Numbered from the stretch's first letter, positions 1-64,000 are shown. The stretch is DNA of 64,000 bases from Natrinema ejinorense (GCF_002494345.1 NZ_NXNI01000001.1:930001-994000); one strand, 5' to 3'. Translations and numbers: made by a program. Notes: generated by a model from the sequence alone, not told the origin.

Positions 1-290
1 GGTAGACCCCGCGGTTGTAAAGGCGTTCCCGAAACGACGAGCGGGCGTTTCCGCGGGTCGATCGGTGCCGTCTCATTCTGGCCGAGAACGCCTCGGCGAG
101 TGATCGACCGCTCGACGCGGTCGCGTTCCCGTTCGCATTCGGGAATTGTTCGCGAACGTAACTGTGTGGACAACACCTATTTCAGTCCTGGCCGGGTATA
201 TGTACCAAGTCCAGCGCTGTACTTCTCTCGATAGTCCGAGACGTCAGCAGTTCCCGTACGGGGATAGCTTGGGCACCGAAACAGAATCTT

Positions 291-2492
291 ATGAAACTAC
301 TTGTCAAACCGCTCGACCGACAGAGTGCAGGGAAGGGTATTGCAGCGATCGATCGCCAGGCGATGGAGGAACTCGGCGTGTCCAGCGGCGACTTCGTCAC
401 CATCCAGGGCGATGCGGGGACCGCAGTCGCCCGCGTCCGACCGGGCCGACCCGGCGAACAACAGCGCGGTGTCGTCGGCGTCGACAGCCAGACGCGGAAA
501 ACCACCGGCTCGAGAATCGACCAGTTCGTACGGGTCGAGCAGGCCGACGTCGCACCGGCGGACGAACTGTCCGTCGCACTCCCCGGCGGGCTGCAGATCC
601 GCGGCGATCTCGCCTCGTATCTTCGCGAGAAGCTCGCCAACCGCGCGGTACAGGCCGGGCAGACCGTCCCGCTAGCGCTCGGATTCGGCTCCATGATGGG
701 CCGATCCAGTCGCCGGATCCCGATCCGAATCGTCGACACCGACCCGGACGGGACCGTCGTCGTCACGCAGTCGACGGACATCACCGTGGCCGACCAGTCC
801 GTCGAGGACGTCGACGTCGAACGCGGTGCCGAACCGGCTGACAGTCCCGAGCCGCCGGGAGTCGCCTACGAGGACGTCGGCGGACTCGACGACGAACTCG
901 ACCAGGTTCGGGAGATGATCGAGCTGCCGATGACCCACCCCGAGCTGTTCCAGGCGCTCGGCATCGAGCCGCCCCAGGGCGTCTTGCTCCACGGCCCGCC
1001 GGGGACCGGCAAGACCCTGATCGCGAAAGCAGTCGCCAACGAGATCGACGCGGACTTCTCGACGATTTCCGGACCGGAGATCATGTCGAAGTACCACGGC
1101 GAGAGCGAGGAGCGCCTGCGCGAGGTCTTCGAGGAGGCCGGCGAGAACGAGCCGGCGATCATCTTCATCGACGAGATCGACTCCATCGCCCCGAAGCGAG
1201 ACGACACGCAAGGCGACGTCGAGCGCCGCGTCGTCGCACAGCTGCTCTCCCTGATGGACGGCCTCGAGGACCGCGGTCAGGTGACCGTCATCGGGACGAC
1301 GAACCGGGTCGACTCGATCGACAACGCGCTCCGCCGCGGCGGTCGCTTCGACCGCGAGATCGAGATCGGCGCGCCGGACACGCAGGGTCGGACAGAGATC
1401 CTCCAGATCCACACCCGCGAGATGCCGATCGCCGAGTCGGTCGATCTCGAGCAGTACGCCGAGAACACGCACGGCTTCGTCGGCGCGGACCTCGAGAGCC
1501 TCGTCCGCGAAGCGGCAATGAACGCGCTCCGACGCGTTCGGCCGGATCTCGACCTCGACGGCGACGAGATCGACGCCGAGACGCTCGAAACGCTCGAGGT
1601 AACCGAGCAAGACATGCGAACGGCGCTCCGTGAGATCTCGCCCAGCGCGCTCCGAGAGGTCTTCATCGAGACGCCCGACGTCACCTGGGACGACGTCGGC
1701 GGGCTCGCGGAGACCAAAGCTCGACTGCAGGAGGCCATCCAGTGGCCGATGGAGTACCCTGACGCCTACAAACAGGTCGACCTCCAGTCGCCGAAGGGCA
1801 TCATGCTCCACGGGCCGCCGGGCACCGGGAAGACGCTGCTCGCGAAGGCCGTCGCGAACGAAGCCAATTCGAACTTCATCTCGATCAAAGGCCCCGAGCT
1901 GTTCGACAAGTACGTCGGCGAGTCCGAGAAGGGCGTCCGAGAGATCTTCGAGAAGGCCCGGTCGAACGCACCGACCGTGATCTTCTTCGACGAGATCGAC
2001 TCCATCGCGACGAAGCGCGGGAGCGGCGGCAGCGATTCGAACGTCGGCGAACGCGTCGTCTCGCAGCTGCTGACCGAACTCGACGGGCTCGAGGAACTCG
2101 AGGACGTGATCGTGATCGCGGCCACGAACCGACCCGACCTCATCGACGACGCCCTGACGCGTGCGGGTCGGATCGAGCGCAAGATCGAGGTCGGCGAGCC
2201 GGACGAGGAGACCAGACTCGAGATCCTGAAGATCCACACCCGGAACCGGCCGCTGGCCGACGACGTCGACATCGAACACCTCGCAGCCGAGACGGACGGC
2301 TTCGTGGGTGCCGATCTGGCGTCGCTGTGCCGGGAGGCGGCGACGACGGCCGTTCGCGAGCACGTCCAGTCCCAGTCCGAGGAGACGCCGACGGCCGTCG
2401 AGGACATCGTCCTCACCCAGGTGCACTTCGATGCGGCACTCGAGGTGCTCCGCGGGGAAGACGACGACCGCGCGGAGACTGACGAGCTGTAA
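291..2492 (+). CDS. cdc48: Cdc48/VAT-type AAA+ ATPase
   Basis: Double-ring AAA+ unfoldase of the archaeal Cdc48/p97 (VAT) family, expected to extract or unfold protein substrates in the cytoplasm and feed them to the proteasome. The 733 residues contain an N-terminal double-psi-barrel substrate domain (about 1-180). Two AAA modules follow: Walker A GPPGTGKT at 235-242 and 508-515, with Walker B motifs IIFIDEID near 290 and VIFFDEID near 563. The length and domain order are normal for the family. The ATG at 291 begins [10 protein letters not shown], the usual Cdc48 N-terminus. The acidic tail ends ETDEL. No operon partner is visible; the next gene is convergent, leaving about 290 bp without an obvious gene. 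Confidence 0.96.
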
Positions 2493-2782
2493 CGGTCGGC
2501 TGTCGTTGAGAGACCTCCGACGTTGCCCTCTTTCCAAACGCGTCTTTCTTCCCGACGCTCGTGAGCCTCGAAACGACCGACCCCGGCGCAGCCAGCGCTT
2601 GAGACGGTCGTCGAGCAGTGTCGCTGTGTTCCGGGACGACCCAACAGACGGATGCAGGGTCCGCCGGAGTCGATAGCGGTCGGTTCGTCCATCGGCAGAA
2701 TGGGCGGTTCGGAACGGAACGAACCGATCGAAACCGGCGTGTGACGACACACTCGAGCCGTCGGAAAACCGAATCGAGCCGA

Positions 2783-3910
2783 TCAGACGCCGAACGTTGC
2801 GCGCAGCATGTCTCGAGTCCCGGGACCGAGCCCGACGGCGACGACGGTGATCATGAGCATGATCGCGTAGCGCGGGCTATCCTCGAAGACCGTCTCGTCG
2901 AAGATCCAGATGACGAAGACCGCGGCGGCGATTTTCACCAGCAGGAACGGCCAGGCCGAGCCGGTGACGGCGACGACGTCGGCGGGAAGCACGTTGGCCG
3001 TCGTGTTGGCGATCGCCCGGTTGATCGGGTGTTTCGGAACGAGGTTCGCGGACAGTCCAAGCGACGTCGCCCAGTCGAGGCCGACGACGTTCGCGACGCC
3101 GTCGACCGCGTGGGCCCAGATGACGACGATGCCCATCGACTCGGTACCGCGGTTCAGTTCGGGAGCGAAGCGCTCGAGTGCGACCCACGTGATCGCCGTC
3201 GTCAGCGTCGCCCCGACGAGGATCACGAGCGGGATGAGCGGATGGAACTCCGAGTACGGCTCCGTCGCCGCGGTGGCGGCCAGATACGCGATCGTGATCG
3301 TCACCGCGAGCGTCCCGATGCCGGCCAGCGGGTACTCGTAGCCCGAGACGTAGTCGTTGCGATCGAGCCAGACCGAGAAGACGACCGCAAAGAGGGCGAT
3401 GAAGAAGACGGTAAAGTAGATCAGCGGGCTGATGATGAATCCCGACCACGGGAGCGGGATCGACATCTCGCCGGTCGCCGCGAACGCCGTCGCGTTGACG
3501 TCTTCGACGACTCGCAGGGCACCGCCGAAGAGCATGAACGGGAACAGGGCGAAAAAGCCCGCGCGGTAGCGTTCGATCTCGAGGCGACGGATGAGGAAGA
3601 TGATTCCGATCAGTAACAGGACCAGAGTCGGAATGTACCCCGAGTAGGAGACGAACGTGTAGCCGGGTTCGGCGGTCGGGCCAGCGTTGGGGCCCGCCTC
3701 GCTGCAGGCGATCTCCTGGCCGTTGGCCCAAGCGACGCAGTTCCAGCTGTGGGCGTCGGCGACGACTGGTCCCCAGAAGTACTGCCAGATGAACTCGACG
3801 TACACCCGCTGGGGAAACAGGACGGCACCAAGGGCCACGATGGCCGCGAGACTCGCGACGGTCAGGGCCCAGACCCGCTCGGGTCCGACCCGATCGATGA
3901 AATCGTCCAT
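2783..3910 (-). CDS. DUF63 family polytopic membrane protein
   Basis: A 375-residue integral membrane protein of the archaeal DUF63 family. About eight to ten hydrophobic segments are spread along its whole length, and family members have no established biochemical role. The start [14 protein letters not shown] is followed by a first membrane helix at about residues 15-35. An extracellular-looking loop near residues 50-75 carries two cysteines (in HSWNCVAW and EIACSEA) that could form a disulfide. The gene is convergent with the Cdc48 gene and is followed on its 5' side by the inositol-phosphatase-like gene on the opposite side of an 84-bp gap, also on the minus strand, so the two could be read separately or together. 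Confidence 0.85.
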
Positions 3911-3994
3911 ACCCGAATCCGGTATTGGGGGCCGCTTACCGTTTCCGGTTTCAGCACACGAGAGTGTCCGATACCGCGACGCGAGACGACCGGA

Positions 3995-4798
3995 TCAGGC
4001 CTCGATCGCGCGGGCGGCCGCGAGCACCTCGTCGTGAACCGCGCCGTTCGAGGCCACTAGCCCGGCGCTGTCGTGTCGCCAGCGGTCGCCCTCGAGATCG
4101 GTCACGACGCCGCCGGCCTCCCGGACCAGCTGGACGCCGGCGACGGTATCCCACGGGTTCGCCCGCAGGTTGGTCAGCGTCCCCTCGAGTGCGCCCGAGG
4201 CGACCATCGCGAGCTCGAGTTGGGCACAGCCATAGCGGCGCATGTCGCCGAACTGCTCGACGACCGCGCGGGTTGCCGCGGCGTACTGGTCGCGCTGGTC
4301 GAAGTCCCACCAGAACGTCGGACAGACGGTCGCTCCCTCGGGGTCGGTACAGTCGCTGACCGAGAGCGGGTCGTCGTTGCGATACGCGCCGTCCGGGCCG
4401 ACGCGGTAGGCATCCGAGAGCGCGGGGCAGTCCATCGCCGCACCGACGGGCTCGCCGTCGACGACGGCCGCGACCGCGGTGCCGAACGCACGGGAGCCGT
4501 TGACGTAGTTGTTCGTCCCGTCGATGGGGTCGACGATCCACGCCGGTCCCGTCTCCGGGACCTGCTTCAGCGCGTCCTCCTCTTCGCCCACGATCGGATC
4601 GTCCGGGAACGCGTCGCGGATGGTCTCGATGACCGTCTCCTGTGCGTCGCGATCGACCTGCGTGACGACATCCGTCTTGTTCGCTTTTCGTTCGACCGCG
4701 AGTTCGGTTCGAAAGGAGTCTGCCGCGACGGCAGCGCCGTCGCTGGCCGCACGAACCGCGACGGCCGCGCGGCTGGAATCCGGTTCGGCTTCGCTCAT
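3995..4798 (-). CDS. inositol monophosphatase family protein
   Basis: Mg2+-dependent sugar-phosphate phosphatase of the inositol monophosphatase/fructose-1,6-bisphosphatase superfamily. I chose the ATG at 4798 (MSEAEPDSSRA), which gives 267 residues, the normal family size. The reading frame stays open further upstream but that stretch does not look like coding sequence. Metal-binding motifs are visible: GEEED at 71-75 and WIVDPIDGTNN at 87-97, and a C-terminal NPWDTVAG...EAGG segment containing the third metal aspartate. The substrate (myo-inositol-1-P, fructose-1,6-P2 or NADP) cannot be read from the sequence; archaeal members are often dual IMPase/FBPase. Confidence 0.9.
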   Translation of the reverse strand: MSEAEPDSSRAAVAVRAASDGAAVAADSFRTELAVERKANKTDVVTQVDRDAQETVIETIRDAFPDDPIVGEEEDALKQVPETGPAWIVDPIDGTNNYVNGSRAFGTAVAAVVDGEPVGAAMDCPALSDAYRVGPDGAYRNDDPLSVSDCTDPEGATVCPTFWWDFDQRDQYAAATRAVVEQFGDMRRYGCAQLELAMVASGALEGTLTNLRANPWDTVAGVQLVREAGGVVTDLEGDRWRHDSAGLVASNGAVHDEVLAAARAIEA

Positions 4799-5194
4799 TG
4801 CCCTCTCTCGGTGCGCCGGGGTCAAAAGTGGTCGTCCTCTCCGTTCGCGAGTCGCTCCCTGTCCTCGAGTGGGATCAATCGCTGGTCCGGTTCGGGAGCC
4901 ACGGCGCGCCGGCGTCTCGAGGGGTGGTCGACCCACCTCATTACGGACAATTAGCAGTAGATATAAGTTACAACACGTCAAACCGAAAACCGGAAGCCGG
5001 TCTCCAGCGACAAGGGGGCTGTATCGAAATGCCCCGGGTGGTAGGAGCACCCGAGACGTGGCTTCCAAACCCGCTGAGGGATTCGGTTGCCATGATTACG
5101 TTGATTCTACCGGGATATAAACGTCCCGCACGACAGCAGAATCGCCCGACGCGACTAGTGTCGACGCCGCTCTCGATCGAGAGGTACGATCGCG
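4799..5194. other. 396-bp intergenic stretch with TATA-like boxes and two small hairpins
   Basis: No convincing protein gene. There is an AT-rich box (gatataagtt, about 4958-4967), then two close hairpins. One has arms accgg/ccggt around a three-base loop near 4988-5000; the other has arms cgggtg/cacccg near 5035-5054. A second TATA-like gatataaac lies near 5114. This could be a small RNA with its own promoter followed by the promoter of the zinc-ribbon gene, or simply spacer. Confidence 0.3.
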
Positions 5195-5482
5195 ATGTGT
5201 AGCGAGGAGACGCGAAACGACGACGGCCGAGTGGACGACTCGGCGCTGCTCTCGTGTCCCAGCTGTGGCCAGCCGATTACCGGGCTGACCTCGACCGGGC
5301 CTCACACCGGCGTCGTCAGGCCGTGTGGCTGTTCGGTCGCCCCTGGGCTGCTCCACCGCGAGCGCGACAGCGGCATCCACCGCGAGCGCGACAGCAGCAT
5401 CCACCGCGAGCGCGACAGCAGCATCCACCGCGAGCGCGACAGCAGCGTCCATCGCGAGCACGACGACGGGACCGACGAGTAA
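5195..5482 (+). CDS. small zinc-ribbon protein with a tandem octapeptide tail
   Basis: A 95-residue protein I cannot name. The first half carries a zinc-ribbon-like pair: CPSCGQ at 21-26 and PCGC at 43-46. From residue 53 on it is built almost entirely of the octapeptide HRERDSSI, repeated four times and then decaying (HREHDDGTD). The repeats are nearly identical at DNA level (24-bp unit), so they are recent. The tail is charged and low-complexity, probably disordered or coiled. The start ATG at 5195 sits close behind an AT-rich stretch. It may be a real small zinc protein whose tail grew by repeat slippage; function unknown. Confidence 0.55.
   Translation: MCSEETRNDDGRVDDSALLSCPSCGQPITGLTSTGPHTGVVRPCGCSVAPGLLHRERDSGIHRERDSSIHRERDSSIHRERDSSVHREHDDGTDE
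5353..5472. repeat. 24-bp tandem repeat, about 4.5 to 5 copies
   Basis: Consecutive units start at 5353, 5377, 5401 and 5425, with a degenerate fifth at 5449. Copies 2 and 3 are identical. Copies 1 and 4 each differ by one base. There are no spacers, so this is a coding minisatellite and not a CRISPR array. Confidence 0.9.
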
Positions 5483-5689
5483 CGCGGGGCTCGGCGCTCG
5501 AGCCCCGCCGGGTAGCCGACCGGTCGGCGGTGCGCGTCGAACGGACGACACACCACCCTGCCGTCGACACCACCACTCGATTGACACCACTCCGTCGACA
5601 CGATCGGCGGCCGGTCGGCTCGGAATCGGGCCTCGAGACAGTTAGCACCCTCTTATCGAGGTGGCGAATCCGTTGAAATCACTCGCAGG

Positions 5690-6979
5690 TCAGCTCGTCG
5701 GAAGCCGCGCCACGCCACCGCGGTCGCGGTAAGACACGTACAGCGCGCCAGCAGCCGTCGTCACACCGATTCGGGAGGACTCCACATCGTACCGCCACCG
5801 GCGTTTCCCGGTCGCAGGGTCGTAGGCGGCAAGCTCGTTGTCGCTGGCCGCAAAGAGGATCTCACCGGCACGGCCGAGTGCCTCGACTCTCCCGCCGATC
5901 GCGATGTCAGTTGTCGTCTGCCACCGCCGGGTCCCATCGAGGGCGAAGGCATCCAGCCGGATTAGAATCCCACCGTCGGGATCGTCGACCGAACTCGCAA
6001 CGAACACACCGTGTGAGGTCGCCGTCACCGCCTCGAGTTCGTACCCGACGGCCTGACGCCACCGGATGGGTCCCCCATCGCGATCGATGGCAACCAACTC
6101 GTCCGAGCGGTCATCACGACGGACACACACGTAGACGTGATCACCGAGCCAGACCGCCGGACCGAAGTGGCGAGTCACGTCGCCGTCTACCACGGTCCGC
6201 CACAGGACGTGCCCGTCGCGGGCCCGGCGCATCCGCACGGTAGAATTGTGGACCGTCACGATCCGGTCGCCGGCAGCCACGACGTAGGGGGAGCCGGTAC
6301 GCGGTGGCGACTTCCACAGCACTTCGCCGGTCGCCGGAGCGAGCGTAACCAACTTCGTGTCGTCATTCGAGTTCGTGACGGGGAAGAGACAGGCCGAATC
6401 ACTGAGTGTGGGGAGCGGATACGCTCGGCCGGATCGCTGGAAACGACGTGTGCCGTCGTTCGCATCGTAGCCGGTGACTACATCGCCGAACGGATCGGTG
6501 CCGACCAGCAGCGAGCCGCGTCGACCGAGCCACCCGCTCCGGGCTTGTCCCTCCACGTGCCACAGTCGCTCCCCCGACAGCCCGACCGTGTAGAGGTCAC
6601 CGTCGGTGCTGTAGACGTGGACCGGGCCGCCCGATGACGGGACAGCCGGTTGCGCCTCGATGGGACCACCGGTTTCGACGGAGAGGATCCGTTCCCCGTC
6701 GGCCGTGAACCCGTGAAGGCGTTTGTCCTGTCCACCGACGACGACGTGTTCGTCGGTCGCGGACGGTGGGCCTGCCGCCGTTGCGGTCGAGAAGTCACGC
6801 TCCCAGAGGGGTTGGACGCCAGGCAGCACCGACGACAGGCTGCACCCTGCCAGCGCGAGCGTGCCCACCGACGCGAGCGAGGCGAGCGCCTGGCGGCGCG
6901 ACCAGTTCCGGCCGTCCCGTCGCTCGGCCGCGTGCCGCGACGGACCGTGCTTGTCGGCAGCGGTGTCGGCGTCACGCAT
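5690..6979 (-). CDS. PQQ-like beta-propeller Tat lipoprotein (downstream copy)
   Basis: A 429-residue exported protein. A twin-arginine signal (RNWSRRQALASLASVG, about 25-40) ends in a lipobox LALAGC near residues 41-46, so it should be lipid-anchored outside the membrane. The mature part is a series of PQQ/outer-membrane-assembly (BamB/YfgL)-type propeller blades, each with the pattern [G-x-x-W]...G-x-[VIL]-[VY]-V. Examples are GEVLWKSP, GHVLWRTV, GPIRWRQA and GKRRWRYD. Its start codon overlaps the stop of the upstream paralogue by 8 bp, implying a co-transcribed, co-translated pair. Whether it binds PQQ is doubtful; such haloarchaeal propellers are mostly uncharacterised scaffolds. Confidence 0.82.
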   Translation of the reverse strand: MRDADTAADKHGPSRHAAERRDGRNWSRRQALASLASVGTLALAGCSLSSVLPGVQPLWERDFSTATAAGPPSATDEHVVVGGQDKRLHGFTADGERILSVETGGPIEAQPAVPSSGGPVHVYSTDGDLYTVGLSGERLWHVEGQARSGWLGRRGSLLVGTDPFGDVVTGYDANDGTRRFQRSGRAYPLPTLSDSACLFPVTNSNDDTKLVTLAPATGEVLWKSPPRTGSPYVVAAGDRIVTVHNSTVRMRRARDGHVLWRTVVDGDVTRHFGPAVWLGDHVYVCVRRDDRSDELVAIDRDGGPIRWRQAVGYELEAVTATSHGVFVASSVDDPDGGILIRLDAFALDGTRRWQTTTDIAIGGRVEALGRAGEILFAASDNELAAYDPATGKRRWRYDVESSRIGVTTAAGALYVSYRDRGGVARLPTS

Positions 6980-8144
6980 CGGTGATCGCCTCCGGAGCGA
7001 CCCGTGTCAGATCGTCCGTGTGTCCCAGATAGACCGTCTCACCGGCCGCCTGTGCCCACTCGATGCTGCCGCTATCGAACGACTTATCATCGAATCTGAT
7101 TTCGCGGATACGTGTACCGTCCTGCTCGTGGACATAGAGGACAGTTGGGCTGAACGGGATGGTGCCGCTCGAGCCACGGATGTCGTGTGTCCCACCGACC
7201 AGCGTCACCAAGCGGTCGCCGACCTGCATCGGCCCATGGGTCACGGCATTTCCGAGGTCGTCGCGCCACAACTGCTGGCTCGAGGCCGGGTCGAACGCTC
7301 GAAGAGTGTAGTCCGCGCCGCCGACGTACACCCGATCGTCGGCCACCAACGGCCGCGCGAACACGGTGTTGGCCAACGAGCCTCGCCAGGCGACTGCGCC
7401 GGTCGCGGTCTCCAGCGCCAGCAGTTCCTCGGTGGCGGCACCGAGGTATGCGGTCCCGTCAGTAGCCCCAACGGCCGACAGCGGAGCGCCAAGGTCCCGC
7501 GTCCAGCCGACTTCGCCAGTCCGGTCGAGGAACAGCACGCGACCGTCGATCAGAGGCGCAACTACACCACCGGACGTCGCGCCAGGCGCGCCTGACAGCG
7601 ATGCGGACAGAGAATGGGTAAACAGCGTCTCACCGTCCGCCCGAGCGACACCGACCAGTCGGTCGGGCACGTCATCTTCGGTGCCTGAGATCGGGACCAC
7701 GATGCGATCACCGAGCGGGATAGGGGCGAACTCGACGACCTCGGGGTCGGCCGCGTCGATCGGTGCGAGTCGACGCTGCCAGACGGACTCACCCGTGGCT
7801 GCGTCGATGGAAACCATCGTCTCGGCCTTCGAGATCGCGTAGGCTCGGCCATCACCGACGCCCAGCGGCGACTTCTCACCCTTCGCGACCGTCACGGTCC
7901 AGGTCGTCTCACCGCTCTGGGCGTCCAGACCGGCGACGATCGGTCGATCGCGGAATGGGCTGTGCGAGCCAGCCAAGAGCTGCCCGGCTGCGGTCATGGC
8001 GACGGACGACGGATCACGGAACCCCGTCTGCCACGACCGTTGGATGGGGAACGATTCCCCATCGAGGAGACCAGCGCAACCTGCGACGCCGCCGACGAAA
8101 CCGGTGACTGTGCCGAGGGCCGCACGGCGTGTCATGGAGGACAT
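6972..8144 (-). CDS. PQQ-like beta-propeller Tat lipoprotein (upstream copy)
   Basis: A 390-residue paralogue of the following gene, with the same architecture: Tat motif TRRAALG at 5-11, lipobox GGVAGC ending near residue 23, then repeated propeller blades such as GETTWTV, GESVWQRR, GEVGWTRD, GAVAWRG and QQLWRDD. Either ATG 8144 or ATG 8135 could be the start. The gene overlaps its partner by 8 bp. Two adjacent diverged copies suggest an ancient duplication. A short upstream reading frame runs into this gene's start region, but I could not recognise it. Confidence 0.82.
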   Translation of the reverse strand: MSSMTRRAALGTVTGFVGGVAGCAGLLDGESFPIQRSWQTGFRDPSSVAMTAAGQLLAGSHSPFRDRPIVAGLDAQSGETTWTVTVAKGEKSPLGVGDGRAYAISKAETMVSIDAATGESVWQRRLAPIDAADPEVVEFAPIPLGDRIVVPISGTEDDVPDRLVGVARADGETLFTHSLSASLSGAPGATSGGVVAPLIDGRVLFLDRTGEVGWTRDLGAPLSAVGATDGTAYLGAATEELLALETATGAVAWRGSLANTVFARPLVADDRVYVGGADYTLRAFDPASSQQLWRDDLGNAVTHGPMQVGDRLVTLVGGTHDIRGSSGTIPFSPTVLYVHEQDGTRIREIRFDDKSFDSGSIEWAQAAGETVYLGHTDDLTRVAPEAITDA

Positions 8145-8602
8145 TTGTTCACCGTTGTGAGGTCGGTAATATCAGTCTTGGTATCTGGGCGACAAATAGC
8201 GCAGGTCGGCGGCATAACAGTACTCTCTATCTGCCCGGTTTCGCCGTCGTAGGCATCCCAGCAGGTGGTACGAGGAGCGTCCGTCCGTCCGGAATGAGCG
8301 GTCAGGAATCGACCGTTCGATAGCGTCGTGCCACTGTGGCTGCAATCTCCGCTGCCCATCGTCGCGGTTTTCCGAATGCCGCCGCACTGATTGCAAGGAG
8401 ACGCGAAACAACGCGTTCGTGAGGCGTCGGTGACGCCGTCAGCGACAGTACGGTTCGCTCAGGAGGAGAGGTAATCTCGGCGTTCGATAGGTGACTGGTT
8501 GGCATCGAATCAGTCGCCTGATTCGTGGCAAACCCCGAGAGCGTAGCATGTTCTGTCACGGTGTGAATCGATTTGGCACCAGATAAATGCACCGAGCGGC
8601 TA
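8145..8602. other. accessory stretch with unrecognised minus-strand reading frames
   Basis: Two short minus-strand frames occur: about 8302-8505 (68 residues from MPTSHLSNAEI) and 8132-8359 (75 residues, with cysteine pairs near its end and overlapping the propeller gene start). Neither matches a family I know. Both lie next to the palindromic element and the scrambled pseudogene, so they are as likely to be decayed sequence as real genes. Confidence 0.25.
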
Positions 8603-8688
8603 CTATAGTAGCAACTGAAAGTCATTGCACACCTAATCGCACGACAGCGGTGCGATCAGTGTGTAAATCGTTTCAGTTGCTACTATAG
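8603..8688. repeat. 86-bp near-palindromic MITE-like element
   Basis: The outer arms are an exact 18-bp inverted repeat: ctatagtagcaactgaaa at 8603-8620 and its reverse complement at 8671-8688. The interior 50 bases are also largely self-complementary, closing with atcgcac/gtgcgat around a seven-base loop. The size and structure fit a miniature inverted-repeat element or a relic of the two ends of an insertion sequence. No clear target-site duplication is seen at the borders, and no transposase lies inside. Confidence 0.7.
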
Positions 8689-8729
8689 GAAATTGGACTG
8701 GCTGTTAGTCTGACTCGGTGAACATCCCG

Positions 8730-9390
8730 CTACGACACCTTGACCACGGCAACATCGGCTGGTGTCACTATCACACGGAACTCACCAATCGAGAACCAAA
8801 TCTCGAGAGCAGTGTGTGGGCCCGTTGAGTCTACAAGTCGCTCGAGGGCTTCGACATCGATGATCTCCTGGGCGGTCGAACTGATCCGCGCGAGTCGGTC
8901 GAAGCTCACCACCGGTTCGTCACCCTCCTATGCAGTCGGATAGAACGCCGACCCGCTCGTATCCAAGCAGCAGTCGCGTCCGACGATGTAGCCGACTGCC
9001 TCTGCCTCGAGTTCGCGTTTCGAGCGCTCGGTCTTGTCGTCGGTGTCATTGTGTAAGAGTGTATGAGCGTATTCATGGACGAGCGTCACAGCGAGATCAG
9101 CACTGTTCTCATGATCGCGAATCTCGATTAGTGGTCGCTCTGCAGGAGCCCGATACTGACAGACGCCCTTGGCCTCGCCTTTCTCGACGAGCCCCTTGTC
9201 GACGACCGTATCGAGATTCGGATACAGCCGCCCATGGTGGATCTCGCTCTCTCGTAGTACCCCTCGAGTTCGCCTTTGATAGAGAGACCACCGGGCTCGT
9301 CTTGGCCGGCGATCACGTACAAGATGTCACCGTTGGAAGCGGGTGAATCCACTTTGGCGCAGAAAAACTGCAATCACTGATAGCTCACTC
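8730..9390 (-). pseudogene. scrambled PadR / ArdC-type peptidase pseudogene
   Basis: Reading the minus strand, the 5' part encodes the winged-helix core of a PadR-family regulator (FQR/DILYVIAG, LSIKGELEGYYE, EIHHGRLYPNLDT). An extra base near 9329 and two extra bases near 9248-9253 break it. After VDKGLVEKG the frame continues into the C-terminal part of an ArdC-like zincin: metal motif HEYAH and ELEAEAVGYIVGRD. It then hits a TAG at 8928-8930 where the family has a tryptophan codon, and resumes in frame with LARISSTAQEIID. The last 40 or so residues look like a HalOD1-type end. Two or three unrelated gene fragments are therefore joined and all are inactivated. Confidence 0.8.
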
Positions 9391-9393
9391 CTC

Positions 9394-9819
9394 TCACAAC
9401 CCGGTAATTCGTTCTTCGATGGTATCGAGGACGAGCCGCAGTACATCCCGATGATCGCTTGGCCACGAACTGTCCTCGCCGGGTGTCGGGGCAGTGGGCG
9501 GAGGATGAAAGTGGTCTCGCGTATTGTGAGGGTTCGGATGCCGGTCCCACCGGCACTCCCAGGCGTGATCAGGATGCACCTCTCGGTAATGGATTTTGAA
9601 GTCGTCGTTCGTGTACCAGCGAACAGTGAGACTCGCCTCCGCTACGGTTTCAGGATAGTACGAGGGTGCGAGTGTCACATGGAGTTCGAGGTGTCCACTC
9701 GCATCCGTGATCGTCGCTCGAGCGGCCTGTGCTGTGGCTTGGAGACGTGTCTGGAGAAACTCGAGAACTGGGCGGTCGATAGGCGCAGGGCTACGTCCAT
9801 CTCCTGCAGGCGGCGTCAT
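9394..9819 (-). CDS. haloarchaeal accessory protein, partner of the DUF7342-type gene
   Basis: A 141-residue protein I recognise only as a conserved haloarchaeal hypothetical. Characteristic features are VTLAPSYYPE, LTVRWYTNDDFKIHYRE and a His/Trp/Pro-rich segment (WECRWDRHPNPHNTRDHFHPPP). It is eight bases downstream of the winged-helix gene at 9828-10361 and surely co-transcribed with it. Paired genes of this kind usually sit in plasmids or integrated islands. A toxin-antitoxin or regulator-effector role is possible but is only inference. The stop lies right against the scrambled pseudogene. Confidence 0.6.
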   Translation of the reverse strand: MTPPAGDGRSPAPIDRPVLEFLQTRLQATAQAARATITDASGHLELHVTLAPSYYPETVAEASLTVRWYTNDDFKIHYREVHPDHAWECRWDRHPNPHNTRDHFHPPPTAPTPGEDSSWPSDHRDVLRLVLDTIEERITGL

Positions 9820-9827
9820 CGATGGGA

Positions 9828-10361
9828 TTACCCGGATGCGTGGTCGGTCTCAGCGCCAGCGCGTTGCTGACGGGCGCGTTCGTAGCGCTTGCGCTCATCT
9901 CGAGCGGTCGCCCAGTCGGCAAGGTCGCTATACACATCGTCGATTGTCCGTTCGTCGCTCGTCTCTGCAGCATCGACAGCGTCGACGGCTGCCGGCGTTG
10001 TGGCATCGTACGTGTCTTCGTACTCGGTAATCCGTGTCGTGAGCGTGCGGACGTGCTCTTGAAGTTCGTCGACGGTGTGCTCGGCAGCGAGTTGGTTGAT
10101 GCGCCGCCACTGGAAGTATGCATCATTGCGCTCGTAGGTCGTCGGATGCCCATCGTGGTGCGTGACGATTCCGAGGTCGCTGAACCAGCCCAGATATTTT
10201 CGGGCTGTCTTTGGGTCGCATTCGGCCTGTTCTGCGATAGCGCTCGCCGTTGCAGGCTCGCGAGTCTGAAGGATTGTCCCGTAGATGCGCTGTTCAACGT
10301 CATCGTCACGAAACGCATCCTCAAAGGATGGGGGATCATCTGGAGACTCGATATTGGACAT
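9828..10361 (-). CDS. winged-helix DNA-binding protein (DUF7342-like)
   Basis: A 177-residue cytoplasmic protein. Residues about 20-75 form a winged helix-turn-helix (ATASAIAEQAECDPKTARKYLGWF followed by a wing). Residues 90-125 look like a coiled coil (HTVDELQEHVRTLTTRI), and the C-terminal tail is Ala/Arg/Glu-rich and helical. This is the layout of the haloarchaeal DUF7342 family, a name I give from memory. The short intergenic gap and same strand make it the first gene of an operon with the 141-residue protein. It probably regulates its own operon. Confidence 0.62.
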   Translation of the reverse strand: MSNIESPDDPPSFEDAFRDDDVEQRIYGTILQTREPATASAIAEQAECDPKTARKYLGWFSDLGIVTHHDGHPTTYERNDAYFQWRRINQLAAEHTVDELQEHVRTLTTRITEYEDTYDATTPAAVDAVDAAETSDERTIDDVYSDLADWATARDERKRYERARQQRAGAETDHASG

Positions 10362-10472
10362 ACTCGTTCTTGCGTGGCTGCCGACATAATTCTTACTTCG
10401 AGGAATAGTTTCCCGAGTGGGTGAGGCCGGGTGTCCGTATCATTTCTTCTCTACTCTCGATGATTTCACGAC

Positions 10473-11003
10473 TCATTCTGGCAAAGATCGTACTTCGATG
10501 AAGAACGGACAACGGACTGGCACATTGATAGCTGATGGCTCCCTCTCACCAGTCTGTGGGCCAGTTCGTAGTTTCCACGTTAGCTTCACCTGGAACGTCT
10601 CTGATTCCTCAGCAGGATAGGGATGACTCCGGTTCGTCGCCAGTGACGCGGGCCGTGCAAGACGGTTGATCAGTTCATCACGCACATCCTGCCGAGACAT
10701 CGTCTGTTCGTGCCAGCCAAGCCGTTCATCATAATGGCGCTTCCTGAAGAGTTGACCAGGCGTCTCGGTGGCGATGTACTGGGTTCGTTCGACTCCCCAA
10801 CCGTTCGACGATCGATACTCGGCACCGACATCTGCATGTGTGAGTTCGACGAGAACACACTCGACGAACGAAATGAGTGGTTCTCGACTCCGATCGGTCG
10901 GAACGCGCAACTCGAGGGTGGACCAGGGTGGCTTGGAGGAGTGCCGGTGAGTTGGTGTTCGATCAATACCACAGTCTCGTGGGTGCTGTCGCTCAGAAGT
11001 CAT
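10473..11003 (-). CDS. conserved haloarchaeal protein of unknown function
   Basis: A 176-residue protein starting at the ATG at 11003 (MTSERQHPRDCG). The frame is open further upstream but that part is unlike the rest. No transmembrane segment or signal is seen. The sequence mixes a beta-rich core (FVECVLVELTHADVGAEYRS, ETFQVKLTWKLRT) with basic stretches. It is on the same strand as, and about 110 bp upstream of, the winged-helix/accessory pair, so it may be a third member of that accessory cluster. I do not recognise a function. Confidence 0.45.
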   Translation of the reverse strand: MTSERQHPRDCGIDRTPTHRHSSKPPWSTLELRVPTDRSREPLISFVECVLVELTHADVGAEYRSSNGWGVERTQYIATETPGQLFRKRHYDERLGWHEQTMSRQDVRDELINRLARPASLATNRSHPYPAEESETFQVKLTWKLRTGPQTGEREPSAINVPVRCPFFIEVRSLPE

Positions 11004-11196
11004 ACGCCATCTCGGGACAGCTCGACCGCCCCACACCCTTCTCGGGAGGACAAACACGACATCACAGTCGCGAGGGTATCGGTAGACCGTTGCCCTGTTT
11101 CTTCATTCTGAACGGCTTGCGAAACCCGTGACAAGTAAGAGAAAAATATAGTCGACAACAGAGATATTATAACTGTATCCAAACAACATATTCGCG

Positions 11197-11394
11197 ATGG
11201 GAATTAGAATAGTAGAACCAATGTTGATTACACTACCAGTTTTGGTCTGTGGGTTCTTTGGTATGGTTGTTGATGGGTTTATCGGCTCAGTAATTGGAGT
11301 GATGTTCGGTTTGATTATTAGCTTATGTGTGGTTGTATACAATCTCAGAAACCGTTTGGAAAAAGTGGAACATTACGTACGAAACGCTAAATGA
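11197..11394 (+). CDS. small low-GC membrane protein
   Basis: A 65-residue frame with two predicted membrane helices: about 9-25 (MLITLPVLVCGFFGMVV) and 28-48 (GFIGSVIGVMFGLIISLCVVVY). A short basic coiled tail follows. The region is clearly AT-richer than its neighbours, which points to foreign origin. A minus-strand frame of similar length overlaps it, so the strand choice rests on the cleaner hydrophobic pattern and the positively charged C-terminus. No function can be assigned. Confidence 0.38.
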   Translation: MGIRIVEPMLITLPVLVCGFFGMVVDGFIGSVIGVMFGLIISLCVVVYNLRNRLEKVEHYVRNAK

Positions 11395-11409
11395 GGAAGA
11401 ACTGAATTC

Positions 11410-11673
11410 TCACCTCGTGCACAGTTCGCAGACTGCTCCGTGAGAGCGTTCAACGCCTCAGTCAGCGAGGATCGTTGTTGTCTCCCGAAGCGAACAACCG
11501 GTCTGATGGAGGCGGACGACGAACGCCCTGACGGGCGTCGCCGTCCGCTCGTTCTCCCACGATTCTTCTACATCCGCCTCGTAGCTCCCGCTGAGCAGGT
11601 CTGCGAGCATCCTAACCAATTCACTCAACGACCTGTTCGTTTTACACTGAATCGAGGCGGACGGTACTGTCAT
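11410..11673 (-). pseudogene. 5' remnant of an IS6-type transposase
   Basis: The frame from 11673 encodes the N-terminus of a haloarchaeal IS6-family transposase, including YEADVEESWE and RAFVVRLHQTGCSLRETTTILA. It then meets a stop at 11458 and continues recognisably for a few codons (GVERSHGAV) before a second stop near 11410. The DDE catalytic part is missing. The remnant lies about 80 bp from the 3' end of tRNA-Leu. Confidence 0.75.
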
Positions 11674-11722
11674 TATGGCTCCGTCTCCCAGACAATGACG
11701 ATTTGCGTCAGAAGTTTGCGAG

Positions 11723-11743
11723 GGCAAGACGCTCCGTCTTGCC
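11723..11743 (-). terminator. hairpin just downstream of tRNA-Leu
   Basis: A perfect 9-bp stem (ggcaagacg/cgtcttgcc) with a three-base loop begins 16 bases beyond the tRNA 3' end on the minus strand. It could be a transcription stop for the tRNA or the edge of the IS remnant; no T-tract follows. Confidence 0.4.
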
Positions 11744-11758
11744 GCGCACTATGGTGAG

Positions 11759-11841
11759 TGCGAGGGGAGGGGATCGAACCCACGAACTCCTACGAGAGCG
11801 GATCTTGAGTCCGCCGCCGTTGACCGCTTGGCTACCCTCGC
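11759..11841 (-). tRNA. tRNA-Leu (anticodon CAA)
   Basis: Read on the minus strand, the acceptor arms gcgaggg and ccctcgc pair perfectly and the discriminator base is A. The anticodon loop CTCAAGA gives anticodon CAA. The long variable arm typical of leucine tRNAs (ctctcgtaggag) and a T arm with the gTTCGATcc loop are present. CCA is not encoded. No intron is seen. Its 3' end faces the accessory region at 8145-11750, a classical integration position, but I found no repeated tRNA 3' end at the far side. Confidence 0.95.
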
Positions 11842-11925
11842 ACGCAGTTGCATCTGAGACGCCCGTCGCGGTTAAATCGTCCGATTCCTGTTGCCAGTCG
11901 GTCGGTGCCGTCCCGGTCGGTCGGG

Positions 11926-12189
11926 TCAGCGACGCCCGCCGGAGCGGCTGGCCGAGGCGGTGTCCGCCCCGTCGTAGCGCCGGACCAGTTCGGCGACGAA
12001 CCACAGTTTCAGCCCCATCGTCGCCGCAGTCGCGACGACCGTCTCGAGGGGGCGTCGCTCGTACACGGCGTAGACGTTGTACGCGAACACCGGGAACTGA
12101 GCGAAGTTCAACACCTGCGGAAAGCCCACGCCGATAAACGACCGTCCGCGATCGATCCACTGTCGTTCGGCGCGGACGACGGTGGCCAT
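11926..12189 (-). CDS. small conserved haloarchaeal membrane-associated protein
   Basis: An 87-residue protein with a hydrophobic central part: VLNFAQFPVFAYNVYAVYE at about 26-44, and TVVATAATMGLKLWFVAELV at 50-69. The tail is basic. The aromatic-rich YNVYAVYERRP segment followed by a second helix resembles short haloarchaeal membrane proteins with no known role. It lies immediately beyond tRNA-Leu on the same strand, on the core side of the presumed island boundary. The base composition is normal for the genome. Confidence 0.55.
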   Translation of the reverse strand: MATVVRAERQWIDRGRSFIGVGFPQVLNFAQFPVFAYNVYAVYERRPLETVVATAATMGLKLWFVAELVRRYDGADTASASRSGGRR

Positions 12190-12354
12190 CCAGTCGTCCG
12201 ACGGCGACTCGGGTTCGAATGACGGTCCCAGACGAAATCAGGTATCATATCCCCGTCCTAGCGCGCTCGCAGCGAAGCGATTCCGTCCGCTGTCCCCGAG
12301 CGGTAGGCCGGGGGTACTCGAGTCCGTCGAACCGGTCGAGTCGGAACGACCGGC

Positions 12355-12483
12355 TTACGTCGGTTGGTCCTCGAGCGCCGCCTCCGCGTACCGCCGATCG
12401 CAGTTCAGACACTGGTAGCCCCCCTCGATGTGTGCGTAGAGGCGTTCGCCGCAGTGCTGACACCGGCCGTAGGGCTGGCTCAT
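12355..12483 (-). CDS. 42-residue CPxCG-like zinc-finger micro-protein
   Basis: A 42-residue protein from the ATG at 12483 (MSQPYGRCQH). Two cysteine pairs, CQHC at 8-11 and CLNC at 25-28, are separated by a short beta hairpin, the pattern of the tiny single-domain zinc-finger proteins common in haloarchaea. The frame is open upstream but the acceptable start is this ATG, which faces the promoter region shared with the divergent DUF309 gene. Such proteins are thought to be regulatory adaptors; the target is unknown here. Confidence 0.6.
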   Translation of the reverse strand: MSQPYGRCQHCGERLYAHIEGGYQCLNCDRRYAEAALEDQPT

Positions 12484-12538
12484 CGAATGTATATGGCGGC
12501 CCGTAACGACATAAATTCCGTGCTTACACGCGAATAGG

Positions 12539-13072
12539 ATGTCCCAAACCGACGAAATTACCCGCACTGCGATCTTTCGTACGTCCATGGACGACCACAC
12601 CCGCGACCCCACGGTCGAGCCGCCCGACGGGAATCCGACGGGCTGGGACCCCGCCGCGGGTCGCTGGGAGCACGCGACGCTGCGCCGGGCGACCGGCCAC
12701 GGCGTCAGGCTGTTCAACGACGGCGCGTTCCACGAGTCCCACGATTGCTTCGAGGACGAGTGGTACAACTACGGCACCGGCTCGCTCGAGAGCAGGTTCT
12801 GTCACGGGATGGTCCAGGTCGCCGCGGGAGCCTACAAACGCGTCGACTTCGACAACGACGACGGGATGCGGAGCCTCTTCGAGACCGCACGCCAGTACCT
12901 GCAGGACGTCCCGACCGATTACTACGGGGTCGACGTCCTCGCGGTCCGAACGGCGCTTACCGAGGCCCTCGAGGATCCGACGCGGATCGACGGCTGGGCG
13001 ATTCCGCTCGACGGCGAGCGCCCGGTCGCTCGCGCCGTCGACTACGAGTACGCCGACTCGCTCGAGGACTGA
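12539..13072 (+). CDS. DUF309 domain protein
   Basis: A 177-residue cytoplasmic protein. The DUF309 signature is visible in the middle: [21 protein letters not shown], then [17 protein letters not shown]. The conserved FHESHDCFE...W residues form a helical bundle typical of the family, whose activity is unknown. The ATG at 12539 lies about 25 bp after an AT-rich box (cataaattc near 12509-12518), suiting a leaderless transcript. A second ATG at 12587 (MDDHTRD) is an alternative. It is divergent from the small zinc-finger gene. Confidence 0.8.
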
Positions 13073-13243
13073 CCGAACCAGCTCGTCGTTCGGTGTGCGT
13101 GATAGGTCGGCTCCCGCCGGGGGACCGAGTGACTGCTCATCGGGAGGCGTTAGCATGGCAGTGGTCGGTCTGTCGCGGTCACTGACAGGTTCGCGTTGTG
13201 AGAGACCGAATCGCCTTTGAGGACTCGGCCCAACTATCTCACA

Positions 13244-14041
13244 ATGAGAGTCGCACAGCTTGGGTCGGGAACGCCGGAGATCGCAGTCGTCGCGGGTATC
13301 CACGGGGACGAACCCTGTGGCGTCCGCGCCGTCGAACGACTGCTCGACGACCGCCCGACCGTCAAACGGCCCGTCAAGCTCGTCGTCGCCAACGAGGCGG
13401 CCCTCGAGCGACAGGTGCGTTTTATCGACGAAGATCTCAATCGCGCGTTTCCCGGGACTCCGGGCGCGAAGACACACGAAGGCCAGCTCGCGAACGAACT
13501 CGTCGCCGAACTCGAGGGGTGTCTCACGTTCTCGATGCATTCGACGCAGAGCCACGCCGACCCCTTCGCGATCGTCAACGGCGTCAGCGAGACGGCCAAA
13601 GACATCGTCCCGCAACTCCCCGTGACCGCCATGGTCGAGACGAGCAACTTCGCGGAGGGACGGCTCTTCTCGGCCATCGATACGGTCGAAGTGGAGTGTG
13701 GACTGCAGGGCTCGGAGACGGCCGCCGAGAACGCCGACCGACTGACGCGTGCCTTTCTCACCGCAGTCGACGCGTTGCCCGGCGACACCATCCGCCGCGA
13801 ACTCCCAGTGTACCGACTCGTCGACGTCATCCGAAAGGGCCAGGCCGACACCTACGAGGTCTTCGTGGAGAACTTCACGGAGGTCGATGCGGGGGCCCCC
13901 TTCGCCGCGGCCGACGGCGACGAACAGATCGCCGACGAATCGTTCTACCCGGTTCTCATGTCTCCCAACGGCTACCGAGACGTGTTCGGCTACGCTGCGG
14001 AGAAACTCGAGGTTCTCGAGACGCCGACTGCGGCGGACTGA
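13244..14041 (+). CDS. succinylglutamate desuccinylase/aspartoacylase family (M14-type) hydrolase
   Basis: A 265-residue zinc amidohydrolase of the AstE/AspA family, starting at the ATG at 13244 (MRVAQLGSGT). The zinc ligands are in place: H20 and E23 in GIHGDEPCG, and H99 in FSMHST. The family motif DLNRAFPG is at 64-71. The C-terminal 80 residues form the usual beta-barrel cap. Haloarchaeal members are annotated as deacylases of N-acyl amino acids, but the substrate is not predictable from the sequence. No operon partner is seen. Confidence 0.85.
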   Translation: MRVAQLGSGTPEIAVVAGIHGDEPCGVRAVERLLDDRPTVKRPVKLVVANEAALERQVRFIDEDLNRAFPGTPGAKTHEGQLANELVAELEGCLTFSMHSTQSHADPFAIVNGVSETAKDIVPQLPVTAMVETSNFAEGRLFSAIDTVEVECGLQGSETAAENADRLTRAFLTAVDALPGDTIRRELPVYRLVDVIRKGQADTYEVFVENFTEVDAGAPFAAADGDEQIADESFYPVLMSPNGYRDVFGYAAEKLEVLETPTAAD

Positions 14042-14059
14042 TATATCGAGCGCGAACGC

Positions 14060-14077
14060 CCACGGCTGAAGCCGTGG
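14060..14077. repeat. IS200/IS605-like end hairpin (ccacggc tgaa gccgtgg)
   Basis: A perfect 7-bp stem with a four-base loop, embedded in cgaacgcccacgg...ccgtggccggg. Hairpins of this form mark ends of haloarchaeal IS200/IS605 (TnpB-type) elements. No TnpA or TnpB frame is present nearby, so it would be a solo relic or chance. Confidence 0.4.
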
Positions 14078-14217
14078 CCGGGAGGGCGGGGTGACCTGCC
14101 GTCCGCTGTGACATCGATCTCTTTGTCCCTGCGGGTTCGTCTTCGGCCGGGGGGCGAACGGGCCCGGAGAGTGTCGATGACGCAAGGCATATCCCGATCA
14201 CCGCCCTAGAGGCGAGC

Positions 14218-14562
14218 ATGGAGTTCCCACCGAACCAGGGTCAGGATCAGGAAGAAGTCACCCAGCAGGTCACCGATGCCATCGAGGAAAACGACGTCGT
14301 CCTCTTCATGAAAGGCACCGAGCTGATGCCCCAGTGTGGGTACTCTCGGAAAGCGCTCGGCCTGATCGACCAGTACCGCGACGAGTTCGAAACCGTCGAC
14401 GTCCTCGAGTCCCTCGACGAGTACCGCGTGGCACTCAACGAGGAGAGCGGCTGGGAGACGATCCCACAGACCTTCGTCGACGGCGAATTCGTCGGCGGCT
14501 CCGACATCCTCGAGGAACTCGACGAGCGTGGCGAACTCGAGGCGACGCTCACCGACGTGTAG
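14218..14562 (+). CDS. monothiol glutaredoxin family protein
   Basis: A 114-residue thioredoxin-fold protein of the Grx4/GrxD type, associated with Fe-S cluster transfer or redox control. The active site is CGYS at 40-43 (monothiol), preceded by the KGT motif (32-34) that binds the small thiol in glutathione-using relatives. The IPQTFVDGEFVGGSD segment near 80-95 carries the cis-proline and the GG thiol-binding loop. Haloarchaea use gamma-glutamylcysteine in place of glutathione, so the actual thiol partner is inferred to differ. It stands alone between the deacylase and the next gene. Confidence 0.9.
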   Translation: MEFPPNQGQDQEEVTQQVTDAIEENDVVLFMKGTELMPQCGYSRKALGLIDQYRDEFETVDVLESLDEYRVALNEESGWETIPQTFVDGEFVGGSDILEELDERGELEATLTDV

Positions 14563-14677
14563 ACTGATACGTAAGAAAACTAATATATTTTGACATCTCA
14601 CGAATCTAATAGCAGGTCATATAAGTCACGCCCTCGTACTAACAGATCACGACTATCGCCGTACACACCTTCCCACT

Positions 14678-15262
14678 ATGTCAACAGAGGAATCCAGACA
14701 CGTTTATCGGCTCCACTCGACGCTCGAATTGCCCCTCGAAGATCTCCGCGATCATATCGACGACGCGACGTTCCCCGAGGGAGTCACCGACGTCGAGATC
14801 ACGCGGCGTAACAACACGCTGATTCTGAAAGCGGTCGCCGAGGATCAGTCCGTTAGCAAGTACACCCCGACGGCCCAGCTCAAGGCCAGCGTCACGGAAA
14901 ACCGGGTCTACGAGGAAGATCCGGACGAGCGCAGACAGAAGTCGTTCAGTTGGGACGAAGAGGAGGAAGAGGAGATCGAGTCCGAACTCGTCGAGTTCGC
15001 CGCGTTCAAGGGCGACCGCGAGACCGTCCTCCAGAACTCGCTGCTCCAGTACCAGATGTTCCTCGTTCTCTGTGGGATCGCCGAAGCCGCCGAGAAAGGC
15101 ACGCTGACGGCGATTTCGGAACACGACGGGGATCTCGAGGCGACCCGGATCGTCGACGGCGAACCGCGACCAGCCGACATCGAAGTCGTCGAAGGACCAC
15201 GCGACCACGGCTCGGGGCAGGGCGGCGTCAACTGGCGAGATAACAAGTTCATCACGGACTGA
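14678..15262 (+). CDS. conserved haloarchaeal acidic protein (DUF7110-like)
   Basis: A 194-residue soluble acidic protein. Residues 1-70 form an alpha/beta region (VYRLHSTLELPLEDLRDHI...VEITRRNNTLILKAV). An uninterrupted run of acidic residues near 89-100 follows, then a mostly helical domain (QNSLLQYQMFLVLCGIAEAAEKGTL). The C-terminus is conserved-looking (GQGGVNWRDNKFI). I know it only as a haloarchaeal family, probably DUF7110. A TATA-like catataagt at 14618-14626 places transcription start about 25-30 bases before the ATG. Confidence 0.65.
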   Translation: MSTEESRHVYRLHSTLELPLEDLRDHIDDATFPEGVTDVEITRRNNTLILKAVAEDQSVSKYTPTAQLKASVTENRVYEEDPDERRQKSFSWDEEEEEEIESELVEFAAFKGDRETVLQNSLLQYQMFLVLCGIAEAAEKGTLTAISEHDGDLEATRIVDGEPRPADIEVVEGPRDHGSGQGGVNWRDNKFITD

Positions 15263-15372
15263 GCGCTCTCGCGGCGACGTTCAACCGGAGCGATTCGAAT
15301 TCGACCAGCGACTGCCTCGAGTGACGCGCTCTCCTGTGGCTATTTGCGCCTCGAGGTCGTACCACGATCGGT

Positions 15373-16644
15373 ATGGCACCATCACCGAGCCGACGGCAGG
15401 TCCTGTCGGCGACGATCGTCGGTGCGACGGCGGGGGTCATCGGATCCGCGATCGGGTCGGCCACCGGTGACCACGATTCGCCCGCGGCTATCGACCGGCT
15501 GCCGGAGACGGTGGACCTCGAGCCGATAGTCGACGGCCTGGAGTCACCACTGGCCGTCGGATTCCCGCCCGAGGACGACCGGCGATACGTCGCGGAGCGT
15601 GATGGCCGCGTCGTCGTCCACGAGCAGGACGGCCTCCTCGATGACCCGTTACTCGACTTGCGCGAGACGGTCGCGACCGGTGGCGAACGAGGCCTGCTGG
15701 GATTGACGCTCCACCCCGACTTCGCGGAGAACCGACGGCTATTCGTTCACTACAGTTCCCCGCGTCGATCGGGGACGCCGGCGGCGTTCGACCACACAGG
15801 CGTGCTCGCGGCGGTCGAGGTCACCGACGACGGCAGCCGAGCGAAACCGGAGTCCGAACGCGTGATTCTCGAGATTCCACAGCCACAGGACTACCACAAC
15901 GGCGGCGATATCGCGTTCGGACCGGACGGCTTCCTCTACGTCGGGATCGGCGCCGGCGGCGGGGGTGGTGGCGGCGGACAGGACGTGACCACGGATTTCC
16001 TCGGCAGCGTCTTGCGGCTCGACGTCGACGAGCGGAGCGGCGACCGGGCGTACGCCGTCCCGGACGACAATCCGTTAGTCGGTCGCGCGGGGCTCGACGA
16101 GTACTACGCCTGGGGATTTCGGAACCCGTGGCGACTGTCGTTCGACGACGGCGACCTCTTCGTCGCGGACGTCGGCGAGAACGACTACGAGGAAGTAAAC
16201 CTCGTGGAGAAGGGCGGGAACTACGGCTGGAACATCAAAGAGGGGACTCACTGTTACCGTGACGAGGACTGCCCGGACGAGACGCCCGCCGACGTCCGAG
16301 GTGGCGAGTCGCTCCGCGATCCCATCATCGAGTATCCACGCGAGGCTACGGAGTCGGGCGTGGCCGGCATCTCAGTCATCGGCGGCTACGTATACCGAGG
16401 CAGTGAACTGCCGGCACTGGAGGACGCCTACGTCTTCGGTGATTTCCTGGCGGCGGGGCGGTTGTTCGCCGCCACCCGTCCCGAAGACGGGACCGACCTG
16501 TGGCCGACTACCGTCGTCGAGGTCACCGACGGGGACCGCCTCGAGCGACTCCTCTCGTTTGGCCGTGACGAAGCGGGGGAGCTGTACGTGCTCGGAACAG
16601 GGGTCGACGACGGTGGCCTCTATCGGGTGATCCCCACCACGTGA
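15373..16644 (+). CDS. soluble PQQ-dependent sugar dehydrogenase family protein
   Basis: A 423-residue six-bladed beta-propeller of the soluble glucose/sorbosone dehydrogenase (GDH-B-like) family. A Tat signal (SRRQVLSATIVGATAGVIGSAIG, about 5-27) shows export. Blade motifs include GERGLLGLTLHPDF near 105-118, HNGGDIAFGPDGFLYVGIG near 176-194, and a WGFRNPWRLSFD segment near 250. A run of eight consecutive glycines (about 196-203) sits in a loop. Family members oxidise sugars with PQQ and calcium, but haloarchaeal homologues have not been shown to carry PQQ. Export and the conserved HN residue support an enzyme acting outside the cell. Confidence 0.85.
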   Translation: MAPSPSRRQVLSATIVGATAGVIGSAIGSATGDHDSPAAIDRLPETVDLEPIVDGLESPLAVGFPPEDDRRYVAERDGRVVVHEQDGLLDDPLLDLRETVATGGERGLLGLTLHPDFAENRRLFVHYSSPRRSGTPAAFDHTGVLAAVEVTDDGSRAKPESERVILEIPQPQDYHNGGDIAFGPDGFLYVGIGAGGGGGGGGQDVTTDFLGSVLRLDVDERSGDRAYAVPDDNPLVGRAGLDEYYAWGFRNPWRLSFDDGDLFVADVGENDYEEVNLVEKGGNYGWNIKEGTHCYRDEDCPDETPADVRGGESLRDPIIEYPREATESGVAGISVIGGYVYRGSELPALEDAYVFGDFLAAGRLFAATRPEDGTDLWPTTVVEVTDGDRLERLLSFGRDEAGELYVLGTGVDDGGLYRVIPTT

Positions 16645-16736
16645 CTGGCGTGCCGCTCCTCGCGGCAGATCGATCCGCCACTCGAGCACGCCGACGATCG
16701 GTCAGCGGTAGACGTTTGTACTCCTCACAGCCAACG

Positions 16737-17063
16737 ATGCCTATGGACGATCCGGGATCGTACGAACTCCTCGGCCGCCTCGCCGTCGCAGGGTTCGTGA
16801 TGATCGCCCCGACGCTTTGCTTTCTGGGGCTGGTCAGGGGGCTCGAGCGGTTACGCGACGACGATGTGATCAACGAGTGGGCGCGGGCTCACGGGAGCAA
16901 CCACGACATCACGGACCAAGACGACGTGCTCGCCGTGCTGGCACGCGGCGTCGGCATCGAGGCTGACGACTCCTCGACCGTCCGGTGTCCGGCGTGTGGA
17001 ACGCGCAATCGAGCGGGCGTTACGTTTTGCCACGCCTGTCAGGGGCGACTCGGCTCGTCCTGA
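16737..17063 (+). CDS. membrane-anchored zinc-ribbon protein (DUF7577-like)
   Basis: A 108-residue protein starting at the ATG at 16737 (MPMDDPG; a second ATG lies two codons on). One membrane helix (LLGRLAVAGFVMIAPTLCFLGLV, about 10-32) is followed by a charged cytoplasmic stretch. A C-terminal zinc ribbon has CPACGTRN and CHACQ (two CxxC pairs, about 83-101). This helix-plus-ribbon layout is frequent in haloarchaea and its function is unknown. It starts about 95 bp after the sugar dehydrogenase and may be read with it. Confidence 0.68.
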   Translation: MPMDDPGSYELLGRLAVAGFVMIAPTLCFLGLVRGLERLRDDDVINEWARAHGSNHDITDQDDVLAVLARGVGIEADDSSTVRCPACGTRNRAGVTFCHACQGRLGSS

Positions 17064-17140
17064 CGCCTCGCGCGTTCAGCGGTCCCGTCCACCCGACGCG
17101 ATAGACTCCCGCAGGCCGCTCGAGGTCGAGCGCGACGCCG

Positions 17141-17881
17141 TCACTCGAAGTATGCTTCCCACTCCTCGGTAGTCTTCGATTCGCCGGTCACGCCGTCGGG
17201 TCCCTGCGCCGCGAGCAACGCGGCGGCGTCGTCCATCACGTCGGGTTGGAGGATCTCCGTACGCTCGTCCTCGGGCAGGTGCTCCCAGATCTGCGTGTTG
17301 ACCCGGCCGCCGGGATCTATCGCATTGACGTTGATCCCGTCGTCTTCGACCTCGAGCGCGATCGCCCGGGTGAACCCCTCGAGTCCCCACTTCGACGTGA
17401 TATAGGGTGCGGCGTTGGGGACCGCGTATCTGCCGAGTCCCGAGGAGACGTTCAGGACGTTCCCCGAGGGCTGATCGGCCTCGAGCATCGCCTCGAGGAC
17501 GCGCTTCGTGAACCGGTAGACGCCGTTGACGTTGATATCCATGATGCGAGTCCACTCGTCTTCGTCGACGTTGAGAAGCGAGCCGCGTTCGTCGCCGAAG
17601 TGTTGCCCCGGGACTCCGGCGTTGTTGATCAGCGTGTCGATACCGCCGAACCGGTCGACCGTCGATCGGACGACCTCGTCGACGGCGTCGGAGTCGCGAA
17701 CGTCCGCCGGCGCGACCAGCGTCTCGCCGTCCGCCTCGTCCGCGACGGTCTCGAGTTCGTCTTCGCTTCGGGCCACGAGGACGACGTTCGCACCGAGCCC
17801 CGAGAGGTGCAGTGCCATCGACCGACCCAATCCCTTACTCGCACCGGTCACGATGATCGTCTCGCCATCTACGTTCGTCAT
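17141..17881 (-). CDS. short-chain dehydrogenase/reductase
   Basis: A 246-residue classical SDR. The NAD(P)-binding motif TGASKGLG lies at 12-19 and NNAG at 86-89. The catalytic serine is at 146-147 and the YxxxK motif has Tyr160 and Lys164 (YITSK). The length is typical. The reaction is NAD(P)-dependent oxidation or reduction of an alcohol or ketone, but the substrate cannot be deduced. It is a single gene, convergent with the zinc-ribbon gene and divergent from the PP-loop gene. Confidence 0.92.
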   Translation of the reverse strand: MTNVDGETIIVTGASKGLGRSMALHLSGLGANVVLVARSEDELETVADEADGETLVAPADVRDSDAVDEVVRSTVDRFGGIDTLINNAGVPGQHFGDERGSLLNVDEDEWTRIMDINVNGVYRFTKRVLEAMLEADQPSGNVLNVSSGLGRYAVPNAAPYITSKWGLEGFTRAIALEVEDDGINVNAIDPGGRVNTQIWEHLPEDERTEILQPDVMDDAAALLAAQGPDGVTGESKTTEEWEAYFE

Positions 17882-18122
17882 GTGATGACAGTCGTGACCC
17901 AGGAAGTAATACGTTCGTTTGTTCCCACTCGAGCCGAGGCGTATTCCCGGTTCCTGCCCGGGACGGCGGAATTGGGTGCCGTCGACACCGCGAGTTCGAA
18001 GCGATCCAGTGGTGGGAGACGGGCACGGGTCCGTATGCGGATCGGGCGTCGCATCCGGGATGCCGACAGGCCTTTCCGCCGACCCAAAGGATTTACATCT
18101 CCTAATTAGATATAATTACGAG

Positions 18123-19094
18123 ATGAGCGAGAACTTCCCCGACTACGTCGACGTCGATTACGACGACGGCAACGGCGAAGACCCCGTCGACTACCAGCAC
18201 ATTCAGGACAAGATCGAGAAGGCGATCGAGGTCACCCGCGAGGGGCTCGAGGAGTACGAGAACCCGGCGGTCATGTGGACCGGCGGCAAGGACTCGACGC
18301 TCACCCTGTACTTCATCAAGGAGGTCGCCGACCGCTTCGACCTCGAGGTACCACCCGCGGTCTTCATCGACCACTACCAGCACTTCGACGAGATCCACGA
18401 CTTCGTCGACCACTGGGCCGACGAGTGGGACCTCGAGGTCATCTACGCGCGCAACGAGGACGTCGGCGAGTACGTCGACGAACACGGCTTAGAGCCCGGC
18501 GACGACATCGACATTTCGGAGCTCTCCGAGCACAACCAGCACCACGTCCGCGAGATCCTCGAGTACGAGGAGGACACCTTCCCGTTCCTGCTGGACACCT
18601 ACGTCGGCAACCACCTGCTGAAGACGGTCGCGCTCAACGACGCGCTCGAGACGCACGACATCGACGGCGTCATCTCCGGCGTCCGCTGGGACGAACAGGA
18701 GGCCCGCGCCGACGAGACGTTCTTCTCGCCCCGTCACGACCCCGACATCTACCCGCCTCACGACCGCATCCAGCCCATCCTGCAGTTCGACGAGGCCGCA
18801 GTGTGGGAGGCCTTCTGGAACTTCGTGGTGCCGGATACGGTCGAGAACTTCCCCGAGGAGGGCTACGTTCCCGAAGCCGACGACGACCTCCCCGAGGGCG
18901 TCGAACAGGACGACATCCCGATCTCACCGAAGTACTTCGCCGGCTTCCGCTCGCTGGGCAGCGAAGTCAGCACCGAAAAGAGCGACGAGGACCCCGCCTG
19001 GCTGCAGGACCTCGAGGGGACCACCGAACGCGCCGGCCGCGCCCAGGACAAGGAAGACCTGATGGAGCGCCTGCGCGATCTGGGCTACATGTAG
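18123..19094 (+). CDS. PP-loop (PAPS reductase/CysD-like) protein without cysteine
   Basis: A 323-residue PP-loop ATP-pyrophosphatase-fold protein starting at ATG 18123 (MSENFPDYVD). The ATP loop is WTGGKDSTLTLY (about 52-63). Further motifs, GVRWDEQEARADETFFSPRHD and a following RIQPILQF...VWEAFW segment, are closer to CysD, the small ATP-sulfurylase subunit, than to reductases. The whole protein has no cysteine, so the thiol chemistry of PAPS/APS reductases is excluded. The annotation 'PAPS reductase family' that such proteins receive is therefore probably misleading; a nucleotidyl-transfer role is more likely. The gene is monocistronic, with a terminator-like hairpin behind it. Confidence 0.85.
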   Translation: MSENFPDYVDVDYDDGNGEDPVDYQHIQDKIEKAIEVTREGLEEYENPAVMWTGGKDSTLTLYFIKEVADRFDLEVPPAVFIDHYQHFDEIHDFVDHWADEWDLEVIYARNEDVGEYVDEHGLEPGDDIDISELSEHNQHHVREILEYEEDTFPFLLDTYVGNHLLKTVALNDALETHDIDGVISGVRWDEQEARADETFFSPRHDPDIYPPHDRIQPILQFDEAAVWEAFWNFVVPDTVENFPEEGYVPEADDDLPEGVEQDDIPISPKYFAGFRSLGSEVSTEKSDEDPAWLQDLEGTTERAGRAQDKEDLMERLRDLGYM

Positions 19095-19101
19095 GCCGAC
19101 C

Positions 19102-19140
19102 GCGGTCGAGGACCGCTCGAGACGCTAAGTAGCGATTTTT
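19102..19140 (+). terminator. hairpin plus T-tract after the PP-loop gene
   Basis: A 6-bp stem gcggtc/gaccgc with loop gag (19102-19116) starts eight bases after the stop codon. A run of five T's follows at 19136-19140. This combination fits an archaeal transcription end. Confidence 0.45.
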
Positions 19141-19260
19141 CGGTTCGCTCGCTCGAAGAGGCGGCAGTGCGGGCGCGATCGTCGCCCGCGGAATCGCGAT
19201 CGTCACAGTTCCGCTGGGTAGAAATCGGTCGATCGGCGAAAACGAAATTCCAGTCCGCTG

Positions 19261-19452
19261 CTATCGGCCCGTGGCGCGGTACTCGCCGTGTTTGACGCCC
19301 AGGACGAGCATGAGCAGCCCGAAGACGATCATCGACGGCGCGACCATCATCAGTATGGTGTCTGTTCCCATGGGGGTGGCGATCATGCCCCCGATTCCGA
19401 TCCCGATCACGACGATAAACGCGACTGCCGTCTTTGGAAGATCGAACTCCAT
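19261..19452 (-). CDS. small two-helix membrane protein (DUF7333-like)
   Basis: A 63-residue protein with two membrane helices, about 8-26 (TAVAFIVVIGIGIGGMIAT) and 33-52 (ILMMVAPSMIVFGLLMLVLG). A short basic tail ends HGEYRATGR. Conserved size and layout match a family of tiny haloarchaeal membrane proteins that I recall as DUF7333. Function unknown. It is on the minus strand, opposite the PP-loop gene. Confidence 0.62.
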   Translation of the reverse strand: MEFDLPKTAVAFIVVIGIGIGGMIATPMGTDTILMMVAPSMIVFGLLMLVLGVKHGEYRATGR

Positions 19453-19530
19453 GTGCGATCCTTAGGAAGCGGACACCTAATGCTATCGGGAATCGGAACT
19501 CCGTTCACGACGGTTGGTGCGGAGCGACGG

Positions 19531-20301
19531 CTACTCCGATGGGCGAACCAGGTTCGCCAGCGTGACGACGCCGCCGAGGAACCAGCCCAGCGGGAAGGAG
19601 ATTCCGACCCACATCCCGGCGTAGGCAGCGCCTTCGAGGGTGAAGTTCTCGCGAAGGTACTCGCTCAGGCCGCCGACGAACAACACGTTATCGAGCGCCC
19701 AGACGGCGAAACCGTAGCTGGGATCGAGAACGTAGGGATGCAGCGACGGCGTCACGAGCGCGGCGACGACGGGTGGCAGAAACAGCGCCGTCATCGCGAA
19801 CGGGTACGCGAGGCCGACCGTCGTCCCGCGACCGCCGAGCTTCGAGCACGTCGCGGCGAGTGCGGTCGAAACCGTCGCGACGCCACTCGCCGCTGCGACC
19901 GCGAGGACCGCATCGAGGGGGATATCGACCTGTTCCATGTACGACATCGCACCCCAGGCGAGGGTCAACAGCCCCCAGCCCAGCAGCGCGATGGCCGTGA
20001 CACCGATGATACCCAGACGGGTCTGCGTCGAGTCGAGTTTCGCCGCGTAGAAGCGGGTCGCGAGGCCGAGAACGGTGAGCGGATAGAGGACGAGCAAGCC
20101 GAGGACTCCGAGCGCGCTCCAGGCGTGGTAAGCGACCTTCTGTGGGAGGGTCTCGGGTTTCCATTTGCCCATGACGGAGTGGCCGCGGCCACGCTGCCGG
20201 CGGAAGACGAGTTCCATCCAGGCACCGTGTAACCGGCGGACGTCGGCTTTTACCGCGCCGACGAACCCACCACCGCCACCGCTTCGTGAGCGGGTAGACA
20301 T
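19531..20301 (-). CDS. polytopic membrane protein of unknown function
   Basis: A 256-residue protein with a Gly/Ser/Arg-rich cytoplasmic N-terminus (about 1-55) and five to six membrane helices between about 58 and 250. These include AWSALGVLGLLVLYPLTVLGLA, LGIIGVTAIALLGWGLLTLAW and GMWVGISFPLGWFLGGVVTLA. I do not recognise the family. The neighbours, a small membrane protein and an aldo/keto reductase, give no functional hint. Confidence 0.6.
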   Translation of the reverse strand: MSTRSRSGGGGGFVGAVKADVRRLHGAWMELVFRRQRGRGHSVMGKWKPETLPQKVAYHAWSALGVLGLLVLYPLTVLGLATRFYAAKLDSTQTRLGIIGVTAIALLGWGLLTLAWGAMSYMEQVDIPLDAVLAVAAASGVATVSTALAATCSKLGGRGTTVGLAYPFAMTALFLPPVVAALVTPSLHPYVLDPSYGFAVWALDNVLFVGGLSEYLRENFTLEGAAYAGMWVGISFPLGWFLGGVVTLANLVRPSE

Positions 20302-20450
20302 ACGCGAGCCAAAAAGCCGATGTACCGTAAACTTTCCTGCTTTTTCTTCACCAACGACACGTCACCCGTCGGGGCGCTCGGCAACGTCGCGAACGCGAGT
20401 TCCGGACGGCCGGGACACGAAGCGACGTCTCGAGACGAGACGGTCGCCGA

Positions 20451-21293
20451 TCAGTTCCAGGGCGCGAAGTCGGGATCGACCGCACGGTTCGTCTCGTCGA
20501 TGGCGTCAATGGCATCGATATCCTCCGGGTCGAGGTCGACCGTCAGCGACTCCCAGTTGTCGCTGATGTGATCCTCGCCCGTCGCCTTCGGAATCGCGAT
20601 GACGCCCTTCTCGCGCGCCCAGGCGAGGCTGACCTGCGCCTCGCTGGCGTCGTGTTTCGCGGCGACCTCCTGGATCGCGGGCTGGTCGAAGACCCGCCCA
20701 CGCGCCAGCGGCGAGTAGCCCACGACCTCGATATCGTAGTCTGCACAGGTTTCCCGGATCTCCGCCTGGGGAAGCAGCGGATGAAGCTCGACCTGATTCG
20801 CGACGATCGGTGCGTCACAGACATCGACTGCCTCCTCGAGGTGCTCGGGCTGGAAGTTGCTGACGCCGACGTTCTCGATCAGTCCCTCGTTGTAGAGTTC
20901 GGAAAGGGCCGAGAGGGTCCCCTCAGGATCGTACTCCCCGATTGGCCAGTGAACGTACAGTAGGTCGACGTACTCGACGCCGAGCCGGTCGAGACTGTTC
21001 CGAGCCGTCTCGAGGACGTCCTCGTGTGACAGGTTCGAGATCCAGATCTTGGTCGCGAGGAAGATATCCTCGCGGTCGACGTCGGCGGCGGCGACCCCCT
21101 CGCCGACCGCTTCCTCGTTGTCGTAGATCTGGGCCGTATCGATGTGACGGTAGCCCATCTCGAGGGCCGTTCGGACGCTCTCGGTACACTGCTCGGGGTC
21201 TTCGTTTTGCCAGGTGCCGAGGCCAAGCATCGGTATCCCGCTGGTAGTCGGACACGTCTCCGGTCCAATGGTATCGGCGTCGTGAGTTGCCAT
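20451..21293 (-). CDS. aldo/keto reductase
   Basis: A 280-residue TIM-barrel NADPH-dependent oxidoreductase from ATG 21293 (MATHDADTIGPE); an upstream in-frame ATG at 21311 would add six residues. The full catalytic tetrad is present: Asp52, Tyr57, Lys82 and His115 (in HIDTAQIYDNE, LATKIW and LYVHWP). The substrate range of this family is broad (aldehydes, 2,5-diketo-gluconate, methylglyoxal) and is not determinable here. The next minus-strand gene upstream is the amidase, 127 bp away, so separate transcription is likely. Confidence 0.92.
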   Translation of the reverse strand: MATHDADTIGPETCPTTSGIPMLGLGTWQNEDPEQCTESVRTALEMGYRHIDTAQIYDNEEAVGEGVAAADVDREDIFLATKIWISNLSHEDVLETARNSLDRLGVEYVDLLYVHWPIGEYDPEGTLSALSELYNEGLIENVGVSNFQPEHLEEAVDVCDAPIVANQVELHPLLPQAEIRETCADYDIEVVGYSPLARGRVFDQPAIQEVAAKHDASEAQVSLAWAREKGVIAIPKATGEDHISDNWESLTVDLDPEDIDAIDAIDETNRAVDPDFAPWN

Positions 21294-21419
21294 GTACGAT
21301 CGAACGGTCAAAGTGCGAAAAGGGGTTTTGGTACCGGTCAGCGGTTCGCCTTGCGACAGCCAAACCCCGTGACGGAGACCGAACGGGAGTATGACTGATA
21401 GTCGTGGCCCGCTCGGCTG

Positions 21420-22844
21420 CTACTCGTACAGGTGGTTCCAGGGGCGCTCGCGCTCGAGTGCCGCGCTCGCCGCGATGACGTCGTCGTCCGCGAACCGTCG
21501 CCCGACGAGTTGGAGGCCGACGGGGTGGCCACGGTCGGTCACCCCGGCGGGTGCGGACGCGACGGGGTGGCCGGTCCAGTTGAACGGCCAGGTCATCGGC
21601 CACTCCCAGGCGTCGGCACCGAGGTCGGCGCGGAGCCCGCGGTCGGCTCGCGAGAGCGTCGGCGTCACGAGCAGATCGTAGTCGGCGAGGACGTCCTGAA
21701 CGGCGTCGTATACACCCGTCCGCACGATGCCGGATCGGGCGACGTCCTCGGGGCCGTACTCCTCGGCGACATGGAGCATCGCGAGCAGGCTGTCGGAGAC
21801 CGCTTCGGACTGGTCCAGAAAGTCGACGCCGTGGTTCTCCTCGATGAGGGTCGCGTTCTCGAGAACGGAGGTCGTATACGCCGGCATCGCGGCCTCGGTC
21901 AGCTCGGCCATCGAATAGCCGTGATCGACGGTCACGGTCTCGACCGTCGCACCCGCGTCCGCAAACGCGGTGACGGACTCGTCGGCGACCGCACGGACCT
22001 CGTCGACGACCGGAAAGACGTCGAGGTCGGGGCTGTATGCGATGCGATAGTCGTCGATCGGTCGATCGACGGCTCCACGGTAGTCGATATCGACCGGGAC
22101 GCTGTTCGGGTCGTCCGGATGCGGTCCGTCCATCAACGAGAGCAACAGCGCGGCGTCCTCGACGGTTCGAGTCATCGGTCCCTTCGTCGTGTGTTGGAGT
22201 TCCCGGCCGAACGCGCTCGGTCGGCCGTCGTCCGGAACCAGCCCGAACGTCGGTTTGAATCCGTAGACGCCACACGCCGCGGCGGGAATGCGCAGCGAGC
22301 CGCCCGCGTCGCTGCCCGTCGCGATCGGCGTCATCCCTGCGGCCAGCGCCGCCGCCGAACCACCCGAGGAGCCCCCCGCGTTCAGGTCGGTGTCGATCGG
22401 CGACGCCGTCGGCCCGATCAACTCGTTGTCGGTCGTTCCCTTGTGACCGAACTCCGGCGTGTTCGTCTTCCCGATCACGATCGCGCCGGCGTCCTCGAGT
22501 CGCTCGACGATCGCCGACGTTCGCTCGGCGACGTGGTCCGCGAACAGCGCCGAACCGTACGTATGACGGACGCCCGCTTTCAGCGCGCCGAGGTCCTTCA
22601 GTGCCAGGGGCACGCCGTGAAGCGGTCCCACCTCCTCACCGTCCGCGAGCGCTCGGTCGGCTTCGGCGGCGGCCTCGCGCGCGTCGTCCGCACAGACCGT
22701 GACGAAGGCGTTGATCACGTCGTCCCGGTCCTCGATTCGCTCCAGGTGGGCCTCGACGGCCTCGGTCGCCGTGATCGCTCCCGTTCGGATTCGAGACGCG
22801 AGTGCGGTCGCGGAAAGACTCGTCGTGCGACGCTCGTCTGTCAT
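21420..22844 (-). CDS. amidase signature family protein
   Basis: A 474-residue cytoplasmic amidase starting at ATG 22844 (MTDERRTTS). The Ser-cisSer-Lys triad is recognisable: Lys in ALKDLGALKAGV (about 75), the glycine/serine-rich core GGSSGGSAAALAAG (about 145-158), and the nucleophile in ATGSDAGGSLRIPAA (about 164-178). It hydrolyses C-N bonds of amides. It lacks the features that would mark it as the GatA subunit, since no GatB/GatC genes are adjacent and its C-terminus (WPFNWTGHPVASAPAGV) is typical of stand-alone amidases. It is divergent from the ArsR-type regulator. Confidence 0.9.
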   Translation of the reverse strand: MTDERRTTSLSATALASRIRTGAITATEAVEAHLERIEDRDDVINAFVTVCADDAREAAAEADRALADGEEVGPLHGVPLALKDLGALKAGVRHTYGSALFADHVAERTSAIVERLEDAGAIVIGKTNTPEFGHKGTTDNELIGPTASPIDTDLNAGGSSGGSAAALAAGMTPIATGSDAGGSLRIPAAACGVYGFKPTFGLVPDDGRPSAFGRELQHTTKGPMTRTVEDAALLLSLMDGPHPDDPNSVPVDIDYRGAVDRPIDDYRIAYSPDLDVFPVVDEVRAVADESVTAFADAGATVETVTVDHGYSMAELTEAAMPAYTTSVLENATLIEENHGVDFLDQSEAVSDSLLAMLHVAEEYGPEDVARSGIVRTGVYDAVQDVLADYDLLVTPTLSRADRGLRADLGADAWEWPMTWPFNWTGHPVASAPAGVTDRGHPVGLQLVGRRFADDDVIAASAALERERPWNHLYE

Positions 22845-23000
22845 GAGAGGAAGACCCACTGGAAGTATGATAATTGTTATCGTTCCGGTTCGGCTGTCGG
22901 GTCGGCGATGGGGTCCGTCCCGACGGAGCGGGGCGTCGGCCGCCGTCTCGCGTACGGGAAGCAGACACGCTTTTCAGCGACGGTCACTTACCCCCACTCG

Positions 23001-23660
23001 ATGGACTCCGCCGCGTTGTTGGATTTACTCGGGAACGAAAACCGAAGGCGGATCCTTCGGTTGCTCGCCCGCAAACCCTGTTATGTTACTGAAATTTCTG
23101 AATATCTCGGTGTGAGTCCCAAGGCGGTTATCGAACACTTGCGAAAACTCGAGGAGGCAGGACTGATCGAGAGCCGCGTCGACGACCAGCGGCGGAAGTA
23201 CTTTCATATCGCACGCAACGTTCGACTCGAGGTGAACGTCTCTCCCTACGGCTTCGCGAGCAAGAGCGCGTATCCCTCGAACAACAGCTTCGATATCACG
23301 ACCTGTCGCCACCTCACGTTCGATGCCACCCTGGACGACACCGACGATCTCGACGAATTGCTCGCCGCGTTGGAAGACCTCGAACAGCTCGAAAACGAAC
23401 TTTCGTTGGCACAGCGGTGGGTACAGGGGCGGCTGTACGACGTCCTCGATAGTATCTCGGAGACCGTTGGCGCTGGCCCGGAGAGTCGGATTTACGCCGA
23501 CCTGCTCGCGAGCGTGCGCTCGGAACCGAAATCAGTCGGCGACCTCAGCGAGGACATCGACGCTCCCCGCGAGGTCGTCGCTGAATTACTCGAGGTGATG
23601 GCCGACAACGGGATCGTTCGCCGGACCGAGGACGGCTGGGAGTTAACCACAAACGGATAA
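23001..23660 (+). CDS. ArsR-type winged-helix transcriptional regulator
   Basis: A 219-residue regulator beginning MDSAALLDLLGNENRRRIL. The N-terminal 80 residues form an ArsR-like winged helix (ISEYLGVSPKAVIEHLRKLEEAGLIES). A middle domain of unknown ligand follows. The C-terminus has a second helix-turn-helix-like segment (SVGDLSEDIDAPREVVAELLEVMADNGIV, about 178-206). Two DNA-binding-like modules in one chain are common in haloarchaeal members. The divergent amidase may be its target, but there is no direct sign. Confidence 0.85.
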   Translation: MDSAALLDLLGNENRRRILRLLARKPCYVTEISEYLGVSPKAVIEHLRKLEEAGLIESRVDDQRRKYFHIARNVRLEVNVSPYGFASKSAYPSNNSFDITTCRHLTFDATLDDTDDLDELLAALEDLEQLENELSLAQRWVQGRLYDVLDSISETVGAGPESRIYADLLASVRSEPKSVGDLSEDIDAPREVVAELLEVMADNGIVRRTEDGWELTTNG

Positions 23661-23759
23661 CACGGTCCTCGGACACGGCTCATACGACTCCTCTTAGTCG
23701 GTGCCAGCCCAGCCACGACCCGCTGTGAGTGCGCCGGGACGCAGTGACAACAGCCCGTC

Positions 23760-24398
23760 TCAGTCGATGTCCCTCGAGAGCCCGGCCCGAAGGTCGCGGC
23801 CGAAGTAGTAACCCACGACCGACGCGAGGAGTCCGACGGTCGCGCCGACGGCCACGAGCGTTTGTCCGGTGCCCATGGCAGCGATGAAGACGTGATTGAG
23901 CACTGCCCCAACGCCGCCGACGGAAGCGCCAGCCGCGCCCATCTCGAGGTAGCGGCGTTTCGACGCGAGGAGTCCGATAGCGAAGGCGGCGGCGAACATG
24001 CCGATCAGACGGCCGGCGAACGGCAGCGCGGTCGCCCCGGCCAGCAAGCTGGCACTGAGTACGAGCACGAGCCCGAGGTACCCCTTCGGCGAAAAATAGC
24101 CCCCGAGCGAGAGCCGCGACGTAAGCGGGGAGAGCCACGAGCGCGACGAGCCGGTGTCGGCTTCGCGGTCGGATTCGGGCTGCAGTTCGCGCTCGATGTC
24201 CCGTCCACGATCGAACCCGCCGGCAGACTCCCGACGTCCATCACCGCCGGCTGCGCCGGGGGACGTTTCCGCGGACTCGTGGGATGCATCGCTGACGTCG
24301 GCGCTCGACTCCGAGAGCAGGCGGTCCGTCTCCTCGAGGAGATCGTCGGTGCCAGGAGCGTCCTGACTCCGGGTTACCTCGTCCGAGCGGTCGCTCAT
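23760..24398 (-). CDS. membrane protein with long acidic N-terminal tail
   Basis: A 212-residue protein. The first 85 residues are Ser/Glu/Asp-rich and probably disordered. The remainder holds four hydrophobic segments (YLGLVLVLSASLLAGATALPF, LIGMFAAAFAIGLLAS, GAAGASVGGVGAVLNHVFIAAM and LVAVGATVGLLASVVGYYFG). The glycine-rich helices resemble DUF456-type or small-pore proteins, but I cannot assign a family. It lies between the ArsR-type gene (convergent) and ppsA on the same strand. Confidence 0.6.
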   Translation of the reverse strand: MSDRSDEVTRSQDAPGTDDLLEETDRLLSESSADVSDASHESAETSPGAAGGDGRRESAGGFDRGRDIERELQPESDREADTGSSRSWLSPLTSRLSLGGYFSPKGYLGLVLVLSASLLAGATALPFAGRLIGMFAAAFAIGLLASKRRYLEMGAAGASVGGVGAVLNHVFIAAMGTGQTLVAVGATVGLLASVVGYYFGRDLRAGLSRDID

Positions 24399-24552
24399 AT
24401 GTCAACTGAAGCGGGGCTGCACCATGGGCCTTTCCCCACGACAGCGATCGGATATCCGACGGGTTCCGTGCTGCGGTGACGGGATACCGGGCCAGACCAT
24501 CGTGGTCGACCCTCTCTCGAGGTCGCAACTGTGTCCGTCGTTCGTCGGCCAA

Positions 24553-24557
24553 AAACG
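24553..24557 (-). terminator. T-tract behind ppsA
   Basis: On the minus strand a run of five T's lies about 20 bases after the ppsA stop, within a GC-rich context (cgcgtttttggcc). A weak archaeal stop signal. Confidence 0.3.
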
Positions 24558-24579
24558 CGGTTCCGGAAGCGCCGTTTCC

Positions 24580-26925
24580 TTACCGGACCGAGTCGAGCAG
24601 GAGTTTCTGCTCGACGCGTTTGACTTCGTGTTGGACGTCGCGAACCGCGTCGATGTTCGCGGAGATGGAGCTGATACCCTCGTTGACGAGGAACTGGACC
24701 ATTTCCGGTTTGGAGCCGGCCTGGCCACAGATACTCGTATCGACGCCGCGTTCGCGGCAGGTTTCGATGACATCGCCGAGGAGTCGCAACACGGCCGGGT
24801 GGAGTTCGTCGAAGCGGTCGGCGACGTGCTCGTTGTTGCGATCGACCGCGAGCGTGTACTGGGTCAGATCGTTGGTTCCGAAGGAGGCGAAGTCGATGCC
24901 GGCGTCGGCCATCTCCTCGACGGAGAGCGCCGCAGCGGGGGTCTCGATCATGGCACCCCACTTGCGCTTCTCAGGGTCGATTCCCGCATCCTTCATGCAC
25001 TCTTTGGCCCGATAGATGTCTTCGGCGTCGTTGACCAGTGGGAGCATGATCTCGACGTTGTCGTACCCCAGCTCGTAGAGGCGGCGGAACGCCTCGAGTT
25101 CGTGGGCGAAGACGTCGGTGCGGTCGAGCGAGCGGCGGATGCCCCGGTAGCCGAGCATCGGGTTGTGTTCGTTGGGCTCGTCTTCGCCACCCTCGAGCTG
25201 GCGGAACTCGTCGGTGGGGGCGTCCAGGGTGCGCACGCGGACGGGGCGGGGGTAGAACTCGTCGGCGACGCCGCGGATACCTTCGACCAGTTCCGTGATG
25301 TAGGCATCCGTGCCGTTTTCGGCGATGAACTTCTCTGGCGTCTGGTTCAGCGAGAGGATCATGTGCTCCGTGCGGAGCAGGCCGACGCCGTCGGCACCCG
25401 TCGCGGCCGCGCGTTCGGCGGCTTCGGGAATGGAGACGTTGACCTTGACCTCGGTCGCGGTCATCGGTTTGACCGGCGACTGCGGGCGGACTTCCTCGAC
25501 GGGCTCGGTCTCCTCGTCGGGCTCGACCGTCGCTCCCTCGAGGACCGCGCCCTTGTCGCCGTCGAGCGTGACGACCTGGCCGTCCTGCAGGACGGTCGTG
25601 GCGTTGGTCGTCCCGACGATGGCTGGGACCCCCAGTTCCCGCGAGACGATGGCGGCGTGGCTGGTCATGCCGCCCTCGTCGGTGATGATTCCCGAGGCTC
25701 GTTTCATCGCGGGGACCATGTCGGGCATCGTCATCTCGGTGACGATGATGTCGCCCTCGCTGACCTTCGCCAGGTCGTCGAGCTTGGTGACGATCTTCGC
25801 CGGCCCGCTTACGGTGCCGGGGCTCGAGCCCAGTCCGTCGACGATGACCTCGCCCGAACCAACACTCGAGTCGGCGGTGGCACCGGCGGCACTGCTTCCA
25901 TCGGCGGTCTGGGCGCTGCCGCTGCCGTCGGTCAGCCCCTTCGTCGGGTCGACGCTGCCGGTCGCGTCGGCGGCGGTTTCGTCCTCGTCGATGGTGGTGA
26001 TCGGCCGGGACTGGAGCATGTAGACGTCGCCATCGACGATCGCCCACTCGACGTCCTGTGGTTCGCCGTAGTGGTCCTCGACGCGCTCGCCGAGGTCCAT
26101 CAGCGCGTCGATCTCGTCGTCGGAGATGACCCGCTGCGTTCGCTTCTCCTCGGGCACGTCGCGCTCGACGGTCTGCCCCGTTTCCTCGTCTTTCTCGTGC
26201 ATCACCTTCTTCTCGGCGATGGTGAGGTCCATCGACCTGTCTTCCCGGTCGATGACGTAGTTGTCCGGCGAGACGGCACCGGAGACGACGGCCTCGCCCA
26301 GGCCCCACGCCGCCTCGATGATCATCGTCGGATCGCCCGTCGAGGGGTGGCTCGTGAACATCACGCCGGATTTCTCGGCGTCGACCATCTGCTGGACGAC
26401 GACCGCGATGTTCACTGCCGAGTGGTCGAATCCCTGTTCCTGGCGGTAGTAGATCGCCCGCTGGGTGAATAGCGAGGCCCAACACTCCCGAACACGATTC
26501 AGCAGGTCTTCCTCGGTGACGTTGAGGAACGTCTCCTGTTGGCCCGCAAACGAGGCGTCGGGCAGGTCCTCGGCGGTCGCCGACGATCGGACGGCGACGA
26601 ACGCCTCGCCGTCGCCGACCTCACGGTAGCTCTCGAGGATCTCCTCGCGCAGTTCGTCGGGGAACGGCGTCTCGACGATGAGTTCCTGTGCGCGGTCGGC
26701 CGCGTCGGCCAACGCGGCCGAGTCGTCGACGTCGACGTCGACGGCGGCGAACAGTTCCTCGTCGATTTCGGCGTCCTCGATGAACCGCCGATACGTGCCG
26801 GCCGTTACGACGAATCCCGGTGGCACCGGTAACCCCGCACCCGTAAGCTCGCCCAGGGAAGCACCTTTGCCGCCGACCTGCTCGAGGTCGCCGGCACTGA
26901 TCTCGTCCAGCCAGAGTACAGCCAT
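24580..26925 (-). CDS. ppsA: phosphoenolpyruvate synthase
   Basis: A 781-residue PEP synthase converting pyruvate + ATP to PEP + AMP + Pi for gluconeogenesis. The N-terminal ATP-grasp domain (about 1-330) starts with LDEISAGDLEQVGGKGASLGEL. The swivelling phosphohistidine domain carries the catalytic His in GGMTSHAAIVSRELG, near residue 418. The C-terminal PEP-binding TIM barrel (from about 460) includes GLLRTEHM and FGTNDLTQYTLAVDRN. A Ser/Ala/Gly/Asp-rich linker of about 45 residues between the first two domains is longer than in bacterial enzymes. The gene stands alone. Confidence 0.95.
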   Translation of the reverse strand: MAVLWLDEISAGDLEQVGGKGASLGELTGAGLPVPPGFVVTAGTYRRFIEDAEIDEELFAAVDVDVDDSAALADAADRAQELIVETPFPDELREEILESYREVGDGEAFVAVRSSATAEDLPDASFAGQQETFLNVTEEDLLNRVRECWASLFTQRAIYYRQEQGFDHSAVNIAVVVQQMVDAEKSGVMFTSHPSTGDPTMIIEAAWGLGEAVVSGAVSPDNYVIDREDRSMDLTIAEKKVMHEKDEETGQTVERDVPEEKRTQRVISDDEIDALMDLGERVEDHYGEPQDVEWAIVDGDVYMLQSRPITTIDEDETAADATGSVDPTKGLTDGSGSAQTADGSSAAGATADSSVGSGEVIVDGLGSSPGTVSGPAKIVTKLDDLAKVSEGDIIVTEMTMPDMVPAMKRASGIITDEGGMTSHAAIVSRELGVPAIVGTTNATTVLQDGQVVTLDGDKGAVLEGATVEPDEETEPVEEVRPQSPVKPMTATEVKVNVSIPEAAERAAATGADGVGLLRTEHMILSLNQTPEKFIAENGTDAYITELVEGIRGVADEFYPRPVRVRTLDAPTDEFRQLEGGEDEPNEHNPMLGYRGIRRSLDRTDVFAHELEAFRRLYELGYDNVEIMLPLVNDAEDIYRAKECMKDAGIDPEKRKWGAMIETPAAALSVEEMADAGIDFASFGTNDLTQYTLAVDRNNEHVADRFDELHPAVLRLLGDVIETCRERGVDTSICGQAGSKPEMVQFLVNEGISSISANIDAVRDVQHEVKRVEQKLLLDSVR

Positions 26926-27082
26926 CTCTATCTGCGTGATCGCTGGTACGAATAAAGAAGGTTGCGAACAACCGCCACCGATCGCAACTCATAACCGAAT
27001 GAGTTTCTGTTAAGACTGCGTTCGAACCTGTCAGCATTGCGTTTAGTCGGGATCTGCGACGGACCCATGCGGCCGCCCGAAC

Positions 27083-27982
27083 TCAGGCCTCCAGTATCTC
27101 GTCGTCGTCGCTATCGGGGACGACGAGCGACCCGTCGAGGACGGTCACGCCGCGGCCGCCGACCTGTACGGCTCCGTCGAGGCGAACCCGAACCTGGCCC
27201 GGCCGGTCGACGTAGTGGCCCTGCTCGAGTCGGAGCTCCGCGGGGAGATCGCCGTCGAAGGCGTCGAAGCGGTCGAGGTACGCGGCGGCGGCTCCGCTCG
27301 CGGTGCCGGTGACGGGGTCCTCCGGAACCCCCGCTCCCGGCGCAAACATGCGTCCGTGGACCGTCGATTCGGCCTCGAGTGCGTCGAAGGTGAACAGATA
27401 GATCCCGGTCGCATCGAGGTCGTCGGTGAGCGCCTCGATCGCGGTCAGGTCGGGTTCGGCCGCGCCGACGTCCGAGAGGTACGTGATCGGGACGATCAGA
27501 AACGGGAGCCCGGTCGACGCCACCGCGAGGGGCAGGTCGGCGCTGGCTCCTTCGAGGGCGGCCCGATCGACGCCCAGCGCGTCGGCGACGCGGTCGTAGC
27601 CGACGTCGACCTCGCGGATCGTCGGCTCGTCCTGTGTCATCCAGACCGTGCCGTCGCCCTCGAGTTCGATCTCGAGCGTGCCGACGTTCGTCTCGAGGGT
27701 CGTCGTCCCGGGCTCGAGACCCTCGTCGTGGAGGTGTGCGAACGTCCCGATCGTCGCGTGACCACAGAGATCGACCTCCTGCGTGGGCGTGAAGTATCTG
27801 ATTCGGCGGTCGGCGGTCTCGCTCGAGCGAAGGAAGGCGGTCTCGCTGACGGCCATCTCGGCGGCGATCGTCTGCATCTGCTCGCTCGAGAGTCCGTCCG
27901 CGTCCGGAACGACGCCGGCCGGGTTCCCGGTCAGCGGTTCGTCGGTGAAGGCATCGACCTGCAAGACCCGAATCGTCTCCAT
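27083..27982 (-). CDS. PhzF family isomerase-like protein
   Basis: A 299-residue diaminopimelate-epimerase-fold protein starting at ATG 27982 (METIRVLQVDAF). The catalytic glutamate of the family is Glu47 in VSETAFL, and the CGHATIG motif follows near 75-81. The PVTGTASG segment near 225-232 forms the second half of the active site. PhzF relatives isomerise dihydro-anthranilate-type compounds; outside phenazine clusters the substrate is unknown. The gene lies directly downstream of a decayed alpha/beta hydrolase, and a fragment of a second phzF copy is found at 30500-30590. Confidence 0.88.
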   Translation of the reverse strand: METIRVLQVDAFTDEPLTGNPAGVVPDADGLSSEQMQTIAAEMAVSETAFLRSSETADRRIRYFTPTQEVDLCGHATIGTFAHLHDEGLEPGTTTLETNVGTLEIELEGDGTVWMTQDEPTIREVDVGYDRVADALGVDRAALEGASADLPLAVASTGLPFLIVPITYLSDVGAAEPDLTAIEALTDDLDATGIYLFTFDALEAESTVHGRMFAPGAGVPEDPVTGTASGAAAAYLDRFDAFDGDLPAELRLEQGHYVDRPGQVRVRLDGAVQVGGRGVTVLDGSLVVPDSDDDEILEA

Positions 27983-28059
27983 ACAACGTGGGTCGTGCGA
28001 CCGGCGTATGAAACCTCGGTCGTCGCCACGATACCGGCGCTCGACCACGCCGGTCGCCG

Positions 28060-28485
28060 CTACCTACTCCCCTGCAGGCCGTCGATCCAAGCGACGAGAT
28101 CGTCGAGAACGGGTTGGTCAGGTCGTTCCGCAGTCGATATTCGAACCGGACGGTCCCTCGCCGGGCATAAACTGATGATTGAGTCCCCTCGTACTGCTCG
28201 AAGTCGGTGGTGTCGCACCCCTCGAGCGCCGCCTGCCACTGTTCGAAGTCGTCCCCGACGGTGACCCTGAAATCGCGGTCGCCCTGCTGGAACAACAAGG
28301 GATATCGATCGACTGGGCGGTCGCGACCTGTTCGTAGTCGTCGAGACTGTCCTAGAACGCGCCGGGGGGAGCCGAGAATGGTATCCGATGGATCGTGTCC
28401 CCGTTCCGAATCCGCTCGAGTCGGCCCGGATCGCCGCTCCTCTTCCGTTCGCCGTTGACGAATCGATCGCCGGCCTACGCGAATC
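28060..28485 (-). pseudogene. decayed copy of the DUF3887-alpha/beta-hydrolase gene
   Basis: Reading the minus strand in pieces recovers a homologue of the intact hydrolase at 30594-31931. RFVNGERKRSGDPGRLER (N-terminal domain) jumps directly into RIRNGDTIHR...APPGAF (C-terminal domain), so the whole catalytic core is deleted. A TAG at 28352-28354 replaces the tryptophan codon of AFWDSL. A frameshift near 28300 precedes FQQGDRDFRVTVGDDFEQW, and two more lie around YEGLNHQFMPG and VRFEYRLRNDL before the end QPVLDDLVAWIDGLQ. It stops 78 bp upstream of the phzF start. Confidence 0.85.
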
Positions 28486-28840
28486 GTCCTTGCGATCGGA
28501 TATGCAATGACGTTCAGTGACTCCTATAGTCGTCGTTCACTCCCTTGATGGCGACCTAGCTGTCGCCCAGAGCGTCGGCGATGTGCTCACAATCGACGTC
28601 GACCTTGCGGTACGCGGTTGCGCTTGCTGAATATGGCTTGCTCACGGGCGGGTCTAACACGGTTTGTGACCGTCCTGACGCACTGGTTTCTCTCAGGGCT
28701 GTCTATACTCAATACAGTTATCGATTGACAAAATACCTCGTAACACTCTTATTAGACAACTATATTTGATTCAAACCAAAATTTAAAACAATAAATTGAC
28801 CAAATATCGACCCTAGCTATAAGATATATTTAGCAATAAT
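28486..28840. other. AT-rich junction region
   Basis: No supported gene. GC falls sharply from about 28690 to 28860, unlike the flanks. A 62-codon plus-strand frame at 28581-28769 has no recognisable family. The segment forms the left edge of the AT-rich two-gene cargo. Confidence 0.5.
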
Positions 28841-28850
28841 ATAAAAATTT
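28841..28850 (+). promoter_or_regulatory. box A (TATA) of the exported-protein gene
   Basis: The string ataaaaattt lies about 30 bases before the ATG at 28878. A GGTGGA purine-rich Shine-Dalgarno-like element at about 28860-28864 gives a short leader with a plausible ribosome site. Confidence 0.45.
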
Positions 28851-28877
28851 AATCATCAGGGTGGATGACTACTGGCT

Positions 28878-29954
28878 ATGCCGATAGGAAATAGAAGCCG
28901 CCGTAAAGCACTGAAAATGTTCGGAACTGTTGCGATGGGAGGTATCCTGTCTCTCGGAGCAATCCCAGTCCAGGGAACGAAGGCTGTGAGTCGCCCTGTT
29001 CGGGCCAGAGGGATGCGTACCATTCGTCGGATCCCCCAAGAGAATGGATATATTCGAGAAGTCGAATTTAAGATTGAAGAAACAAATCCAATATCGGTTA
29101 ATTCGAAAGATGAATCAATTATAATGAGTACCGAATCCGGCAATTATAATCCTGAAGTCAGGCCAGGCAATACAGTTGACTTCGGGAAGGACGAACTGAA
29201 GATTGATAAAGAGATGTTCAAAGATACTGAACAAGCAGTCAAATCTCAGCGTTCGGGAAAGGATGAACCGGACGTGATTGAATATAAAGATACAGCAATC
29301 CTGGGGACTGTCGAGCAACACTATGCCCAGGAGATGCGGATGCGGGACGCACTTTTAGCCGCCGACTCTATCTCCTCGCAGGCAGAATCGAATCCGCTAC
29401 TTGCTGCAGATTGTTCGAAGTATACGTACAATGGGGACAACCCGTCTGATCGGGACGACCTTGCCGAGCGGACAGCACCGATTAATCTCGCATGGGATAA
29501 TGGAAAAGATGCGTCGGACATACAGGATGAGATGCAGGATGAAGGCTGGGGATCGCCGTGGCCATCCAGTGATAAATACATCTTCGAGGATGAAGACACG
29601 GTCAAGGCACAGGATGAACATATAAAAAGGAATATTCCCCCTAGTTCGGTACCGACCCAGTATCACGTCCGAGCCTATGATCTCTCCGGCGTTGACAATC
29701 TAGAGATTGTCGGTGCAGGTCACAGAGACCCGCCGGATCACAACCAGGGCTGCGAATGGGTCGGTATCGGCTGTGGTGTCAACTGGAGAGTATCAGAGAC
29801 ACGCGGGGAAGTATCGGACGAGTGGACAGACGTGAAAACAAAATACGCAGGAAACGCAAATATGGACTCTGCCTCCGGCAATTACGATTATATCGAGGGA
29901 GATATCAAAGACGATGGTGACAGTATCGGATGTCCTCCCTTCTGTCCGGTATAA
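28878..29954 (+). CDS. exported protein with possible LssY-C-like domain
   Basis: A 358-residue protein of unusually low GC. The N-terminus (NRSRRKALKMFGTVAMGGILSLGAIPVQG) is a Tat-like export signal without a lipobox. Residues about 30-160 are charged and repeat-poor. Residues about 190-300 have an order of motifs that reminds me of LssY-C domains: APINLAWDN, DIQDEMQDEGWG, then QYHVRAYDLSG and IVGAGHRDPPDHN. This similarity is pattern-based and unverified. Cysteines are few: CSKY, GCEWVGIGCG and the terminal CPPFCPV. It is followed by a membrane protein on the same strand; together they look like a transferred cargo. Confidence 0.6.
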   Translation: MPIGNRSRRKALKMFGTVAMGGILSLGAIPVQGTKAVSRPVRARGMRTIRRIPQENGYIREVEFKIEETNPISVNSKDESIIMSTESGNYNPEVRPGNTVDFGKDELKIDKEMFKDTEQAVKSQRSGKDEPDVIEYKDTAILGTVEQHYAQEMRMRDALLAADSISSQAESNPLLAADCSKYTYNGDNPSDRDDLAERTAPINLAWDNGKDASDIQDEMQDEGWGSPWPSSDKYIFEDEDTVKAQDEHIKRNIPPSSVPTQYHVRAYDLSGVDNLEIVGAGHRDPPDHNQGCEWVGIGCGVNWRVSETRGEVSDEWTDVKTKYAGNANMDSASGNYDYIEGDIKDDGDSIGCPPFCPV

Positions 29955-29992
29955 CGTAGCAACTATTTGCACGCCAGCAGTACTGAAATATT

Positions 29993-30499
29993 ATGCAGGG
30001 AAGTATTGACCCGGCCTTTGGGAGCAGGCCGGTTAATGCAGCCGTCTCGATCGTGCTCGCATCGGTTGCCCTTCTAGGACTGTATGTCCTTCAGAAGCGA
30101 GCCGACACACCGGAAGGTGGCGCTGCAGCCAGCAGCGTCTGGTACGTCATAATCTGTTCTGTGGTCTATCTTAGCCCGCGATATGTACATGATACGTTTG
30201 CATCCGGTGTCTTCAGGTTCCAGTATCTCCTCTGGGTCTTCACGATCGTCGTTCCGCTAGTGGCGCTTCAGGCCGGAGTCCCAGTGTACATTTTTGCAAC
30301 CCGTGGAAACGTGGGCGCGTTAGTCGGGTTGTTCGCTGCGACTACCCTCACGTTTTGGGGACTACTGGGAACAGGTGGCGAGTCGGACATCTTAGTTGGG
30401 TATCCCTACGCTATGTTTCCGGCCGCCGTCCTCATCATTTCAGTTACTACTGGCGTGGATGTCGCTACCCGCAAAGTGACAAAACGGGTTGGTACGTGA
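29993..30499 (+). CDS. five-helix membrane protein, partner of the exported protein
   Basis: A 168-residue integral membrane protein with about five helices (VSIVLASVALLGLYVL, VWYVIICSVVYLS, YLLWVFTIVVPLVAL, ALVGLFAATTLTFWGLLG and FPAAVLIISVTTGV). It begins 38 bp after the exported protein's stop, and the pair is likely co-transcribed. An immunity or anchoring role is conceivable given the context, but the sequence itself shows no such motif. Its last codons run straight into a fragment of a phzF copy, so its 3' end marks the right edge of the inserted cargo. Confidence 0.6.
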   Translation: MQGSIDPAFGSRPVNAAVSIVLASVALLGLYVLQKRADTPEGGAAASSVWYVIICSVVYLSPRYVHDTFASGVFRFQYLLWVFTIVVPLVALQAGVPVYIFATRGNVGALVGLFAATTLTFWGLLGTGGESDILVGYPYAMFPAAVLIISVTTGVDVATRKVTKRVGT

Positions 30500-30590
30500 G
30501 CCGCCGACCCGCACGCCATCCGCGAGCCGCACGCGAACCAGACCCGGGCGGTCGACGGAGTGCCCCTGCTCGAGTCGTGGCTCCCCGGTC
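30500..30590 (-). pseudogene. C-terminal fragment of a second phzF
   Basis: In one minus-strand frame this stretch reads LEQGHSVDRPGLVRVRLADG and then VRVGGS. That aligns with LEQGHYVDRPGQVRVRLDGA and VQVGGR near the C-terminus of the intact PhzF at 27083-27982. The DNA is visibly similar too. It starts four bases after the stop of the intact hydrolase, which reproduces the hydrolase-then-phzF order of the other copy. Everything upstream of the fragment is missing. Confidence 0.78.
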
Positions 30591-30593
30591 GGG

Positions 30594-31931
30594 CTACAGG
30601 TCGTCGATCCAGTCCACGAGATCGTCGACGACCCGCTCTGCGACGTTGTTCCGGACGGCGTACTCGAACTCCACCGACTCGCCGTCGCCCGGCATAAAGA
30701 GGTGATTGAGGCCGTCGTAGCTCTCGAACGTCGTCGCCGACCTGCCATCGAGTTCGGATCGCCACAGCTCGAGGTCGTCGGCCACGGTAACCTGGAAGTC
30801 GCGCTCGCCCTGGAGCAAGTATAGGGGAACGTCGACGTCCGCCGTGGTTCCCAGGTGGTCGTACGACCCGAGGCTGTCCCAGAACGCGCCCGGTTTGCCC
30901 AGGAGCATCTCGTCGGCCTCGTACTCGCCCGATCGAACGCGTTCGATCTCCGCCGACCAGGTTTCGAAGACCTGCTCGAGGTCGGCCCACTCGTGGTCGC
31001 CGACCGACACCTTGTATTCGAGTTGCTCGAGGGTGAGGTCGTGGTAGGGTCGTGCGGGTGCGGCGAGTCCGACGACGCCGGCGAGCTCGCCGTCTCGAGC
31101 GGCGATTCTGGGGGCTGCCCGGCCGCCGAGGCCGTGGCCGACGACGACGATCCGATCCGAATCGACTCCCTCGGTCGACCGAAGGCGATCGACCGCGACC
31201 AGCGCGTCGTCGACGGTGACGTGATCGAGGGTGTACGCACCGGGTTGGACCTCGCATGCGGGCACGCGCTTGTCGTACCGAAGGGACGCGATTCCCTGGG
31301 TCGCGAGCCCCTCGGCGAGATCCGTAAACAGCTGCGTTCCGCCGCGAGCGGTGTCGCCGGTCACTGGTCCGGAGTCGTGGATCAGGACGACGCCGGGAGC
31401 CTCGTCGGCGGTCGCAGAGGTGGTAACGGTCCCCGGCAGGGAACAGTCGTCGGCCGCGAGCGTCACGTCCTCGTCGGAGACCGCACTCGAGTCGACGTAG
31501 GACGGTCGTTCGTACTCGTCGGTGATCCCGCAGTCGAGGAGTCGCGACTCGCTGTCGACGATGACGCGGCAGTCGTGTTCACTCCGGGCAAACGCCAGCC
31601 GCAGATCGACCGCGTTGGCCTCGTCACCCGCCGTCACGTCCGTGCCGACGATGTCCTCGAACGCGCCCCCGATCGCAGTATAGGCCATCCAGAGTCGCTC
31701 GAGGCGGCCGGGATCGCCGTAGCGCTCTCGGTTACCCGAGACGAAACGCTCGCTTGCTTGCTCGAATCGATCGTTCGCGAGTTCCTCGACGAACGCCACC
31801 GCCGTCTCGTCGGCAGTCTCCGTCCCGGCGTCCTCGTCCGTCGTGTCGGAGAGTAGATCGGCACAGCCGGCCACTGCCGACGCTGTCGCCGTCGATACCG
31901 CCGCGAGTACGGTTCGTCGTCGGGGTGCCAT
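30594..31931 (-). CDS. Tat lipoprotein: DUF3887-like domain + alpha/beta hydrolase lacking the serine
   Basis: A 445-residue exported protein from ATG 31931. A Tat lipoprotein signal (RRRTVLAAVST...SAVAGC) is followed by a DUF3887-like helical domain (about 40-150). An alpha/beta-hydrolase domain of the BAAT/dienelactone type follows, with oxyanion region VVLIHDSGP. The nucleophile elbow reads VVGHGLGG, where Gly267 stands in place of the usual catalytic serine (GHSLGG). The acid (LLQGERDFQV) and histidine (YDGLNHLF) are retained. Unless another residue substitutes, it should not hydrolyse esters and may only bind ligand. A decayed paralogue lies at 28060-28485. Confidence 0.85.
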   Translation of the reverse strand: MAPRRRTVLAAVSTATASAVAGCADLLSDTTDEDAGTETADETAVAFVEELANDRFEQASERFVSGNRERYGDPGRLERLWMAYTAIGGAFEDIVGTDVTAGDEANAVDLRLAFARSEHDCRVIVDSESRLLDCGITDEYERPSYVDSSAVSDEDVTLAADDCSLPGTVTTSATADEAPGVVLIHDSGPVTGDTARGGTQLFTDLAEGLATQGIASLRYDKRVPACEVQPGAYTLDHVTVDDALVAVDRLRSTEGVDSDRIVVVGHGLGGRAAPRIAARDGELAGVVGLAAPARPYHDLTLEQLEYKVSVGDHEWADLEQVFETWSAEIERVRSGEYEADEMLLGKPGAFWDSLGSYDHLGTTADVDVPLYLLQGERDFQVTVADDLELWRSELDGRSATTFESYDGLNHLFMPGDGESVEFEYAVRNNVAERVVDDLVDWIDDL

Positions 31932-32016
31932 CGATACCGAACCGTCCACGGTCCGTCGGATAAAGACGAGGTCGTTTCTCTGTGACTGTATTCGATCCCG
32001 ATACGTTCTCCGGGGC

Positions 32017-33462
32017 TCAGTCGTCTCCCGGTTCCTCGAGCGGATCCGTGTGATCGTGATCCGCCATCGGTGGGAGGTCACCCGACTCGTGCGTTCCGAC
32101 TGGGGGGCGGTTGACTTCCGCGGCGGGCGACGACTCGAGGTCGGTCCGTGCCTCACCCTCGATCGCCTCCATCTCGCCGTCCTCACGCGCATCCTGATCG
32201 ATCCGCATCGAGCAGAAGTCGGCCCCGCACATCGAGCAAAAGCGGGCCTCTTTGTAGTTGTCACCGGGCAGGGTCTGGTCGTGGAACGACCGGGCGCGGT
32301 CGGGGTCGAGCGCGAGATCGAACTGCTCGCGCCAGTCGAACTCGTAGCGGGCTTCCGAGAGCGCGTCGTCCCAGTCGCGCGCGCCGGGGCGTTCGTTGCC
32401 CACGTCGCCGGCGTGGGCGGCGATCCGGTACGCTGCGAGGCCGTCGCGAACGTCCTCCTCCTCGGGAAGGCCGAGGTGTTCCTTCGGCGTGACGTAACAC
32501 AGCATCGCCGCGCCGGCCTGGGCCGCCATCGCCGCACCGATGGCGCTCGTGATGTGGTCGTAACCCGGCGCGATGTCGGTCACCAGTGGACCGAGCACGT
32601 AGAAGGGAGCACCGTCGCAGACCTCCTGCTGGCGCTCGACGTTCTCGGCAACCTTGTGCATCGGTACGTGGCCCGGCCCTTCGACCATCACCTGAACGCC
32701 GTGATCCCAGCCCACCCGCGTGAGTTCCCCCAGGGTGTCGAGTTCGGCGTACTGGGCCTCGTCGCAGGCGTCGGCCAGACAGCCCGGTCGCAGACTGTCA
32801 CCGAGACTGAAGGTGACATCGTGCTCGGCGAAGATCTCACAGATTTCGTGGAAGACCTGATAGAACGGGTTCTGGTCGCCGTTTTCCTCCATCCACTTGG
32901 CCATGATCGACCCGCCCCGCGAGACGATGCCGGTCTTTCGCCCGTCGGTCAGCGGCAGGTGCTCGGCGAGGATCCCCGCGTGGATCGTCATGTAGTCGAC
33001 GCCCTGTTTCGCCTGTTTCTCGACGATCTCGAGCAGCAATTCTTTCGTGATATCCTCGGGACTACCCGCCTGCTTGACCGCCTCGTACAGGGGCACCGTC
33101 CCGAGCGGCACCGGCGAGTGATCGATGTGGGCTTCCCGGATCTCGTCGAGGTCGCTTCCGGTGCCGAGATCCATCACCGTGTCCGCGCCGTAGTGGACGG
33201 CGGTGTGGAGCTTCTCGAGTTCCGTCTCGAGGTCGCTGGTCGTCTCGCTGTTACCGATGTTGGCGTTGACCTTCGTCGCGAACTCGCGGCCGATGACCAT
33301 CGCGTCGAGGGCGTCGTGATTGACGTTAGCCGGAATGACGGCCTGCCCCTCGGCGACTTGCTCGCGGACGAACTCCGGATCGCGGTTCTCTCGTTCGGCG
33401 ACTCGCTCCATTTCGGCTGTCACCGTTCCCTCGCGGGCGGCCTGAATCTGTGTACGCGCCAT
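32017..33462 (-). CDS. thiC: phosphomethylpyrimidine synthase ThiC
   Basis: A 481-residue radical-SAM enzyme that rearranges aminoimidazole ribotide into the HMP-P pyrimidine of thiamine. The Fe-S motif CSMCGADFC (CX2CX4C) lies near residues 407-415, as expected close to the C-terminus. Conserved stretches such as [18 protein letters not shown] and [12 protein letters not shown] are present. The acidic C-terminal tail is haloarchaeal. The TATA box lies so close to the ATG that no room remains for a TPP riboswitch. No other thi gene is adjacent. Confidence 0.97.
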
Positions 33463-33487
33463 CGATAACTAGGTTGTATGATCGAGT

Positions 33488-33496
33488 TATAAATAA
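33488..33496 (-). promoter_or_regulatory. box A of thiC
   Basis: tatttataa on the minus strand lies about 30 bases upstream of the thiC start, predicting a transcript with a leader of only about five bases. Confidence 0.5.
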
Positions 33497-33615
33497 CTAC
33501 CTACGGCCGCACACGGCGTCGCTGAACGACCGCTCGAGAGAGTGCAGGAGTGACCGAATGTAGTATGCCAGACGAGCCAGCGTCCGACGAGGGACGAATT
33601 CGGCGCGACGTGCAA

Positions 33616-34908
33616 TCACTGCAGGGTTGCAACCGGGCCGCCACGAATTCGAAGCGTTACCGACTCCGTCGCGTCGTCGGGAATCGACACCGGAACCGAC
33701 ACCGTCGCTCGTCCCTGCGAACCGTCACGGGTCGCGATCGAAGTCGTCCGCCGCTCGTCGTCGATACCCAGCCAGTACTTCCCGGAATCGGCGGCAATCG
33801 TCGCCGAGACGCCGACGGTCTCACCCGGCCGCAGTTCCCCCTCGACGGTGAGCGATTCGAGGGTCAGCGACGGCTCGTGGAAGTCGACCTCGAGCGTGCG
33901 GTCCAGCGTCGTCCTGTAGACTGGCACCGCTTCCTCGTCGCCCGGCTCGGCGGTGAGTATCTCCACGCCCAGTTCGCGTTCGACGTTCGCGATCCGGTTA
34001 CAGATCGTCTGTCGGGAGGAGCCGGCAAAGAGGAGCCCGACGAGACCGCCGTCCTCGAGGAAGACCGCGGAGCCACTGTCGCCGGGTTCGGAGAGCGGGC
34101 CGGCGACGAGCTGGTCGCGGAACAGGATCGGCCCCTGCTCGCCGAACTCGACGCGGACGCTCGCGCTCGTCGCTTCGATCGCGGCGCTCGTGACGCCGGT
34201 CGTTCGACCCGTCTTCGTCACCGTTTCGCCCCGGAGGTCATCGTACCCCTCGCGTCGAATACCCGTCGGCCAGGCCTCGTCCAGCCCGGCGTACGTCACC
34301 GACTCCCGATCCGGCTCGACCGAGCGGGCGGCGACGTCGACGAGGCCCCCGTTCTCGACCGGGACGTAGCCGACGAGATCCCCGACCGTGTCGTCCGCGT
34401 CGCCACCGTCGGCCGGCGACGGCTGGAGAATGGATTCGCCGAACTCGGCGGCGTTCGAGCGAGCGTAGACGTGATTGTTCGACAGTCGGACGAGATCGCC
34501 GCTCTCGACGCTCTCTGCCCAGGTCGCGGCTCCGTCGATGGGGTCGTCGATCCGGGCCGGATACGGCCCGCCGGTTCCGGCCGTCGAGTCCGCGTTTATC
34601 TCGCTGACGCCAGCGGGGACGGGCCGATGGCGGCCCTGTCGGTCCTCTGCGGCCTCGGGCATCGGCTCGAGGGTCGACAGCGCGTCGAATCCCTCGCGCG
34701 TCTCGTCGTAGCCCGAGTCGACGACGCTGACGTCGACGTCGTCGCCGGCCGCAGCCACGCGTGTTTCGACGTCGTCCTCGTCGGCGAGGCAGTCTCGCGG
34801 CCGTTTTTGCGAGACGAAAACTGTCACCCGGTCTTCAGCCGAATCGTAGTCCACGCCGATCACGTTCTCGCATTCGAGGAGGTACTCGTAGTCTTGCGTA
34901 GAGGGCAT
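33616..34908 (-). CDS. trypsin-fold serine protease-like protein (Nal1-type)
   Basis: A 430-residue protein without a signal peptide. Residues about 5-90 form a small alpha/beta domain. A chymotrypsin-like double barrel follows. RLSNNHVYARSN (about 143-154) supplies the likely catalytic His, LVDVAARS the Asp region, and EPGDSGSAVFLEDGGLVGLLF (about 270-290) the Ser in GDSGS. Last comes a C-terminal immunoglobulin-like beta domain (LTVEGELRPGETVGVSATI). This resembles NNHV...GDSGS proteases related to plant Nal1 and bacterial trypsin-like peptidases that act inside cells. Substrate unknown. Confidence 0.75.
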   Translation of the reverse strand: MPSTQDYEYLLECENVIGVDYDSAEDRVTVFVSQKRPRDCLADEDDVETRVAAAGDDVDVSVVDSGYDETREGFDALSTLEPMPEAAEDRQGRHRPVPAGVSEINADSTAGTGGPYPARIDDPIDGAATWAESVESGDLVRLSNNHVYARSNAAEFGESILQPSPADGGDADDTVGDLVGYVPVENGGLVDVAARSVEPDRESVTYAGLDEAWPTGIRREGYDDLRGETVTKTGRTTGVTSAAIEATSASVRVEFGEQGPILFRDQLVAGPLSEPGDSGSAVFLEDGGLVGLLFAGSSRQTICNRIANVERELGVEILTAEPGDEEAVPVYRTTLDRTLEVDFHEPSLTLESLTVEGELRPGETVGVSATIAADSGKYWLGIDDERRTTSIATRDGSQGRATVSVPVSIPDDATESVTLRIRGGPVATLQ

Positions 34909-35042
34909 CTTCAGTTAATGGAGACGACCGTCCCGAAGTTATTACTGTTCACTATTATTTGAGGTCTGTCGACGTGAAGCGGACGGTGATTTCAGCCAAC
35001 TTAAGGGGGCCGCGCTCGAGTCACCGGGTAGGTGGCCATCAG

Positions 35043-35741
35043 ATGTCCGACCTACCGGACGATTTCGACTGTACGATAACCAACTGGGAGTACATTTACG
35101 GCCTGTGTCGGGACGTGGCCGACGACGTCCGCGACGACGAGTTCGAGCCGGACGTCGTCGTCGCACTGGCACGGGGCGGCTGGTTCGCCGGCCGGTGTCT
35201 CTGTGACTTCCTCGGGCTGAACGACCTGACGAGCCTGAAGATGGAACACTACGTCGGCACCGCCGAGAAATCCGGCGAGCCGACCGTCCGCTACCCGATG
35301 CCCGAGGGCAGCGTCGAAGACAAGGACGTACTCATCATCGACGACATCGCCGACACCGGCGGCTCGATCGAACGCGCCTACGAGTACGTCGACGACCGCG
35401 ACGCCGGCGAGGTCCGCACTGCGACCCTGCAACTGCTTGGCACCAGCGAGTTCCAACCCGACTACGTCGGCGAACGCCTCGAGGAGTGGACCTGGATCGT
35501 CTACCCGTGGAACTTCATCGAAGATCTGATCGATCTCATCTCGAGTGCGATGGCCAAAGCCGACCAGGAGACGTTCACGAACGAGGAGATCCGCCACTTC
35601 CTCACCGAACACCACGGCATCGAACGCATCGAGATGGAGATCGCCCAGCCCGACCGGCTGTCGGAGGTTCTACGCGAGATGGACCGACGCGAGGTCCTCG
35701 AGTCGGTCGGGGCCGAGGAGTGGACGCTCGTCGAGGAATAA
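35043..35741 (+). CDS. phosphoribosyltransferase
   Basis: A 232-residue type-I phosphoribosyltransferase from ATG 35043 (MSDLPDDFD). The PRPP loop VLIIDDIADTGGS lies at about 97-109, with a preceding hood region ARGGWFAGRCLCDFL. The C-terminal 80 residues add a winged-helix-like tail (TNEEIRHFLTEHHGIERIEM) not found in bacterial Gpt. Haloarchaeal homologues are annotated as xanthine/hypoxanthine phosphoribosyltransferases for purine salvage, and the sequence fits that without proving the base used. Confidence 0.88.
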   Translation: MSDLPDDFDCTITNWEYIYGLCRDVADDVRDDEFEPDVVVALARGGWFAGRCLCDFLGLNDLTSLKMEHYVGTAEKSGEPTVRYPMPEGSVEDKDVLIIDDIADTGGSIERAYEYVDDRDAGEVRTATLQLLGTSEFQPDYVGERLEEWTWIVYPWNFIEDLIDLISSAMAKADQETFTNEEIRHFLTEHHGIERIEMEIAQPDRLSEVLREMDRREVLESVGAEEWTLVEE

Positions 35742-35811
35742 CTCGTTTCTGCAGCTGTTTTCGGGAAGAGAAGCGCTGGTCGACTGCTCGAGTCAGCGCC
35801 CGACCAGGTGG

Positions 35812-37263
35812 TTACTCGGCGGTTGGTTCGACATCGGTCGTGCCCGTCGGTCCGTCCGTCGTCTCGTCGTCGCCACCCTCGACGATCGACCCCTTCCACG
35901 TGCCCCGCGTGAACCACGCGACGGCCGCGAGCGCGCCGACGACGTCGCCGACCACGACGCCGGTCCAGATGCCTGTCGGGCCCCACTCGGCGACGAAGAG
36001 CAGGTAGTAGGTGACGGGAACGCGCACCATCCAGAGGCCAAACACCGCGAACACGAGTGCCGTCTTCGTGTTTCCGGCCCCGCGGAACGCCCCCTGAATG
36101 ACCTGTAACACGCCCATGAACGCGAAGCCGACCGCGGCGTATCGGAGGTAGCTCACCCCGTAGTCGATCGTCGCCGCTTTCCCCGCCGCGTCGGCCGTGA
36201 CGAACACCGAGACGAACGGCTCCGGGAAGAGTGCGGCGAGGAACCCGGCGACGACCATGACGCCGGCAATCGCCCCTGCGGCGATCCGGACGGCCCTCGC
36301 CGCCCGGTCGGGCTTGCCCGCACCCAGGTTCTGGCCGACGATCGTGTCCGTCGCCTGTCCCAGGCCCATCGCCGGCAGGAAGGCCAGCGAAATGAGCCGG
36401 TTCCCCAGCCCGTAGGCCGCGACGACCGCCGGCGGGAAGGTTACGACCATCGCCGTCATCGCGACCAGCGCCAGCGCCGTCATCGACTGCTCGAGGGCCG
36501 TCGGGACGCCCAGCCGGGTGATCTTCGCGACGTACTCGCGTCGCGGCCGGAGGTGGGCCGCCCGGATGTCCGGACCCACGTCGGTGTAGTACAGCAGGTA
36601 GAACGCGATCACCGTCGCGATGCCCCGCGAGATGAGGGTCGCGACGGCGGCTCCCTGGACCTCGAGGCGGGGAAGGGGACCGACGCCGAAGATCAACAAC
36701 GGGTCGAGCGCGAGGTTGATAACGACGCTGACGAGCATAACGCTCATCGGCGCACGCGTGCTGCCGTAGCCCCGCATGAGCGCGACGAAGACGAAGAAGC
36801 CAAACAGGAAGGGGAGTCCCAGGAAGAACACTCGCAGGTACTCGGCGGCGAGCGGGATGATCGCGGCCTGAGTCTCGGCGTCGGCGGGCAACGCCGCGAG
36901 CATCGGCTCGGTCGCGAAAAAGCCGAGCGCGCTCAGTCCGACGGCGACCAGCGAGACGAACGATAGCGTCTGCCCGGCGATCAGGCCCGCATCCCCGCTC
37001 TTCGCGCCGGTGTGTTGGGCGATCAGGATCGCGCCGGCCGCGGTGAAGCCACCGCCGATCGCGATCAGCAAGAAGAGGAGCGGAAAGGCGAGGCTCACCG
37101 CCCCCACTGCGTCGGGGGAGAGCGCACCCAGCCAGAAGGTGTCACCGACGTTGTACGCCACCTGCAACAACTGGATGACCACCAGCGGCCACGCCAATCG
37201 GACCATCGGGCGGACGAGCGGGCCCTCGGTGAGTCCGCCGGGTGGCTCCTCGTCGACAGCCAT
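35812..37263 (-). CDS. MATE family efflux transporter
   Basis: A 483-residue membrane protein with twelve predicted helices in two six-helix halves, typical of the MATE (NorM/DinF) cation-coupled exporters. Landmarks are RLAWPLVVIQLLQVAYNVGDTFWLG at the start of the first half, ALEQSMTALALVAMTAMVVTF at the start of the second, and the conserved GLGQATDTIVGQNLGAGKPDRA loop. The substrate is not predictable. It is convergent with the phosphoribosyltransferase gene and divergent from the MTA phosphorylase gene. Confidence 0.93.
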   Translation of the reverse strand: MAVDEEPPGGLTEGPLVRPMVRLAWPLVVIQLLQVAYNVGDTFWLGALSPDAVGAVSLAFPLLFLLIAIGGGFTAAGAILIAQHTGAKSGDAGLIAGQTLSFVSLVAVGLSALGFFATEPMLAALPADAETQAAIIPLAAEYLRVFFLGLPFLFGFFVFVALMRGYGSTRAPMSVMLVSVVINLALDPLLIFGVGPLPRLEVQGAAVATLISRGIATVIAFYLLYYTDVGPDIRAAHLRPRREYVAKITRLGVPTALEQSMTALALVAMTAMVVTFPPAVVAAYGLGNRLISLAFLPAMGLGQATDTIVGQNLGAGKPDRAARAVRIAAGAIAGVMVVAGFLAALFPEPFVSVFVTADAAGKAATIDYGVSYLRYAAVGFAFMGVLQVIQGAFRGAGNTKTALVFAVFGLWMVRVPVTYYLLFVAEWGPTGIWTGVVVGDVVGALAAVAWFTRGTWKGSIVEGGDDETTDGPTGTTDVEPTAE

Positions 37264-37389
37264 AACCGACCAATGTTGCCGACCCTACTTGTGCGCTCGT
37301 GAACGGTGATACCGACTGCCACGACGGGACGGACGCCCTTGAGGCCGGCGACCGGACCGTTTAGGTGACTGGTCGACCCACGACCACGC

Positions 37390-38298
37390 ATGACGATCGG
37401 CGTTATCGGCGGCAGCGGCATCTACGACGCACTGCCACTCGAGAACACGCGGACGGAAGCGATTTCGACGCCGTACGGCGAGCCAAGCGACGTGGTTACC
37501 CTCGGCGAACTGGCCGGACGAGACGTCGCGTTCCTCCCGCGTCACGGCGGGGATCACCAGCATCCGCCGACCGACGCGTCCTATCGCGCGAACATCTACG
37601 CGCTCAAGTCGGTCGGGGTCGACCGGGTCATCGCCACGAACGCGGTCGGAAGCCTGCGAGAGGAGTTGCCACCCCGGACGCTGGTCGTTCCCGACCAGAT
37701 CTTCGATCGGACCAAACACCGCTCGCCGACCTTCTTCGGCGACGGCATGGTCGTCCACATGGGCTTTGCCGAGCCATACTGTCCGGCGATGGTCGATCAC
37801 CTCGCCGAATCGGCCCGCAGCGTGCTCCGCTCGGGGACCAACACGAGCGACCACCCCGAGAGCCACGCTGCGACGGCCGACGAAACGAAAGTCCAGAAGG
37901 GCGGCACCTACGTCTGCATCGAAGGCCCGCAGTTCTCCACGAAGGCCGAAAGCGAGTTCTATCGCGACCAGGGCTGGGACATCGTCGGGATGACCGCCAT
38001 TCCCGAGGCCAAACTCGCCCGCGAGGCCGAGTTGAGCTACGCCACGGTGGCCGGCGTCACCGACTACGACGTCTGGAAAGACGACAGCGAAGTCTCCCTC
38101 GAGGAGGTCCTCGAGAACGCCGCGGCCAACGAGGACGCGATCAACGCGGTCGTCGAGCACGCCATCAGAACGATGCCCGACGGCTTCGAGAGCGAGGCCT
38201 GGAGCGCCCTCGAAGGGACGATCAACACGCCACAGGAAGCGATCCCCGAAGAGACCCTCGAGCGCGTCGACCTGCTCGCGGGCGATTACCTCGACTGA
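37390..38298 (+). CDS. mtnP: S-methyl-5'-thioadenosine phosphorylase
   Basis: A 302-residue purine-nucleoside phosphorylase-fold enzyme (MTAP/PNP family) that cleaves methylthioadenosine with phosphate to adenine and methylthioribose-1-P in methionine salvage. Family motifs are GVIGGSGIYD at the start, the phosphate-binding RHGGDHQHPP near 53-62, ATNAVGSL near 81-88, and the substrate-binding IEGPQFSTKAESEFY near 176-190. Length and start are normal. Confidence 0.94.
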   Translation: MTIGVIGGSGIYDALPLENTRTEAISTPYGEPSDVVTLGELAGRDVAFLPRHGGDHQHPPTDASYRANIYALKSVGVDRVIATNAVGSLREELPPRTLVVPDQIFDRTKHRSPTFFGDGMVVHMGFAEPYCPAMVDHLAESARSVLRSGTNTSDHPESHAATADETKVQKGGTYVCIEGPQFSTKAESEFYRDQGWDIVGMTAIPEAKLAREAELSYATVAGVTDYDVWKDDSEVSLEEVLENAAANEDAINAVVEHAIRTMPDGFESEAWSALEGTINTPQEAIPEETLERVDLLAGDYLD

Positions 38299-38405
38299 CC
38301 GCTCCCGGCGTCTGGCCGGACGCCACGCGGCGAGTTCGATCGTCGGAGACTGGGATCGAATCGATCCGGCGAGCGTCCGAGTTCGACGGGCGCATCGATC
38401 CGGCG

Positions 38406-38918
38406 TCAGGACCGCTCGGACTCGAGTGCGGTCCGATCGTCGGCGGCAGAATCGGTCGCTTTGCTCCCCGACGCGTCCCACTCTGACGCCGCGTCCGCGT
38501 TCGGACTCGAATCGCGTGGACCGTCCACACACCGACTGCAGTAGACGTTCTCGCCCGACTCCGGAACCGCTATCGTCGTCCCGAACAGGACGCGGCGACG
38601 TTCGTAGCGCCGGTACTCGCCGCCTGCAGCCGATCGGCCACACGCATCGCAGTCGACGTGGTCGGATTCGACGCGATCGGTTCGAACCTCGCGTTTGGTC
38701 CCGATGGTGTACACGGGATCGCTCGACGCGTCCGCCGCTTGCCAGCAGACGACGAATCCGAGCACGAACAGGACCACCCCGATCCACCAGTGTCCCAGCC
38801 ACGTCGGAACGAAAAGCACCGAGACGAGGATCCACCCCCACAGCAGCGTGAAGCCGAGATGATCCGCCACGCGTCGAAGCCGGCGGGCAAGGCTCGGATG
38901 GCGACCTGGTCGTGGCAT
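38406..38918 (-). CDS. membrane protein with a cysteine-pair domain
   Basis: A 170-residue protein from ATG 38918 (MPRPGRHPS). Two helices (HLGFTLLWGWILVSVLFVPTW and WWIGVVLFVLGFVVCW, about 20-56) are followed by a cytoplasmic part. There VDCDACGRS and NVYCSRCVDG supply two cysteine pairs, probably one zinc site. The Ser/Asp-rich tail is disordered. I do not recognise the family. It lies between the MTA phosphorylase (convergent) and scpA on the same strand. Confidence 0.6.
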   Translation of the reverse strand: MPRPGRHPSLARRLRRVADHLGFTLLWGWILVSVLFVPTWLGHWWIGVVLFVLGFVVCWQAADASSDPVYTIGTKREVRTDRVESDHVDCDACGRSAAGGEYRRYERRRVLFGTTIAVPESGENVYCSRCVDGPRDSSPNADAASEWDASGSKATDSAADDRTALESERS

Positions 38919-38979
38919 CGGTTTCAACCCAGGAGTGACGGGAGAATAATACTTTCGGCGACGGTCCGCCGAGTCGCAG

Positions 38980-40218
38980 TCAGTCGGCGATCGCTTCGTC
39001 CGGTTCCGCCTCCACCGCGACCTGCTGGACCCAGAGATCGCCGAACAGTTCGTCCTGCTCGAGCGTGACACGGCCCCGATGGGCCAAGAAGAGCAAGGCG
39101 AGATACGTCATCACGCGCGAGCCACCGACCTCGTCGATCTCGGCGTACAACACCTCGTCGCGTCCCTGTTCGTAGTGGGTCTCGAGTTCGGCTTCGACGT
39201 CGTCGATGACCGCCTCGATGTCTTCTTCGTGGGTCGTATGAGTGACGTCGTCGCTGGTCGGTTCGTCGTCGACCCGCAGATCGTCGCCGGAGTGGTAGTT
39301 CAGTTCCTGGACGCCGCGATCGTACCCCGTCGGCGAGCCGCTCGTGTCGTAACTCCGGGACTCCTTCCACCAGCTATCGCGTTCGGCGGTCCGGAGCTCG
39401 CGAACGAGTTCGTCCAGGGTCTCGGGCTTCCCGCGGGCGTGTTTGCGCTCGAGGCGGCGCTCCATCTCTTCCTCGAGGTTCTCGACGGGGTCGAACCCAG
39501 GCGGGTACTCCCTCCCGTCGTCGCCGTCAGGAGCCGTCGGTCCGTCGTCGGCGAAGGGCGCTTCCCACGGTGGGAGTTCCTCCTCGTCGGGTTCCTCGAC
39601 CGCGAACAGCTCGTCGCTTTTCATCCGCAGGAGGACGCTCGCGTAGAACAGCGCCCGGCCGGAGGTCCGCAGGTCGACCTCGTCGATCGCCTCGAGGAAC
39701 GTGTCCGTCACGTCGACGATGTCGATGTCCCACGGGTCGATCTCGCCGTCCTTGGCGAGTTGGACGAGCAGTTCGACCGGTTCGACTTCCGCCTCCCCGT
39801 CGTCGTCCGCAGCATCGCCCGTCTCGACGCCCGTGAACTCGAGGACCGATTCCCCCGCCTCGGGGTCACGGCCGTCAGCACCGCCCTCGTTCGGGTCGGT
39901 ATCCGGGCTCGAGTCGCCCGGCCGCTCGCGGTCCTCGTGTCCGGCGATGTTCAGCGGAATCTCGTCGCCGCCGTCGGTTCGGAGGGTTCGACCGGGGGCG
40001 TGTGATTCAGCGCTTCGTGACTCGTTTCGCTCACGGGTCGCTTCGCTTCCCGCTTGCGTTCTCGAGGAGCCCTGCGTCGCCGTTGGCTCCTCGGGCTCAT
40101 CGCCGTCTCGCGGGTCGCTTTGCTCCCCGTCGTCTCGCGGCTCTGCCGCTCGACTGTTCGCGGAACTCCGTTCCGCGCTACTCGACGTTTCGGAGCCGCT
40201 ACGCGGCTCCCTAGTCAT
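38980..40218 (-). CDS. scpA: segregation and condensation protein ScpA
   Basis: A 412-residue kleisin that bridges the SMC dimer. The core begins about residue 145 with VEPVELLVQLAKDGEIDPWDIDIVDVTD, followed by the coiled linker and the C-terminal winged helix (VMTYLALLFLAHRGRVTLEQDELFGDLWVQQV). The first 130 or so residues are an unusually long hydrophilic tail, partly encoded by GC palindromes. The ATG at 40218 lies eight bases inside the end of smc, so translation is coupled. No ScpB gene is adjacent. Confidence 0.9.
   Translation of the reverse strand: MTREPRSGSETSSSAERSSANSRAAEPRDDGEQSDPRDGDEPEEPTATQGSSRTQAGSEATRERNESRSAESHAPGRTLRTDGGDEIPLNIAGHEDRERPGDSSPDTDPNEGGADGRDPEAGESVLEFTGVETGDAADDDGEAEVEPVELLVQLAKDGEIDPWDIDIVDVTDTFLEAIDEVDLRTSGRALFYASVLLRMKSDELFAVEEPDEEELPPWEAPFADDGPTAPDGDDGREYPPGFDPVENLEEEMERRLERKHARGKPETLDELVRELRTAERDSWWKESRSYDTSGSPTGYDRGVQELNYHSGDDLRVDDEPTSDDVTHTTHEEDIEAVIDDVEAELETHYEQGRDEVLYAEIDEVGGSRVMTYLALLFLAHRGRVTLEQDELFGDLWVQQVAVEAEPDEAIAD
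40159..40210. repeat. paired GC palindromes inside the scpA 5' end
   Basis: Two perfect 8-bp inverted repeats with three-base loops: cgcggaac/gttccgcg (40159-40177) and ggagccgc/gcggctcc (40192-40210). Both fall in the region coding for the disordered ScpA N-terminus, just after the smc stop. Confidence 0.75.
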
Positions 40219-43200
40219 CAGCAGGAACCTCCCCACTACTCAGATCGATGCCGGTCACCGCACTCACGTTGTCCTGTTGCATCGTCACCCCGATCGCGCG
40301 TTCCGAGCGATCGAGCATGGCCGAGCGGTGGGAGACGACGACGAACTGGGCGTCGCCGGCGAGTTCCTCGACCATCTCGCCGACCCGCTCGGCGTTGACG
40401 GCGTCGAGGAAGGCGTCGATCTCGTCGAGTGCGTAGAAGGGAGCCGGGTTGTGCCGCTGGATGGCGAAGATGAAGGCCAGCGCGGTCAGCGACTTCTCGC
40501 CGCCGGACATCGCGTCCAGCCGCTGGATCGGCTTGTCGCCCGGCTGGGCCTTCATCGTCAGTCCGCCGTCGAACGGATCGGCCTCGTTCTCGAGGTGGAG
40601 CGTCCCCGTTCCTTCGGAGAGCTTCTCGAAAATTTCCGTGAAGTGGGACGCGATCGCATCGTAGGCGTCCATGAACGTCCGCTTCTTCTGGGTCTCGTAT
40701 TGCTCGATCCGGTCGCGGATGCCGTCGGCCTCCTCGACTAACGTCTCCCGTCCCTCCTCGAGTTCCTCGAGGTCACTTCGGACCTCGTCATACTCGTCGA
40801 TCGCGAGCATGTTCACCGGCTCCATGGCCTCCATGTCGGCCCCCAGAAGGTCGATCATCTCGCGGACGGTCTCGTGATCGGGCACGTCTTCGGGGTCGTA
40901 GTCCCCGACTTCCGACTCCAGCGATTCGATCTCCCACTCGAGGCTGTTGGCGCGCTCGCTCGCGTCCTCGAGTTTGCTCTCGACGGTATTGACCCGGTCT
41001 TGCTGCTGATCGCGCGCCGTCCTGGCTTCGGAGAGCTCCTCTTTGAGGTCGCTCCGTTCGTCTTTCAGCTCCGTCAACTCCGCTTCCAGTTCCTCGACGG
41101 CCTCGCGCTTTGCCGCCAGTTCCTCGCGTTTCGCCTCGATCTCCGCCTCGTACTCCTCGATCCGATCCTCGTGTTCTGCCGTGCGGTTCTGGGCCGCCTC
41201 GATGTCGTCGTGGAGGTCCTCGATGGCGTCCTCGGCGTACTCCTTCTCGAGGTTCAGCTCGTTGAGGTCGTTGTCGAGCTCCTGAATCCGCTCTTCGCGG
41301 TCGTCGATCTCGGCCTCGAGCGTCTCGATCCGATCGGTCAATTCGGGGATCTTCGAGTCGGCGAGTTCGGTCTCGAGGTCGTCGATCTCGGCCTCGAGTT
41401 CCTCGACCGTTGCGGTCTTGGCGTCGATCTCCGCGGCGATCTCGTTCATCCGCTCGTCGACGGCGTCTCGTTCCTCGCGGAGCTCCTCGAGATCGGTCTC
41501 GAGGTCCTCGATCGCCGCCTCGAGGGCCTCGCGTTTCTCGGCTAACCCCTCGAGTTCGGACTCGATCGAGCGGACTTCGTCGGCCGCGTCGCTCTTGCGG
41601 TCGCGGGCGTCGTCGAGTCGCTCCTCGACGCTACGGACCTCCTCCCGCAGCGACTCGCGTTCCTCCTGGAGCTCCGTGATCCGTTTGGCGACGCGCTCGA
41701 GTTGTCCCTCGCCGCCGCCGGTAAAGGAGTAGCGCGAACCGCCGCCGGAGCCGCCGGTCATCGCGCCGCTTTTTTCGACCAAGTCGCCATCGAGGGTGAC
41801 CATTCGATAGTCGCCCATGTACGAGCGGGCGGTCTCGATGTCCTCGACGACCAGCGTGTCCCCGAGGACGTAGGAGAAAACGCCGGCGTACTCCTGATCG
41901 AAGTCGACGAGGTTGTACGCGAAGTCGACGATCCCCGGATCGCTGGGGGCCGATGGCAGCCGGCGCTGGCTCATGTCCGTCAGCGGCAGGAAGGTCGCCC
42001 GACCCGCGTTTCGGGACTTGAGGTGCTCGATACACTGCTGGCCGATGACGTCGTCGTCGACGACCACGTTCGCCAGCCGGCCCCCCGCGGCGGTCTCACA
42101 GGCGACCGCGTACTCGCCGGCGACGGTCCCCAGCTGTGCGACCGCGCCGTGAACGCCGTCGATCCCCGAGTTGAGGATCGTCGTCACCGCACGACCGAAC
42201 GAGGAATCGCCGCTCTCGCCGGCGTTGGCCTCGAGTTCGGCGTACTCCTGTTGTTTGGCCTGGATCTCGTCGTCGAGATCGTCGACGTCCGACTGGAGCC
42301 TTCGTTTCTGGGCTTTCAGGTCGTCGACGACCTCCGCGATGTTTCGCCGATTCCGTTCGGCCTTCTCGAGTTCCCGCTCGAGGTCGCTTCGCTGGCTCTC
42401 GATCTCCGGAATCGTTTCGCGCTTCTCTTCGATCGTCGCCTCTTTCTCGCTGATCGCGTTCGAGCGTCGGCGAGCGTCGTCGAGCAGGCGGTCCTGCTCG
42501 CGCTGGAGGTCGTTTTTCTCGGTCTTGGCCGCCTCGAGATCGTCCTTTCGCTCGGCGAGTTCGGCCTTGAGTTCGTCGAACTCGGTGTCGACGGCCTCGA
42601 TTTCGGCCTCGAGGTCGTCGCGGTCGGCCTCGCGTTCCTGGATCTCGCTTTTCACCTGTGCCTTCTCGAGTTTGCGTTCGCGGATCTCGTCGTCGAGATC
42701 GTCGATCGTCTCTTGCTTGCGATCGATCTCGACGAACGCCTCGCGTCGCTCGGACTCGGCGTCCTCGATCGCCTCCTCACTGGCCTCGATCTTGTCCTCG
42801 AGCCGCGAGATGTCGCCTTTGACCCCCTCGATCTCGCTTTTGATCCGGAGCTGTTCGTCCTCGCCCTTGCGCTCGATCTCGGCGTTCAAGTCCTCCAGGT
42901 CCTCCTGGAGGCGGACGACCGCCCCTTCGCGTTCGTCGAGTTCCCGCTGGAGCTCCCGGAGTTCGTCCTCGAGGTCGTCGACCTCGGCTTCGGCGGACTC
43001 GAGTTCCTCGCGTTTCTCCTCGAGTTCGCTGGCCTTCTTGTAGCCCTCGTATTCGTCCTTCTCGCGGCGGAGCCGGCGGTAGCGCATTGCTTCCCGGCGC
43101 TCGTCGGCGAGTTGCTCGAGGCGGTCGCGTTTCTCCTCGATGCGGAGTTCGGCCTCGTCGATCCGCTCTTGAACGGTCTCGAGTTCCTCGAAGGCGTCTT

Positions 43201-43783
43201 CCTTCTTGGCGTCGAACTCCGCGACCCCCGCGATCTCGTCGATGATCTCCCGGCGGGAACCCGGCGTCATGTTGATGATCTCGGTCACGTCGCCCTGCAT
43301 GACGACGTTATACCCCTCCGGCGTGATCCCCGCCTGTGCGAGCAGGTCCTGGATGTCCGAGAGGTTGACCGAGCGGTCGTTCAGATAGTAATAGGAATAG
43401 TAGTTGTCCTCGGTCTCCTTGACCCGGCGGCGGATGCGAATTTCGTCGACGTCGCCGATATCCTCGCTGCCGGCGGCGTTGACGACCTGTGATCGCTCGA
43501 GGGTGCCCCCGGAGTTGTCGAGAATGACCTCGACGGTCGCCTCGCGGGGGCCACTGGAGGTGTCGCCGCCCTCGTGACCGGGGTTGTAGATGAGATCGGT
43601 CAGTTTCTCGGCACGAATCCCGCGGGTCCGGGCCAGTCCGAGCGCGAAGAGGACGGCGTCGATAATGTTCGATTTGCCGGAGCCGTTCGGGCCCGTGACG
43701 ACGGTAAAATCCTCGTAGAACGGTATCTTCGTCTTTCTACCGAAGCTCTTGAAATCGTCGAGAACGATCGACTTGATGTACAT
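40211..43783 (-). CDS. smc: chromosome segregation protein SMC
   Basis: A 1190-residue SMC ATPase, which with ScpA compacts and segregates chromosomal DNA. The ABC head is split. Walker A (TGPNGSGKSN, about 31-40) is at the N-terminus. The signature MSGGEKSLTALAF (about 1090) and Walker B ALDEIDAFLD (about 1120) are at the C-terminus. Two long coiled-coil arms flank a hinge domain at about 500-680 (DGVHGAVAQLG...GRATFLPL). Length and order are canonical. scpA overlaps its 3' end by eight bases, and the coiled-coil protein at 43871-44185 lies 87 bp upstream, so the three form one operon. Confidence 0.97.
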   Translation of the reverse strand: MYIKSIVLDDFKSFGRKTKIPFYEDFTVVTGPNGSGKSNIIDAVLFALGLARTRGIRAEKLTDLIYNPGHEGGDTSSGPREATVEVILDNSGGTLERSQVVNAAGSEDIGDVDEIRIRRRVKETEDNYYSYYYLNDRSVNLSDIQDLLAQAGITPEGYNVVMQGDVTEIINMTPGSRREIIDEIAGVAEFDAKKEDAFEELETVQERIDEAELRIEEKRDRLEQLADERREAMRYRRLRREKDEYEGYKKASELEEKREELESAEAEVDDLEDELRELQRELDEREGAVVRLQEDLEDLNAEIERKGEDEQLRIKSEIEGVKGDISRLEDKIEASEEAIEDAESERREAFVEIDRKQETIDDLDDEIRERKLEKAQVKSEIQEREADRDDLEAEIEAVDTEFDELKAELAERKDDLEAAKTEKNDLQREQDRLLDDARRRSNAISEKEATIEEKRETIPEIESQRSDLERELEKAERNRRNIAEVVDDLKAQKRRLQSDVDDLDDEIQAKQQEYAELEANAGESGDSSFGRAVTTILNSGIDGVHGAVAQLGTVAGEYAVACETAAGGRLANVVVDDDVIGQQCIEHLKSRNAGRATFLPLTDMSQRRLPSAPSDPGIVDFAYNLVDFDQEYAGVFSYVLGDTLVVEDIETARSYMGDYRMVTLDGDLVEKSGAMTGGSGGGSRYSFTGGGEGQLERVAKRITELQEERESLREEVRSVEERLDDARDRKSDAADEVRSIESELEGLAEKREALEAAIEDLETDLEELREERDAVDERMNEIAAEIDAKTATVEELEAEIDDLETELADSKIPELTDRIETLEAEIDDREERIQELDNDLNELNLEKEYAEDAIEDLHDDIEAAQNRTAEHEDRIEEYEAEIEAKREELAAKREAVEELEAELTELKDERSDLKEELSEARTARDQQQDRVNTVESKLEDASERANSLEWEIESLESEVGDYDPEDVPDHETVREMIDLLGADMEAMEPVNMLAIDEYDEVRSDLEELEEGRETLVEEADGIRDRIEQYETQKKRTFMDAYDAIASHFTEIFEKLSEGTGTLHLENEADPFDGGLTMKAQPGDKPIQRLDAMSGGEKSLTALAFIFAIQRHNPAPFYALDEIDAFLDAVNAERVGEMVEELAGDAQFVVVSHRSAMLDRSERAIGVTMQQDNVSAVTGIDLSSGEVPADD

Positions 43784-43870
43784 GCTCCTTTCGAACCCTC
43801 CGGACCGCCAGTAGCCGTCGAAGCGAGCGCCGACCGCGGTCCACGGTCTCGCCCCTCGATTCCGCCGCTG

Positions 43871-44185
43871 TTATGCAACGATAATGTCGTCGCTACCTGA
43901 GTCTTCCGCTTCGTCACCGGCAGTCTCGTCGACGTCCTCGGCGTCGGCCGCCGCTTCGGCGACTTCGTCGGGTTCGGCTTCGGGCGTTTCGTCCTCCTCG
44001 ACCGCGGTCGTCCCCGTCTCCTCGCCACGTCGCTCGGGGACACGCGTCGGCGTCTCCGCATCGAGCTCGGCCTCGAGGACGCGGATCCGTTCTTTCGCTT
44101 CGATGAGTTCGTCCGTCAGTCCCTCTACCGTCGATTCGAGTTCCGCAACCGTCGATTCCAGTTGTTCGACACGGTTGTTCGACAT
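43871..44185 (-). CDS. short coiled-coil protein (DUF7518-like)
   Basis: A 104-residue protein from ATG 44185 (MSNNRVEQLE). The first 40 residues form a heptad-rich coiled coil (VEQLESTVAELESTVEGLTDELIEAKERIRVLEAEL). The rest is an acidic disordered tail ending SDDIIVA. I recall this family as DUF7518 and as a regular upstream neighbour of haloarchaeal smc, which would make it a candidate SMC accessory protein. It is the first gene behind the TATA box at 44231-44240. Confidence 0.75.
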   Translation of the reverse strand: MSNNRVEQLESTVAELESTVEGLTDELIEAKERIRVLEAELDAETPTRVPERRGEETGTTAVEEDETPEAEPDEVAEAAADAEDVDETAGDEAEDSGSDDIIVA

Positions 44186-44230
44186 ATCAACTAGGGACCC
44201 GTCCGGCCACATAAACGTACGTCAGACGAC

Positions 44231-44240
44231 TATAATATAT
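44231..44240 (-). promoter_or_regulatory. box A for the coiled-coil protein-smc-scpA operon
   Basis: On the minus strand atatattata lies about 46-55 bases before the ATG at 44185, giving a leader of about 25 bases. No other box is found between this gene and smc. Confidence 0.45.
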
Positions 44241-44323
44241 CATACAGTTCAATAGTCGACGGTGGTGGCCAGCGACCGGCTTCCGGTCTGGGGTGGCCCG
44301 GTCCGCCACACGGCGGGACCGAT

Positions 44324-45601
44324 TCAAAACGGCTCCTCGGTCCACCGGTGGTCGTCGTAGGTCCGGTCCTGTGCCGTGTCGAATCGATCCTCGAGCGTCT
44401 CCCGGAGCGACGCCTTTTCGGCGTTGCTGATCCGTGCGAGTTCGTCGGCTTTCCCGACGATCGTCGGCGGGCCGTGAGCGATGGCGACGTCCTGGAGCAA
44501 TTGCATCGTCAGGCGATCCCGCGTTTCGGGGTCCTTGGTGAACGCGTAGGGTGCCTCGATCCGATAGAGGAGGTCGTCGCGGGGATCGTAGACGACGAAG
44601 AAGGTGACCTCGTAGGCTTCGCGCTCGAGGTGGCGATCGACGCCGAGTGCGTCGCCCTCGGCCGACAGCGGCCCGTCGACGCCACCGCGTGAGCGGAACC
44701 AGTTCGTGTACGTCAGCCCCGCGGTGTCCCGCTCCCAGCGCTCGCCGTCGACGTCGTCGACGTACTCGCCGCGTTCGAGCAGGCGGGTGAACAGCGCCGA
44801 GTCGTCGCTCCAGGGGACGCTGATGTCGACGTCCCGCTTGGACTTCAGGCTCCGCGTGAGCACTCGCGTCGCGGGGTTTTTGACGAAGCCGACGAGCGGA
44901 ACGTCCCGCTCGACGAAGTCTTCGACCAACCGGACGTAGTTTTCCAGCACCGTCGTCGGCCGGGGATCCTCGAGCAGGAAGTCCGCGAGGTCGGGGTGCT
45001 GGTCGGCCCAGCGCAGCAGGCCGCGGGGATACAGCGGGCCGTCGAGGACGAGCAGATCCGAGACTGTTTCGGCGTGGTCGCGGGCGTGTTTGCTCTCCGC
45101 GAGGTAGAGTGCGAGTGCGTGGACGACGCCCTCGGCGAACCGCGGGAGCGGCGGGATCTTGACCGCTCGACTCCGGCTGTATCCCTCGTCGAACTTCCCC
45201 CACGACTCGTCGACGGTCATCGTCTCGTCGTTGGAGTGGACCGTCATCACGGTCGTTCGCGACCGGTGGAGGTCGAGGTCGCTCGGCGTCGCGCTCATGG
45301 CCGCCTGCGCGATATCGATGACGAGCCCGTTTTTGAACGTCGTCGGGTTGATCGTCCCCGCGTCGAGACCGTGTTCGGTCGGGAACTCGCGGTCGCGGAG
45401 GGCAACCCCCTCGCAGTCGACGACCCGTCGGGCCTGCTCGTCGACCGGCTCGAGGACCGTCCGCCCGTCGTAGCGCAGTGGGTCGAGAAACTCCGCCCAG
45501 ACGGTTTCGGCGAACGCACGACGGTCGCGCTCGTCGGCCCCGTGATCGATCCGCCCTGCGAGTCGCGCGATGCCGTCGAAGTGGACCGGATCGAGCGTCA
45601 T
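44324..45601 (-). CDS. nurA: NurA-type 5'-3' nuclease
   Basis: A 425-residue protein of the archaeal NurA family, which with the HerA helicase resects DNA double-strand ends. The start is ATG 45601 (MTLDPVHFDG). The RNase-H-like core has VVDCEGVALRD (about 73-83), an active-site aspartate region. LLVLDGPLYPRGLL (about 202-215) carries a second one, and YEVTFFVVYDPRDDLLYRIEAPY lies near 345-367. HerA is usually adjacent to nurA in archaea but is not in this window. The neighbouring smc operon is read in the same direction from its own promoter. Confidence 0.88.
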   Translation of the reverse strand: MTLDPVHFDGIARLAGRIDHGADERDRRAFAETVWAEFLDPLRYDGRTVLEPVDEQARRVVDCEGVALRDREFPTEHGLDAGTINPTTFKNGLVIDIAQAAMSATPSDLDLHRSRTTVMTVHSNDETMTVDESWGKFDEGYSRSRAVKIPPLPRFAEGVVHALALYLAESKHARDHAETVSDLLVLDGPLYPRGLLRWADQHPDLADFLLEDPRPTTVLENYVRLVEDFVERDVPLVGFVKNPATRVLTRSLKSKRDVDISVPWSDDSALFTRLLERGEYVDDVDGERWERDTAGLTYTNWFRSRGGVDGPLSAEGDALGVDRHLEREAYEVTFFVVYDPRDDLLYRIEAPYAFTKDPETRDRLTMQLLQDVAIAHGPPTIVGKADELARISNAEKASLRETLEDRFDTAQDRTYDDHRWTEEPF

Positions 45602-45705
45602 GACAGGTGGCTCCCACCCGACCTGCAAAAAGCCAGTGGTCCGACTCGACACGCGGTTAACTCGATGACGTGTAAATAACTATCAGAAAGCGTATGTATG
45701 TGCGG

Positions 45706-46005
45706 ATGGAGAGCAGTGATATCTCGATGTCCGAGCGAGAACAGGCAGCCCACAGCCCCGACGACCGCGCGATCAACTGGCGACAGAACAGTTCCGGCGT
45801 CACCCTCTACGAGGACGGCAACCCCGACGCCTGGATCCACGCCGAATTCGAGGCCGGCGTCGCGCCGGAACACCGCCTTTTCATGATCTGTGACGAGTGT
45901 GGGGCCGTCTTCCCACAGCGCGTCAAACCGGGGCGGGGAACCACCTGTGGTGACTGCGGCCGAACGTTCGAGCACGACGGTGACACGACACGATCGTCCC
46001 ACTGA
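45706..46005 (+). CDS. small zinc-binding protein (DUF7567-like)
   Basis: A 99-residue protein with two cysteine pairs, ICDECGAV and TCGDCGRT, near residues 62-87, probably a single zinc ribbon, after a beta-rich segment (GVTLYEDGNPDAWIHAEF). An AT-rich box (gtaaataact, 45672-45681) predicts transcription start near 45703, so I prefer ATG 45706 (MESSDISMSE) over the ATG at 45694. Known to me as a conserved haloarchaeal protein of unknown role. It is divergent from nurA. Confidence 0.68.
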   Translation: MESSDISMSEREQAAHSPDDRAINWRQNSSGVTLYEDGNPDAWIHAEFEAGVAPEHRLFMICDECGAVFPQRVKPGRGTTCGDCGRTFEHDGDTTRSSH

Positions 46006-46200
46006 CGGAGATCGATAACCGGGGTTTCGATGTCGACGCTGGTCGACCGTCACGCCATAGCCTCAGCTAGGTGACTGATCACACAGCGACCGTCCGATCC
46101 GATGCGAACTCGCGTCCGGTGGCTACGACAGTCGTTTCAGTATACAACAAGCTTATGACGGTCGATCCGAGATGCGAGAAGCGAACAGTTAGGATCGACG

Positions 46201-47754
46201 ATGGATCAACACCTCCCCACCTCCGTGCGGACTCGAGTGGCGAACGCGGTCGACGGCACCTCCCGAGCGGTCGCCCGGCGGTTCGAGATCGATCTGCGAG
46301 CGCTCGCCGCGTTCCGTATCGCGGTCGGGACGCTGATTATCGTCGATCTACTGCTGCGATCGCGGAGCCTCACCGCCTTCTACACGGACGCCGGCGTGCT
46401 CCCGCTCGAGGCGCTGTTTGCCGACTACTCGACGGTCTACTCCCTCCATGCGGTCTCCGGCGCGGCGTGGGTACAGGCGCTCCTGTTTTGTGTCGCCGGC
46501 GTCGTCGGGCTCGCCCTGGTCGCCGGCTACCGAACCCGGCTCGCGACGATCGTCTCGTGGGTCCTGTTGGTTTCGTTGCACATTCGCAACCCGATGGTCC
46601 TCAACAGCGGCGACACCCTCCTGCGAATGCTCCTCTTCTGGGGCGTTTTTCTCCCGCTCGGGGAGCGGTGGTCGATCGACGCACGCCGATTCGATCGGGA
46701 CCGATCGACGGTAACCTCCGTCGGGACGATGGCAGTGTTGCTGCAGGTCGTGTTGATGTACGTTACCAACGCGATCCACAAGTCCAGAAGCGACGTGTGG
46801 ATGGGGGGCGACGCGCTCGTCGAGATCTTTCAGGCCGATCAGCTGACGATCCTGCTCGGGAACGTGCTCGCCGACCAGTTGCTCCTGTTGCGCATCGGTG
46901 CTTACGTCTGGATGGCGCTCATCCTGGCGTCGCCGTTGCTCCTCGTGTTGACCGGCTACCGACGAGCGATACTCGCGTCCTGTTTCATCGGCATGCATCT
47001 GGGCATGCTCACCATGCTCCAGATCGGGCTGTTCCCGCTCATCTCCGTCGCGGGATTGATCCTGTTCTACCCCCCAGTCGTCTGGGATCGACTGACGGCG
47101 CTGGCGACTCGAGCGGGAGCCACGCCGGTCCTTCGACGGGAACTGAGCCGACTGCAACGAGGCGTGCCGCGTTTCTCGGTGTCGCTGCTCCCGTCGGCAC
47201 GTGAGGCCGGCCCCTCGCTCACAGCCATCAGGGGCCACAGTCGCGTCCTGTTCTCGACGATCGTTCCGTGGCTCTTTCTGTCGCTCGTCGTGCTCTCGAA
47301 CGCCGCGGCAGTCGATTACACCGAGGTTCCGGAGCCCGCCGAAGACGTCATCGATACGGCCCAAGCCGGCCAAAGCTGGCGGATGTTCGCACCGAACCCG
47401 ACCTCCGACGCTCGGTGGCTCGTCGTCCCCGGCGAACTCGAGAACGGGACGAAAATCGACGTCTACCACGGCTCGGCGGTCGATTGGGACAGACCACCGT
47501 CCGTCGATAAAACCTACGAGACTGCACGGTGGCGAAAATACGTCTCGAACATGCGCTATGCCGGCAACGAGAACCACCACTCGTACTTCGCGAATTACCT
47601 TTGTGGGCGCTGGAACGCCACGCACGAGACCGGCGTCGAACGGGTCACCGTCTACGGCCTGACCGATCGGGCGGCCCCCTACGAAGAGCCCGACATCGCC
47701 GAGTACGAACTGCTCGAGTACGACTGTTCGGGCGAGTTCATCCAGAACGAGTGA
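46201..47754 (+). CDS. HTTM domain membrane protein
   Basis: A 517-residue polytopic protein of the HTTM (horizontally transferred transmembrane) family, related to the membrane part of vitamin-K-dependent gamma-carboxylase. Key features are FRIAVGTLIIVDLLLRSRSL (about 38-57), FYTDAGVLPLEALF, HIRNPMVLNSGDTLLRMLLFWGVFLPLGERWS (about 130-161) and KSRSDVWMGGDALVEIF. About eight helices precede an extracytoplasmic C-terminal part (WRMFAPNPTSDARWLVVPG). The bacterial/archaeal role is unknown; the catalytic lysine of the carboxylase may correspond to the Lys in IHKSRSDVW. Confidence 0.85.
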   Translation: MDQHLPTSVRTRVANAVDGTSRAVARRFEIDLRALAAFRIAVGTLIIVDLLLRSRSLTAFYTDAGVLPLEALFADYSTVYSLHAVSGAAWVQALLFCVAGVVGLALVAGYRTRLATIVSWVLLVSLHIRNPMVLNSGDTLLRMLLFWGVFLPLGERWSIDARRFDRDRSTVTSVGTMAVLLQVVLMYVTNAIHKSRSDVWMGGDALVEIFQADQLTILLGNVLADQLLLLRIGAYVWMALILASPLLLVLTGYRRAILASCFIGMHLGMLTMLQIGLFPLISVAGLILFYPPVVWDRLTALATRAGATPVLRRELSRLQRGVPRFSVSLLPSAREAGPSLTAIRGHSRVLFSTIVPWLFLSLVVLSNAAAVDYTEVPEPAEDVIDTAQAGQSWRMFAPNPTSDARWLVVPGELENGTKIDVYHGSAVDWDRPPSVDKTYETARWRKYVSNMRYAGNENHHSYFANYLCGRWNATHETGVERVTVYGLTDRAAPYEEPDIAEYELLEYDCSGEFIQNE

Positions 47755-47873
47755 CGCCCCTCGACGTGCCCGCCAGCCGAACGGACCCCGACGAGGGCGG
47801 GTGGGACGCGATTGGGACCTCGTTTCACGACGACAACGACAGCTAGTTAGGCCGCGCTGGAAACCGCATACGT

Positions 47874-49394
47874 ATGGACGCAGCGCTGATCGTCCTCGAC
47901 GGCTGGGGACTCGGTGACGGCGGCAGAGATGCGGTTCAGGCAGCCGATACGCCGGTGTTCGACCGGCTCGCCGAATCGGGTGCGTACGGCCGCCTCGAAG
48001 TCGCGGGGCGGCGCGTCGGCCTCCCGGACGGCCAGATGGGAAACAGCGAGGTCGGCCACCTCAATATCGGTGCCGGCCGGGTCGTCTACCAGGAGTACAC
48101 GCGGATCTCGGACTCGATCGCGGACGGCTCGTTCCGGGAGAACGACGCGATCAATACGGCGTTCGATCGAGCGCGGGCGAACGACGGCCGCGTTCACTTC
48201 CTCGGCCTCGTCAGCGACGGCGGGGTCCACTCGGATCAGGAACACCTGCACGCGCTGATCGAACTGGCGGCCGACCGCGACGTCGAGGCCGTCACCCACG
48301 CGATCACCGACGGTCGTGATACCTCTCCGACCGGGGGCCGGGAGTACCTCAGCACGCTCGAGGATGTCATCGCCGAGCACGGCACGGGCGACGTGGCGAC
48401 GGTTTCAGGCCGGTACTACGCGATGGACCGCGACCAGAACTGGGAGCGGACGAAGCGGGCCTACGACGCCATCGTGAACCGCGAGACGGAGTGGACCGCC
48501 GAGTCGGCCGTCGACGCCGTCGAAGCCTCCTACGACCGCGGCGAGACCGACGAGTTCGTCGAGCCGACGCTGGTTCGGGACCAGCCCGCACTCGCGGACG
48601 GCGATGCGGTCGTCTGGTTCAACTTCCGGTCGGATCGCGCCCGCCAGCTAACCCGGATGCTCGCCGACATTCGGCCGGGTGACTGGGCGGACGACCTCGA
48701 GACCAGCCCGCCGGACGCCGAGGTCGTCATGATGACCCAGTACGACAAGACGTTCGACCTCCCCGTGGCCTACCCGCCGAATCAGCCCGAACAGGTGTTG
48801 GGCGAAGTGTTGGCCGACGCGGGCCGAACCCAGCTTCGGATCGCCGAATCCGAGAAGTACGCCCACGTCACCTACTTCCTCAACGGCGGTCGCGAGGTCG
48901 AGTTCGACGGCGAGATCCGGAAGATCGTCGAGAGCCCCGACGTTCCGACATACGATCTTCAGCCGGAGATGAGCGCGCCGGAGGTGACCGATACCGCGAT
49001 CGATACCATCGACGCCGACGACCCGGACGTGCTCGTGCTCAACTACGCCAATCCGGACATGGTCGGCCACACCGGTGACTACGAGGCCGCGATCGAGGCC
49101 GTCGAAGCCGTCGACGCCCAACTCGGTCGGCTCGTCGCGGCGCTCGAGGACGCCGGCGCACACGTCCTCATCACTGCGGATCACGGCAACGCGGACGACA
49201 TGGGAACGGCGGAAGACCCCCACACCGCGCACACGTACAACGAGGTCCCCCTGATCTACCAGGCACCCGACGGAACCGCGGGAGGGCGGACGATTCGTGA
49301 CGGCGGAACGCTCGCGGACATCGCGCCCACGATCCTCGAGGTAATCGATCTCGAGCACCCCCCCGAGATGACCGGCGAGTCGCTGCTCGAGTGA
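47874..49394 (+). CDS. gpmI: 2,3-bisphosphoglycerate-independent phosphoglycerate mutase
   Basis: A 506-residue two-metal iPGM interconverting 3- and 2-phosphoglycerate. The phosphorylatable serine is Ser58 in GQMGNSEVGHLN. Further metal-site motifs are VLDGWG at the N-terminus, FLGLVSDGGVHSDQEHLHAL (about 109-128), VLNYANPDMVGHTGDYEA and ITADHGNADDMG in the last third. The length and start are normal for the bacterial-type enzyme, which haloarchaea share. It stands alone after the HTTM gene. Confidence 0.96.
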   Translation: MDAALIVLDGWGLGDGGRDAVQAADTPVFDRLAESGAYGRLEVAGRRVGLPDGQMGNSEVGHLNIGAGRVVYQEYTRISDSIADGSFRENDAINTAFDRARANDGRVHFLGLVSDGGVHSDQEHLHALIELAADRDVEAVTHAITDGRDTSPTGGREYLSTLEDVIAEHGTGDVATVSGRYYAMDRDQNWERTKRAYDAIVNRETEWTAESAVDAVEASYDRGETDEFVEPTLVRDQPALADGDAVVWFNFRSDRARQLTRMLADIRPGDWADDLETSPPDAEVVMMTQYDKTFDLPVAYPPNQPEQVLGEVLADAGRTQLRIAESEKYAHVTYFLNGGREVEFDGEIRKIVESPDVPTYDLQPEMSAPEVTDTAIDTIDADDPDVLVLNYANPDMVGHTGDYEAAIEAVEAVDAQLGRLVAALEDAGAHVLITADHGNADDMGTAEDPHTAHTYNEVPLIYQAPDGTAGGRTIRDGGTLADIAPTILEVIDLEHPPEMTGESLLE

Positions 49395-49496
49395 GCGCGG
49401 CGTCAGCCTGTCGGGCTCTGGCGACGGGACGACGCGCAGCTTCGAGTCCTCAGCGGGCCACAACACCGAAGTCGCTGTGCTCGTACCCTCCGTAGC

Positions 49497-51200
49497 ATGA
49501 GTGCAGTTCCGTGGCCGGCTGCTGGGTCGATCCTCTCCGGCGTCGGAACGCTGTTTTTGCTCCAGTATCTCCGCCAACACAGGGGGAAACCGGGCGCGGA
49601 CTGGTTGTTGGCGGCACTGTTCGCACAGGCGCTGTGGTGTTTCTCGTATGGTCTCGGGCTGTTGGTCTTCGATCCCGCGCTGCGATGGGGCCTCGAGGTC
49701 CTGACCTGGACCGGTATCGTCTGGACCGGGGTGCCGTTTCTGGCTTTCGGCCTCGAGTACACCGGCCGCGGCTCGCTCGTTCGAACGCCCTGGTTCGGAG
49801 CGCTGGTCCTCGTCCCGGTGATCACGACGGTGCTGGTCGCGACGAATCCGCTCCACGAAATCGTCTGGAGCGGGTTCCGAATCGATCCGGTCTACGGCGC
49901 GGCGACGGTGTCTTACGACCTCAACGCCTGGGCGTTCTTCGCGATCATGGTCGGGACGGTCTTTGCGGCGTCGGGAACGTTGCTCCTGTTCGATACGGTC
50001 ATCAGTTACGGCCCGCTCTACCGAACGGAAGCGCTCGCGGTCGGACTCAGTACGCTCCCGCCGGGGGTCGGCCTGCTCGTGTGGCTCTTCGGACTCGGAC
50101 CGGTCGATCAGCTCAACCTCTCGGCCGTGCTGTTTCTCCCCCACGTCGTGCTCGACAGCTACGCGTTCGTCGGCGGAAACATGTTCACGTACAGTCCGTC
50201 GGTCCAGCGCACGGCCGATCGGTCCGCCATCGAAGAGCTCGAGAACCCGTTTCTCGTCGTCGGCACGGACGAGCGGATCGTCGACTGCAATCCCGCGGCC
50301 GAAACGGTGTTCGACGTCGCGAAACCGGGCGTTCTGGGCGAACCGCTCGAACGGGTGACCGGCCTGACCGTCGACGACGCGGAGACGCGGATCATCACGG
50401 ATACTGACGGCGGCGACCACCGGGAGCTCACCGTCTCGACGTCACAGCTCAGAAACGAGTCCGGACGGATCGTCGGTCACACGCTCGTCCTGCAGGATAT
50501 CACCGACCAGCGGCGACGCGAACAGCGCCTCGAGATCCTCAACCGGGTCCTGCGTCACAACCTCCGGAACGATCTGACCGCCGTCCGGGGCTACGTCGGG
50601 ATCGCCGCCGACCGCGTCGACGACGACGAACTCACGGGGATGCTCGAGGGGGTCCACGACGACGTCGATGGAGTACTCGCGATGGCCGAGAAGGCCCGCA
50701 CCTTCGAGCGTGCGATCGAAACGACCCCGTCGGCAGCGACGGTGACCCCCCGTGACGTCTTCGAGTCCATCGCAGTCGATCTCGAGGCCGAACAGGAGGG
50801 CCGCGTCGACGTCGCAGTGTCGGCGGCGCTGACCCTCCGGACGAACCGCGAACTGTTCGCGGTCGCGTTCGCGAACCTCATCGAGAACGGACTCGTCCAC
50901 AGCGACGCGGACGATCCGCACGTGACGATCGACCTCGAGAGCGCAGCGGCCGATCGAACCGCCGTCTTCACCGTTCGCGATAACGGTCCCGGCATTCCGG
51001 CACACGAACTCGCCGTCCTCGAGCGCGGCGAGGAGACTGCCCTGGAACACGGCAGCGGACTGGGGCTGTGGATCGCCTGGTGGTCCGTGACGGCACTCGG
51101 TGGCGATCTTTCCTTCGAGACGGACGCGGATGGCACGACCGCGGTCGTTCGTCTTCCGGCGTCCTCGAGTCCGAATCTGCGGAGGCGGATGGCGCGGTGA
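49497..51200 (+). CDS. membrane sensor histidine kinase
   Basis: A 567-residue histidine kinase. The N-terminal seven-helix membrane sensor (about 1-225) resembles the histidine-kinase 7TM family. A PAS domain follows (IEELENPFLVVGTDERIVDCNPAAE, about 243-350). The phosphoacceptor box is RHNLRNDLTAVRGY with His352. The HATPase domain has N-box ENGLVHSDADDPHV, G1 VRDNGPGIP and G2 HGSGLGLWI. No response regulator gene is adjacent, as is common in haloarchaea. The signal is unknown. Confidence 0.92.
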   Translation: MSAVPWPAAGSILSGVGTLFLLQYLRQHRGKPGADWLLAALFAQALWCFSYGLGLLVFDPALRWGLEVLTWTGIVWTGVPFLAFGLEYTGRGSLVRTPWFGALVLVPVITTVLVATNPLHEIVWSGFRIDPVYGAATVSYDLNAWAFFAIMVGTVFAASGTLLLFDTVISYGPLYRTEALAVGLSTLPPGVGLLVWLFGLGPVDQLNLSAVLFLPHVVLDSYAFVGGNMFTYSPSVQRTADRSAIEELENPFLVVGTDERIVDCNPAAETVFDVAKPGVLGEPLERVTGLTVDDAETRIITDTDGGDHRELTVSTSQLRNESGRIVGHTLVLQDITDQRRREQRLEILNRVLRHNLRNDLTAVRGYVGIAADRVDDDELTGMLEGVHDDVDGVLAMAEKARTFERAIETTPSAATVTPRDVFESIAVDLEAEQEGRVDVAVSAALTLRTNRELFAVAFANLIENGLVHSDADDPHVTIDLESAAADRTAVFTVRDNGPGIPAHELAVLERGEETALEHGSGLGLWIAWWSVTALGGDLSFETDADGTTAVVRLPASSSPNLRRRMAR

Positions 51201-51345
51201 CGCAGCCAGCGGCGGAATAGACGTCACGGGGACGTGAACCACCGGACGTATCGGTACTGGAACGGCTGGTTCCCGAGTGATATATACACCACATACGAAC
51301 GTTCAATAAATCGGCGAGGGTAGGTTCGTCCGGACCCGTTTCGAT

Positions 51346-51768
51346 ATGACCCAGTCAACCCCCGCCCCCGAGACGGACGAGTCAGTCGTCGACGCGTACG
51401 TGTTCGGCGTTCGAATCGTCGAGACCGACGCGACCGACGGCGACGACTCGCGGTACCGATTCGAGGCACCGAACCACACCGAGGTCACGTTCGACGACCT
51501 CGAGGACGCTCGCCGCTACGCGGACGTCTACTTCGACGTCAACGGCTTCGTCGAGGAGAACACCGGCGAACGCGGCGTCCCACCGGAAGTCGTCCAGGCC
51601 GGCAAGGATACCCTCGCTGCGTACCTCACCACGTGCCCCTGGGCGGACGAAAACTGGGTCGCATCGTTCTACGGGACGACCCCTGCGGAGATCGACCGGT
51701 ACTGCTCGTGGGTCCGCGACCGGGCCGACGAGATCCGAACGCAGGTCGAGGAACGCGACCTCGAGTAG
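51346..51768 (+). CDS. conserved haloarchaeal protein (DUF7532-like)
   Basis: A 140-residue acidic soluble protein. A beta-rich N-terminal half (DAYVFGVRIVETD...YRFEAPNHTEVTFDDLEDARRYADVYFDVNGF) is followed by a helical C-terminus (ASFYGTTPAEIDRYCSWVRDRADEIRTQV). Known to me as a haloarchaea-restricted family, probably DUF7532, with no assigned function. Its own promoter is likely, since an AT-rich stretch precedes it. Confidence 0.65.
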   Translation: MTQSTPAPETDESVVDAYVFGVRIVETDATDGDDSRYRFEAPNHTEVTFDDLEDARRYADVYFDVNGFVEENTGERGVPPEVVQAGKDTLAAYLTTCPWADENWVASFYGTTPAEIDRYCSWVRDRADEIRTQVEERDLE

Positions 51769-52085
51769 GCCTGCCCCTCGAGTCGTCTCGAGCGCGGTTG
51801 ACGCTCTGTTCTGTGGGTACTGCCTGGGGATGGCCGTCGCTCTGCCAGGAACGACCGGGCCACTCGAGCGATCCGAGGGATCTACTCGCTGTCCACTCGA
51901 GGATATGTGGAGTGGTCCCGGTCGACGTGTCGGTATAGTCCCCGCTCAATATGATCGTATAGCGGTCGGTACCCCTCATAGCGATCTATTACATTGTATG
52001 GCAATAGTAGCGTTCGACGGAATTATTTCTTCCATGTACCAATATTATAAAATCTAACTACGGTCTCGAGAGTTGTTTCGGTCGC
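51769..52085. other. 317-bp intergenic region, promoter of the PhoX-type gene
   Basis: No gene is supported. The last 100 bases are AT-rich. The string tattataaaa at 52043-52052 is a good box A, with transcription start near 52070 and a leader of about 15 bases to ATG 52086. No clear phosphate-box motif was identified. Confidence 0.45.
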
Positions 52086-54704
52086 ATGGTCGAATTTACC
52101 AGACGGACGCTGATGGCGACGTCAGCGGCGGCTGCGATCGGCGTTGGAGCGATCGGGACGGCAACCGCGGCTGACGCCGATACACCGGGTGCACCGACGA
52201 TACGCGGGGGCCTCCAGCGGCTCGCGACGACGGCCCGCGGTGCCGAGGTGACTGGCCCGTTCGTCTTCGAGAACGGCGAAGTTCTGTTCAGCCTGCAACA
52301 TCCCAGCCGCGATAACCCGGGACCCTACGATACGGCGGCCGTCGGGGTCCTCGCCGGCCACCAGTTCGAGTTCAACGGCAAGAACGACGAGTTCGACGCG
52401 CTCGAGGCTCCCCGGTCTGCTGACGCGCAGGGACGAGTCCAGGTCGCCGGCGGTGAGTACGACATCCTCGTCCAGGAAGGAGCGCCGATCGCCGGCGGCG
52501 ACGCGAAGTGGGGCCACCCGGAGACGCCCGACGGCACGGATATCGCCGCGTTCGACGGCAGTCGGTACGGTGACGTCGGCTACAACCCCGACATGAACTT
52601 CTTCGTCCCGACCGACGACGAGGGGCTCGAGGGGTATCTGTTTACGAACAACGAGACGAGCCCCGGAAGCATCACGCGCACGCCGATCAGCCGCGACGAG
52701 GACGGCTGGGAGGCCGACCTCGAGAACGCGATGAACCTCGAGAACCTCGCGGCCTTTCGCGAAATCGGCGGCACCCGGATCAACTGTTATGGCGATCTGA
52801 GTCCCTGGGAGACGCCGATGTCCGCCGAGGAAGACTACAGCCACCCGCGCGTGTCGGGACCGGCCACGGTGAGCGACGTCGTCGACGCGGAAAGCGGCGT
52901 CGGCGTTCGTGGTGCGGCGGCGTTCTGGAACCGTCCAGACCCGACCGAGATCGCGCGTTCGATCGAGGAACTGTTCGACGAGAGCTGGTACCCACAGGGA
53001 ACGTGGGCGCTGGCGGGCCTCGAGATGCAGGCCTACTATCTCGGGGCCGAGCCGGTCGATCAGGACGGCGAGACGAACACGACCAATCCCATCGGCGACG
53101 GCTATCCGAACCGGTATCGATACGGGCACATCGTCGAGGTCACCGAGCCGACGAGCGCGGAGCCGACCCCGGTCAAACACCACGCCATGGGTCGGGCCGC
53201 CTTCGAGTGCCCCGAGTTCATGCCCGACGAGCGGACCGTGTATCTCGCTTCCGACGGCGCGAACAAGGGTCTCTACAAGTTCGTCGCCGAGGAGCCGATC
53301 CCGAGCTACGACGACCGGATGGACGTCCGCGGGACGCTGTTTGCCGCCCGCGTGACTAACGAGGACGCCGCGAGGAATCAGCCACCGGCCGACGTCGACC
53401 TCGAGATCGAGTGGCTGGAACTGGGCACCGCGAGCAACGCCGAGGTCGAGTCCTGGATCGCCGACTACGACGATCTCACGCAGGTCGATTACCTCGAGAC
53501 CCACGCCGAGACCGACTGGCAGGCGGATCTCGAGACCGCACTGGCGGAAGCCGACGAGGAAGTCGCGATCAACGGCAACCAGGATTACATCGCTGATGCG
53601 GCCATCCTCGAGTGGGCCACACAGTACGCGGAGGAGGGTCCCAATGGGGTCGACGAGGATCTCCGACGGGTCCCGTTCCTCGAGACGCGGGCCGCAGCGA
53701 AAGCGATCGGTGCCAGCGTCGAGTTCCGCAAGGCGGAGGGAATCGACTCGCTCGACGACGCCGAACCCGGCGATTTCCTCTACGTCGGTATCTCGGAACT
53801 CAACGACGGCATGGCCGACGACGCGGGCGACGTTCGGATGGAACGCGTCGACGGCGGTGTCGTCTACCGGGCCGAACTCGAGTCCGGCTACGACGTCTCG
53901 ACGCTCGAGTCGGTCGTCGTCGGCCCGGATGCGACCGATCGCGAGTCGGTCGTCGACGCCGCGCCGATCAACGTCGACAACGTGATGGTCCTCGACGACG
54001 GCCGCGTTCTCCTCTGTGAGGACAAGGGGAGCTTCGGTCGCTCGTATCCCAACGACGCGTTGTGGGTCTACGAGCCGCCGACATCGCTTCACGTCGACTC
54101 CGTCGCGATCAGCCAGGAGACGACCGGCGAAGCGGACCTGACGCTCTCGTCGATCCCGAACGGGCTCGCCGGCGGCCGAGTCACCGTCTCCCTCGAGCAC
54201 ACCGACGTCGCCGAAATCGTGGGCGCGAGCTATCACGACGCGCTCGAACTCACCGCCGGACCGACGATCAGCGACGACGGATCGACGGCCGAGTTCCGAT
54301 TCGCCGACATCGACGACGAGATCGAACCCGGCACGACGGACGTCACGCTGGCGACCGTCGAACTCGAGGGCGTCGGCGGCGGGACGACCGATATCACGGC
54401 CGACGTCCGGTCCCTGGACGACGACGAGGGGGCTGCGATCGAAGCCCAGCCTCGGCCCGGCGTGGTCGTCACTGGCCCGCCGCCGGTCGGCGGTGGTGTC
54501 GGCGGACGGGCTCCGTCCGACCCCGATGGCGACGGGACGTTCGAGGACATCAACGGGAACGGCCGGCTGGACTACGACGACGTCGTCCTCCTCTTCGAGC
54601 ACCTCGACGACGAGTCGGTCACGCTCAACGTCGACGCCTACGACTTCAACGACAACGGCCGCATCGACTACGACGACATCGACGAACTGTACGACGAACT
54701 GTGA
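52086..54704 (+). CDS. PhoX-type phosphatase with cohesin-like and dockerin-like modules
   Basis: An 872-residue exported protein with a Tat signal (TRRTLMATSAAAAIGVGAIG, about 5-24). Residues about 60-660 form a PhoX/DUF839 alkaline-phosphatase-like propeller (ALAGLEMQAYYLGAEPVDQDG, CPEFMPDERTVYLASDG, VLLCEDKGSFG near the end). A cohesin-like beta sandwich spans about 665-800 (GLAGGRVTVSLEH...TTDVTLATVELEG). Two dockerin-type calcium loops lie at about 818-872, each D-x-N-x-N-G-x-x-D-Y-D-D. The catalytic metal residues were not checked individually. The stop overlaps the GTG start of the next gene by four bases. Confidence 0.82.
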   Translation: MVEFTRRTLMATSAAAAIGVGAIGTATAADADTPGAPTIRGGLQRLATTARGAEVTGPFVFENGEVLFSLQHPSRDNPGPYDTAAVGVLAGHQFEFNGKNDEFDALEAPRSADAQGRVQVAGGEYDILVQEGAPIAGGDAKWGHPETPDGTDIAAFDGSRYGDVGYNPDMNFFVPTDDEGLEGYLFTNNETSPGSITRTPISRDEDGWEADLENAMNLENLAAFREIGGTRINCYGDLSPWETPMSAEEDYSHPRVSGPATVSDVVDAESGVGVRGAAAFWNRPDPTEIARSIEELFDESWYPQGTWALAGLEMQAYYLGAEPVDQDGETNTTNPIGDGYPNRYRYGHIVEVTEPTSAEPTPVKHHAMGRAAFECPEFMPDERTVYLASDGANKGLYKFVAEEPIPSYDDRMDVRGTLFAARVTNEDAARNQPPADVDLEIEWLELGTASNAEVESWIADYDDLTQVDYLETHAETDWQADLETALAEADEEVAINGNQDYIADAAILEWATQYAEEGPNGVDEDLRRVPFLETRAAAKAIGASVEFRKAEGIDSLDDAEPGDFLYVGISELNDGMADDAGDVRMERVDGGVVYRAELESGYDVSTLESVVVGPDATDRESVVDAAPINVDNVMVLDDGRVLLCEDKGSFGRSYPNDALWVYEPPTSLHVDSVAISQETTGEADLTLSSIPNGLAGGRVTVSLEHTDVAEIVGASYHDALELTAGPTISDDGSTAEFRFADIDDEIEPGTTDVTLATVELEGVGGGTTDITADVRSLDDDEGAAIEAQPRPGVVVTGPPPVGGGVGGRAPSDPDGDGTFEDINGNGRLDYDDVVLLFEHLDDESVTLNVDAYDFNDNGRIDYDDIDELYDEL

Positions 54705-55423
54705 GCGACGGACCACAACGACGTCGGGTCGGCGCGCTCGCCGTCGCCCTCGCGGTCGGACTGGCGGTCGGGCTCCCGGTCGCGGTCACGGCCGCGAGCG
54801 GTGGAGCGGCCCCCGGCATCGGAGCGACCGCGGAGACCGGAAGCAGTCTCGTCGTCGCCAACGCGACCGTCGAACCCGGGGCGACCGCGACCCATCGCAT
54901 CGCACTCACCGACGCCCCGGACGGCCTCGCGGGCTTCGAGATCACGCTCGAGCTATCGACCGACGCCGCGACGATCTCGAACGTCAGCTATCCCGACACG
55001 TACGGGAAGACGACCGATCCCATCGTAAGCGACGACGGACGGTCGGTAACCGTCGAGGCCGCCGACCTCACCGACGAGGTGACTCCCGGTGCGACCGACG
55101 TCACGCTCGCGACGGTCGCAGTGACCGGAACCGACACCGGCTCGGCGACACTCGAGATAACGAAGCTACAGGTCGACGCGGACGGGGGGTCCCGCATCGA
55201 ACCCGCCCTCGAGGCCGGGACGCTCACCGTCGACGACGGGACACCGGTGTCCTCAGAGAGCGGGGACGGCGACGCCAACGGCGGTACCGATTCCGGTGAC
55301 GGGAGTGGCTCCGGTGACTCGAATCGGCGTTCGGGTTCGGACTCGGTCACCGGGTTCGCGGGCGGGACCGCACTCGTCGCGATCGCCCTCCTCGCGGCAG
55401 CCCTGCTCGCGCGGTCCCGGTAA
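54701..55423 (+). CDS. membrane-anchored cohesin-like surface protein
   Basis: A 240-residue protein starting at GTG 54701, overlapping the stop of the PhoX-type gene by four bases (GTGA), so translation is coupled. The N-terminal helix (VGALAVALAVGLAVGLPVAVTAA) is a signal. Residues about 45-175 form a cohesin-like domain (PDGLAGFEITLELSTDAATI...TDVTLATVAVTG) that shares motifs with the cohesin-like module of its neighbour. A Gly/Ser/Asp-rich spacer and a C-terminal helix (TGFAGGTALVAIALLAAALLARSR) give cell-surface anchoring similar to PGF-CTERM tails, though without the exact PGF. Confidence 0.82.
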   Translation: MSDGPQRRRVGALAVALAVGLAVGLPVAVTAASGGAAPGIGATAETGSSLVVANATVEPGATATHRIALTDAPDGLAGFEITLELSTDAATISNVSYPDTYGKTTDPIVSDDGRSVTVEAADLTDEVTPGATDVTLATVAVTGTDTGSATLEITKLQVDADGGSRIEPALEAGTLTVDDGTPVSSESGDGDANGGTDSGDGSGSGDSNRRSGSDSVTGFAGGTALVAIALLAAALLARSR

Positions 55424-55586
55424 CCCACTTGGCCCGTTCTTTCGGCGTCTTCCTCGACTCGCCGGTCCCGTGGTGAGTGCTGTATTCGGTCCCGGTACAG
55501 GGGTCGCGATCACGTGACGGCGACCGAGACGCGACTCGGACGGTTCTGTCGATTGGTTTATTCGACGGTCCTGAGAAGGAGGTCTC

Positions 55587-56594
55587 GTGCTCGAACTCGT
55601 CACGCTACTCCTCATGGCGGCCGTCGGGACGGCGGTCGTGTGGAAAGGGAGTTCCTGGCTCGAGGATTCGGCCAACAAACTCGCGATCGCGTACGGACTG
55701 CCGGCGGTCGTTCAGGGAGCCGTCATCGCCGCAGTGGGCTCGAGTACGCCGGAACTGGCGAGCGTCCTCCTCGCGACGCTGCTGCACGGGGAGTTCGAAC
55801 TCGGGGTGGGATCGATCGTCGGCTCGGCGGTGTTCAACCTCCTCGTGATTCCGGGCCTCGCGGTGCTCGTCGGCAGCGGGATCGACACGACGCGCGAACT
55901 GGTTTACAAGGAGTCGCTGTTTTACATGCTCGCGGTCGCGTCGCTCCTGTTGACGTTCTCGCTGGCGGTCATCTACAACCCGACCGACGTGGTCGGCGGC
56001 CGAATCGGGGGGACCGTCTCGAGACCGCTCGCCCTGTTCCCGGTCGCCCTCTACGGACTCTACCTGTTCACGCAGTACTTAGACGCCGCGGAGTCCGACC
56101 AGACGGGCGACGCGTCGATCGCGCTCGCCCGCACGTGGTTCTGGTTCGCCGTCGGGCTGGTACTCATCGTTCTCGGCGTCGAAGCGCTCGTTCGGGCGGC
56201 GATCGGCCTCGGGGACGCCTTCGGGACCCCCTCGTTCCTCTGGGGGATGACCGTCGTCGCCGCCGGCTCGAGTCTGCCGGACACGTTCGTCAGTCTGACG
56301 GCTGCGCGAGCCGACCGGCCGACAGTCACGCTGGCGAACGTCCTCGGAAGCAACACCTTCGACCTGTTGATCGCCGTGCCGGTCGGCGTCCTCGTGGCGG
56401 GGTCGCTGCCGATCAACTTCGCCAACATCGTCCCGATGATGGGGTTTCTCGTCCTGGCGACCGTCGCGTTCTTCGCGATCTCCCGAACCGGGATGACCCT
56501 CACCCGACGCGAGGGGTGGCTGCTCTTGGGGCTATATGGGGCGTTCGTCTGCTGGCTGCTCGTCGAAAGTCTCGGCGTCGTCAGCGTTCTCTGA
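55587..56594 (+). CDS. sodium/calcium exchanger family antiporter
   Basis: A 335-residue CaCA-family antiporter with about ten membrane helices and the two hallmark alpha repeats. Alpha-1 has AAVGSSTPELASVLLATLL (about 49-67) and GSIVGSAVFNLLVIPGLAV. Alpha-2 has AAGSSLPDTFVSLTAARADRP and VLGSNTFDLLIAVPVG. The start is GTG 55587; no better upstream start is in frame. Probable exchange of Ca2+ for Na+ or H+. The short leader suggests its own promoter. Confidence 0.92.
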   Translation: MLELVTLLLMAAVGTAVVWKGSSWLEDSANKLAIAYGLPAVVQGAVIAAVGSSTPELASVLLATLLHGEFELGVGSIVGSAVFNLLVIPGLAVLVGSGIDTTRELVYKESLFYMLAVASLLLTFSLAVIYNPTDVVGGRIGGTVSRPLALFPVALYGLYLFTQYLDAAESDQTGDASIALARTWFWFAVGLVLIVLGVEALVRAAIGLGDAFGTPSFLWGMTVVAAGSSLPDTFVSLTAARADRPTVTLANVLGSNTFDLLIAVPVGVLVAGSLPINFANIVPMMGFLVLATVAFFAISRTGMTLTRREGWLLLGLYGAFVCWLLVESLGVVSVL

Positions 56595-56692
56595 CGCCGG
56601 CGGCCGCATCGTTCCCGCGCTACCGCCCGTAACTTCCCAGCCCGAGCGATACGTCTAGTGGTTTTACTTAGACCGCCTGCGACGGGGCGGGT

Positions 56693-57985
56693 ATGAGCGA
56701 CGATCCCGATTCCGATGGGCACAGATTCGCGACGAACAGCATTCACGCCGGGCAGGAACCCGACCCGACGACGGGTGCCCGCGCACCGCCGCTGTACCAG
56801 ACCAGCTCCTACGAGTTCGACGACACGGACCACGCCGCCGCCCTGTTCGGCCTCGAGGAGACGGGCAACATCTACTCGCGGATCATGAACCCGACGAACG
56901 CGATGCTGGAAGAACGCATCGCGACCCTGGAGGGCGGCGTCGGCGCGCTCGCGACCGCATCGGGGATGGCCGCCTTCGACCTCGCGACGTTCATCCTCGC
57001 GGACGTCGGCGACAACATCGTCTCCTCGTCGGCGCTGTATGGCGGGACCTACACCTATCTCACGCATACCGTCTCCAAGCGAGGTATCGAGACGAAGTTC
57101 GTCGATACGCTGGATTACGAGGCCTACGCCGAGGCCATCGACGACGACACCGCCTTCGTCCACCTCGAGACGATCGGCAATCCCGCGCTGGTGACGCCGG
57201 ATATCGAACGCATCGCCGATATCGCCCACGACCACGACGTGCCGCTGTTCGTCGACAACACCTTCGCGACGCCGTATCTGTGCCGGCCCCTCGAGCACGG
57301 CGCGGATCTGGTCTGGAACTCGACGACCAAGTGGATCCACGGTGCGGGCTCGACGATCGGCGGGATCCTCGTCGACGGCGGCTCGTTCCCGTGGGAAGAC
57401 GGCGACTATCCCGAGATCACCGAGCCGAATCCGGCCTACCACGGCGTGAACTTCCGTGAAACGTTCGGCGACGCCGCCTTCTCGGTGGTCGCCCGTACCC
57501 GCGGCCTGCGGGATCTGGGCAACCAGCAGTCGCCCTTCGACGCCTGGGTCACGCTGCAGAAACTCGAGTCGCTGCCGCTGCGCATGGAGAAACACTGCGA
57601 GAACGCCATGGCCGTCGCGGAGTACCTCGAGGATCACTCGAAGGTTTCGTGGGTCAACTACCCCGGCCTCGAGAGCCACGAGACCCACGACAACGCCGCG
57701 GAGTACCTCGAAGGGGGGTACGGCGGCATGATCACGTTCGGACTCGAGGGCGGCTACGACGCCGCGGAGACGGTCTGTAACGAGGTCGATCTCACGAGCC
57801 TGCTCGCGAACGTCGGCGACGCGAAGACGCTGATCATCCACCCCGCGAGTACGACCCACCAGCAACTCACCGAAGAGGAGAAACTGGCCGGCGGCGTGAC
57901 CGACGACCTCGTGCGCCTCTCGGTGGGCATCGAAGACGTCGACGACGTGATCGCGGACCTCGATCGGGCGATCGAGCAGGTATAG
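56693..57985 (+). CDS. metY: O-acetylhomoserine sulfhydrylase-type (MetY) PLP enzyme
   Basis: A 430-residue Cys/Met-metabolism PLP enzyme. The PLP-binding lysine is in DLVWNSTTKWIHGAGSTIGG (about 204-223). Substrate and cofactor motifs are SSYEFDDTDHAAALFG, YSRIMNPTN (about 61-69), and the ATASGMAAFDLA cofactor segment (about 87-98). Size and sequence fit MetY/Met17 (O-acetylhomoserine + sulfide to homocysteine) better than shorter cystathionine gamma-synthases. The usual partner metX is not in the window. Confidence 0.88.
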   Translation: MSDDPDSDGHRFATNSIHAGQEPDPTTGARAPPLYQTSSYEFDDTDHAAALFGLEETGNIYSRIMNPTNAMLEERIATLEGGVGALATASGMAAFDLATFILADVGDNIVSSSALYGGTYTYLTHTVSKRGIETKFVDTLDYEAYAEAIDDDTAFVHLETIGNPALVTPDIERIADIAHDHDVPLFVDNTFATPYLCRPLEHGADLVWNSTTKWIHGAGSTIGGILVDGGSFPWEDGDYPEITEPNPAYHGVNFRETFGDAAFSVVARTRGLRDLGNQQSPFDAWVTLQKLESLPLRMEKHCENAMAVAEYLEDHSKVSWVNYPGLESHETHDNAAEYLEGGYGGMITFGLEGGYDAAETVCNEVDLTSLLANVGDAKTLIIHPASTTHQQLTEEEKLAGGVTDDLVRLSVGIEDVDDVIADLDRAIEQV

Positions 57986-58078
57986 TACCCAGAGACCGCA
58001 CCCGCACCCAGTCACAGCGGTTTCAACGCGCGGTGATTAGCCCTCGTCGTTAAGTTCGCGCGGTTCGACTGCTCCCGT

Positions 58079-58468
58079 ATGCCGACCGGATTACTCACAC
58101 CAGAGGCAACGGAGCAGATCGTCGCGACCTGTCGAACGGCCATCGGCGACAGCCTTCGTTCGATCACCTACTTCACGCGCGACGACTTCGAACAGGTATA
58201 CCTCCGGGACGACCTCGAGCGCGACGCCGACCTCTCGACGTTCATCGGGCACGAGTGGCGCGGGTTCAAAACGACCCAGACGGCGTACGAGGGGTCGGAA
58301 CTCGGCGAGTACGACTACACGATCCGCGTCTTCGAGAACGGCTTCCTCGTCCGCGTCACCACCGACAGCGAGGGCGTCTTCGTCACGACCGACGGGCTGA
58401 CGGTCAAGGACTTCGAAGAAGTCGCGACGGCACTCGATTCGTTCCTCAGCAGCCGCGAGATTTCGTAA
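58079..58468 (+). CDS. conserved haloarchaeal protein (DUF7522-like)
   Basis: A 129-residue soluble protein with one helix at the N-terminus (LTPEATEQIVATCRTAIGDSL), then a beta-rich body (ITYFTRDDFEQVYLRDDLE, YDYTIRVFENGFLVRVTTDSEGVFVTTDG). A closing helix follows (FEEVATALDSFLSS). Recognised only as a haloarchaeal family (DUF7522 from memory); a roadblock/longin-like fold is possible. It begins 94 bp after metY. Confidence 0.65.
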   Translation: MPTGLLTPEATEQIVATCRTAIGDSLRSITYFTRDDFEQVYLRDDLERDADLSTFIGHEWRGFKTTQTAYEGSELGEYDYTIRVFENGFLVRVTTDSEGVFVTTDGLTVKDFEEVATALDSFLSSREIS

Positions 58469-58640
58469 CCAGGTCGTCGCTCGAGCGGTCGTCGCTGTCA
58501 GTAGCGTCGTCTCCCTCTCGGTCGGCCCCCTCGGTGTCGGCGTCCTGCTCGCCGATCGGCAGGCCGGAGCCGTGGTCGCCGTCCGTTCCGAGGAGGCGAG
58601 CGAAGCGACGACGTTCCGCGGCGTGTCGATCTAGACTCAT
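58446..58640 (-). CDS. possible 64-residue acidic protein
   Basis: A minus-strand frame from ATG 58640 (MSLDRHAAERRRFARLLGTDG). A basic helix is followed by an acidic Ser/Asp-rich disordered half. It overlaps the 3' end of the DUF7522-like gene by 23 bp in convergent orientation. Codon and residue composition are haloarchaeal, but no family is recognised and there is no strong start signal. Confidence 0.35.
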   Translation of the reverse strand: MSLDRHAAERRRFARLLGTDGDHGSGLPIGEQDADTEGADREGDDATDSDDRSSDDLVTKSRGC

Positions 58641-58894
58641 GCCCCCGATAGAGGATTGTTTCCCTTGTAGTAATGGGGGCCGTTTTCGGTCGAAACGCGA
58701 CACTTCCCGTCCGAAACGATCCTCGCGAAGGCGGGCGATTTCGTCCGGATTTCCGTCGTGTAACAGGTACTTACGACGCGATGGCCGGGCTATGGATGCG
58801 GTGATCGCTGTGCTATCGGGATCACCGAGGGCGCGATTGCCCTGCGATCGGAACAGCGTAACATCCTTTTCCGCCAGTCACGTGGTGGGCTACA

Positions 58895-59464
58895 ATGACC
58901 GACCTTCCAGCTCCCGTCGCGCGCGAACTCGAGTCTCACGACGCGTTCGTGCGGAGCGACGCGGGCTACGATCCTCACGACGCGTTCGTGCGGAGCGACG
59001 CGGGCTACGATCTCACGACGACCGTCTTCGAGACGACGATCACGGCCGACGACGCCGAGGGGAAACGCGACGGCCGGTTTCGCGTCACGGTCGTCCTCCC
59101 GACGCTCGACGCCGCCGTGGCCGACGAAGTCGTCGCACCGCCCGTCGAGGACGGCTGGTTCGAGACCCTCGAACGCCGCCTCCGAGACGTCTTCACCGTC
59201 GCCCACACGAGCACGCACGACGAACCGGTCGTCGAACGCGACGGCGACGACGTCCGGGTCAGTCTCGAGTACACCGCCTGGGACGCCGGCGAGGGCGTCG
59301 CCGACGCCAAAGCCCTGATCGAGTTCGTCGAAGGGACCTTCGCACAGGGGATCATCCCCGGCTACGAGTATCGCGGCGAGGCGGCGACGCTGCTCGAGAA
59401 CGCCCAGAATCGTGGCCAGCAGGCCGCAGACGGTGATACAAACACTGGCGGAATGCCGATGTAA
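58895..59464 (+). CDS. DUF5813-like protein with a 13-residue tandem duplication
   Basis: A 189-residue soluble acidic protein. After MTDLPAPVARELES the segment HDAFVRSDAGYD occurs twice back to back; the DNA of both copies is identical over 39 bp. The rest (TTTVFETTITADDAEGKRDGRFRVTVVLPTLD...GEGVADAKALIEFVEGTFAQGIIPGYEY) is a conserved haloarchaeal domain, DUF5813 as I recall it. The duplication adds one extra copy near the N-terminus without breaking the frame. Confidence 0.7.
   Translation: MTDLPAPVARELESHDAFVRSDAGYDPHDAFVRSDAGYDLTTTVFETTITADDAEGKRDGRFRVTVVLPTLDAAVADEVVAPPVEDGWFETLERRLRDVFTVAHTSTHDEPVVERDGDDVRVSLEYTAWDAGEGVADAKALIEFVEGTFAQGIIPGYEYRGEAATLLENAQNRGQQAADGDTNTGGMPM
58935..59012. 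repeat. perfect 39-bp tandem duplication
   Basis: 58935-58973 and 58974-59012 are identical. The unit is a multiple of three, so the reading frame is kept. The lack of any mismatch points to a very recent event. Confidence 0.95.
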
Positions 59465-59526
59465 GAGTTCGATTACAGGGGCTCCTCGCCTGGCTCGGGC
59501 TACCGGTCGACAGTGTAGACCTCCGC

Positions 59527-59673
59527 TCAGAGGTACCCGATTCCGATGAGAGCATAGAGGAGACCGAACACGGCAAACTGTCACTCGCTACCCACGACAG
59601 ACGAGCCTGCCTGAACGAGTCCCAGCAGGACCATCGCGACCCCGATGATCGCCCTGTGTCGTCTCCGTCCCAT
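59527..59673 (-). pseudogene. two-helix mini membrane protein with a nonsense codon
   Basis: Minus strand from ATG 59673: MGRRRHRAIIGVAMVLLGLVQ, AGSSVVGSE, stop, then QFAVFGLLYALIGIGYL and a final stop. The internal TGA (59581-59583) probably replaces a TGG tryptophan codon, since the frame resumes with a second membrane helix. The 49-codon length is a whole multiple of three from ATG to final stop. It is either a recent pseudogene or a truncated one-helix protein. Confidence 0.55.
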
Positions 59674-59985
59674 AGCAGATCGATAGTGAACTCGAGTGAT
59701 AACTCCCCGCGGTATCCTGTCGAACGGCTGCCATTAGTTCGATCGGACGACCGCGATTGGTCCTGTCGACCGACTGCTGTGGCCGGGAGCGTGGCTCGAG
59801 CAGACGCGAGAGCCGCGCGACTCGGGGGAGGGCAGGCCGTTACCCACTACCGACCGCGAGCGAACCCGAAGGGTGAGCGAGCGGGCCGACGACTGACCCG
59901 GAACGAGAGCGCGGCGCTTTGGGCCGCGGTGAAGCGAGCGGCGTAGCCGCGAGCCGAGTGAAGGGGAAAGAGGAGTGCTTTTGAT
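59674..59985. other. non-coding stretch rich in short GC palindromes
   Basis: No supported gene. From about 59850 the DNA is dense in short self-complementary words (gagcgagcgggcc, gcggcgctttgggccgc, gcgagcggcgtagccgcgagc). This style of sequence recurs at 61583-61740 and inside scpA. Confidence 0.55.
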
Positions 59986-60062
59986 CGAAATTTTACCGAG
60001 GGACAGTTCGCTCGCGACGGGAATCCTGTCGCGAGCGCACCAGACCGCAGCGTAAAATTTCG
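59986..60062 (-). terminator. nested hairpin behind the RAM-domain gene
   Basis: The outer arms are an exact 11-bp repeat, cgaaattttac (59986-59996) and gtaaaatttcg (60052-60062). Inside lies an exact 10-bp repeat, cgctcgcgac (60009-60018) and gtcgcgagcg (60028-60037). It begins six bases after the stop codon of the minus-strand gene, and a T-rich strand is part of the outer stem. It likely ends transcription or protects the 3' end of the trkA-RAM transcript. Confidence 0.5.
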
Positions 60063-60067
60063 GTTCT

Positions 60068-60298
60068 CTAGTCCATCGCGATGTACGTCTGCGTGTCCTC
60101 GATGCCTTCGATGGACTGGATGTGGGTGGCCGCGATTTCCTTGACCGCGGCCGGCGTCTCGACCTGTGCTTTCGCGATGAGGTCGACGTCGCCGGCGACG
60201 ATGTGGGCCGATCGAACGCCGTCGATGGACTCGATGCTGTCTCTGAGTCGATCCGCCTCGCCCGTGTTCGCCTTGATCATGACGAATGCTGTGACCAT
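60068..60298 (-). CDS. stand-alone RAM (Lrp/AsnC ligand-binding) protein A
   Basis: A 76-residue protein consisting only of the RAM effector domain of Lrp/AsnC regulators (VTAFVMIKANTGEADRLRDSI, GVRSAHIVAGDVDLIAKAQV, GIEDTQTYIAMD) with no DNA-binding part. Such SARD proteins form ring oligomers and bind amino acids or other small ligands. Its start overlaps the trkA stop by one base, so it is co-translated with TrkA and probably tied to potassium-channel regulation. A second copy lies at 61212-61442. Confidence 0.88.
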   Translation of the reverse strand: MVTAFVMIKANTGEADRLRDSIESIDGVRSAHIVAGDVDLIAKAQVETPAAVKEIAATHIQSIEGIEDTQTYIAMD

Positions 60299-61068
60299 TA
60301 GTTGACACCTCCGGTGTCGGAGTCCGTCTCGGAGTCGGGGTCCGTCTCGGTTTCTAGCAGTTCGACCGCCGAACTCGAGCCCGAGCCCGCGTTGGCGGCC
60401 GCTCGATTCGCGGTTTCGCCGACCAGGAGCTGGCGGACCTCGCTCAGGACGTCGAAGTCGGCGAGGACGACGAGTCGGTCGCCGTCCTCGAGCGAGAGGT
60501 CTTCGGTCGGGATCTCGAGGGGGGTTTCCCCTTTACCGAACGCGAGGACGGTCGCGTCGGCGGGCAGATGCAGTTCACTGATCGTGTAGCCGTTGACGGG
60601 AGCGTCGGCGGTGATCGTGAGTTCGACGACCTGCAGGTATGGGGCGATGTCGGCGATGGCACGGATCGTCCCGCCGAGCAAGGCGTTTTTCGCGCCGATC
60701 GCGCCGAGACGTTCGGGGTAGATGATCTCGTCGACCTGGTCGGCGTACTTGCGGTAGATTCCCTCGCGGTAGTCCTCGTCGATCCGCATGACCGTCCGAC
60801 AGCCGTAGTGGTTACCGATCATGCAGGCGGTGAAGTTGACGTTGAGGTTACCCGAGAGCGCGCCGATGGCGTCGGCCGCTTCGATGCCGGCCGCCTCGAG
60901 AACGGTCTCTCGGGAGCCATCGCCCTCGACGACAGCGAAATCCTGTTCGCGAGCCCGTTTGAGCGTTGGCTCGTCGCGTTCGACGAGCGTCACCTCGTGG
61001 TCCTCGTCACGCAAGACGCGTGCTGTGCGCAGCCCGACCCGTCCGGCCCCGATAATCACGAACCGCAT
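60298..61068 (-). CDS. trkA: TrkA-type potassium transport regulatory protein
   Basis: A 256-residue cytoplasmic regulator with an N-terminal RCK-N Rossmann domain (IIGAGRVGLRTA at about 5-16 for NAD/nucleotide binding, VVEGDGSRETVLEAAGI). A C-terminal TrkA-C domain (VVELTITADAPVNGYTISELHLPADATVLAF...DGDRLVVLADFDVL) follows, with a Ser/Asp/Thr-rich tail. It gates a Trk/Ktr-type potassium transporter; the membrane subunit is not in the window. The gene is flanked by two RAM-domain proteins on the same strand. Confidence 0.9.
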   Translation of the reverse strand: MRFVIIGAGRVGLRTARVLRDEDHEVTLVERDEPTLKRAREQDFAVVEGDGSRETVLEAAGIEAADAIGALSGNLNVNFTACMIGNHYGCRTVMRIDEDYREGIYRKYADQVDEIIYPERLGAIGAKNALLGGTIRAIADIAPYLQVVELTITADAPVNGYTISELHLPADATVLAFGKGETPLEIPTEDLSLEDGDRLVVLADFDVLSEVRQLLVGETANRAAANAGSGSSSAVELLETETDPDSETDSDTGGVN

Positions 61069-61211
61069 GGTGGGTCATATGCTCGCCCCGATGAATAAGG
61101 TTGCCCCCGATTACCATGGTACGTAGTCAGACGCCGCCCCTCGAGGAGTGGGTCCCACCGGAACCGACGCTGCCGACTGCGTCGGCGATCCTGCTGTCTC
61201 GACGTCACGGG

Positions 61212-61442
61212 CTACCCCATCGCGATGTACGTCTTCGTGTCGGTGATGCCGCCGAGACCCTGCAGCTTCGAGGAGACGGTCTGGAGCACGTCGTAAACCT
61301 CCGGCGCGTCGACCTCCGCGATGATGTCGTAGTTGCCCGCGACGATGTGCGCGTCGCTGACCGACTCGAGGGCGGCGATCTCCGCGAGCAGCCCCTCGGA
61401 CTTTCCGGCGGCCGTCTTGACCATGATGAACGCGTGGACCAT
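61212..61442 (-). CDS. stand-alone RAM (Lrp/AsnC ligand-binding) protein B
   Basis: A 76-residue paralogue of protein A, from ATG 61442 (MVHAFIMVKTAAGKSEGL). Matching segments are SVSDAHIVAGNYDIIAEVDAPE and GGITDTKTYIAMG. Equal length and motif order show an old duplication. It is upstream of trkA with a gap of about 140 bp, so it may have its own promoter or start the operon. Confidence 0.85.
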   Translation of the reverse strand: MVHAFIMVKTAAGKSEGLLAEIAALESVSDAHIVAGNYDIIAEVDAPEVYDVLQTVSSKLQGLGGITDTKTYIAMG

Positions 61443-62018
61443 CGGCGGTGTGGTACACTCTGACACGACTAAAGCCTTTCTACGCTCCCTCGCGGGGTCG
61501 TGGTCGACCCCTGTCGATGGAGAGCGTAAGCACTCAGGGAGTCATAGAACTCGTCGCACACGATTTCGATTCGAATCGGTAAGTGAAGCAATCTTTTACC
61601 GGGTCCTCCCTCGTTCGCTTCGCTCACTCGGTCGAACCCCGGCAAAACCCGTTGATGCCAAAAGACCGCCGTCGCGGGGTTTCATCCTGCTCCGGCGGCG
61701 AACCCCTCGCTTCGCTCGCGGATATGTGGGTACGCCTCTCGTTCAATACGCACACGTATGCATCAATTCGTCGTAGAAGTGGCTGTGATAAGAGCCGTGA
61801 GAGGACTTCGATGATACCCTCGTCAGTAGTAACTCGCTTGAAATCGCCCGACCTGTCACGAATACTTGGGTCGATCGCGTCGATACCGGGTAAATCAGAT
61901 TCCCTCGGAAAAAGGTCGCCCCACTGCCTCGGAGCCATCGCAGTAGGGGATGGCCACCGACCGATTTTGCTGTCGTTCGACAGTCCGCACGCCGATTCGA
62001 ACCGTCGAACTCACGCTC
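61443..62018. other. 576-bp intergenic region with a palindrome-rich block
   Basis: No convincing gene. A minus-strand frame at 61624-61938 (104 residues) runs through the repetitive block and looks spurious in its second half. From 61583 to about 61740 the DNA carries nested GC hairpins (ctcgttcgcttcgctcactcgg, and ccgccg...cggcgg arms about 25 bases apart) like those at 59850-60062. Confidence 0.5.
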
Positions 62019-62621
62019 TCACCGTCCGTCCGTGACTGCTGTCGCCAGTATGTCGGTTACGGCCTCGAGTACGTCCGTCGGCGACTGGGTCGCGTCGACG
62101 CGGACGAACCGATCGGGATCGCGCTCGATCAGTCGCTCGTAGTTCTCGCGGACCGACTCGAGGTACTCCGCGCGCTCGAACTTATTCGTCGTTCCAGCGC
62201 GCATAGCGGCGGTCTCGGGCTCGAGGTCGAGATAGATCGTCAGGTCCGGCTGGATCGAGAACGGCCGGTGGACGTCGACGACGTACTCGAGAGGGTCCGC
62301 GAGGTCGTGCCCGTCAGCCGCATCGAGCGTCGCGCCCTGATAGGCAAACCGGGAGTCGGAGTAGCGATCGGAGATCACGAGGTCGCCGCGCTCGAGGGCC
62401 GGTTCGATCACCCGCGAGAGGTGATCGGCGTGGTCGGCGGTGTAGAGGAAGAGTTCCGCCAACGGGTCCGCGTCGTCGTCATCGATCGAGCGATAGACGG
62501 CGTCGCCGTACCACGAATTCGTCGGTTCCCGCGTGAACGTGGCATCGGGATAGCACTCGCGTAAGGCCTCCCAGACCGTCGTCTTGCCGCTGCCGTCCAG
62601 TCCCTCGAGCGTGACGAGCAT
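62019..62621 (-). CDS. tmk: thymidylate kinase
   Basis: A 200-residue dTMP kinase. The P-loop GLDGSGKTT is at 7-15. The DR(Y/H) motif [13 protein letters not shown] lies near 83-95, and the lid region [16 protein letters not shown] near 149-164. Length and start are canonical. It phosphorylates dTMP to dTDP for DNA synthesis. It is divergent from the epimerase gene. Confidence 0.94.
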
Positions 62622-62716
62622 GGTCGTCCCTCCTCGTGACGGCTACTACAATCTGTCGAGAGAGCCTTACAACGTAGCCGTCCATCTATTTATCGCTGCG
62701 GGATCACGTTCCGAAT

Positions 62717-63646
62717 ATGAACGTCCTCGTCGCTGGCGGAACCGGCTTCATCGGTACGAATCTGTGTGCGGAACTGGTCGAGCGCGGCCACCAGGTGACG
62801 GCACTGTCCCGCTCTCCCGCCGACGGTGGGCTGCCCGACGGCGTCGAGTCGGCCATCGGGGACGTCAGCGCCTACGATTCGATCGCCGGGATCGTCGGGG
62901 ACCACGACGCCGTCGTGAACCTCGTCTCGCTCTCGCCGCTCTATCGGCCACCCAGCGGGACGAGTCACGAAGAAGTCCACCTCGGCGGGACCGAGAACCT
63001 CGTCCGCGCCGCCGAGTCCGGTGACGTCTCCCGGTTCCTCCAAATGAGCGCGCTCGGAGCCGATCCGAACGGGAACACCGCCTACGTTCGCGCCAAGGGA
63101 AAGGCGGAGGCGGTCGTCAAGGACTCGTCTCTGGAGTGGACGATCGTCCGCCCGTCGGTCGTCTTCGGCGACGGCGGCGAGTTCGTCGAGTTTACGAAAA
63201 CGCTGACGACGCCGTACCTGACTGGATTGCCCGGGGGCGGCAAGACGCGTTTTCAACCGATCTGGGTCGGCGACCTCGTCCCGATGCTCGCGGAGGCCCT
63301 CGAGGACGAAACGCACGTCGGCGAAACGTACGAGTTCGGTGGGCCACAGGTCACCACGCTCGCGGACGTCACGGAGCTGGTCTATGCGGCCGAGGGGAAA
63401 GACGTCACGATCGTTTCGATTCCGATGGGAGTGACGAAACTCGGCCTCTCGACGGTCGGCTCGCTGCCGTTCGTCCCCTTTGGCCCCGACCAGGCTCGGT
63501 CCCTCGAGTTCGACAACACCGTGGCCGACAACGACGTGACGGCGTTTGGCCGCGATCAGGACGAACTGACGACGCTCGGCTCGTATCTCGGCCGTGGGGG
63601 ACGTGGTTCCCGCGAGACAGCGGCAGAGACGGCCGGAGATCGGTGA
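62717..63646 (+). CDS. NDUFA9-type NAD(P)-dependent epimerase/dehydratase-like protein
   Basis: A 309-residue Rossmann-fold atypical SDR. The NAD motif is GGTGFIGTNLC (about 6-16). The remainder (LGGTENLVRAAESGDVSRFLQMSALGADPNGNTAYVRAKGKAE, WTIVRPSVVFGDGGEF) matches the complex I NDUFA9-like subfamily. The Tyr of YxxxK is preserved in TAYVRAKGK. Bacterial and archaeal members are oxidoreductases or chaperone-like proteins of unknown substrate. Confidence 0.88.
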   Translation: MNVLVAGGTGFIGTNLCAELVERGHQVTALSRSPADGGLPDGVESAIGDVSAYDSIAGIVGDHDAVVNLVSLSPLYRPPSGTSHEEVHLGGTENLVRAAESGDVSRFLQMSALGADPNGNTAYVRAKGKAEAVVKDSSLEWTIVRPSVVFGDGGEFVEFTKTLTTPYLTGLPGGGKTRFQPIWVGDLVPMLAEALEDETHVGETYEFGGPQVTTLADVTELVYAAEGKDVTIVSIPMGVTKLGLSTVGSLPFVPFGPDQARSLEFDNTVADNDVTAFGRDQDELTTLGSYLGRGGRGSRETAAETAGDR

Positions 63647-63810
63647 CGGAAGTCCCTCTCCGACCCACACTAATCAAACATAATAAATATTGGTATCGAA
63701 ATTATATCGCCGGGTGTTTTTGAAAGGGGGAATATCCACTCAAAATCCCTCTCAGTTGCGCTATCAGGCGTGATATTCAATTATTCGAGAAATTCAGATT
63801 AGCACAAGAC

Positions 63811-63816
63811 TTATAT
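63811..63816 (+). promoter_or_regulatory. box A of the CetZ gene
   Basis: ttatat lies in an AT-rich region about 46-51 bases before the ATG at 63862, predicting a leader of about 20-25 bases. Confidence 0.45.
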
Positions 63817-63861
63817 CCTGTATTGTTCTGTTTCCAAGCCAACGGAGCCCCCAGATAAACA

Positions 63862-64000
63862 ATGAAGCTGGCGATGATCGGATTCGGACAGGCCGGTGGC
63901 AAAATCGTCGATCGGTTCCTCGATTACGACGATCGGACGAACAGCGGGATCGTCCGGGCAGCGATCGCTGTCAACTCCGCGAAAGCGGATCTCATCGGTC
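63862..64000 (+). CDS. cetZ: CetZ tubulin/FtsZ-superfamily protein (5' part)
   Basis: The first 46 codons only; the gene runs off the window. The N-terminus MKLAMIGFGQAGGKIVDRFLDYD is the characteristic opening of CetZ proteins, with the GFGQAGGK nucleotide-binding loop followed by IAVNSAKADLIG. FtsZ proteins have a different, longer N-terminus. CetZ proteins control cell shape and motility in haloarchaea. Which of the several CetZ paralogues this is cannot be told from the fragment. Confidence 0.85.
   Translation, partial: MKLAMIGFGQAGGKIVDRFLDYDDRTNSGIVRAAIAVNSAKADLIG

Follow-up and report, generated by a model that had tools for sequence, protein, structure and literature searches.

The window analysed here, a 64-kb stretch of a 4.48-Mb haloarchaeal genome (genus Natrinema; G000:C1:930001-994000), holds between ppsA and thiC a series of genes and gene remnants in the order phzF, ruined hydrolase (A), half of an inverted-repeat element, middle part of phzF, cargo gene 1, cargo gene 2, C-terminal phzF scrap, intact hydrolase (B) and thiC (Table 1). 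Both hydrolase copies and every piece of phzF lie on the minus strand, i.e. in direct orientation and with identical internal order. The intact phzF belongs to the PhzF isomerase family, being above cutoff for TIGR00654 / PF02567, and phzF was found in 29 of 29 genomes of the genus, in all of which ppsA is syntenic as well. A sequence-only reading of this DNA had proposed a tandem duplication of a hydrolase-phzF pair followed by complementary loss, with the intact phzF, the ruined hydrolase, the phzF scrap and the intact hydrolase as its four elements; all four are where it placed them, far beyond chance expectation. The third phzF fragment, the half inverted-repeat element and the two-gene insert were missing from that reading.

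Table 1. Features of the locus between ppsA and thiC, with positions in the window
Feature	Position	Strand	Evidence or remark
ppsA (phosphoenolpyruvate synthase-like)	24580-26925	-	left flank of ancestral block; ORF; name from recognised sequence
phzF, intact native copy	27083-27982	-	PF02567 E=1e-69; TIGR00654 234 bits (cutoff 76)
Pseudo-hydrolase A, C-terminal block, aa about 337-445	28072-28366	-	blastn 68% over 304 bp, E=3e-19; frameshifted, TAG inside
Pseudo-hydrolase A, N-terminal block, aa about 47-81	28413-28486	-	blastn 75% over 75 bp, E=3e-7; whole-genome match
Half MITE-like inverted-repeat element (right half)	28491-28533	+	pattern search; aligned copies
Third phzF fragment, aa about 148-120	28528-28611	-	gapless alignment scores vs shuffles
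Cargo gene 1; product secreted, twin-arginine-type signal	28878-29954	+	family unnamed
Cargo gene 2; small hydrophobic product, probably in the membrane	29993-30499	+	family unnamed
phzF C-terminal scrap, aa 276-248	30500-30588	-	blastn 82% over 90 bp, E=1e-19
EstD-like alpha/beta hydrolase B, intact ORF	30594-31931	-	PF01738 E=3e-8; PF12146
thiC, right flank	32017-33462	-	PF01964 E=3e-187

Gene remnants and the intervening insert

Alignment at both the DNA and the protein level matches the hydrolase remnant and the phzF scrap to the intact genes of the locus. For hydrolase A, in which aa 1-46 and about 82-336 are deleted and which has one TAG per block and several frameshifts, the two blastn matches are accompanied by a best tblastn match of E=2e-15. 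The phzF scrap is 72% identical to phzF at the protein level (E=2e-11); it abuts the stop codon of cargo 2 directly (joint J2) and ends 5 bp from the stop codon of hydrolase B. The third phzF fragment aligns to the native phzF without gaps with a score of 36 (shuffle maximum 14), and the fragments of the window and of N. altunense align to each other without gaps across 82 bp, again with a score of 36 (shuffle maximum 13). Neither the hydrolase remnant nor the scrap has a closer match at a distant locus: the whole-genome search found no further copy of phzF or of the hydrolase, and an origin of the fragments from elsewhere in the genome is therefore rejected. The stretch 28600-28760 matched only the window itself among the genomes searched. 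A search against Rfam gave no match.

The gap of about 2.6 kb that the sequence-only reading had noted between the two intact genes is present, but consists mostly of an insertion of two unrelated genes that is common to three other species. This insert (1.6 kb, 28878-30499) carries two intact genes on the strand opposite to phzF and the hydrolase, and is A+T-richer than its surroundings (G+C about 0.30-0.57 versus about 0.65-0.70). Neither cargo gene has a match in Pfam or NCBIfam.

Hydrolase A of the window is truncated at the half element. The complete element, as judged from aligned copies, is ~90 bp long, with consensus ends CTATAGTAGC..ACTGAAA / TTTCAGT..GCTACTATAG, and its core pattern (up to 2 mismatches) has 36 matches in the window genome and 0 for the reversed-pattern control. 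At the window site only the right half is kept; the left half is gone, as are the first codons of hydrolase A, which were lost together with it. N. gari also has half an element of this kind, and N. pallidum an apparently full copy, each in the stretch without hydrolase B, suggesting that insertions of the element, together with deletions, may have taken part in the hydrolase losses.

Although hydrolase B is an intact reading frame, its esterase activity seems doubtful from the sequence. It matches the EstD model NF041096 over aa 39-444 with 263 bits, below the cutoff of 600, and motif alignment places Gly267 at the site of the catalytic serine (nucleophile elbow GHGLGG instead of GxSxG). The serine expected of a Ser-His-Asp alpha/beta hydrolase is lacking in the window protein and in 23 other Natrinema proteins, so that GHG(L/F)GG is found in 24 of the 25 aligned hydrolases of the genus, and GHSMGG in N. 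gari only. Because of this replacement of serine by glycine, the earlier statement that exactly one working copy of each gene is left is itself doubtful, and is better read as one intact reading frame of each. The N. gari hydrolase falls outside all other Natrinema copies in the full-length tree (support 100/99) and has the look of a divergent version that replaced the earlier one.

Arrangement in other Natrinema genomes

The single-hydrolase order ppsA-phzF-hydrolase-thiC, the single pair expected of an ancestor, was recovered in at least 20 of the 29 genomes of the genus; the hydrolase is absent in three (G012, G017, G020) and broken in one (G024). Five genomes carry the insert: the window genome (G000), G061, which is listed as conspecific with the window strain, N. 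altunense AJ2 (G009), N. pallidum DSM 3751 (G001) and N. gari JCM 14663 (G014). A phzF fragment and the same two cargo genes are thus at one site in four species. In N. altunense, N. pallidum and N. gari the order is phzF, intact hydrolase A, thiC tip fused to the middle of phzF, cargo 1, cargo 2. There, homologs of cargo 1 (69-73%) occupy the same site, with distant homologs elsewhere, and homologs of cargo 2 (76-81%) adjoin cargo 1. Right of the cargo, thiC follows cargo 2 after 350-530 bp without hydrolase B in N. gari and N. pallidum (spanning two contigs in the latter), and the side is rearranged in N. altunense; no trace of hydrolase or phzF above noise was found there in any of the three, and the phzF scrap is not in N. 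pallidum or N. gari. In G061, phzF is followed by a tail of A, the final 64 aa of cargo 1, then cargo 2, the scrap (with an 11-bp deletion), hydrolase B and thiC, and the deletion that runs from A into cargo 1 joins two sites both having GTCG(A/G)TAT.

Between the groups the comparison gives 69-81% (aa) for the cargo versus 72-73% for the hydrolase (altunense and pallidum). The cargo is thus as diverged as the hydrolase, which argues that the arrangement is old, and a recent horizontal gain of the cargo among these species is rejected on the same ground.

Joints around the insert

Starting at the 5' end of the hydrolase, N. altunense matches the hydB-thiC boundary of the window without a break: the match crosses the intergenic region and the thiC stop, enters thiC for about 25 bp and then switches to phzF at codon ~148, the letters shared at this joint (J1) being about TCGAG. 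Equivalent joints between thiC tip and phzF are found in N. pallidum and N. gari at the same place beside copy A. In the window the site is too eroded to be read alone, since its leftmost ~25 bp fit the thiC tip and phzF equally well; J1 would lie there by position. A thiC tip on the left of the phzF piece, together with a full thiC on the right, requires a duplication. Direct orientation and same order, an unduplicated arrangement in relatives and a novel joint in three of them (G009, G001, G014) all agree with a tandem one.

The remnants do not, however, come out colinear, as those of one event should: in the window, aa 148-120 of phzF lie left of the insert and aa 276-248 right of it, and in N. 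pallidum the left piece spans aa 78-144. Since the pieces are out of order around the insert, a second recombination that joined cargo 2 to codon 276 of phzF is needed. This second event could have been another tandem duplication that later collapsed, the import of phzF-hyd-thiC DNA from a different species, or integration by a single crossover. The earlier proposal of tandem duplication with complementary loss therefore holds in outline, through the single ancestral pair, the joint in three relatives and the opposite hydrolase loss, but not as one clean event. One duplication followed by deletions cannot give the present order, and phzF was not duplicated whole at the joint boundary, where its copy begins at about aa 148.

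Opposite loss of the hydrolase

Related lineages keep opposite copies of the hydrolase. N. altunense, N. pallidum and N. gari each have one hydrolase genome-wide, at position A and with none at B; in the window strain and G061, A is lost and B is kept. None of the genomes examined had both hydrolases intact. The two conspecific strains carry different lesions in A (a large deletion into cargo 1 that leaves a tail in G061; a 1-base deletion in the C-terminal block of the window that is absent in G061), indicating that decay continued after they split.

Tree tests reject hydrolase B of the window as sister to A of N. altunense and N. pallidum (AU p=2e-5). A single clade of the five cargo carriers is not rejected by the RNA polymerase tree (AU p=0.37); ppsA (p=0.04) and phzF (p=0.07) speak weakly against it. 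The ppsA, phzF and hydrolase results count against the history proposed below and suggest that recombination between species may have shuffled pieces of the locus. For the remnant of A itself (126 aa or 400 bp, on a long branch), AU tests do not tell apart a placement beside gari, beside hydB or beside altunense/pallidum; the tree of the 126-aa fragment includes a G052 row read in the wrong frame, and the full-length hydrolase tree is without G052.

Discussion

From the sequences, joints, gene orders and presence or absence of genes described above we infer a single origin and an order of events, which we hold with a probability of roughly 0.65: tandem duplication of an ancestral esterase-phzF segment, insertion of two genes, a second slippage or duplication, and opposite loss of the hydrolase. 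An ancestor common to the window species and the N. altunense/pallidum/gari group would have carried ppsA-phzF-hyd-thiC. Illegitimate recombination through the short shared sequence would then have fused the terminal ~25 bp of thiC with phzF at codon ~148, yielding the tandem duplicate phzF-hydA-thiC tip followed by partial phzF-hydB-thiC, and two outside genes would have been placed beside the partial phzF. With two hydrolases present, either would have been dispensable: the altunense group would have kept A and lost B entirely, and the window species would have kept B, with A decaying by deletions, frameshifts and, at its 5' end, the inverted-repeat element. In the window lineage a second event would have linked the insert's end with codon 276 of a phzF copy beside hydB; it was most probably slippage, or tandem duplication, between repeats for a second time, followed by trimming.

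Alternatively, hydrolase B might have been imported, a scenario that we find unlikely. An ancestor resembling N. pallidum, with A only and the cargo beside thiC, would have taken phzF-hyd-thiC DNA from another Natrinema by a crossover within thiC and an illegitimate join at the end of cargo 2, after which the redundant A decayed. Such an import accounts directly for J2 (cargo 2 stop followed by phzF codon 276), and thiC recombination does occur, as the window thiC groups with G010/G027 (SH-aLRT 98) and that of G061 with pallidum/gari (89). However, G061 has J2 and hydB with the other thiC, which makes the thiC exchange a separate, later event. Moreover, no donor was found: hydrolase B, among the expected Natrinema lineages, groups with its conspecific only, and phzF from many species resembles the scrap to about the same degree.

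Less probable still is that a circular DNA carrying the cargo and a segment of phzF (about codons 76-276) was integrated by a single crossover into a phzF copy and then eroded. This predicts the middle of phzF on the left and the C-terminus on the right of the cargo, which agrees with the left fragment at aa 78-144 in N. pallidum and the right fragment starting at 276. In pallidum and gari, however, the sequence past the cargo 2 stop is unrelated to phzF, so the predicted right joint is missing there, and the duplicated thiC tip is left unexplained; to our knowledge, no such circle of cargo and phzF has been described. That the similarities arose by chance, or that the fragments are unrelated and no duplication took place, has practically no probability left and is refuted: high-G+C haloarchaeal coding DNA does yield many short spurious repeats, but here the E-values run from 1e-19 to 1e-7, order and strand are right, a single genomic locus is involved and the arrangement is conserved in relatives.

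We take the locus to be a true duplication fossil, probably resolved in opposite ways by related lineages; an insertion and a further recombination complicate its history. Tentatively, and with considerable doubt, one may go further: two haloarchaeal lineages would have resolved one esterase duplication oppositely, with joint, insert and element-marked deletions still legible, at a locus that is still swapping hydrolase versions, as the genus-wide Ser-to-Gly change and the divergent intact-serine version in N. gari might suggest. If this is true, the locus would, through such opposite loss, act as a small barrier to, or hot spot for, recombination between species. Fossil duplication joints are seldom readable after species diverge; here the joint, the insertion and the opposite losses can be traced in five genomes of one genus, and our literature search found no paper on Natrinema duplications or elements. 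The locus illustrates how small tandem duplications may arise, acquire foreign genes and resolve differently in haloarchaea, by a textbook mechanism. For a biochemist, the more useful lead may be that the hydrolase which is kept has lost its catalytic serine genus-wide.

With respect to known systems, hydrolase B resembles EstD-type esterases (NF041096) over most of its length, but scores well under the cutoff of the model and has glycine in place of the nucleophile serine. The element has several properties of a MITE, being short (about 90 bp), non-coding, bounded by terminal inverted repeats and present in dozens of copies, except that at the window site one half copy alone is left. Like other tandem duplications by short-homology illegitimate recombination, the locus has direct copies, a novel joint with about 5 bp shared and one copy decaying; unlike them, its joint apparently occupies one position across four species, two inserted genes lie inside and the phzF fragments are disordered. 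Divergent resolution, or reciprocal gene loss, is usually discussed for whole-genome duplications in eukaryotes, the subject also of the papers that a literature search brought up on it; related Natrinema lineages likewise keep opposite copies of a duplicated hydrolase, but here a single gene in haloarchaea and two sampled lineages only are concerned. The locus is not a new kind of system: it is an ordinary duplication followed by decay, well preserved and unusually legible.

Results

In a motif alignment of hydrolase B, the retained EstD-like alpha/beta hydrolase, and its orthologs, glycine replaces the nucleophile serine of GxSxG in 24 Natrinema hydrolases, giving GHGLGG or GHGFGG. Among the Natrinema hydrolases compared, GHSMGG was found only in N. 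gari, whose protein is a divergent outlier. The Natrinema hydrolase carrying the serine-to-glycine change is possibly a genus-wide pseudo-esterase.

Features discussed, with window positions
Feature	Position	Remarks
Hydrolase B codon 267	31131-31133	nucleophile serine site of GxSxG
Two-gene insert	28878-30499	cargo 1 and small membrane protein gene (predicted)
Inverted-repeat element (half copy)	28491-28533	whole element non-coding, ~90 bp; ends CTATAGTAGC
thiC	32017-33462	
Gene resembling a trypsin-like protease	33616-34908	between thiC and phosphoribosyltransferase-like gene

Although G061 is listed as the same species as the window strain, the thiC genes of the two share no more than 91% identity, and in the thiC tree the window strain's gene clusters with G010 and G027 rather than with G061; recombination into thiC is probable. 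The neighbouring protease-like gene was found in the window, G016 and G022, with a remnant in G011; in the locus comparison across genomes it was missing from G061 and most others.

Within the insert, cargo 1 belongs to a family of haloarchaeal proteins that has no name; its members are secreted and carry twin-arginine-type signals, and other genera hold distant homologs, some arranged in tandem (G043). The inverted-repeat element has 36 near matches within the window genome, and a search of 10 other Natrinema genomes found copies in every one; it looks like an unnamed MITE.
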